Shown here: in pieces, positions 1 to 34,711 of the stretch
Layout: each line of letters opens with the position of its first letter
How positions within the stretch are numbered: position 1 is the stretch's first letter
Source: Verrucomicrobiota bacterium
GTDB taxonomy: Bacteria > Verrucomicrobiota > Verrucomicrobiia > Limisphaerales > SXQI01
DNA: 34,711 nucleotides
Reading direction: 5' to 3'
Assembly (NCBI GenBank): GCA_008933045.1
Contig: WBXJ01000004.1
Span: 1 to 34,711 of the forward strand
The notes under the pieces: model-generated
Database searches by the model: none
Told to the model about the DNA's origin: nothing
What the model saw: only the letters and a program-made list of their open reading frames with translations
Program-made: the position numbers and the translations under genes

Positions 1-483
1 ATCAAGCGTTCTTTAGGTCGTATGCGTCAGATCGAGAAGATGGAAGAAGACAAGTCCATCAACGATTACGTCAAGCAAGAGCAATCTGCCATCCGCCGCG
101 AGGCCGCACGTCTGCATAAAAATTTAGATGGTTTGCGGATTCTGGAAACCAATCCCGCTGTGATGTTCATTATCGACGTCAAGCGCGAACACAACGCCGT
201 GGCCGAAGCCCGTCGTTTGAAAATTCCCATTGTCGCGTTGGTTGATACCAACTGCGATCCTGATCTAGTTGATTACCCGATCCCGGGCAACGACGACGCG
301 ATCCGCTCAGTGCGATTGATTCTTTCCGTTGTCACGGGGGCGATCACCCAAGCTCGGGCCGAGTTCGAAGCCAAACATAGCCGCCGTAAGGAAGAGGCCG
401 CTAGCGTAGTGGAAGCCCCTGCCGTGGAAGCACCGGCTCTAGCTCCTGCAGCAGAAGCTGAAGTTGCACCCGCTCTGGTTTAA
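1..483 (+). CDS. rpsB: 30S ribosomal protein S2, 5'-truncated by the window edge
   Basis: S2 is a structural protein of the small ribosomal subunit, needed for binding of S1 and for translation initiation. The reading frame is open from base 1, so the start lies outside the window and about 160 C-terminal residues are visible. The S2 core is recognisable: NPAVMFIIDVKREHNAVAEA, then KIPIVALVDTNCDPDLVDYP and IPGNDDAIRSVRLI. After the core there is a low-complexity tail of about 35 residues rich in Ala, Glu, Pro and Val, a common variable extension in this family. The gene is followed 106 bases later by tsf, the classical rpsB-tsf pairing, which supports both identifications. Confidence 0.97.
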   Translation: MKRSLGRMRQIEKMEEDKSINDYVKQEQSAIRREAARLHKNLDGLRILETNPAVMFIIDVKREHNAVAEARRLKIPIVALVDTNCDPDLVDYPIPGNDDAIRSVRLILSVVTGAITQARAEFEAKHSRRKEEAASVVEAPAVEAPALAPAAEAEVAPALV

Positions 484-504
484 TTAAACCCATTTTCTGC
501 ACAA

Positions 505-532
505 CGCCGAGGAGGTCAAAATCCTCCCGGCG
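505..532 (+). terminator. rpsB-tsf intergenic hairpin (possible attenuator)
   Basis: Two arms, CGCCG-A-GGAGG and CCTCC-CGGCG, can form ten base pairs with one bulged A around a seven-base loop. No T-run follows, so this is not a canonical intrinsic terminator. It may be an attenuator, a processing site or an mRNA-stabilising element separating S2 from EF-Ts expression. The pairing is visible; the role is inferred. Confidence 0.4.
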
Positions 533-589
533 TTCCTGCTGAAATATGGATGACTTTGAAATTGATAATTCCCGAACCCATTTTTTTCT

Positions 590-1432
590 ATGGCCGATAT
601 TACTGCTGCTGCCGTTGGTAAACTCCGCGAGATGACCAATGCTGGTCTGATGGACTGCAAAAAAGCCCTTGTCGAAGCTCAAGGCGACTTGGAGGCAGCC
701 GTTGATATCCTGCGTAAAAAAGGGGTTGCAACAGCCGCCAAGAAATCCTCCCGCGATGCAAATGATGGGGTCATTTCCCAGTTTGTGCAGCCGGGGGCCC
801 GCGTGGGAGTCCTCGTGGAAATTAACTGCGAGACTGATTTTGTTGCCAAGAACGAGGCTTTCCGTGCCTTTGCCGACGAGATCGCAAAAATTCATTCCAC
901 CGAGCCAGCCGGCGATACCGAATCGCTGCGCGTCGCCGTCGTGGCCAAGATGGGTGAGAATGTCCGAATCTCGCGCCACCACCGCCTCGCCGTCACCGGC
1001 AACGGATTGATCGCCGCATATATCCACACGGGCGCCAAAGTCGGTGTGTTAGTCGAAGTCGGCGCTGGAAAAGAAGCCACCACCTTGCACGACGACTTCA
1101 AACAATTAGTCCGCGACATCACCCTACAGATCGCTGCAGCCAGCCCGACCTCAGTCTCTCGCGACCAAGTTGACCCGACGATCTTGGCTAAGGAAAGGGA
1201 AATTGCGCAAGATCAAGCCAAGGGCAAACCCGTTCAAGCCGTCCAGAAGATTGTCGAAGGCAAACTCGATAAATATTTTCAAGTGCACTGCTTAGTCGAT
1301 CAAGGCTTCGTCAAACGTTCCGGAGAAGTCACCGTGAGCGAGCACGTCAACAGCATCGCTAAACAATTAGGCGACGAGATCACGATCCGCCGTTTCATCC
1401 GCTTTCAAGTGGGCGAAACCTTCGCCGCCTGA
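590..1432 (+). CDS. tsf: Elongation factor Ts
   Basis: EF-Ts is the cytosolic guanine-nucleotide exchange factor that releases GDP from EF-Tu. The 280-residue length is normal for the family. The N-terminal UBA-like domain is clear ([17 protein letters not shown] at about residues 11-27, then [14 protein letters not shown]), followed by the EF-Tu-contacting signature [11 protein letters not shown] at about residues 79-89. The C-terminal part contains KILEG-like and [10 protein letters not shown] segments typical of EF-Ts. It starts at an ATG with no obvious Shine-Dalgarno sequence, which is not unusual in this lineage. It lies directly downstream of rpsB and is probably co-transcribed with it, subject to the intergenic hairpin. 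Confidence 0.97.
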
Positions 1433-1489
1433 TCTGATCTCCACAAAACCATCCGCGCCGCCCCGTGGTCGAATGGATCCTGTTTTCCC

Positions 1490-1517
1490 TTGCACCAGGG
1501 CGATTTCTGGTTAGGCT
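1490..1517 (+). promoter_or_regulatory. Weak sigma-70-like promoter candidate before tRNA-Ala
   Basis: TTGCAC and TAGGCT are separated by 16 bases and lie 15 bases before the first base of the tRNA. Each box matches the consensus at only about half of its positions, so transcription reading through from tsf is an equally good explanation. Confidence 0.22.
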
Positions 1518-1532
1518 GAACCTGCATCCATT

Positions 1533-1608
1533 GGGGTCGTAGCTCAGTTGGTAGAGCGTCTCGTTCGCAATGAGAAGGTCAGGGGTTCGACTCCCCTCGG
1601 CTCCACCA
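1533..1608 (+). tRNA. tRNA-Ala (anticodon CGC)
   Basis: A complete 76-base cloverleaf folds by eye: acceptor GGGGTCG with CGGCTCC (one G-T and one T-G pair), D-arm GCTC/GAGC, anticodon stem TCTCG/TGAGA with loop TTCGCAA, and T-stem AGGGG/CCCCT with loop TTCGACT. The anticodon is CGC, reading the alanine codon GCG. The 3' CCA is encoded in the DNA. It sits 100 bases downstream of tsf. Confidence 0.96.
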
Positions 1609-1700
1609 ATTTTCTTGGCTGCGTTCTGGAATCGCTTTGCGAGATCACGTTTGAAGCTGGCACCTTTTCTGGTCGTCAGATATGATGTGAGCTCTGCACT

Positions 1701-4700
1701 ATGAGATTGTTGACGCCTTTTTTTACAACCCGTTTTCTTGGTTTCGTCGCGTTTTCTTGGGTCGGTTGCGCGATGGCGGCGGTCGATTTCACCAAGGATA
1801 TTCAGCCGATCTTTGTCGAGCACTGTTATGCCTGTCATGGCGAGAAGAAGCAGGAGGCGGGGTTCCGATTGGATCGCAAGGAGTCTTTTTTTAAAGGTGG
1901 GGAGTATGGGCCTGCTTTGGTGCTCGGGAAGAGCGCGGAGAGCTTATTGTTTCTGGCGGTCTCAGGTGCGACCGATCAAGTAGCACGGATGCCCAAGAAG
2001 AGTCCTGCGCTTTCCTCGGAAGAAATCGGGTTGCTCAAGGCTTGGATCGACGAAGGGGCACAATGGCCCGATCACGGTGTGGCCCAAGCCAAGTCGGCCA
2101 AGGATCATTGGGCATTCAAAGCTCCGGTCAAACCCGTCCCGCGAGCCGTGAAGGGTCAGAAGTGGGTGCGCGGTGATGTGGATCGATTCATTCTCAGCGA
2201 CTTAGAAAAAGAAGGGTTGAAGCCCTCTCCCGAAACGGATCGAGTCACTTTGCTCAGGCGTGTGTATCTGGACTTGATCGGTCTGCCGCCAACTCTGGAA
2301 CAGACCGATGCGTTTCTCGGGGATAAATCAGCGAATGCCTATCCAAAGGTGGTGGAGCAACTGCTCAAATCGCCGCACTACGGGGAGCGTTGGGCGCGGC
2401 ATTGGTTGGATGCGGCGCGGTATGCGGATTCCGACGGTTTTGAGAAAGATAAGCCTCGGTTCATCTGGGCGTATCGGGATTGGGTGGTCAATGCGCTGAA
2501 TCGGGATTTGCCTTACGACGCGTTCATTACCGAACAACTCGCTGGCGACCTCCTGCCTGGATCGACGGAGGATCAAAAGATCGCGACGGGGTTTTTGCGT
2601 AATTCGATGGTGAACGAGGAGGGCGGTGTGGATCCCGAGCAGTTTCGGACGGATGGTCTTTTCGATCGGATGGATGCTATCGGAAAATCTGTGCTGGGGA
2701 TAACGATTCAGTGCGCCCAGTGTCATACTCATAAGTTCGACCCGATATCGCAGGAGGAATATTATCGGCTCTTTGCTTTCCTGAATAACGATCATGAATC
2801 GAGCCGAGTTTATTATCCGCCGAGCTTGCAACAATCAGTTTCGGATCTCACGCGTCAAATGCGGGATTTAGAGGATGGCCTGCGCCATGTGACTCCGGAT
2901 TGGCAGGAGCGAATGAAGGGTTGGGAGGATTCAGTGAAGCAAGATCAGCCCGACTGGAAAGTGGCGAGAGCCTTTCATCAAGGCGAAAAAGGGGAACGCT
3001 TTTACGATTACGTCGATGGCTCAATTCGAGCCTCGAGTTACGCACCAACCTATTGGACGGCTGAATTCTGGGCGACCAACCATGCGGCAACCGTCGGTGC
3101 ATTCCGATTCGAGCAATTGAACGATCCCAACTTACCCTGCGGCGGCCCCGGCCGTTCGATCAAAGGAATGGCCGCTCTCAGTGAATTCCGTGCGGAGCTG
3201 GAAGACCTTTCCACGACGAATAAAATCAAGGTGAAGTTCGTTAACGCCACCGCCGATTTCTCGAACGCGGAGAAGCCGCTTGAGGCTGAGTTTGATGACA
3301 GGTCAGGAGGTAAGGCGCGGCCGTATGGCCCGATCCAATTTGCTATCGATGGAAAACCGTCAACGGCCTGGGGGATAGATGCCGGGCCGGGCCGTCGGAA
3401 CGTCCCTCGAAAAGCGGTTTTTGCTGCAGAGAAACCGATCACATTCACCAATGATTTTCGGGTGCGCTTCTTCCTCGAACAGAACCATGGAGGTTTTAAC
3501 TCAGACGATAATCAAAATCATAATTTGGGCCGATTTCGGATGAGCCACACCGCAGGTACCAATGCCGTCGCCGACCCGTTGCCGGCAACGGTGCGGGAGA
3601 TCTTAGCGATTGCCCCTGAACGCCGTTCCACCGCGCAGATTGCGGCGGTGTTCAGCTATTGGCGGACGACGGTGCCGAGTTTCAAAGAGACCAATGAGAA
3701 GATTGAAGCTCTTTGGAAAACTTGGCCGGAAGGCACCCCCACCATGACCCTCGCAATGCGGAAGGGCGCAATGCCGGGCGACGAAGCGCGGGCCACTCAT
3801 ATGTTTCGCCGTGGAGATTGGCTCAAACCTGGAAAAGAAGTGGCCTTCGGCACACCCGCATTTTTGCATCCCTTGCCTCCAGATGCAGATGGTTCGCGGT
3901 TGGCATTCGCTCGTTGGTTGACGGATAAGAAATCTCCCACCACGGCCCGCGTCGCGGTCAACCGGACATGGCAGCAACTGTTTGGCACTGGCCTGTTGGA
4001 GACGCCGGAAGATTTTGGAACTCAAAGCCCGCCTCCCTACCATCCGGAGCTGTTGGATTGGTTGGCCTGTCAATTGATGGAGGAGGGATGGAGTATGAAA
4101 TCCTTGCTGCGAACCCTCGTCACCTCAGCGACCTATCGACAGAGCAGTCGAGTCACGCCCGCGCTCTTGGCACGAGACCCTGCCAACCGATTGCTGGCTC
4201 GCGGATCACGGTTCCGTGTTGAAGGTGAAATCGTCCGTGATGTTGCGCTGGCAACCAGCGGCCTTCTCAATCCCGTGCTCGGTGGCCGAGGAGTTTACCC
4301 GCCCGCACCTGAGTTTCTCTTTCTTCCACCCGCCAGCTACGGGCCCAAGGTTTGGACGGAGGAAAAAGGTGCGGATCGTTATCGCCGCAGTCTTTACGTG
4401 TTCAAATTCCGTTCCATTCCGTACCCGGTCTTGATGAATTTTGATGCGCCAAACGGTGATTTTTCCTGCGTCAGACGTGGACGTTCAAACACCCCTCTCC
4501 AAGCATTAACGTCATTGAACGAAACGGTTTTCATGGAATGCGCCCAGCAACTCGCGATGCAAGTATTGACCCACGGTGGCAACACGGATGACGACCGTAT
4601 CACGTATGCCTTCCGGCGAGTTCTCAGTCGTCATCCCACCCCGTTCGAGAGAACCGAGCTCAAATCGTTGCTGCAACGACAGAGTCAACGAATTGCCGAG

Positions 4701-4844
4701 GGTTGGATCAATCCTGCGGAACTGGCCACGGGTAAGAACGAACCCGCAAAACTTCCACCCAACACAAATCCCACGCAACTCGCCGCCTACACCGTGGTGA
4801 GCCGAGCCTTGCTGAATTTGGACGAAGCAATCACCAAGGAGTAA
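1701..4844 (+). CDS. Secreted planctomycete-type cytochrome with DUF1549 and DUF1553 domains
   Basis: A 1047-residue exported protein of the PSCyt1/PSCyt2/PSD1 type. An N-terminal signal peptide (about residues 1-27, ending AMAA) precedes a c-type haem motif CYACH at residues 42-46. DUF1549 follows (about 150-360) with the characteristic [20 protein letters not shown] and a second CxxCH ([14 protein letters not shown], about residues 337-342). A variable middle part of about 270 residues includes a discoidin-like stretch with [16 protein letters not shown]1553 is at about 730-1010 ([32 protein letters not shown]). The biochemical role of these proteins is not established; outward electron transfer or carbohydrate oxidation is inferred from the haem motifs. 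The next gene encodes the usual DUF1501 partner 22 bases downstream. A TATGAT box 14 bases before the start could be a -10 element. Confidence 0.95.
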
Positions 4845-4866
4845 TCTTACCTCGAAAGCGAATTCT

Positions 4867-6303
4867 ATGAATAAGTTTGAGCAACTTCTCCATCAACAAC
4901 GCCAGTTCACGACCCGCCGTTGGTTTTTCAAGGAGTGCGGTGTTGGTTTAGGCGCAATCGCCCTGCGTGGGTTGTTAGGCCAGAACTCGGCTCAGGCGGC
5001 GGCTCCTGCGGGATTGCATCCGCTTGCTCCCAAGAAAAGTCATTTCCCGGGTAAAGCAAAACGGGTCATCTACCTCTTTATGGCCGGTGCTCCGAGCCAT
5101 TTGGAACTCTTCGATTACAAACCACAGCTTGCAAAATTTAATGGGACATTGCCGCCCGAGGAATTGATCAAAGGTTATCGAGCGGCTTTTATCAATCCGA
5201 GTAGCACTCTTCTCGGCCCCAAATTTAAATTCGCGAAACATGGAAAATCGGGTGCTGAACTTTCCGAGGTTCTTCCCTATCTTGCGGAAGTCGCGGACGA
5301 TATTGCGATCGTCCGATCCATGCATACCGATGCGTTTAATCATGCTCCTGCTCAGATCATGATGAACACGGGTTCTCAACAATTTGGCCGCCCCAGCCTC
5401 GGTGCATGGACGACTTACGGGCTGGGTTCGGAAACACAAGATTTACCTTCCTACGTGGTTTTCAGCACCGGCGGCAAGGGAACCAGCGGCGGTGCCTCCA
5501 ACTGGGGTTCAGGATTCCTTCCCGCCTTCCATAACGGCACTCTATTCCGGACCGGTGGCGATCCCGTATTGTATCTTTCTAATCCCAAGGGTGTGGATGA
5601 TCCCATGCAAAAGGACACACTCGATACCATCAACCGTCTGAATTCGAAACGACTCGGAACGATTGGTGACCCCGAAATTGCCGCGCGGATCAATGCCTAC
5701 GAGATGGCTTACCGCATGCAACACGTCGCGCCAGAGGTCATGGATATTTCCAAGGAACCTCAGCATATCCGGGACATGTATGGTGCGGAACCCGGCAAAC
5801 CCACCTTTGCAAACTCCTGCCTTCTCGCTCGGCGTTTGATCGAAAAAGGAGTGCGCTTTGTTCAGATATTCCATGAGTCTTGGGATCAACACGGCAGCCT
5901 GAAAAAAGATTTAAAGCACAATTGTGAGGTTACAGATAAAGCAAGCGCGGCCTTGGTCAAAGACCTCAAGCAACGCGGATTGCTTGAGGATACGATCGTC
6001 ATCTGGGGTGGCGAATTTGGGCGCACCCCCATGGTGCAGGGAGGGGATGATGGGCGAGATCATCACCCGAATTGTTTTTCCATGTGGATGGCGGGCGGAG
6101 GCATCAAGCCAGGCCTAACCTTGGGTGCGTCAGATGATTTTGGATTTAATGCTACCGTGGACAAAGTCCATGTGCATGACCTCCATGCCACCCTTCTTCA
6201 TTTGCTCGGCTTTGATCACACCAAGCTAACGCACCGGTTCCAAGGCCGAGATTTTCGACTGACGGATGTCAGTGGGGAAGTTGTGACAAAACTCCTCGCC
6301 TAA
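4867..6303 (+). CDS. Tat-exported DUF1501 (sulfatase-like fold) protein
   Basis: A 478-residue DUF1501 protein. The N-terminus carries a good twin-arginine motif (TRRWFFKE at about residues 17-24) before a hydrophobic stretch, so export in a folded state is likely. Family hallmarks are visible: [23 protein letters not shown] near residue 65, the D-H-rich [13 protein letters not shown] segment, [29 protein letters not shown], and the metal-site-like [28 protein letters not shown]1501 is distantly related to the alkaline-phosphatase/sulfatase superfamily, but no activity has been assigned. It follows the DUF1549/DUF1553 gene after 22 bases; this pair is a standard planctomycete/verrucomicrobial two-gene unit and the proteins probably work together. 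Confidence 0.94.
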
Positions 6304-6322
6304 ACTTCGGCATCGTGCGGGT

Positions 6323-7195
6323 ATGGAACCAGAATCCAGCAAAAGCCCGCAAGTGCTGACAATCCATGATCAACCGGAAGCACCCTCGGGAATGGCGCCT
6401 TGGACGTGGTCGGAGCTTTTTCCGGACGCGGATTATCGTTTCAATTTTCAATTTAAACGCGGCCTCATTTCGTCGTTTTACCAGCCGAGCGCACGCGGAT
6501 CACTCGCACTCCGCGAGCGCGCACGATTGCTGACCCACCATCGCGCCGATTGTCTCGCCTGGCTTCCTTCGAGCGAGGGAGCTATTGCTGATGCCCATCA
6601 GGTATTTGCCGACCTTGGGCTTGTCCCAAACCCGAATGCTTCCAACCCAACGGAATCGCTGCTCGCCCTTGGACAATCTCTGGAGGCAGATCTAATTCTG
6701 CTCCAGATCACGGAGAACCAGCCCGTGGTCATCGCAGGTGTCGCCTGTTTTCCTACAGGTTGGAGCTTACCCGCTAAACTGGGACGGTCACTCTTGGGAG
6801 TTCACCATGAGGTCCCGGAGTTGAATGAGGAACTCGGATCGAGGATCCATCGGTTCCTCAGTGGTTTGAAACCGGAAACCTCCTGGGAACGGGCTAACTG
6901 GGGACTTGCTGCGACTTCGCAACTCAATCTTAACCCTTCGACATTTTTCCCACGGTTGACCGCCGAGACTCCACTTGAGGAAATTTATGTTCGAGTCGAA
7001 ACGCAATCCTTGACCCTACTTCCGACGAGCGCGGCCATTCTTTTTGGCATCCGAATCCACCTCACCCCATTGCTGAGTCTCTGGAGCCACTCGGAACTTC
7101 GACAACGAATCCAACGCGCTCTGCGAACCCTGCCACCCGCGTTGGCCGATTACAAAGGCCTAACCTCCATCAGGGCAAAGTTGATCGAATACTAA
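6323..7195 (+). CDS. DUF3445 / heme-dependent oxidative N-demethylase-like protein
   Basis: A 290-residue soluble protein, without a signal peptide, that resembles the DUF3445/HDOD family, whose characterised relatives oxidatively remove methyl groups from amines. Supporting features are the N-terminal DYRFNFQFKRG segment, the central CFPTGWSLPAKLGRSLLGVH block followed by VPELNEELGSRIHRFLSGL, the WERANWGL segment, and the C-terminal YVRVETQSLTLLPTSAAILF followed by IRIHLTPL. The order and spacing of these blocks fit the family. The ATG lies 19 bases after the DUF1501 stop, so it is probably co-transcribed with the cytochrome pair, an uncommon partner as far as I know. Identification is from remembered family patterns and has not been checked against a profile; the substrate is unknown. 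Confidence 0.72.
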   Translation: MEPESSKSPQVLTIHDQPEAPSGMAPWTWSELFPDADYRFNFQFKRGLISSFYQPSARGSLALRERARLLTHHRADCLAWLPSSEGAIADAHQVFADLGLVPNPNASNPTESLLALGQSLEADLILLQITENQPVVIAGVACFPTGWSLPAKLGRSLLGVHHEVPELNEELGSRIHRFLSGLKPETSWERANWGLAATSQLNLNPSTFFPRLTAETPLEEIYVRVETQSLTLLPTSAAILFGIRIHLTPLLSLWSHSELRQRIQRALRTLPPALADYKGLTSIRAKLIEY

Positions 7196-7220
7196 TCATG
7201 CACCGGCGAGTATCGAACGA

Positions 7221-7874
7221 TCATTCGCTCTGCCAAGTTTCCACAGGAAACTCGAGACTGCGCCAACAATACCACGCGGCGATACTGGCGTAGGGAGCCC
7301 ACGGAGCGGCGATCTGATGGGCTTGCTTCTTATCGGGGGCTTCCTTCAATCGGTAGATATTGCGTAGAGCATTGCGTATGCCCAAATCCTCAAACGGAAA
7401 CACGTTGGGTCGATTGAGGGAGAAGATCAGAAACATTTGGGCGGTCCAGACTCCGATGCCCTTGACCTGAGTCAACTCCTTGATGACCTCATCATCGTTA
7501 AGTCGGTGCAGTTGGGCTAATCGCACGGTGCCAGCAACCACTTTCTCGGTGAGATCGCCGAGATACCGACGCTTCTGGGGGGAAAGTCCAGCGGCCTGCA
7601 TTTGTTCCTCGCTGAGTGCCGCGACGATCGCCGGCTCCATTCCATCCGGAGCGATGGTTTCGATAAGCCGACGATGGATCGAATCCGCAGCCTTGGTTGA
7701 AATCTGTTGGGAGATAATCGATTTAACCAACGTGGCGTACCGCTGACGATGGCGAGGGAGTTGGCAGGGACCCACCTTCTCGATCACGCGACGAAGCACT
7801 GGGTCAGCGGTCTTCAAATGGGCCACAGCATCGACCAACCAAGGAGGTGCGGCATCGTTGGTGATCGATTTCAT
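7221..7874 (-). CDS. DNA-3-methyladenine glycosylase II (AlkA/Mag-type, HhH-GPD)
   Basis: A 217-residue base-excision repair glycosylase that removes alkylated purines. The helix-hairpin-helix-GPD region is clear: TQVKGIGVWTAQMFLIFSL at about residues 136-154, followed by PNVFPFEDLGIRNALR, in which the Asp of EDLGIRNAL occupies the catalytic position. The N-terminal part has YATLVKSIISQQISTKAADS, typical of the short Mag1/AlkA-like class that lacks the N-terminal domain of E. coli AlkA. The start codon overlaps the hflX stop by four bases (ATGA), so translation is probably coupled to hflX. No Ada regulatory domain is attached. Confidence 0.92.
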   Translation of the reverse strand: MKSITNDAAPPWLVDAVAHLKTADPVLRRVIEKVGPCQLPRHRQRYATLVKSIISQQISTKAADSIHRRLIETIAPDGMEPAIVAALSEEQMQAAGLSPQKRRYLGDLTEKVVAGTVRLAQLHRLNDDEVIKELTQVKGIGVWTAQMFLIFSLNRPNVFPFEDLGIRNALRNIYRLKEAPDKKQAHQIAAPWAPYASIAAWYCWRSLEFPVETWQSE

Positions 7875-9175
7875 AGATTTGTCGACGTGTGAGCATCTCC
7901 GACAATATAGGGGGCAAATTCTGCGTGCAAATAGGGCGGGATGCGTGCTTTGAATCGGGCTTGTTGACCTTCAAAATCTTTCTCCACAACTTGGGCGACG
8001 CTATACAAGCGAGCCATCACATGGCCGGCTTGGTGTGGGATTTCTAAATCCAAAAACTCACGAACCGGCCGCAACGCAATGCCAAGCTCGCCCATCAGCA
8101 ACTCGAGACCCTCGCCCGTCTTGGCGGAGATGGGGACGCCCTGCGGATATTGTTCCAGAAAACGGGCCAGCAATCCTTCCTGATTATGCTTATCAACTTT
8201 GTTAAAGACCATCAAGGTGGGCTTGCTAGCGGCACCTAACTCCTGCAACACCGTGTTGACCGCGAGGATTTGTTCATCCGCATGCGGGTGGCTGACATCA
8301 ACCACATGCACAAGAATATCGGCTTGAATCACCTCCTCAAGCGTCGCCTTGAAGGCCTCCACTAATCCATGGGGCAACTTGCGAATGAATCCTACCGTGT
8401 CTGAGAGCAGGACGTTTTGGTTTGTAGGCAATCGTAACCGGCGCGTGGTCGGGTCAAGTGTCGCGAAAAGTTTGTCTTCAGCGAGCACGGTCGCACCTGT
8501 CAGCGTGTTTAAAAGAGTAGATTTACCCGCATTCGTATAACCCACGATCGAAGCCATGGGCCATTGGTTGCGTTGCCTGCCCGCACGCTGAGTGGTTCGC
8601 TGCTTTCGCACGATCTCCAACTCGCTCCGCAATCGTTCTATACGCTCCTGAACCTTGCGACGGTCTGCCTCCAGTTGAGTCTCCCCTTCACCGCCCCGCA
8701 TTCCGATACCGCCCTTTTGGCGCGATAAATGCGTCCAATACCGTGTCAGGCGAGGAAGCAGGTGTTCCAGTTGCGCCAATTCGACCTGCAACCGACCCTC
8801 ACGCGTCCGCGCACGTTGTGCAAAAATATCGAGAATCAGTTGGGTGCGATCCAATATCTTGCATTCAAAAAGCTTTTCCAAATTGCGTCCCTGCGCGGCA
8901 GAAAGGTCATCGTCAAAGATAACCGTATCAACCAAATCCTCCTTGCACCGACGCGCCAACTCCTCCGCCTTGCCGGGCCCGATGTAAGTTGCAGCGGTTG
9001 GTTTTTCGATTTTTTGCGTCGCCACGCCAACCACATCACCTCCGGCGGTGACGGCTAACTCCGACAATTCCTCCAGAGAATCATGAAGATCCCAGTGGGA
9101 ACGGGATTTAAGCTCGGCCCCGATGAGAAATACCCGTTCGGTTTTTCGGCGAGCAGTTTCGATTAGTGATTTCAA
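7871..9175 (-). CDS. hflX: Ribosome-associated GTPase HflX
   Basis: HflX is a GTPase that binds the 50S subunit and splits stalled or stressed ribosomes. The 434-residue protein has the HflX N-terminal domain (from ERVFLIGAEL through GGDVVGVATQKIEKPTAATY and GPGKAEEL), the linker RQKGGIGMRGGEGETQLEAD, then the G domain: G1 GYTNAGKST at about residues 209-217, G3 DTVGFIRKLP, G4 NKVD and G5 ISAKTGEG. The ATG start gives the standard N-terminus for the family. It is the upstream partner of the overlapping glycosylase gene, and the clpS/DUF2017-like pair lies 48 bases upstream in the same direction, so all four may share a transcript. Confidence 0.96.
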   Translation of the reverse strand: MKSLIETARRKTERVFLIGAELKSRSHWDLHDSLEELSELAVTAGGDVVGVATQKIEKPTAATYIGPGKAEELARRCKEDLVDTVIFDDDLSAAQGRNLEKLFECKILDRTQLILDIFAQRARTREGRLQVELAQLEHLLPRLTRYWTHLSRQKGGIGMRGGEGETQLEADRRKVQERIERLRSELEIVRKQRTTQRAGRQRNQWPMASIVGYTNAGKSTLLNTLTGATVLAEDKLFATLDPTTRRLRLPTNQNVLLSDTVGFIRKLPHGLVEAFKATLEEVIQADILVHVVDVSHPHADEQILAVNTVLQELGAASKPTLMVFNKVDKHNQEGLLARFLEQYPQGVPISAKTGEGLELLMGELGIALRPVREFLDLEIPHQAGHVMARLYSVAQVVEKDFEGQQARFKARIPPYLHAEFAPYIVGDAHTSTNL

Positions 9176-9223
9176 TTGGGTAAAATGACTATGAACCTAC
9201 GGTAACCAAACGCAATCATTGCC

Positions 9224-9718
9224 TCAGCCTGGTTGTTGTGCTTTAAGAAAACCTACTTGAAACCACGTCGCCATATTGATGGCCCATGTCAGCTCGATGG
9301 TAGCCTCACTAAGCTGAACACCCGTCATCAATTCGATATCAGCGGGACAGCCTAAACGCATCCAACTCCCAACGCGGACATCATTCAGAATTTGCAGCAT
9401 GATTTCCAACTGATCAGGCGTGAGTAAAAGCCGCACCCCTCGAGGATCCTCGGCCCAACTGTCCTCATTTCTTAGAATGTTTTTGAGCTCAAGTCGGATC
9501 TGTTGGCGGGCTTGAGTTAAGGCCTCCGCCAATAATTGTTCCTCACCATCCGGAAGGATATTGAGGGCGGTTGATCGTTCGCCTTGATAGCTGTCAGTCG
9601 TCACCGGATATCGCTGGAGCAACTCTAATAAGATCCGTCGCGCTTTTTTTCCAATGAGAAATGTGCAGCCGTCGTGGTTACGACTTAGCAGCTTCATACC
9701 TAATCCATCCTTAGACAT
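9224..9718 (-). CDS. DUF2017-like protein downstream of clpS
   Basis: A 164-residue soluble protein. Its C-terminal half includes DQLEIMLQILNDVRVGSWMR, which resembles the DUF2017 family found next to clpS in actinobacteria; the rest is not strongly diagnostic. The start overlaps the end of clpS by eight bases, and an internal Met at residue 8 (position 9697) is an alternative start that would nearly remove the overlap. The clpS neighbourhood is the stronger part of the argument. The function is unknown; a role with the ClpS adaptor is a guess from position. It could instead be an unrelated lineage-specific family. Confidence 0.6.
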   Translation of the reverse strand: MSKDGLGMKLLSRNHDGCTFLIGKKARRILLELLQRYPVTTDSYQGERSTALNILPDGEEQLLAEALTQARQQIRLELKNILRNEDSWAEDPRGVRLLLTPDQLEIMLQILNDVRVGSWMRLGCPADIELMTGVQLSEATIELTWAINMATWFQVGFLKAQQPG

Positions 9719-10016
9719 CAGCTTTTTCTAAGGTGGCGTGGAGAGCATACTTTTGCAGGGTGTGTGCGTAATGCTCCGCCTTCTCCAAACATTCACAAGC
9801 CACCACGCTTCGCCCCTGATGATGCACTTCCAGCATGTGCTGCTTCGCCTTGGCTTGATCCCAACCAAACACCCGTTGGAAGACATGGGTGACATACTCC
9901 ATCAGGTTGATGGGGTCGTTCCAACAAATCACCAAAAAACTCGGATCAAAATCCGTTTGGTTTTTTGACTGCGCATCAACCTTCGGTGTTGATTTGGTTT
10001 TTGTTGTGGCCACCAC
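9711..10016 (-). CDS. clpS: ATP-dependent Clp protease adaptor ClpS
   Basis: ClpS delivers N-end-rule substrates to ClpA/ClpC-ClpP. The 101-residue length is normal. After a disordered, Lys/Thr-rich N-terminus of about 30 residues comes the core: WNDPINLMEYVTHVFQRVFG with the Asn-Asp pair of the N-degron pocket, then KAKQHMLEVHHQGRSVVA and a closing ECLEKAEHYAHTLQKYALHA. The start is GTG; two GTG codons are adjacent, so the exact first residue is uncertain by one. No clpA, clpC or clpP is in the window. The downstream DUF2017-like gene overlaps by eight bases. Confidence 0.95.
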   Translation of the reverse strand: MVATTKTKSTPKVDAQSKNQTDFDPSFLVICWNDPINLMEYVTHVFQRVFGWDQAKAKQHMLEVHHQGRSVVACECLEKAEHYAHTLQKYALHATLEKADV

Positions 10017-10082
10017 GCGGATACCCTACGAAAGAAATCCCATCATTTCAAGCCATCGAAGCGGTTGACCTTGCTTGCGCTC

Positions 10083-10116
10083 AAAAAAAACCCGCACGAC
10101 CTGATGGACGTGCGGG
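10083..10116 (-). terminator. Intrinsic terminator of the ThuA-DUF1080 gene
   Basis: Arms CCCGCACG and CGTGCGGG pair perfectly (eight base pairs) around a ten-base loop. Read on the minus strand, the hairpin is followed at once by eight T residues. It lies 21 bases past the stop of the ThuA-DUF1080 gene and separates it from clpS downstream. Confidence 0.92.
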
Positions 10117-10137
10117 GCGATACTTTTCAATAATTAT

Positions 10138-11487
10138 CTACTTCAACGGAAGGATCCGCATGTTTCTGAAAGCTACGGAACCATGATCACCTTGCAGAAA
10201 GAACGGGCCCGGCTCATTGATATTATCGTCCAACTGACTGCCGGTGGGCTTCGGAACATCCGCATCCGCATGCACCTTCACGCCATTCAGAAACACGGTC
10301 ACCTTCTGACCCCGCATCGTGACTTCCGCATGCTGCCACTCACCCGCTTTGCGAGAAACAAAGAGGGTGGGAGGTGCCGTGTTGTAGATACCACCGTTAC
10401 CGCCCATGGCAGGTTTACCGGAGCTATAGTCGTCATAAATCTGAATCTCATGACGTCCGCGCAGGTAGAAACCGCTGTTTGCACCTTTGGGCACACGATA
10501 TTCGTAACGAACTTTGAAATCGCGGAACTTTTCATCACCCACCAAGTCCGTGCCATGTTGACCCTCCGCCACTGTGTTCACGAGGATCCCATCCTGAACG
10601 CTCCAACTTGGAGTGCCATCCGCCCGGCGCAGATGCCATCCGCTTAAGTTCTGACCGTTGAACATCGATTTCCAGCCCGCAGCCTTTTCCTCCGCGCTCA
10701 GGCCTGACGGAGTGCTCGTTGGGGCACCCCCCGCCGGCACCAAACCCAACGCCCATTGAATGCCTCCGAGAATGTGCTTTTGATAAGCTTCGCTAGTCCA
10801 AACATCTTCGCGGTGCCCAAGCGAGGTGTAGAACAATCGGCCCTTGCCAATGTTTTTGCTCCACGAGATAGGATAATCACCGGGTTGGCCAGTGTTCGGG
10901 TGCTTATCCAGAGTGAGCAGGCCATGAACCTGATCCCGTTGGAAGCTTTTCATGATATAAATCTCGTCATGCACAGAAAACTTCGGGCCTAAATGCGCGG
11001 TTGCGGGGTGATCAGCCTGGTCATTATTGCAATTCACTGTGGCTTGCGCACCGTGAGTCAAAAATTCGCCACCCAACATGTCAATGTAGGGCTTAAAACC
11101 GTGGAAGGTATCGCTGGCCGCGTGCATTCCCACAAAAGCATGCCCCGCCTCCACATAATCAATCAGGGCCTTGGGTTCCGGCAGTGGCAGATCCCCCGTG
11201 GTATTTGCAAAGATTACACCATCATAATTCTTAAGCGATTCAGCCGTCATCTTGGCCTTCACATCCTCGCTCCCCTTCCCATCAGCGCCCCCTCGGACAA
11301 AATCAACCGTCCATAAACCCGTCTGTTCCCCCATGCTTTCCAGCACACGCTCTGCCGTGCCAATCGAGCTGTGACGGAAGCCTTGGGTGGCAGTCACCAC
11401 TAATAATTTTTTTGGAGCGGCCCACGCTGGGACGACCGCAGCCATAGAGAGTGCCAAGACCAGCGCGGCACGGTAGAGAGGTTTCAT
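10138..11487 (-). CDS. Secreted ThuA domain - DUF1080 fusion protein
   Basis: About 449 residues. A signal peptide (MKPLYRAALVLALSMAAVVP ending AWA) is followed by a ThuA/trehalose-utilisation-type domain at about residues 24-245 (KKLLVVTATQGFRHSSIGTA, then YVEAGHAFVGMHAASDTF, FYTSLGHREDVW). A DUF1080 (3-keto-disaccharide hydrolase-like, lectin/glucanase fold) domain fills about 265-449, with WKSMFNGQNLSGWHL, SGFYLRGRHEIQIYDD and GEWQHAEVTMRGQKVTVFLN. Known members of these families act on sugars or oxidised sugars outside the cytoplasm. The ATG at 11487 was chosen because it begins the signal peptide; an upstream ATG (11502) and a GTG (11520) are alternatives, and none has a clear Shine-Dalgarno sequence. 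It ends at a strong terminator. Confidence 0.92.
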   Translation of the reverse strand: MKPLYRAALVLALSMAAVVPAWAAPKKLLVVTATQGFRHSSIGTAERVLESMGEQTGLWTVDFVRGGADGKGSEDVKAKMTAESLKNYDGVIFANTTGDLPLPEPKALIDYVEAGHAFVGMHAASDTFHGFKPYIDMLGGEFLTHGAQATVNCNNDQADHPATAHLGPKFSVHDEIYIMKSFQRDQVHGLLTLDKHPNTGQPGDYPISWSKNIGKGRLFYTSLGHREDVWTSEAYQKHILGGIQWALGLVPAGGAPTSTPSGLSAEEKAAGWKSMFNGQNLSGWHLRRADGTPSWSVQDGILVNTVAEGQHGTDLVGDEKFRDFKVRYEYRVPKGANSGFYLRGRHEIQIYDDYSSGKPAMGGNGGIYNTAPPTLFVSRKAGEWQHAEVTMRGQKVTVFLNGVKVHADADVPKPTGSQLDDNINEPGPFFLQGDHGSVAFRNMRILPLK

Positions 11488-11520
11488 ACAAGTTTTGTTC
11501 ATAATTGGGTTCAGACACAC

Positions 11521-11961
11521 AGCCTAAGCTAAAGGTTCACTCGGATCCAATGATAAGACGCGGTGGAATCGAGAGAATTCAATAAACGAAAAAACTTACT
11601 AATCGCAAGCCGAAAACCTACCTCGGATTTCACGGGCATGGCTAATTCATGAGAGGATTTTTAGTGGAGGACGGTTGATCAATACCCAGTTAATGGCTCG
11701 CGTGGAAGTTTTGGTGGATTTGGTTTTGCTAATCGAACAAACATGAATGAATGCCGCCCGTCTGCCGAAAGCGATTCGTGAGGCATTTCAACGTAGGAAG
11801 ACGCACGGGATTCCTCCTGCACTCGCCCTGCCTCCAGCCTCATGATCTGGGGGATTTTCTGCTTCGCGAACCGTTGTGCCCAAGCTCTAGTGATTCGGAA
11901 TCGATTGCGTTGGGATTGTATTTGATGCTGCTTTGCGGTTTCAATAGCCTTCGCCCTATCC
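11521..11961. other. Intergenic region without a supported gene
   Basis: This 441-base stretch separates the divergent ThuA-DUF1080 and transporter genes and must hold both promoters. A minus-strand TATCAT at about 11549-11554 could be a -10 box for the ThuA-DUF1080 gene, but no convincing -35 sits at the right distance. A 118-codon minus-strand open frame (11679-12035) runs over the transporter start and shows no domain I recognise. I see no strong hairpin or repeat. Confidence 0.5.
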
Positions 11962-13326
11962 ATGGACCATTCTTGCGACGAACTTTCCCGAGCTGAGCAA
12001 ATTGCTACAATGCGAAAGGTCACTTGGCGGCTCATCCCATTGTTGTCCTGTTGTTACTTGATCGCTTATGTGGACCGGATCAATGTCGGATTCGCGAAGC
12101 TTCATTTGCACGCTGCGCTCGGGGTAGATTCCAGAATCTACGATAGTGTTTTTGGTCTGGGAGCAGGTATCTTTTTTATTGGTTACTTGTTTTTCGAAGT
12201 GCCAAGCAATTTGATTCTGGAACGAGTCGGAGCCCGTTTTTGGTTCGCTCGCATCATGATTGTTTGGGGCATTGTTTCCATGGCTTTCATGTTCCTCAAG
12301 GGCGTAACTATGTTTTATAGTTTGCGGTTTTTGCTGGGGGCTGCCGAGGCCGGTTTCGCGCCGGGGGTGTTGTTGTATCTCACTTATTGGTATCCGGCTA
12401 AGGAGCGAGCGCAGATCATCGCATTGGTCGCCATGGGAGGCGTGGCGGCAGGGGTGGTGAGTTCTCCGATCTCCGGTGCCTTACTCAATTTGGATGGCCT
12501 TCTGGGATTGGAGGGTTGGCAATGGCTCTTTTTTGTCGAAGCGTTACCGGCCATTTTGATGGGGTTCGTGGTCCTGGCTGTCCTGCCGGATCGTCCGCAA
12601 GACGCTCGTTGGCTTTCCGAACGGGAGAAGCGTTGGGTTCAATCGCGGGTGGATGCCGAGGTGAGACCTAACAGCGTGGGTCAGGGTGCGAGTTTATTGG
12701 CGATTTTTTCGAACGGCGGCGTCTGGATGTTTTGTGCTATTTATTTCCTCATGAACATGGGGGGATATGGCTACGAAATGTGGCTGCCGAGTATCGTAAA
12801 AAGCTTGTCTGGAAAGGGCGATGTGACGGTGGGGTTTATCAATGCGATCCCCTATTTTGCCGCTGGCGTCGCGATGTATTGGGTTGGCAGAAATTCAGAT
12901 AGGACCGGCGAAACCCGCTGGCACATCGCGATCGCAGCTCTCCTCGCGGCCTTGGGTTTCTTGGTCGCGGCCACGGTGGCTAATCCCTACATCGCCATGG
13001 CAGGTCTAACCCTAGCCTTCGCCGGCATGAAATCGACTATCGCGCCGTTTTGGGCGGTGACCACCACGTTCATGTCGGGCGCGGCGGCCGCCGGCGGCAT
13101 CGCATTTATTAACTCGGTCGGAAATCTTGGCGGCTTTTTCGGCCCCTCCCTTGTCGGCTTTGCGAAGGATCACTCAAAGGACGGCAATTTTGCGGCCTTG
13201 TTGATGCTAGGTGGGGCACTCGTGTTGATGGGGGTCCTCGCTCTGATCACGTTCAAGACCCAAAGCCCCTTCCTTCGAAGGATGGCACAAGGGAAGGCCC
13301 CAATCTTTGGTGTCAAGGCGGAGTAG
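11962..13326 (+). CDS. MFS transporter, anion:cation symporter (ACS) family
   Basis: A 454-residue inner-membrane permease with about twelve hydrophobic segments. The ACS-family N-terminus is clear: WRLIPLLSCCYLIAYVDRIN then VGFAKLHLHAALG, followed by YLFFEVPSNLILERVGARFW and the loop motif RFLLGAAEAGFAPGVLLYLT with YWYPAKERA. Relatives import organic anions such as tartrate, galactonate, glucarate or phthalate; the substrate here cannot be read. An ATG at 12010 (MRKVTW) is a possible later start, but the acidic extension before it is normal in this family. It is monocistronic, divergent from the ThuA-DUF1080 gene, which may hint at a sugar-acid substrate. Confidence 0.9.
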   Translation: MDHSCDELSRAEQIATMRKVTWRLIPLLSCCYLIAYVDRINVGFAKLHLHAALGVDSRIYDSVFGLGAGIFFIGYLFFEVPSNLILERVGARFWFARIMIVWGIVSMAFMFLKGVTMFYSLRFLLGAAEAGFAPGVLLYLTYWYPAKERAQIIALVAMGGVAAGVVSSPISGALLNLDGLLGLEGWQWLFFVEALPAILMGFVVLAVLPDRPQDARWLSEREKRWVQSRVDAEVRPNSVGQGASLLAIFSNGGVWMFCAIYFLMNMGGYGYEMWLPSIVKSLSGKGDVTVGFINAIPYFAAGVAMYWVGRNSDRTGETRWHIAIAALLAALGFLVAATVANPYIAMAGLTLAFAGMKSTIAPFWAVTTTFMSGAAAAGGIAFINSVGNLGGFFGPSLVGFAKDHSKDGNFAALLMLGGALVLMGVLALITFKTQSPFLRRMAQGKAPIFGVKAE

Positions 13327-13738
13327 ATTTCTCCCGGCAACCTACGCCGATTTTTTGGTGTCTGGTCGTTTGATCCAGCGGTTAGCCTGTGATCGATATG
13401 CCGCTGACAATATGCCAAGCGATTTTACAGCATGTGGTTTGCGCGACAACTACACCCGTGGCGAGTGGCAGCAACGCAAAGGCTGGCTGGAAACAGTGTC
13501 GCAATCCCTTGTGTTACTGCCGTTCTCGACGCCCCGCAAACAGCACTGTTACTGAAACTAGAAAAAGCGCACCAATCGGACTTTTCATTCGCTTGAACCA
13601 TGGGAATAAAACCGCTTCAAACGTCAGTGACGCAAAGGGTTCTACGGCTTTGCTGCTCCGAGAGTTTGAGGAGCTAACTCGCGTGCTTCTAGTGTTGGAT
13701 TCCTCGCATCCAAGCTGCAAAACAGATGCTCATGTCTT
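13327..13738. other. Intergenic region without a supported gene
   Basis: This 412-base stretch lies between the convergent ends of the transporter gene and glnS. Plus-strand open frames of 82 and 117 codons occur, but neither has a recognisable domain, a plausible ribosome-binding site or typical composition. I found no clear terminator for either gene. It could be a decayed gene; nothing identifiable remains. Confidence 0.5.
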
Positions 13739-15454
13739 TTAATGGGAGGGCCCTCCTGCTTTTACCCAAGAATCTTTGAGCGTTACAGTGCGGTTGAAGA
13801 CGGGTCGTTCGGGCTTGGAGTCTTTCGGATCAACCTGGAAATAGCCGATTCGTTCAAATTGGTAACTCTTATCCGGGCTCGCTTGGGCTAGGCTAGGTTC
13901 GAGTTTTGCGTTCGTAATGGTTTCCAGCGAGTGAGGATTAAGAAACGTCTTAAAATCCCGGCCTTCCGAGTCACCATCGGGTGATTCGACGGTAAACAAC
14001 CGGTCATAAAGTCGAACCTCAGCCTCCAACGCATGGTCGGCGGAAACCCAATGGATGGTTCCCTTTATCTTGCGCCCCGACGTAATCCCCCCTGATTTTG
14101 AATCGAGATCCACACTGCATTTGAGTTCGATTACCGTTCCGTGCGCGTCTTTGATGACCTCCTCACATTTCAGAATGTAGGCGTAGCGCAACCGCACTTC
14201 ACCCCCAGGAATGAGCCGGAAGAATTTCTTCGATGGAACCTCCATGAAGTCGTCCTGCTCAATGAAGATCGTGCGTGAAAATGGCAACCGTCGCGTGCCG
14301 TCGCCTAGGTTCTCTGGATTGTTGATGGCCTCAAGTTGCTCGACCTGTCCCTCGGGGTAATTCAGGATTTCAACTTTCAAGGGTCGCAAAACGGCCAACG
14401 TGCGAAGTGCCCGCTTATTGAGATCCTCGCGTAAGGAGTATTCAAGCAACGCAATATCGGTCAGGCCATTATATTTCGTGACACCAATGCGCTTGCAGAA
14501 AGCACGAATCGCGCTCGGCGTAAATCCTCGGCGTCGGAGACCAGCCAAGGTCGGCATCCGTGGATCATCCCAGCCCGAAACCAGTCCTTCCTGCACGAGT
14601 TGCAGGAGCTTGCGTTTGCTCAACACGGTGTAGCTCAGGTTGAGGCGTGCAAATTCGATTTGCTGCGGATGCGCCGGCACAGGGAGCTGATTGAGAATCC
14701 AATCGTAAAGCGGTCGATGCACCTCAAATTCCAACGTGCAAATCGAGTGCGTAATCGTTTCCAGCGCATCGGAAAGGCAATGCGCGTAATCGTAGATCGG
14801 ATAAATACACCATTGATTGCCGGTGCGATGATGGAATGCGTGCCGAATGCGATACAGACCGGGATCACGCAAGTGTATGTTGGGTGAAGCCATGTCGATC
14901 TTCCCTCGCAGCGTACGGGCACCATCCGGAAATTCACCCGCTCGCATCCGTTGGAACAGGTCGAGATTCTCTTCCACAGTGCGGTTGCGCCACGGGCTGG
15001 GAGTCCCGGGAACTGTGGGAGTGCCACGGTCGCGTTTGAACTCCTCGGCACTTTGATCGCACACATAAGCATGGCCCGAACGGATTAGTTTGAGTCCAAA
15101 CTGATAAAGTTGTTCAAAATAATCCGAGGCGTAAAATTGATGCGCTCCCCAGTCAAAACCCAGCCATCGCACATCCTCTTGAATGGAATGCACATACTCG
15201 ATCTCCTCTCGAGTCGGGTTCGTATCGTCAAAACGCAGATGGCACCGGCCCCCTGAATGTTCAGCGGCAATGCCAAAATTGAGGCAGATCGATTTGGCAT
15301 GCCCAATATGCAGATAGCCGTTGGGTTCGGGCGGGAACCGTGTGATGACGTTACTCTCATTCTTACCAGAGAGAATATCAGCAGCCACGATTTCGCGAAT
15401 GAAGTCTGAAGCGACGGCTTCAACTTGCTCGGATGGATTCGGTTCTGTGGACAT
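13739..15454 (-). CDS. glnS: Glutamine--tRNA ligase
   Basis: GlnRS attaches glutamine to tRNA-Gln in the cytosol. The 571 residues are close to the usual length. The class I signature is present: [20 protein letters not shown] with HIGH at about residues 48-51, and a KMSKS-type loop as VLSKRKL near residue 272. Other GlnRS blocks are [29 protein letters not shown] and [16 protein letters not shown], followed by the two-barrel anticodon-binding region ([16 protein letters not shown], ending [11 protein letters not shown]). It implies direct glutaminylation rather than sole reliance on the GatCAB route. The ATG at 15454 is chosen; another ATG overlaps four bases upstream but is out of frame. 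Confidence 0.97.
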
Positions 15455-15549
15455 ACATCAAAGAAAACTAGAATGCGGTGAACAACTGAAAAAACTCAAG
15501 TTTATCACGTCGATATGTCGTGTAGTTTTTGAACGGAGACTTCTTAAAA

Positions 15550-15775
15550 TACAGGACCATGGGTTTTGTTCTGGGGTCTGGGCCATGACGAAGGTAAGTG
15601 TGGAACCAGAAAAACAATTGGAGATGGATCCTGTGGATGATCGTCGAGGGTTTAGCAGTGGGTGTTTTTTACCTTCCACGAAATCGATGGCCGCTTTTCC
15701 CACAATCATGCTCGCAGCGCGGGTTAAACCGATCGCAACGGCCGAAACCCAGACTTGAACAACGAGAATTACGTA
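15550..15775 (+). pseudogene. Frameshifted relic of the 3' end of an ankyrin-repeat gene
   Basis: This stretch aligns with the C-terminal part of the intact ankyrin gene (about 20612-20860). The clearest part is around 15600-15735: in one frame WNQKNNWRWILWMIVEG matches WNQKNNWGWTPLLIAEG of the intact protein, and after a one-base loss the next frame reads GFSSGCFLPSTKSMAAFPTI then MLA, matching GFRPGNFKPSFETIAAIHQA then MLA. Over about 130 bases identity is roughly 60-65% by hand count. A further frameshift lies just upstream of the WNQ segment, and homology becomes uncertain before about 15580. There is no intact frame, so it is a dead remnant. It ends beside the ribosome-binding site of the following cytochrome gene. 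Confidence 0.82.
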
Positions 15776-15780
15776 GTAAA

Positions 15781-15786
15781 AAGGAG
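15781..15786 (+). promoter_or_regulatory. Shine-Dalgarno AAGGAG for the DUF1592-series gene
   Basis: A strong AAGGAG lies eight bases before the ATG at 15795 and fixes that start. Most other starts in the window lack such a site. Confidence 0.8.
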
Positions 15787-15794
15787 CACAGCCA

Positions 15795-18140
15795 ATGAAG
15801 TTCTTGCCGTCGTTCCACATTCGCTTCCTCAGCGCGTTGTTCGCCGCGATCACGCTTAATCCGCGCGCGATGCCCGCTGTTCCTAACGAAACAGCCAAAG
15901 TGTTGAAAAAATACTGTTATGATTGCCATGATCGTGAAGTGCAAAAGGGGTCACTCAATCTGGAGGCTTTGGTGGGAGTGCGCGTTGACGAGAATGGCGA
16001 CGCGTGGGAAAAAGTAATTCGAAAAGTAAATTCACGGCAGATGCCTCCCATTGGCAAGCCGCGTCCGAATGAAAAAACATACCATGAGGTGATCGGGGAA
16101 CTGGCCACGGCACTCGACATAATCGCCGCAAAGAATCCGAACCCAGGCCGCACCGAGACATTTCGCCGGCTGAATCGGACTGAATATCAGAATGCCATCC
16201 GCGATCTGCTTGGAGTAGAAATCGACGCCACGGCACTGCTCCCGAAGGACGAGGCGAGTCATGGTTTTGACAACGTCACGGTCGGAATGCTTTCGCCAAC
16301 CCTTCTGGGCCGCTACATCACCGCCGCTCAAAAGATCAGTCAATTAGCCATCGGCGCGCCGCGCAACAAACCGGGGGGCGACACCTACCGCATTCCTGCG
16401 GACGTAACGCAGGAATCGCACGTTGAGGGGCTACCTTTGGGCACGCGCGGTGGGAAGTTGATTCGCCACACCTTTCCCGTCGATGGCGATTATGATTTTC
16501 AGATTCGACTGGCTCGTGATCGAAACGAAGAAATTGAAGGGTTGAATGGGACGTATAACCTTGAACTGATCCTCGACCAGGATTGCATTCAATCCTTCAC
16601 CGTGGCACCGCCAGTGGTCCCCAACGATTACGAGAGTGTGGATGGAAAACTGAAAATTCGCGCGCCGGTGAAAGCCGGATTTCATGAAGTCGGCGTTACG
16701 TTCGTCCAAAGCTCCGCCGCGTTGCTCGAGCGAAAACGCCAGCCTTACTCGGTGGCCTTTAATATGCACCGGCATCCGCGTTTGAGTCCCGCCATCTACG
16801 AGGTTTCCATCACCGGCCCCTATAACTCAACGGGCTCAGGAGATACGCTGAGCCGCCGGCGGATTTTTGTGGCGAAGCCTTCGCGGGCCTCCGAGGAGGA
16901 ACCGTGCGCGGAGAAAATTCTTTCGTCGCTGATGCGGCGCGCCTTTTGCCGTCCAGTCACGAAAGAAGACATGGATCTGCCGATGAGTTACTTCCGTAAA
17001 GCCAGGGCGCAGGACGGTTTTGAGGCTGGCATTGAGACGGCCTTGAGTTCAATTCTGGTCAGCCCTCACTTTCTTTTCCACATCGAGCAAGATCCGGACG
17101 GGGTTTCGCCGAAGACCGCGTACCGTCTACCTGACCTTCAACTTGCCTCGCGTTTGTCATTTTTCATCTGGAGCAGCATCCCGGACGATGAGTTGCTGGA
17201 TTTAGCGAGCCGGAGCGAACTCAGCAAACCGAAAACACTTGCGAAGCAAGTTAAACGGATGCTCGCAGATCCCCGCGCGCGCAGTCTGGCGACCAATTTC
17301 GCGGACCAATGGCTGTATCTCCGGAACCTCAACTCCCTCTCGCCGGATGCGCGGCTTTTTCCGGATTTCGACGACAACCTGCGTCAGGCCTTCCGGCAGG
17401 AAACAATCCTCTTTTTTGAAAGCATCTTGGAAGGAGATCAAAGCGTCTTGCGACTGCTCAAAAGCGACTACACTTTTCTGAATGATCGGCTGGCGAAGCA
17501 TTATGGCATCACTGGAATTCAGGGCAGCCATTTTCGTAAAGTGGCACTGAAGCCCGACAGCAAACGGGGCGGGTTGCTCCGCCACGGAAGCATTCTTTCC
17601 GTGACCTCATACGCCACGCGCACTTCGCCGGTGATCCGTGGCCACTGGATTCTTGGCAATCTGCTCGGCTCGCCGCCGCCTCCACCGCCGGCGGATGTGC
17701 CCGCGCTTAAAGAAAGGACAATTTCTTCAACGTTGTCGGGTCGCGAACGCTTGGCGCAACACCGAGCCAATCCGGCATGCGCGAGTTGCCACAACCTGAT
17801 GGACCCGGTCGGCTTCTCTTTAGAGAATTTCGATGCGTTGGGCCGTTGGCGGGATTTGGAGGACGGCAAACCAGTAGACGCTTCGGGTGGATTTCCGGAT
17901 GGGAGCCAATTGACGGGAGTCGATGCCCTCGAACAAACGCTTTTGAAACGACCGGACTTATTTGTCGGCACATTCGCCGAGAAACTTCTCACCTTTGCTC
18001 TTGGCCGCGGGATTGAATCGTACGATGGGCCTGCCATTCGCAAAATCGTCAATCAAACCGAAGCTGATGACTTTAGATTTTCGTCCCTGATCATTGCGGT
18101 CGTAAACAGCGTGCCCTTTAAAATGAGGAACTCCCTATGA
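15795..18140 (+). CDS. Secreted DUF1592-series (DUF1587/1595/1592/1588/1585) cytochrome-like protein
   Basis: A 781-residue exported protein with an N-terminal signal peptide (about residues 1-28) and a c-type haem motif CYDCH at residues 41-45. The following domains come in the family's usual order: DUF1587 (FRRLNRTEYQNAIRDLLGVE, about 122-180), a carbohydrate-binding-like region, DUF1595 and DUF1592 (LQLASRLSFFIWSSIPDDEL, about 440-570), DUF1588 (RGGLLRHGSILSVTSYATRT, about 580-680, with a second CxxCH in ACASCHNLMDPVGFSLENFD) and DUF1585 (FAEKLLTFALGRGIESYDGP near the end). The function is not established; a role in periplasmic or surface electron transfer is inferred from two haem sites. 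It overlaps the DUF1552 gene by four bases (ATGA), so the two are translationally coupled. Confidence 0.95.
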   Translation: MKFLPSFHIRFLSALFAAITLNPRAMPAVPNETAKVLKKYCYDCHDREVQKGSLNLEALVGVRVDENGDAWEKVIRKVNSRQMPPIGKPRPNEKTYHEVIGELATALDIIAAKNPNPGRTETFRRLNRTEYQNAIRDLLGVEIDATALLPKDEASHGFDNVTVGMLSPTLLGRYITAAQKISQLAIGAPRNKPGGDTYRIPADVTQESHVEGLPLGTRGGKLIRHTFPVDGDYDFQIRLARDRNEEIEGLNGTYNLELILDQDCIQSFTVAPPVVPNDYESVDGKLKIRAPVKAGFHEVGVTFVQSSAALLERKRQPYSVAFNMHRHPRLSPAIYEVSITGPYNSTGSGDTLSRRRIFVAKPSRASEEEPCAEKILSSLMRRAFCRPVTKEDMDLPMSYFRKARAQDGFEAGIETALSSILVSPHFLFHIEQDPDGVSPKTAYRLPDLQLASRLSFFIWSSIPDDELLDLASRSELSKPKTLAKQVKRMLADPRARSLATNFADQWLYLRNLNSLSPDARLFPDFDDNLRQAFRQETILFFESILEGDQSVLRLLKSDYTFLNDRLAKHYGITGIQGSHFRKVALKPDSKRGGLLRHGSILSVTSYATRTSPVIRGHWILGNLLGSPPPPPPADVPALKERTISSTLSGRERLAQHRANPACASCHNLMDPVGFSLENFDALGRWRDLEDGKPVDASGGFPDGSQLTGVDALEQTLLKRPDLFVGTFAEKLLTFALGRGIESYDGPAIRKIVNQTEADDFRFSSLIIAVVNSVPFKMRNSL

Positions 18141-19477
18141 TTATCACCAAAAAATTCCTGCCCCGAAGGACCTTTCTGAAGTCGGTGGGCGCCACATTGG
18201 CTCTGCCCTTGCTGGACGCGATGATTCCTGCAGCCACGGCACTGGACAAAACGGCGGCTAAACCCATCCGTCGCCTCGGGTTTGTTTTCATGCCGATGGG
18301 ATGCGACCAATCCCGCTGGACACCGCGCAGCGAGGGAACTCTCGATGAACTTTCGCCGATTCTCGACTCGCTCGCGCCGGTCAAGAACCACTTGACTGTG
18401 CTGACGAACATGGAATTGGCCAACGCCTATCCTGGATCCCACGCCACCTCCAATGCTGCTTTCCTCAGCGCCGCCAAAGCGAAGCACACGGAAGGAAGTG
18501 ATTATTATTTGGGCACCACCGTCGACCAAATTGCGGCTCGACAGGTCGGGCTGGCAACGCAGCTTCCTTCCCTAGAAATGTCGATGGATTTAATGCAGAC
18601 CGTTGGCCAATGCGACAACGGTTACGCCTGCGTCTATCAAAATAATCTTTCATGGTCTTCACCCACCACGCCGTTGCCTGCTGAAGCGCATCCTCGAATC
18701 GTATTTGAAAGCCTGTTTGGCGAGGGTGGCAACGCGGCTGAACGTCAGGCGACCCTGCGAAAGCGCGCCAGCCTGCTGGACGGTTTCAACCACGAAATTT
18801 CGCGTCTCAAAAGAAAAGTGGGCCTTGGCGATCGCGCCAAGATCGACCAGTATCTTGAAACGGTGCGCGAGGTGGAACGCAGGATTCAGCGCGCGGAAGC
18901 AGACGCCGCAAACACCGCGTTGCCCGATTTGGATCGGCCCCTGGGGGTGCCGCCGGCGTACGCGGATCATGCGCGGCTCATGTTCGATCTGCAATTGCTT
19001 GCCTTTCAGGGGGATGTCACTCGCGTGATTACCTTCCAACTTGCGCGCGAAACCAGCAATCGGACCTATCCGGAGATTGGCGTCCCAGATCCCCATCATC
19101 CCCTTTCCCATCACGGGAATGACCCCGACAAAATCGCGCGCATGGCCAAGATCAATGCGTTCCACGTCTCTCTTTTCGGGGAGTTTCTACAAAAGCTGAA
19201 AAACACACCGGAAGGAAATGGCTCCCTCCTCGATCACTCCCTCTATCTTTACGGTAGCGGCATTGGCAATCCGAACGTGCACGACCACACCAATCTCCCG
19301 ATTATCTTGGCCGGCGGAGCGGCGGGAGGCATGAAAGGAAATCGGCATATTCGATTTAAAAAGCCAACGCCGCTGGCGAACCTGCATCTGACGTTGCTGG
19401 ACAAAGTGGGGGTGCGGCTCGATTCATTTGCGGATAGCACCGGCAAACTCACCGACCTGTTTCCTCTTTCGATGTGA
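18137..19477 (+). CDS. Tat-exported DUF1552 protein
   Basis: A 446-residue DUF1552 protein, the standard partner of DUF1592-series cytochromes. The N-terminus has a textbook Tat motif (PRRTFLKS at about residues 10-17) and a hydrophobic segment ending near residue 34. Family blocks include LGFVFMPMGCDQSRWTP, the HATSNAAFLSAAK segment, FESLFGEGGNAAERQ, the EVERRIQRAE helix, HARLMFDLQLLAFQGDVTRV, and the C-terminal YLYGSGIGNPNVHDHTNLPI then LAGG. The His/Asp-rich C-terminal part suggests a metal site in an alkaline-phosphatase-like fold, but activity is unknown. Both ends overlap neighbours by four bases, making a coupled three-gene operon. Confidence 0.95.
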   Translation: MIITKKFLPRRTFLKSVGATLALPLLDAMIPAATALDKTAAKPIRRLGFVFMPMGCDQSRWTPRSEGTLDELSPILDSLAPVKNHLTVLTNMELANAYPGSHATSNAAFLSAAKAKHTEGSDYYLGTTVDQIAARQVGLATQLPSLEMSMDLMQTVGQCDNGYACVYQNNLSWSSPTTPLPAEAHPRIVFESLFGEGGNAAERQATLRKRASLLDGFNHEISRLKRKVGLGDRAKIDQYLETVREVERRIQRAEADAANTALPDLDRPLGVPPAYADHARLMFDLQLLAFQGDVTRVITFQLARETSNRTYPEIGVPDPHHPLSHHGNDPDKIARMAKINAFHVSLFGEFLQKLKNTPEGNGSLLDHSLYLYGSGIGNPNVHDHTNLPIILAGGAAGGMKGNRHIRFKKPTPLANLHLTLLDKVGVRLDSFADSTGKLTDLFPLSM

Positions 19478-20880
19478 GACTCGCGCGCATCTTTATTTGC
19501 TTCCTGCTGGCCGGCATTTTGATCCGGGCGGATAATATTTTCACGCCTTTGATCGACGCGGCGCGGAACAACGATCTTGCCCAAGTCAAAGCACTTTTGA
19601 AAGCCGGCGCGGATGCGAACGAGACCAACCGTTATGGAATATCGCCTCTTTTGATGGCCTGCCAAAACGGCAACGCCGAGATAATTAAATCGTTGTTAGC
19701 CGTTGGCGCAGACGCGAACACCCATGCACGGAGTTCCGAAACGGTTTTAATGACCGCTGCTCGCACCGGCAATGCCGAGTGCGTTCGAGCACTCCTTGCC
19801 AAAGGGGCCAACGTGAATGCCAAGGAACGTCGGGGGCAAACGGCGATCATGTGGGCCGCCGCCGAAGGGCACGCCAACGTCGTGAAGTCGTTGCTGGAGG
19901 CTGGCGCCGATTTTCAAACTCCACTCGATGGCGGATTCACCCCCTTCTTGTTTGCCATTCGCGAAGGCCGCGCCAACGTCGTCAAACTTCTTCTCCAAGC
20001 TGGCGTCGATGTAAACGAGCCGATACGGGCCAAACGCAAAGTCGGGCGCGGCCCACAGGCTGGAATGACTCCGTTGCTCATGGCGGTTGAAAATGGCTAC
20101 TTCGAAATGGCGATTGATCTGGTCAAAGCGGGTGCCGATCCGAACGACCAACGCGGCGGTTACACAGCTCTGCACAACATCACTTGGGTTCGCAAACCCA
20201 ACCACGGCGAGGATGAAGACGGCGCGCCGCCGCCCGATGGCTCCGGCAACATCGATTCCCTTGCGTTCGTCCGCAAACTCGTCGCCCTAGGCGCCAACGT
20301 GAACGCGCGCATCGCCAAAGGGCACGGTGGCAAAAATCTCCTCAACACCACCGGCGGCACTCCGTTCCTTCTCGCGTCCAAGACTGCGGACATCGCCCTC
20401 TTGAAATTGCTCTACGACTTGGGGGCCGACCCGACGATCACTAATGTGGATGGCGACACACCGCTGATCGCTGCGGCTGGGTTCGGCACACCGACGGCGG
20501 GTGAAGTCGCCGGCGAGGAGCCAGAAGTGTTGGAAGTTCTCGAATGGCTTTTGACAATTGGCGCCGATATCAACGCCGTCGACAAGCATGGCGAAACGGC
20601 CATGCACGGTGCTGCTTACAAGAATTTGCCCAAAGTCGTCCATTTCCTCGCCAACCACGGCGCGAAGGTCGAAGTATGGAACCAAAAAAACAATTGGGGC
20701 TGGACGCCGCTGTTGATTGCTGAAGGGTTTCGTCCGGGAAACTTCAAGCCTTCCTTCGAAACGATTGCCGCGATTCATCAAGCCATGCTTGCCTGCGGTG
20801 TGACGCCGCCGCCACCCACTAGTGCCAAAGGCGTCAATAACAGTGACTTCGTGCCGCCAGAGAAAAAATCCATCCCCTAA
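19474..20880 (+). CDS. Secreted ankyrin-repeat protein
   Basis: A 468-residue protein starting at GTG in a four-base overlap (GTGA) with the DUF1552 stop. A short signal peptide (ARIFICFLLAGILIRA) precedes about nine to ten ankyrin repeats. Examples are TPLIDAARNNDLAQVKALLK then AGADANETN, SPLLMACQNGNAEIIKSLLA, TAIMWAAAEGHANVVKSLLE and TPLLMAVENGYFEMAIDLVK. Two repeats near residues 225-300 carry insertions rich in Gly, Pro and Asp. The last part (WNQKNNWGWTPLLIAEGF) is a degenerate capping repeat followed by a Pro-rich tail. Ankyrin repeats bind proteins, so it may act as a periplasmic scaffold or chaperone for the cytochrome/DUF1552 pair. That is inference from the coupled operon. A relic of its 3' end lies at about 15550-15775. 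Confidence 0.94.
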   Translation: MRLARIFICFLLAGILIRADNIFTPLIDAARNNDLAQVKALLKAGADANETNRYGISPLLMACQNGNAEIIKSLLAVGADANTHARSSETVLMTAARTGNAECVRALLAKGANVNAKERRGQTAIMWAAAEGHANVVKSLLEAGADFQTPLDGGFTPFLFAIREGRANVVKLLLQAGVDVNEPIRAKRKVGRGPQAGMTPLLMAVENGYFEMAIDLVKAGADPNDQRGGYTALHNITWVRKPNHGEDEDGAPPPDGSGNIDSLAFVRKLVALGANVNARIAKGHGGKNLLNTTGGTPFLLASKTADIALLKLLYDLGADPTITNVDGDTPLIAAAGFGTPTAGEVAGEEPEVLEVLEWLLTIGADINAVDKHGETAMHGAAYKNLPKVVHFLANHGAKVEVWNQKNNWGWTPLLIAEGFRPGNFKPSFETIAAIHQAMLACGVTPPPPTSAKGVNNSDFVPPEKKSIP

Positions 20881-20889
20881 CAGTCTTTG

Positions 20890-21579
20890 TCATTCCGCGC
20901 CAAACACGCTTGAGAAAACCGCTTCTTTAATTTTCCAAATCAGCGTCATCGTCATCGCCAAGGGTAGCAGGATCAACACTGCAAATAATCCCAGAACCAA
21001 TGGTTTCGCGAAGGTCAGCGCAAGCATTACACGAATGAGCCAATCGGGTAAGTTTGTGATCTGTAACAGCACCAAATATCCTGCCAGTCCACCAAGAACC
21101 AGAAGTAATAGGATACGATTTAGATTACCGAAAATTCGCGTCTCCGACCGCAGCGTTTCATCGGGGAGCATCGCCGCCAGACGTTGCAGAACGAGGTTCA
21201 GATTGAAAATAAACAGCACACCCGAAACCAATAACATTCCGACGGCGATATTGTAAAAAAGGATGCTGGGTAATTGACCCCACCAGAAACAAAATGGGGA
21301 TAAGCCGATATTGACGACCGCAACCAATTTCGCACGGTCGAGAGCCAGTCGCCACACACGTTCTTGCTGTTGAAAATGACTCAGCAACGCGAGTCCATAA
21401 AAGAGCAATGCCGTGGCACCGACGGGTGCCAAAATAAATAGCGGCTTTGTCCACTCGACCGTCGCAATTTTGACGCAAACAAACAACGCGATGGGTAAAC
21501 CCCAAAAGAGCGCGGATAACCCACGCACCAAACGACCCAAGGAGCGAAGCAGTTCGGTTTTGGGTACGTAATCAGACAT
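20890..21579 (-). CDS. Integral membrane protein of unknown function
   Basis: I do not recognise this 229-residue protein. It is strongly hydrophobic, with about six predicted membrane segments (around residues 18-38, 44-66, 85-104, 107-130, 152-174 and 184-215). A polar N-terminus (MSDYVPKTELLRSLG) precedes the first segment, and a charged loop LPDETLRSETRIFGNLNR follows the fourth. There is no transporter signature, and no conserved charged motif in the membrane. It lies 17 bases downstream of speA on the same strand and is likely co-transcribed with it. Its 3' end converges on the ankyrin gene with nine bases between the stops. Confidence 0.8.
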   Translation of the reverse strand: MSDYVPKTELLRSLGRLVRGLSALFWGLPIALFVCVKIATVEWTKPLFILAPVGATALLFYGLALLSHFQQQERVWRLALDRAKLVAVVNIGLSPFCFWWGQLPSILFYNIAVGMLLVSGVLFIFNLNLVLQRLAAMLPDETLRSETRIFGNLNRILLLLVLGGLAGYLVLLQITNLPDWLIRVMLALTFAKPLVLGLFAVLILLPLAMTMTLIWKIKEAVFSSVFGAE

Positions 21580-21596
21580 GCGGCACAGTGACAGGA

Positions 21597-23534
21597 TCAG
21601 AAGGAAAGGTAAGTGTATTCCTTCAAGCCTCGCTCATACTCATCGAGCAAACGCATCGCCTCGGAGGGCTTTAATCGGTCGCTCTTGATCGCTTCATCCA
21701 TCTGGGCCTTCATCTGTCGCTTGAGTTCGTGCTCGTCATACTGCACTGCAGCCAAGGTCTGCACGATCGTGTTCCCTTCGATGACTTCCTCAATATAATA
21801 GCCTGCGGGTTCATCGGGATCTAGAAACACATGGACCTCGTTGACGCGGCCAAAAAGGTTATGCAGATCGCCCATGATATCCTGATAGGCTCCCATCAGA
21901 AAAAATCCGAGATAATAGGGTTCCGTTCCTTGCGCGTTCGTCTTGAGCGCATGGAGGGGTAACGTGTCATGCACATCGCGTAGCCCCACAAACTTGTTGA
22001 TCTGACCATCGGAGTCGCACGTGATATCAACCAGCGTCCCTTCGTTCGTTGGTGCCTCATCAAGTCGATGAACCGGCATGATCGGGAATAGTTGTCCCAG
22101 TGCCCAGTGATCGAGCAACGATTGAAAAACAGAAAAGTTACAGAGGTATTGATCTCCCAGCAGGTCTCCCAACTTCCGAATCTCAGCGGGAATATAAGCT
22201 TGCCCCTTAAAACTCTCGACGACTTTGCCGCTGATCTCCCAGTAAAGACTCTCGATTTTGGCCTTCTCCGGCAACTCCATCAAGCCAAGGGTAAACATGT
22301 TATGCGCATCCTCCTTACGCTCCAGCGCATCATGAAAGGCCTCCAGCTTATTCAGCTTTGCGAAGTTCTTATTGATGTCCAACAGCTCTCTGACAAGCGC
22401 ATGCTCGTTCTCGCCATAAGTGAGGCCAAGGTCCTCACGGTTTTTTGCAATCGCACCAAAGACTTCAACAATGAGCACGCTGTGATGAGCCACAATCGCC
22501 CGACCACTCTCGCTTACGATGATAGGATGGGGCACCTTTTCCGCGTTGCAGACATCCCCGATGTAATACACCACGTCGTTTGTGTATTCTTGCAGCGAAT
22601 AATTCGTGGAATTATCGAACGCCGATCGGCTTCCATCATAATCCACTCCCAACCCTCCGCCCACATCCATGAACTCGATCAAAAAACCCATCTTATAGAG
22701 CTTGGCGTAAAACCGCGTCGCTTCCTGCACCGCCTTCTTGACGGTCAAAATATCGGGCACTTGCGACCCAATGTGGAAGTGCAGAAGTTTGAAGCAATGG
22801 CTCAAATTGTCTTTGCGCAACATTTCTGCCGCCGCCAAAAGCTCCCCGGTGCTCAATCCGAACTTCGCGTTCTCACCGCCACTCTCGGCCCATTTTCCCG
22901 CACCCTTGCTCAGCAACCGAGCGCGGATACCGATCAACGGTTCCACATTCATTTGCTTGGAGACCGTGAGGATCTGGCGCAACTCCTCAAGCTTCTCGAC
23001 AACCATGATCACTTTGCGCCCGAGCTTGATCCCCATCAACGCCATCCGGATAAACACCACGTCCTTATAACCGTTGCAAATGATCAGATCACCAATCTGT
23101 CGTTGAAGTGCTAGGCCAGCAAACAATTCGGGTTTGCTCCCGACCTCCAACCCAAATTGGAACGGCTTTCCGGCATCAAGAATTTCCTCCACCACCTCGC
23201 GAAGTTGGTTCACCTTGATCGGAAAAACGCCGCGGTATTGGCCTTGGTAATTAAACTCCACGATGGAGTTCCGAAACGCCTGGTTGATCGCCTCGACTCG
23301 ATGGCGCAAAATATCCTGAAAACGGATCAACAGCGGGAAACGCAAACCCCGCGATTTTGCCTCCTCGATCACATCCGTCAGGTCTACAGAAGCCCCCGCC
23401 TCTTGCAGTGGCGTCGCCACGACATGCCCCGCATCGTTGATGTCGAAGTATTTAGCTCCCCATCGGTCGATATTATACAGACCTCGGGCCGCGTTGACAT
23501 CCCACGGTTGGCGACTCTCTTGTGAATTACTCAT
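21597..23534 (-). CDS. speA: Biosynthetic arginine decarboxylase
   Basis: SpeA is a PLP-dependent, fold-III enzyme converting arginine to agmatine, the first step of the agmatine route to putrescine and spermidine. The protein is about 645 residues, normal for SpeA. The PLP-lysine segment YRGVFPIKVNQLREVVEEI is near residues 98-116. It is followed by GLEVGSKPEL, ICNGYKD, LLHFHIGSQVPDI, the phosphate-binding FMDVGGGLGVDYDGSRSAFD, SESGRAIVAHHS, and the C-terminal ITCDSDGQINKFV and GFFLMGAYQDIMGDLHNLFG. The frame extends upstream to 23612, but MSNSQESRQPWDV at 23534 gives the standard N-terminus. A good promoter lies between the two positions, supporting the shorter form. Confidence 0.95.
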   Translation of the reverse strand: MSNSQESRQPWDVNAARGLYNIDRWGAKYFDINDAGHVVATPLQEAGASVDLTDVIEEAKSRGLRFPLLIRFQDILRHRVEAINQAFRNSIVEFNYQGQYRGVFPIKVNQLREVVEEILDAGKPFQFGLEVGSKPELFAGLALQRQIGDLIICNGYKDVVFIRMALMGIKLGRKVIMVVEKLEELRQILTVSKQMNVEPLIGIRARLLSKGAGKWAESGGENAKFGLSTGELLAAAEMLRKDNLSHCFKLLHFHIGSQVPDILTVKKAVQEATRFYAKLYKMGFLIEFMDVGGGLGVDYDGSRSAFDNSTNYSLQEYTNDVVYYIGDVCNAEKVPHPIIVSESGRAIVAHHSVLIVEVFGAIAKNREDLGLTYGENEHALVRELLDINKNFAKLNKLEAFHDALERKEDAHNMFTLGLMELPEKAKIESLYWEISGKVVESFKGQAYIPAEIRKLGDLLGDQYLCNFSVFQSLLDHWALGQLFPIMPVHRLDEAPTNEGTLVDITCDSDGQINKFVGLRDVHDTLPLHALKTNAQGTEPYYLGFFLMGAYQDIMGDLHNLFGRVNEVHVFLDPDEPAGYYIEEVIEGNTIVQTLAAVQYDEHELKRQMKAQMDEAIKSDRLKPSEAMRLLDEYERGLKEYTYLSF

Positions 23535-23553
23535 CAATCTTTCAGTGATGATG

Positions 23554-23581
23554 ACTATAGAACCCAAGACAGCGATTTCAA
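23554..23581 (-). promoter_or_regulatory. Sigma-70-like promoter of speA
   Basis: On the minus strand, TTGAAA (23581-23576) and TATAGT (23559-23554) are separated by 16 bases; each box matches the consensus at five of six positions. Transcription would begin about 13 bases before the speA ATG at 23534. This implies a very short leader and argues against the longer open frame beginning at 23612. Confidence 0.6.
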
Positions 23582-23604
23582 TATGGAGTACGTAAAATCT
23601 TTCA

Positions 23605-23622
23605 CGCCCCACAACCGGGGCG
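23605..23622 (-). terminator. Possible terminator between the giant ThuA gene and speA
   Basis: CGCCCC and GGGGCG pair perfectly (six base pairs) around a six-base loop, 34 bases past the stop of the giant gene and upstream of the speA promoter. The T-run on the minus strand is poor (only ATTTTA a few bases later), so it is a weak candidate. Confidence 0.35.
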
Positions 23623-23655
23623 ACCCCACCTGAAATAGTTGCCGAGCAACCCTTG

Positions 23656-26600
23656 TTATTTCACCTTGCCCGATACGTAATCGTGCATGTTTTTGAGGAG
23701 AGTCTGGTAAGCCTTGTGGTTGTGCGCTGACGCATCGTGACCCAAGCTCATGCAGGCGATTTTTGCTTTCGGGTGAGTGGTCACCCAAACCACGGGCCAA
23801 GTTTCTCCCGCCGCGTTTCGACCCGTGGCGAGCACGGTGATTTTGGCATTCTTGGAACCCCCTTCGTAATGATAGAGTTCATCCGAAAGCTTAAATGTTT
23901 TAGGCACACCCGCCATGATAGGATGATCCGGTTGGACCACCGTCACTTCAAATTCGCCGTATTTGTCGTGTCCTCGCGCCCCTCCGCCCACCAACCCCGC
24001 GTTGTAACTCGGCCAATTGTTCCAACTATACCAAAGTGCCGCATGAACCAGCATCAACCCCTTGCCGGCATCAGCAAACGCGAAGATTCCGTCCCGCGTC
24101 GCCGCATCGGGAAACGGCTTGTTGTTGGAGAGATAAAGCACGTCCAAATCTTTGAGCACCGCGCCCACTTGATCAGTTGCTTCGGTATAATTCGCAGCGA
24201 TGCCCCCAGCCTTCAGCGTTGCGGAATCTACTTCGTTAAACCATTTATTAAAATCATGGCTGCTATTACCACCCACGATCAATGTGCGAGCCGTCACCGA
24301 CAACGCCGCAGGTGCCGCGTCCGCTTTCTGTACCGCTTGATCCCCATTATCGGCAGTAATCGCGACAAATGTCGGCGCGACGAAATTGCTAAAACTCTCC
24401 AGTGTGATCGTTTTTATCGCAGCCTCGCGCTTTAACACTTTCGTGAACCAACGTACCTGGCCCGATTTAACAATGTCCTCCACTCTCTTCGACCCCGGCA
24501 CGTCAAACTCCCCAATGTAATCAGCGAATTCCACGCCGTTCGTGAGTATGATCACCTCGCTCTGACCGTCACCATAGTTCACAGTTACTTTTGCGACCGG
24601 AAGGTTCTCGTGACGATCAGTGCCGCAGCAAGGAAACGCCCAACCGCCAACACCACCCAAGAAATGGAGACGTTTGGCTTTTACCCCATGCCCATCGATC
24701 TCCACCTTTTCCGGAAACGTACGAGCCAATCCTTCGCCACCTTTCAGAACCACCACATTATTTCCATTAGCGGTTTTAGCAGGATTAGCCACTTCGAATG
24801 GAACGCCGCCGGCCTTCATCAAACCGAAACGCTTGAACTGGACGCTCTCACTCGCAGACTCCGACGAAACATAAATCCCACGAGTCGAATTTGCAGTGAA
24901 GGCCTGTCCGAGATCGAGCACACGGAATCGTGAATCTCCTTCGGTCAAATAGGTGAGGATGTCCCGAAGACCAGCAGCCTCCAATGCTTCAAAGCCATCC
25001 GGCATTAACGACCGTCCTGTGTTACGACGATTCTTGATCTTTGCCGTCTTCAACTCCAGATCACCCACAGCCGTGCGGATGAACACGCTTTCCCGATTCT
25101 CGCGCCCCACAATTCCGTCGTAAGTTTCCCCATCGAGAGTATCGAAACTCCACGACAAATAATTGGGTTCCACCACACGATTCGGATCAATGATATGCAC
25201 CAACAATTCTGCCGCACCATGCACGCCCATGCCGGTAAGGTCCGGTGCTAGATCACGTCCATCGCCATTGAATTTGTGGCAAGCTGCGCAATTCTGTGTG
25301 AATAATTCTTTACCTCGCGCACTGTTCCCCGGCTTCTCAACCTCGGGCGTCAGTAGCGCGATCAGCGCATTTTTCTCCTTCATCTCCGGCCCTCGCAAAT
25401 CGTTGATCACCGCAATTGCGCGTTCTGAAACTCCCCTGTTTGCATGGGTCCGAAGCCGTCCAATCGAAACAGGATTCAAGAGCGACAAGGCAATCTTTTT
25501 AGAAGCCAGTGCCTCGACTAAACCTAACGACCACTCGGCCCGTTTGATAAGTTGAGCGAACGCTGCCTCCTGAGCACTTGCAGGTAGTTGCGAAAAAACC
25601 CTGGTAATCGCCGCACCGGCTGCGGGATCGCCACTGTTACCGAGCGCATCAATCACCCGACGTTGTAAATCGGCTGAAGCATTCGAGCCCGCAATGTTGG
25701 CGACTGCTGGCATGATCTTGGCGTTAACCTGACGCACAGCTAGCAGACTAGTAGCCAACTGAGCACGCTGATCATCCGACTGGCTGGCATCATTCACTTG
25801 CGTGATCATTTGCTCCACCAATGTTGCAGTCTGAGCAGCCATCTTGCCGTCCTTATCCCAACGCGAGATCAAGGGCAAGGTAGCAGTAGGGACAGCGGGA
25901 TCCTTCGACGCGAGCAACGCCGCCAATGCTTCCTGAAGCTCGCTAGACCAAGTGGGCACAACGCTGGGTTTCAGGTTCGCGCTCAGGCTTTCTAACGCCA
26001 CAACCTTCAGTGCCTCACCGCCACTCTGCCGAGCCAACGCCACCACAAGCGCACCAGCCTTGCTACTATCCTCAGACGAAGCAATCACGCGGCTCAGTTC
26101 CACTACCGGAATTCGCAGGTAATCGCCCCCAACTTCCATTGCCGTTCGAAGGAATTGCACCGGTGCTTTTTTGTAATAAGCCACCATCGCCGATTGGGAC
26201 CAACTATCCTTGAGGAACTCAAATGTTTCTAACAGATACTTGCGTGCTCCGGCACTTTCATCGGTCTCATACCAACGAGTTTCGCTCATCGCAAACGTCA
26301 TCAATATCTCCAGCCGAGTCCGCTCGTCTGCCGTCCGGATCGCTTCGCCCATACCCATGAGCAACGGCCCCCATGCCTGAAAGTCTTGGCTCAAATCCGC
26401 AGGCAACGCCGTGTGACGCAACATCTGCATTGCGGTACGTTGCAACACAGGGCTGCCGGATTTCCAGAGTGCCGTCAGCATCTCCGAATTCTGGGCCCGA
26501 GCGATCCCCAACGCCGTCCACGCCGCATTCACTCGCGTCAATGTGGAAGCATCACTGCTCAATGCCAATGCCTGAACCGCAGCGACGGTCTCCACCTTAC

Positions 26601-28692
26601 CTTGTTCGATCAGTAGACGCTGCGCGTTCATGCGCACCGTGCCATTAGCGTGGTTCAGGGCTTGCACCAATTCAGCCGACGAAGCTTTGGTGAGATTCGG
26701 AATCACCAACTTCTTGGCATCCTTGTGCTGCACTCGCCAAACACGACCAAAGTAATGGTCGCGATCCGGTCGCACCGCCGCGTTGTTCGGGCCGTGTTTC
26801 GGGCCGCGCGTATCATTGTGGATCGCGGCTTGGTTGTAGAAATCTAAAATGTAGAGTGCTCCATCAGGTCCAATTCGCGTGTGAATCGGCCGGAACCACA
26901 GATCCGTGCTCGCCACAATCTCCGAGTCAGGATACTCACCCGGTCGCGACGCGGTGAACGTGGGGCCCTTGGCCTTGAGCATATCCAAATGCACCAGATT
27001 CAACGTCGGTTCGGTAACCGTGAACGTGTAGTCCCACTTCGCCGGCCAGGCTCCCCCGTTGTAAATACAAGCTCCCGCCGCTGCCGTCCAATTGCCCACC
27101 CAATCGATCTGCACATAAGCCTGCTGATGATACTCTCGTGCAGGAAACGCTTTGTTATGATCCTCGATGTTTTTAAAACTGGTTGCGTTCCCGACCTTCG
27201 CCCGCGTTAAGACCCCTTCCGGCATCACAACGTGGTCAATATGATTCCCGTTGGCTTGAGAGTAAAAAACCTCCCCATCAGGCGCAATATCGACCCCCCA
27301 AGTATTACTTCCCTTCGAAGAGTATTGCTCAATCCCACTTCCATCAGGTCTAAACCGAAACACCCCGTCGTTGATCTTCCCAAAATACTTCGAACCATCA
27401 CCCGATTTGATATCCCCACGGCTATACCCCACCGTCGCATAAATCCATCCATCCATCCCCCATCGCAAATTGCTAATCACCGCATGCGTATCGAACGTGC
27501 CAAAACCCGTATATACCTTCTCGACAGTCTCCGCCTTTCCATCCCCGTTCGTATCCCGCACAAAAAGCACATCCGGCGCCTGAGACACAATCACACCATC
27601 CTTGTAAAACACAAAACTAGTGGCCAACTCCAAGCCCTCATAAAAAACCGTCTTTTTATCCATCACTCCATCCCCCGTCGTGTCTTCCAAAATAGAGATG
27701 CGATCCTTTGCCGGGCGGTTCTTATCGGTCTTCGCGGGATACTCCACTGCTTCCAAAACCCACATCCGACCCGCAGGATCCCAATCCACCGACATCGGCT
27801 TTTGAACCAATGGCTCCGCGGCTGCCAATGAAGTCGTAAACTCCGACCACGTTTTAATTTGCGCCAACGTCGCCTCAGGACGTGAGGGCCCACCCTCCGG
27901 ATAACGAAAACTCTCCAACTCAACCTTCGAACAAAGCGAATTCATCTCCCGTTTACCCGCCCACGCAATCCCTCGCAGCAACATCCCGCGAAAATGCGGC
28001 AACCCGAATGACTTCGTATTATGCCCGGGAATCGAAACAAACGCTCGGTAGTTATCCTTCTCGTAAACCCACATCTGCGGAACAATCTCATACACCGAAG
28101 GCATAATCCGCCCCCCTTTACTATTGCGCTTATCCGGCGCATACGACGCACACAACACCTTCGCCTCAGGCATCATTCGTAGATCATAGTAAATCTCATC
28201 ATCAAAATCCCAATTCGATACCCCCTCCGTCAGCTCATGCTTATAATCCGTGAAATACATCGAAACATCCCCCTCGAACCACTTCGAGAACCCATGCTCC
28301 CACGCTCCCCCAATCACCGTCTTCCACCACTGAGGATCCGTGCCACACACCGAATCATGGATCGCCACCAACCCACCCCCGCGTTTCAAAAACTTCTCCA
28401 AATTCGCCCGATCCTCACCCGCCACCGTACCTGCCTCCGCCGCATACATCACCACCACATCCGTATTCTCCAATTGCGTCCCCGATGGAAAACCCACCTT
28501 CCCATCCACCTTGGCACCGCGCTCGGTCAACAACTTCGTCCAATCCTTCAAAAAGACCGGCCCGTCATGCTGCCCGGCGCCATGCGTTTTCTCTCCCGCC
28601 CGGATAAACACCCGCAGTGGACCCGCGTTTTGCCCCTGCACAGGAGCCATCGCCACAAGAAACGCCAAAAGAAGAAGCAATCGAAATTTCAT
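23656..28692 (-). CDS. Giant secreted ThuA - dehydrogenase-like propeller - HEAT - cytochrome - ThuA protein
   Basis: About 1678 residues, with a signal peptide (MKFRLLLLLAFLVAMAPVQG). Domains in order: a first ThuA-like domain (about 25-245; GQHDGPVFLKDWTKLL, KRGGGLVAIHDS, FRGMLLRGIAWAG); a PVC-type membrane-bound dehydrogenase beta-propeller (about 290-655; KPMSVDWDPAGRMWVLEAVE, NLRWGMDGWIYATVGYS, RIGPDGALYILDFYNQ); HEAT-like helical repeats (about 660-1105); a haem domain with NCAACHKFNGDGRDLAPDLT (C1135, C1138, H1139) and its usual IIDPNRVVEPNYLSW tail; a carbohydrate-binding-like beta region (about 1250-1450); and a second ThuA domain (about 1467-1678; AGKGLMLVHAALWYSWNNWP, MSLGHDASAHNHKAYQTLL). 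The order from propeller to haem is common in Planctomycetes and Verrucomicrobia; ThuA at both ends is less usual. An ATG at 28701 is an alternative start. Periplasmic sugar oxidation is inferred. Confidence 0.93.
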   Translation of the reverse strand: MKFRLLLLLAFLVAMAPVQGQNAGPLRVFIRAGEKTHGAGQHDGPVFLKDWTKLLTERGAKVDGKVGFPSGTQLENTDVVVMYAAEAGTVAGEDRANLEKFLKRGGGLVAIHDSVCGTDPQWWKTVIGGAWEHGFSKWFEGDVSMYFTDYKHELTEGVSNWDFDDEIYYDLRMMPEAKVLCASYAPDKRNSKGGRIMPSVYEIVPQMWVYEKDNYRAFVSIPGHNTKSFGLPHFRGMLLRGIAWAGKREMNSLCSKVELESFRYPEGGPSRPEATLAQIKTWSEFTTSLAAAEPLVQKPMSVDWDPAGRMWVLEAVEYPAKTDKNRPAKDRISILEDTTGDGVMDKKTVFYEGLELATSFVFYKDGVIVSQAPDVLFVRDTNGDGKAETVEKVYTGFGTFDTHAVISNLRWGMDGWIYATVGYSRGDIKSGDGSKYFGKINDGVFRFRPDGSGIEQYSSKGSNTWGVDIAPDGEVFYSQANGNHIDHVVMPEGVLTRAKVGNATSFKNIEDHNKAFPAREYHQQAYVQIDWVGNWTAAAGACIYNGGAWPAKWDYTFTVTEPTLNLVHLDMLKAKGPTFTASRPGEYPDSEIVASTDLWFRPIHTRIGPDGALYILDFYNQAAIHNDTRGPKHGPNNAAVRPDRDHYFGRVWRVQHKDAKKLVIPNLTKASSAELVQALNHANGTVRMNAQRLLIEQGKVETVAAVQALALSSDASTLTRVNAAWTALGIARAQNSEMLTALWKSGSPVLQRTAMQMLRHTALPADLSQDFQAWGPLLMGMGEAIRTADERTRLEILMTFAMSETRWYETDESAGARKYLLETFEFLKDSWSQSAMVAYYKKAPVQFLRTAMEVGGDYLRIPVVELSRVIASSEDSSKAGALVVALARQSGGEALKVVALESLSANLKPSVVPTWSSELQEALAALLASKDPAVPTATLPLISRWDKDGKMAAQTATLVEQMITQVNDASQSDDQRAQLATSLLAVRQVNAKIMPAVANIAGSNASADLQRRVIDALGNSGDPAAGAAITRVFSQLPASAQEAAFAQLIKRAEWSLGLVEALASKKIALSLLNPVSIGRLRTHANRGVSERAIAVINDLRGPEMKEKNALIALLTPEVEKPGNSARGKELFTQNCAACHKFNGDGRDLAPDLTGMGVHGAAELLVHIIDPNRVVEPNYLSWSFDTLDGETYDGIVGRENRESVFIRTAVGDLELKTAKIKNRRNTGRSLMPDGFEALEAAGLRDILTYLTEGDSRFRVLDLGQAFTANSTRGIYVSSESASESVQFKRFGLMKAGGVPFEVANPAKTANGNNVVVLKGGEGLARTFPEKVEIDGHGVKAKRLHFLGGVGGWAFPCCGTDRHENLPVAKVTVNYGDGQSEVIILTNGVEFADYIGEFDVPGSKRVEDIVKSGQVRWFTKVLKREAAIKTITLESFSNFVAPTFVAITADNGDQAVQKADAAPAALSVTARTLIVGGNSSHDFNKWFNEVDSATLKAGGIAANYTEATDQVGAVLKDLDVLYLSNNKPFPDAATRDGIFAFADAGKGLMLVHAALWYSWNNWPSYNAGLVGGGARGHDKYGEFEVTVVQPDHPIMAGVPKTFKLSDELYHYEGGSKNAKITVLATGRNAAGETWPVVWVTTHPKAKIACMSLGHDASAHNHKAYQTLLKNMHDYVSGKVK

Positions 28693-28811
28693 ACGATACA
28701 TATTTGTTAACGCCAAAACCCTAATCAACCCAACGGAAGGAAGCAACGTTTCAGTCACGCAAGACTGAACGGCGAGATGAAGCACTTAACCCGAGAAGGA
28801 GTCGAACGAGA

Positions 28812-29735
28812 TTACTCGTTCTCGAAATAATCCCCATCGACATGTTTGATCTCATAGGAATGCCTAAGGGTCACCCCAATGTTGTATTGTGTCATGAGAT
28901 CAGCCAGCCGATCGCCATCAATCAGTATGACCTTCTGTGAGACTTGCTTAGCGTAATTCGTAGCCGTCTGAGCAAACTCGCTCGTCGTGATAAACACCCC
29001 TTTGTTCGCCTGTTGTCCGGCCAGTGCGCCGACGAAGCTCTGAATCTCCTTCCGACCAACCGTTTGCTGCCACCGTTTTGCCTGAACATAAATCACATCC
29101 AATCCCAGACGATCCTCATTGATCACACCGTCGATCCCTTCATCGTGGGAGGCCTTTGTTAGATTCGCTGCCTCAGTCCGTGAGCCGCCATATCCCATCG
29201 CAAGGAGTAAATCCAGCACGAGCTTCTCAAACCGCAAGGGATCCATTTCTTTGACCAAGTCCAAGACCTCTTTCTTCAGTGTCTCAGCGAGGATCTTATG
29301 GGCACTTGCCATCAATTCCAAAGGTGGTTTTGCGTTCCCTTCAAATTCCTGAATTTGTACAGAATCCCCCGTCGCAGCGACCGGCTTTGCGCCCGTTTTC
29401 TGCATGAATTCTACAAATTTTGGGAACTTCATGAGATAATCACGGTGAAGAGACTTTGGATTCCCTAAAGCCTCCTGCTTGCCTGCCTCCGTAATGGAGT
29501 AGAGACCACGTTTGACGCGGGTCAACAAACCAGCATAAAGCAGATCAAGACACGCCCAGCTTACGCGATTGCGCCAGCGGGAATTTCCACTTGGAAGCGG
29601 GTCAACAAGCTCCTCAGGTGTCAGTTGGAAGGTTTTGGCGAGGATCCCATACACATCAGAAAGACGGTGCTCATTTCCATCTGCGTAAAGCTGCAAGGCA
29701 GGAACCTTGATCTCGTTAAATTCTGGAATAGGCAT
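28812..29735 (-). CDS. Mrr-type restriction endonuclease
   Basis: About 307 residues. An N-terminal Mrr_N winged-helix domain (about residues 1-90; PALQLYADGNEHRLSDVYGI, WACLDLLYAGLLTRVKRGLY then SITEAGK) is followed by an Mrr catalytic domain of the PD-(D/E)xK superfamily (about 170-290). The catalytic domain includes FEKLVLDLLLAMGYGG, DEGIDGVI with the metal-binding Asp, and the QxK of VIYVQAKRW, then GRKEIQSFVGALAGQQANKG and FITTSEFAQTATNYA. Mrr enzymes cut modified foreign DNA. The frame opens further upstream, but the Met at 29735 starts the family's usual N-terminus. No methyltransferase is adjacent, as expected for a type IV enzyme. The stop codon sits in the loop of a small GAACGAG/CTCGTTC hairpin. 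Confidence 0.9.
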   Translation of the reverse strand: MPIPEFNEIKVPALQLYADGNEHRLSDVYGILAKTFQLTPEELVDPLPSGNSRWRNRVSWACLDLLYAGLLTRVKRGLYSITEAGKQEALGNPKSLHRDYLMKFPKFVEFMQKTGAKPVAATGDSVQIQEFEGNAKPPLELMASAHKILAETLKKEVLDLVKEMDPLRFEKLVLDLLLAMGYGGSRTEAANLTKASHDEGIDGVINEDRLGLDVIYVQAKRWQQTVGRKEIQSFVGALAGQQANKGVFITTSEFAQTATNYAKQVSQKVILIDGDRLADLMTQYNIGVTLRHSYEIKHVDGDYFENE

Positions 29736-29894
29736 AAGTGATTGAGAATTAAGCGACGCAGCCGTTGAAACAAGTTTATTCCTAGTCCGCAAATCGCGGC
29801 CCGAAGATCGCACGGGAACTCTGGCGACCGAACACTTTCAGAAAAGAAATCTTGCAATCTGGGTGCCATTCCTTAAATTCTAATAACTTGGAAC

Positions 29895-29971
29895 GCGAGC
29901 GTAGCTCAGTCTGGTAGAGCATCACCTTGCCAAGGTGAACGTCGAGGGTTCGAATCCCTTCGCTCGCTCCA
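29895..29971 (+). tRNA. tRNA-Gly (anticodon GCC)
   Basis: A 77-base cloverleaf: acceptor GCGAGCG/CGCTCGC, D-arm GCTC/GAGC, anticodon stem TCACC/GGTGA with loop TTGCCAA, T-arm GAGGG/CCCTT (one G-T pair at its base) with loop TTCGAAT, discriminator T and encoded CCA. Anticodon GCC reads the glycine codons GGC and GGU. It stands alone between the oppositely oriented mrr and prepilin-like genes. Confidence 0.96.
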
Positions 29972-30025
29972 TATTTCACCTAACCTAACTCCTCACATCA
30001 CAACTCGACGCACAACCGTTCTACG

Positions 30026-30835
30026 CTAAGGGTAATGTGGACGATTATCGCGGTTCCACTGCGATGCCGCTTTCTGTTTAGACCCCAAGTCTTTGTGGAG
30101 TTGGCCAATGATATCAAGTCGACGCTTGGACTCGACGTGGCCGTCGCAATAAAGAATTTTTGCACGTTTGTTATGCAGCTCCAACGGCCACTGTCGCTCC
30201 TCATACATGCCAATAAAGCCGCTCCAATCCCGATCCCCTTTTTGTTTGAGATCCCAATTGCTATCCCCAATGGCGATCATTTCGGAAGGTTTAACAACGG
30301 CTGTTTCCTTCGTCTCTCCCCAGACGGGGTCACCCAGATAAACGCCAAGACCTGTATTAGGCGTGTTGCCTGCAAAAGCACCCCAGACGTTATACCCATA
30401 ACTCATGAAAAACGTCCCCCCTGGCTTTAGCCGCACTTCATCCTTCAAATAACCGAGACCCGCAGCTTTGCCGCTTCCGAATTTTGGGATCCATTGCGAC
30501 GCGGGCGGTGCGGAAGGACAATGAAAAACCTCTGTGCTCCCTCCGCTACTATACATCGTTTGACGTAAAAGCGCGGGCCAAATCCAAGCCGCTTCGTTAG
30601 CTCCATCAATCCCCACAGGATAGACGCCATGGTCGCCGATGTAGATAGTCATCGCCAAACCCATTTGCCGTAGATTACTCAGGCACTTCGCCCCTTTGGC
30701 CTTCGCCTTGGCACTGCTCAAGGCAGGAAGCAGCATCCCCGCCAATATGGCAATGATGGCGATAACTACTAGAAGTTCAATCAGCGTAAAACCAGCCCGA
30801 GCGGAGCGGTTTTTGACGGTTAATAAAGCCTTCAT
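30026..30835 (-). CDS. Type II secretion/prepilin-like protein with N-terminal methylation motif
   Basis: A 269-residue pseudopilin-like protein of the class very abundant in Verrucomicrobiota and Planctomycetes. A basic leader ends at Gly15, and the mature protein would begin [20 protein letters not shown], with the conserved Glu at mature position 5; a prepilin peptidase would cut and methylate here. The head continues [20 protein letters not shown], then a globular C-terminal part with [12 protein letters not shown] and the typical closing segment [13 protein letters not shown]. These proteins are thought to sit in the inner membrane or assemble into short filaments; individual functions are unknown. 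It lies nine bases downstream of the subtilase gene, so co-transcription is likely. Confidence 0.93.
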
Positions 30836-30844
30836 AAATACTCA

Positions 30845-32368
30845 TCAATTGTAACGTAGGCGGTAGAATAATGCCGAGTTGGCGGGGCGGGTCAGTGTCT
30901 GTTGCCAAGGTGGAGCGGAGGTAAAACTATTCGTTTGGATGGGCAGCCAAACCTTGAGATTCGTTGAACTCTCCAAAACAATCGGCATCGATAACGAGTA
31001 ACTCTTGTAGATGAGGAACGGATTCGGGCCGGAGGAAACCACCAACCGAAGTTCAGCGACGGGATCACTCTTCAAAGCGTTGCTCAGATTCAGGCGACCA
31101 CCAGTGCGTGTCTTCCCAGCAAACGCAGCTACAGGATCCGTGGTCGCTAGCAACCGGTTACGTAGCTCCGCTGCCGTGAGCTGCGGAAAGCGTGCTCGAA
31201 GCAAAACGGCCGCTCCAGAGACAAAAGCTGTCGCAAACGACGTCCCGCTCTTGCGTGCATACGATTCGTCCGTAAAAATCCCAGTCGAAAAAATATCATC
31301 CCCAGGCGCGGCAAGATCCACGCTCTTCAGCCCCGTATTAGCACCCAGACCGGTGCTGGTCTTCCAAATCCCATCCGTGCGCGAATTGGCGGTGACAACG
31401 ATGATATTGTCCAATCCAAAACTACCCGGGTAAAGTGGCACCAAGTCGTTGTTGCCATTCTCATTCCCAGCAGCTGTGACAAACAGTATTCCTGCGCTGC
31501 GAACCGCCTTCAACGCATCCTCAAGCATTAGAGATTTCTGCGTTCCGTTCCAACTCGCGTTGATAATCTGCGCCCCATGACCAATCGCGTAATCAATACA
31601 CGCCACAGCATCATCAAAACTACCATCCCCCACATCATTAAAGAATTTAAGGGCCATGATCTGAACTCGCCAAGCAACCCCGGATCCGCCAATACCATTA
31701 TTCCCCATGGCACCAATCACCCCAGAAATATGAGTCCCATGACCATAAGCATCCGTCACATCACCACTAATCTTATGGATCCCAGCGAGGTCATAGTAGC
31801 TGGCGAACCCGTGAACATCATCCACCATACCATTCCGGTCATTGTCGATTTTATCCCCAGCCACCTCAGCCGGATTCCTCCACAAGTTATTCGTCAAATC
31901 GACATGAGTGACGCGCAACCCTGAATCAATAACAGCTACAACCACCTGCGGCGCATCATGCAACAAATCCCAAGCAGCGGCCGCACCGATATTAGTAAGC
32001 CCCCATTGAGAACCATTGATCACGGCGGGATCATTAGAAAGCCCTGCCGCATGAACTTTAAAGTTAGGCTCCGCAAACTCCACCAATCCACTGTCTTGAT
32101 AATCGCGAATCTTCTCGCGAACAGATTCGCCCTCCCGTAACTCGATAACTTGCCACCCCCCGAAGCGTTGAAACTCACGCAACACCTGATGCTGATTCCT
32201 CAACTGAAGTTGCCCCAAACGAGCGCCAAAACCTTCTCCTGCGCGAGGTTTCATCAAAACCTGGCCTGCACGATACGACTCATCCGCAGCACCGTTTGAA
32301 CGCATAATGCCTCCAAAAAAAAACAGGAATCCAACCACGAGAGTGCTTAGTGAGCGCATGATTAGCAT
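30845..32368 (-). CDS. Secreted S8 family (subtilisin-like) serine protease
   Basis: About 507 residues. A signal peptide (about residues 1-27) and an I9-like propeptide (about 35-105, ending FAEPNFKVHA) precede the peptidase domain. The catalytic triad is intact: Asp148 in VVAVIDSGLR, His210 in YGHGTHISG and Ser377 in SGTSFATAFVSG, with the oxyanion Asn near 302 in AAGNENGNN. A calcium-site-like DNDRNGMVDDVHG loop follows the Asp. The C-terminal 70 residues (MPIVLESSTNLKVWLPIQ, ending ALFYRLRYN) form the beta-rich tail common on secreted verrucomicrobial proteins. The ATG at 32368 is chosen; an adjacent TTG and a later ATG (32359) are alternatives. It may process neighbouring exported proteins, which is speculation from position. 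Confidence 0.94.
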   Translation of the reverse strand: MLIMRSLSTLVVGFLFFFGGIMRSNGAADESYRAGQVLMKPRAGEGFGARLGQLQLRNQHQVLREFQRFGGWQVIELREGESVREKIRDYQDSGLVEFAEPNFKVHAAGLSNDPAVINGSQWGLTNIGAAAAWDLLHDAPQVVVAVIDSGLRVTHVDLTNNLWRNPAEVAGDKIDNDRNGMVDDVHGFASYYDLAGIHKISGDVTDAYGHGTHISGVIGAMGNNGIGGSGVAWRVQIMALKFFNDVGDGSFDDAVACIDYAIGHGAQIINASWNGTQKSLMLEDALKAVRSAGILFVTAAGNENGNNDLVPLYPGSFGLDNIIVVTANSRTDGIWKTSTGLGANTGLKSVDLAAPGDDIFSTGIFTDESYARKSGTSFATAFVSGAAVLLRARFPQLTAAELRNRLLATTDPVAAFAGKTRTGGRLNLSNALKSDPVAELRLVVSSGPNPFLIYKSYSLSMPIVLESSTNLKVWLPIQTNSFTSAPPWQQTLTRPANSALFYRLRYN

Positions 32369-32457
32369 CAAAATTGAGAAACCCCACTATCCCACCAGCC
32401 ACCAACCAAATCAACGTCTTTTCACCCGCAATCCCTTTTCGCGGCTTGTGTTTTCGA

Positions 32458-33114
32458 CTAATCGATCCTCAAATTAGCGCCCAAAACGCGCAGGCACTTC
32501 CGACCACCACGTGTTAGGAGGAAGATGGAAAATCCAGCTAGCGACATGGAGAACACGGTCGGCTCTGGCACCATGGTGAGAATGGAGGGACGCAAGAGAA
32601 CCGATAACGGATTGCCATCGCTGCCGAATAGTTCGCTGGGGCCGTTCAATGATTCGAGGCTGAGTTCCCAAGTTTGCCCGTAAAGGGAAAACCCTGTCGT
32701 ATCGAGCGTGACAGATCCGATGATGAACGTGCCTTGGTTGAGCTGAACGTAACCAGATTGAGTCAAGGTTGCGGCCTCGTAAATTTGGGGCAGGAGGCTC
32801 CCTGATCCGCCTTGGCCGTTGTTGTTGAAACCGAAAAGAACCTTGGGCGAGAAAATGTCAATATCGGTAATACTAGGGCCAGAAATAACCCCTCCAGCGG
32901 CGGGTCCACCATCAGCAATTTGAAGGTTAAGTCCCAAACCGAGAAGCGAAACGGGCAGACTATCGTTGACGGCATAGATCCACAGCGTCTGTCCTGGTGC
33001 ATTAGGCAGGATATCCGTGTCTGGCACCGACAACACAATATTAGCTTGCAGCATTTCTGCCGAAAATAATAACAGCGTCAGGGTGACCCACTGAGATTTA
33101 ATCGAGTTCCTCAT
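32458..33114 (-). CDS. PEP-CTERM exosortase-sorted protein
   Basis: A 218-residue exported protein. The N-terminus is a signal peptide (about residues 1-24, ending LQA). The body is beta-rich with many Gly, Ser, Asn and Leu residues and no recognised catalytic motif; part of it (PGQTLWIYAVNDSLPVSLLG) resembles a cohesin-like or jelly-roll strand pattern. Near the C-terminus is a PEP-CTERM signal: VPEPTVFSMSLAGFSIFLLT followed by the basic RGGRK. This tripartite element directs sorting by an exosortase (EpsH/XrtA type), usually tied to exopolysaccharide. About a dozen residues follow the basic cluster, slightly more than usual. No exosortase gene is in the window. It lies 39 bases after the upstream Ig/dockerin gene. 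Confidence 0.88.
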   Translation of the reverse strand: MRNSIKSQWVTLTLLLFSAEMLQANIVLSVPDTDILPNAPGQTLWIYAVNDSLPVSLLGLGLNLQIADGGPAAGGVISGPSITDIDIFSPKVLFGFNNNGQGGSGSLLPQIYEAATLTQSGYVQLNQGTFIIGSVTLDTTGFSLYGQTWELSLESLNGPSELFGSDGNPLSVLLRPSILTMVPEPTVFSMSLAGFSIFLLTRGGRKCLRVLGANLRID

Positions 33115-33153
33115 TCGCCTTCTTGAACTTTTCCGCGTGGGAATATTTGAACC

Positions 33154-34711
33154 TTACTTTGTAACATGACGTATGCAATAGAAATATTGTGAATTTCCGG
33201 GATCCACTTCGACGGTCCAACGCCAGACGTTTTCGACTGCTGTCGAGGTGGGAGGGATTTCACTTCGATGCCATGGACCCGTCACTGTGGGGGCGATCCA
33301 CAATTCAGCAGTAACCGAGTGTTGCACTGTAGCCTCGATGATGACTTGGGTGGGAGAACGTTGCGCGATTGCGGTCGCACTGATCGCGCTTGTTGGCAGG
33401 GAGAAAAGTGCGATATCTGGAGTGGGTCGAATCGTGAGACCCGAGAGGTTGAGTAATTTGAGCGCGGTCAAAAATGTGGTGATGTGCGACCGTGCCATCG
33501 CTTCGTCGGCGATGCCAACTCGTTGATCACGGTTGATATCCCATCGCGAATTCAACAGAGCAGGAGACAAAAAGGTCGCCGGATGCGCACGAATCGCGGC
33601 TTGATCTGCAATTGAAACTTGCGCATTCGCCGTGGAGTTGCCGGTGTCTCCGATGGCGTTGCCGAAGAAGAATTGATCCTCAACTCGTAAACCGGTCGCA
33701 GGTGAAGCAAGTGTCGAGATGCCAATCCATATATTTGTAAGGGTGTTATCTGGCCAAATGAGAGTTACTCGCGTTGAACCACCCACGCCTGCTCCAACAC
33801 GTGCGGTGACGCTCGCCAGGGCAGGGGCTGAGGGCCAAGCGATGGGAATATTATCATTACCCATGACTATTCTAAAATCAGCCGCCGTGATGGCATTAGG
33901 ATTAGCCACACCAGCCAGATCCACGATGATCCCATTAATACCCTTGGAATAGGACGTGTAGTTAGTGAAGGTCGCAACGCCCCCCAGCCTCAGAGGTGCT
34001 TTGTCCGTGGCGATCGCCTTATCATCCTGAGCATTGGCTGCTGCGTTATTTCCGTCCCAAGCGGAATTATTGTAAAAAATCCCACGCCCAACAACGGTTG
34101 CAAATACTGCGAAATTGATTACCACCGGCGTAGCCGCAACGTAATTCACATCTCCACCTTGCGTTGCTGTCACGATCACCGTTCCTGCTCCTGTTAATGT
34201 CAGCGTATTCCCAACAATCGTTGCTGGGCCGCTCGTCACGCTGAACGCAACCTCTAACCCAGAGCTTGCGCTCCCGCTCAACGTAATTGTGTTCGTCGAA
34301 TAGATCGTGTCCGCAATCGCTGCGAATGTGATCGTCTGTGCCGCTTTTCCTACCCCGAACGTTCTCGTCACAGACGTCGCAGCAACGTAATTCACATCTC
34401 CACCTTGCGTTGCTGTCACGATCACCGTTCCTGCTCCAGTTAATGTCAGCGTATTCCCAACAATCGTTGCTGCGCCACTCGTCACGCTGAATGCCACCTC
34501 TAACCCAGAGCTTGCGCTCCCGCTCAAGGTGATTGTGTTCGTCGAATAGATCGTGTCCACAATCGCAGCAAATGTGATCGTCTGCGACGCTTTTCCTACC
34601 GCGAACGTTTTGGTCACAGACGTGGCAGCAACATAATTCACATCTCCACCTTGCGTTGCTGTCACGATCACCGTTCCTGCTCCAGTTAATGTCAGCGTAT
34701 TCCCAACAATC
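33154..34711 (-). CDS. Large Ig-like-repeat protein with dockerin-like region, 5'-truncated by the window edge
   Basis: The frame is open to the last base, so only the C-terminal 518 or so residues are visible. From the N-terminal side there are at least two complete 82-residue bacterial Ig-like (MBG-type) repeats, each with QTITFAAI-DTIYSTNTITL, SGSASSGLEVAFSVTSG and TATQGGDVNYVAATSV. A beta domain beginning VGRGIFYNNSAWDGNNAA follows. Then comes a dockerin-like pair: ANAQVSIADQAAIRAHPATF and RWDINRDQRVGIADEAMARS, the second with an EF-hand-like DINRDQRVG loop. A beta-rich tail closes the protein. This layout is typical of very large secreted or surface proteins in Verrucomicrobiota, with adhesive or matrix roles presumed. 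It heads a same-strand run of four exported-protein genes. Confidence 0.88.
   Translation of the reverse strand, partial: IVGNTLTLTGAGTVIVTATQGGDVNYVAATSVTKTFAVGKASQTITFAAIVDTIYSTNTITLSGSASSGLEVAFSVTSGAATIVGNTLTLTGAGTVIVTATQGGDVNYVAATSVTRTFGVGKAAQTITFAAIADTIYSTNTITLSGSASSGLEVAFSVTSGPATIVGNTLTLTGAGTVIVTATQGGDVNYVAATPVVINFAVFATVVGRGIFYNNSAWDGNNAAANAQDDKAIATDKAPLRLGGVATFTNYTSYSKGINGIIVDLAGVANPNAITAADFRIVMGNDNIPIAWPSAPALASVTARVGAGVGGSTRVTLIWPDNTLTNIWIGISTLASPATGLRVEDQFFFGNAIGDTGNSTANAQVSIADQAAIRAHPATFLSPALLNSRWDINRDQRVGIADEAMARSHITTFLTALKLLNLSGLTIRPTPDIALFSLPTSAISATAIAQRSPTQVIIEATVQHSVTAELWIAPTVTGPWHRSEIPPTSTAVENVWRWTVEVDPGNSQYFYCIRHVTK
34141..34711 (-). repeat. Tandem 246-bp coding repeats (82-residue Ig-like units)
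   Basis: Two full units (34141-34386 and 34387-34632) and a partial third (34633-34711, cut by the window) repeat with an exact 246-base period. Units differ by scattered single bases, for example GPATIV against GAATIV and ADTIYS against VDTIYS at protein level. The period is a multiple of three, so copy-number change keeps the frame. The array continues beyond the window. Confidence 0.93.

Follow-up and report, generated by a model that had tools for sequence, protein, structure and literature searches.

One exported chain with a ThuA domain at each end

What can be the role of a single bacterial protein that joins a beta-propeller and a cytochrome to a ThuA domain at either end? The question is raised by a gene in a 34,711-nucleotide stretch of Verrucomicrobiota DNA (the whole of which is called the window here). 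On the minus strand, the frame at 23656-28785 is uninterrupted and comprises 1709 codons when counted from a GTG; the corresponding protein, P0001, provides the residue numbers used throughout. An ATG, codon 31 of P0001, lies at 28692, and a typical Sec signal peptide begins there (MKFRLLLLLAFLVAMAPVQG): read directly, it consists of Lys/Arg, a hydrophobic stretch and APVQG, without a lipobox. The sequence makes this ATG the likely start of the gene, with the signal peptide directly after it and a chain of ~1,680 residues. The order of domains is signal peptide, ThuA1, TIGR02604/DUF7133 propeller, HEAT repeats, TIGR02603 mono-haem domain, beta-rich domain and ThuA2 (Table 1).

Table 1. Features of the double-ThuA gene and of a second ThuA gene in the window (residues as in P0001).
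Feature	Residues	Position	Strand	Evidence
Complete gene, double-ThuA PVC-type haem protein		23656..28692	-	single open frame; relatives align from residues 13-53 onward
Alternative upstream GTG start		28785	-	open frame
Predicted Sec-type signal peptide	~31-51	28630..28692	-	sequence read directly
ThuA1 domain	54-278	27949..28623	-	Pfam PF06283; iterated HMM; fold match 4jqs, 4pxy, 4e5v
Beta-propeller, DUF7133/TIGR02604	302-688	26719..27879	-	profiles; fold matches 1cq1, 2ism, 3a9g
HEAT-repeat region, least conserved part	703 to ~1140	25363..26676	-	HEAT_2 weak; conservation
TIGR02603 mono-haem cytochrome c domain	1152-1280	24943..25329	-	NCBIfam; profile match 7zs0
CxxCH haem attachment motif CAACH	1165-1169	25276..25290	-	alignment
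Met1260, predicted distal haem ligand	1260	25003..25005	-	invariant; aligns with Met292 of Kustd1711
Middle beta-rich domain, no recognised family	~1285-1480	24343..24930	-	confident AlphaFold strands
ThuA2 domain	1496-1706	23665..24297	-	Pfam PF06283; fold match 4e5v, 4jqs, 1t0b; separate gene in L009, L028, L042
Exported ThuA + 3keto-disac_hyd (PF06439) fusion, conserved in genus		10138-11520	-	Pfam

The presence of ThuA at both ends, proposed in an earlier note on this DNA, was borne out by domain search, fold and signature residues. Pfam places ThuA on two stretches (1.9e-48 for the whole protein, gathering cut-off passed). When PF06283 was scored per domain over the genome (cut-off 33.4 bits), ThuA1 reached 92.8 bits at 27958-28491 and ThuA2 86.6 bits at 23689-24219, and the C-terminal region matched ThuA in 21/21 aligned sequences. 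Two AlphaFold models were built from alignments of 21 sequences and compared with the PDB: A2, residues 52-700 (pLDDT 84.5, pTM 0.84), and A1, residues 1145-1708 (pLDDT 85.5, pTM 0.50). For both chain ends, the first PDB matches of these models were solved ThuA-like proteins (4e5v, 4jqs and 1t0b); a PDB sequence search with ThuA1 alone gave no match, whereas profile and fold searches did. Given the pTM of A1, the model does not fix how haem, middle domain and ThuA2 are placed relative to each other. Moreover, both domains look intact in their signature residues, as read from an alignment with 59 other ThuA sequences (ThuA1/ThuA2: His143/1581, GG159-160/1600-1601, DExY196-199/1635-1638, Pro236/1664 and GH254-255/1682-1683).

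Between the two ends, the propeller-HEAT-haem core is indeed the known PVC arrangement that had been recognised in it, since both TIGR02604 (251.7 bits at 315-687, cut-off 122.2) and TIGR02603 (92.5 bits, cut-off 68.15) exceed their NCBIfam cut-offs. Pfam assigns the propeller to DUF7133 at 3.4e-122 and also matches Cytochrom_C. HEAT_2 was weak at 703-788, below the cut-off in this protein and above it in the relative L040. Each of 41 aligned sequences holds exactly one CxxCH. The haem domain matches the structure of Kustd1711 (7zs0) both by profile (8.6e-18) and by fold; the haems of Kustd1711 are His/Met ligated, with potentials near +350 mV and Met292 as distal ligand (PMC11791136).

The region between the haem and ThuA2 is, according to the model, a real folded domain. 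It had been described as carbohydrate-binding-like, a description for which we found no support: 21 members were searched with Pfam, CBM families included, and none had a match, and the PDB matches, CBM35 and xylanase modules, superimpose at rmsd 10-19 A, with no clean match among them. It should be noted that this domain is missing from the relative L055, in which both ThuA domains are kept; it is, from L055, dispensable.

The propeller and the favoured function

No other part of the protein is as conserved as the propeller, in which 114 of 391 positions are nearly invariant. His433 and Asn493 are invariant and, as placed by eye, occupy the positions at which PQQ sugar dehydrogenases have a His and an Asn. 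The residue next to this Asn, position 492, is the by-eye counterpart of the arginine of their RN motif, and it is C, S or G in 21/21 sequences. When the propeller and a GSDH protein were compared by profile, no usable alignment resulted, so the equivalence of the PQQ site rests on motifs read by eye. PQQ synthesis was judged by pqqC, which is absent in the source genome and in 45/47 carriers of the double-ThuA gene tested. No known cofactor is thereby left for the propeller, which is unlikely to be an ordinary PQQ enzyme.

The explanation that we favour, tentatively, is that of a haem redox protein which resides in the periplasm and serves carbohydrate catabolism of the 3-keto-sugar type. It would work without self-made PQQ, and the sugar would be the target of the paired ThuA domains. 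The absence of self-made PQQ in this explanation follows from the missing pqqC and from the arginine that, by eye, is replaced. Here, the propeller would bind a sugar-like substrate, the His/Met haem would pass electrons at high potential to the respiratory chain, HEAT repeats and beta-rich domain would serve as scaffold, and ThuA1 and ThuA2 would jointly act on this substrate, either as it is or once oxidised.

The same two observations, replacement (by eye) of the RN arginine and lack of pqqC in most carriers, also suit another explanation: the propeller-HEAT-haem part may be a non-catalytic scaffold for electron transfer and docking, with the ThuA pair as the sole enzyme, or itself a binding module, and no sugar oxidation in the chain. 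A natural protein that has both ThuA domains without the core (described below) fits this as well. Against it speak the strong conservation of the propeller and the invariant His and Asn at sugar-dehydrogenase places, which suggest a functional site, and we consider a scaffold somewhat less likely than the favoured explanation.

A pair of ThuA domains of common origin

A profile-profile comparison aligned ThuA1 with ThuA2 over 203 columns at 98% probability, with only 19% identity. ThuA1 has PGH in place of LGH and a conserved first strand of its own, and ThuA2 is distinguished by an invariant Trp/Asn set. In a FastTree phylogeny of 136 ThuA domains, a limited sample placed in one alignment (SH-like supports), the ThuA1 clade (0.995) includes the C-terminal ThuA of L063, the ThuA2 clade (0.921) includes split-off ThuA2 genes, and the two clades are sisters (0.997). 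This topology points to an old duplication, earlier than the spread across two phyla, and so to a common origin of the two domains. Tree and low identity agree with the earlier note that the domains are divergent and not the product of a simple recent duplication. The ThuA at 10138-11520, included in the same tree as had been suggested, falls far from both, in a separate clade of stand-alone and DUF1080-fused ThuA domains.

Several relatives are natural dissections of the chain. In L009, L028 and L042, the core frame ends once the middle domain is complete, and ThuA2 is encoded further on by an adjoining gene in a different frame, which has a signal or lipoprotein peptide of its own; G301 has a ThuA2-like gene on a different contig. 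Conversely, G011 encodes a 513-residue exported protein made of ThuA1 and ThuA2 only (L118:876-2417, plus strand), beside a sulfatase-like frame. This protein probably derives from the double-ThuA family by loss of the core, given that L014 has a ThuA2 with 80% identity to the one here. Exported ThuA2 genes beside the core, together with the core-less protein, indicate that the domains belong together, and ThuA1 and ThuA2 look like a functional pair. These dissections, in which ThuA2 is split off or the core or the middle domain is lost, allow a direct test of which part does what.

Could the two domains instead be unrelated, each acquired at its own end for a function of its own, and fused only for co-export? 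Their low identity and the existence of ThuA2 as a separate gene would allow it, as would the attachment of ThuA at either end of such cores in other proteins of the source genome. Three further propeller-haem proteins with one ThuA each are encoded there, on contigs 65, 11 and 154: L062 has it at the N end, along with an F5/8 domain, L063 at the C end, and L064 has it N-terminally, preceded by an isochorismatase domain. Nevertheless, the sister clades, and the joint retention of both domains by most relatives and by the core-less protein, make unrelated acquisitions improbable.

Tandem-ThuA proteins of ~480-500 residues were also found at L119:548-2053 (plus strand) and L120:1271-2710 (minus strand). 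Their domains fall outside the ThuA1 and ThuA2 clades and, by this placement, represent a second, independent double-ThuA architecture.

A bolder reading, which we regard as a long shot, sees in ThuA1 and ThuA2 the two moieties of a single duplicated enzyme, an intramolecular heterodimer arranged round a haem-wired propeller, which would carry out PQQ-independent periplasmic glycoside oxidation and keto-sugar cleavage, with electrons delivered directly to its own cytochrome. If true, it would be a self-contained PVC machine in which a glycoside is oxidised, the keto-sugar is cleaved and the protein's own cytochrome is the direct electron acceptor.

A possible link to keto-sugars and the case for PQQ

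Proteins with DUF1080 hydrolyse 3-keto-glycosides or are candidates for this activity (PMC9007349), and the other ThuA of the window is fused to such a domain; on these grounds the double-ThuA protein may be tied to 3-keto sugars by association. In plasmids, ThuA genes adjoin Gfo/Idh oxidoreductases. In the literature searched, we found no biochemical function for any PVC-type propeller-haem protein or exported ThuA.

Elsewhere in the window, genes for a PSCyt1-PSCyt2-PSD1 protein, a DUF1501 protein and a haem-dependent oxidative N-demethylase-like (HODM_asu-like) protein stand in a row at 1701-7195 (plus strand). At 15795-20880 (plus strand), the frames of a PSD/PSCyt3 protein, an HXXSHH (DUF1552) protein and an ankyrin-repeat protein overlap or abut, and these three genes are likely one operon.

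The earlier note had gone further, proposing that one chain could bind a glycan, oxidise it, pass the electrons to haem and process the oxidised sugar. This is supported only in part: glycan binding found no family match, and oxidation by PQQ is at odds with the distribution of pqqC. Processing of the oxidised sugar by ThuA would follow only from the presumed roles of ThuA and 3-keto-disaccharide enzymes elsewhere. In the form of a PQQ-dependent sugar dehydrogenase running on scavenged PQQ, with ThuA domains that process its product in the same chain, this reading draws on the fold of the propeller, whose best matches are the PQQ sugar dehydrogenases 1cq1, 2ism and 3a9g (Foldseek E ~1e-10, prob 1.00, TMt 0.5-0.6). 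The TM-scores are modest, though, and the rmsd high, and the GSDH comparison and the RN site argue in the same direction. A pqqC does occur in two of the carriers, namely G023 and the L027 genome (one of them, a bin with 7% contamination, has a stop in the gene), yet the gene is missing in all the other carriers tested and present in two non-carriers, G012 and G014. Overall, we judge a PQQ enzyme to be very doubtful, and the double-ThuA family argues against assuming that such PVC propellers are PQQ enzymes.

Distribution of the architecture

A scan of one genome per species revealed 41 loci encoding relatives, most of them full length and 42-86% identical. Near full-length relatives occur in more than 30 loci, in Verrucomicrobiota and some Planctomycetota (L035, L037, L040 and L045); the L027 relative comes from a MAG labelled Deltaproteobacteria. 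The gene was present in 29/57 related genomes, nearly all of the same taxonomic order (counting rows of ~45% identity or more), and the long frame in 14/288 other genomes of the phylum Verrucomicrobiota and 8/246 in the phylum of L040. The plasmid collection contained no full-length relative.

Gene neighbours are shared only within the genus or within a freshwater clade. Clustering of the neighbourhoods turned up no partner conserved outside the genus, so that gene context points to no substrate. At L031:5728-7641 (plus strand), MbnP fused to a MauG-type di-haem peroxidase lies directly downstream of the double-ThuA gene, and the same MbnP-MauG cluster occurs in L029, L030, L034, L036 and L048, all of the freshwater clade. 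A protein of ~410 residues (cluster C7) lies near the gene in four loci (L027, L037, L039 and L040).

That separate genes were joined by an assembly error or a frameshift, for which one could cite the relatives with a separate ThuA2 gene, is refuted: assemblies made independently in two phyla, some of them single-contig genomes (e.g. G309), show the same fusion in one frame, and the probability of an artefact is negligible.

Double-ThuA architectures that are both common and already described would have spoken against the earlier note, and of these two points only the first holds: the architecture is widespread in Verrucomicrobiota, but no published description of a double-ThuA haem architecture was found in a literature search for ThuA with haem or PVC terms; PMC5615132 covers PSCyt proteins, a different set of PVC cytochromes. 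The protein represents a real, conserved and apparently undescribed family, not an oddity of one genome. PVC bacteria hold many giant propeller-haem proteins of unassigned function, and this family joins their core to two ThuA domains, a domain family linked with keto-sugar metabolism, in one conserved chain.

Comparison with known systems

The double-ThuA protein brings known domains together in a new way. PVC-type haem-binding CxxCH proteins (TIGR02604 with TIGR02603) have the same order of propeller, HEAT repeats and single haem; they differ by lacking the two ThuA domains and the extra beta domain found here, and many members have ~1,000 residues against ~1,700. In Kustd1711, the dihaem cytochrome c of Kuenenia, the haem domain aligns nearly end to end with ours, including the distal Met, but that protein has two haems with bound calcium and is without propeller or ThuA. 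Soluble quinoprotein glucose/aldose sugar dehydrogenases (1cq1, 2ism) have the propeller fold in common, whereas in our family the arginine of the RN motif is replaced, as judged by eye, and the carriers are mostly without pqqC. The window protein at 10138-11520 also carries a ThuA and is exported, but it has no haem, and its ThuA belongs to the stand-alone/DUF1080-fused clade. Finally, the fold and signature residues of the ThuA family (PF06283; 1t0b, 4e5v, 4jqs) are common to both terminal domains; the solved ThuA-like proteins are single-domain, whereas the present chain joins a cytochrome to two copies that have diverged.
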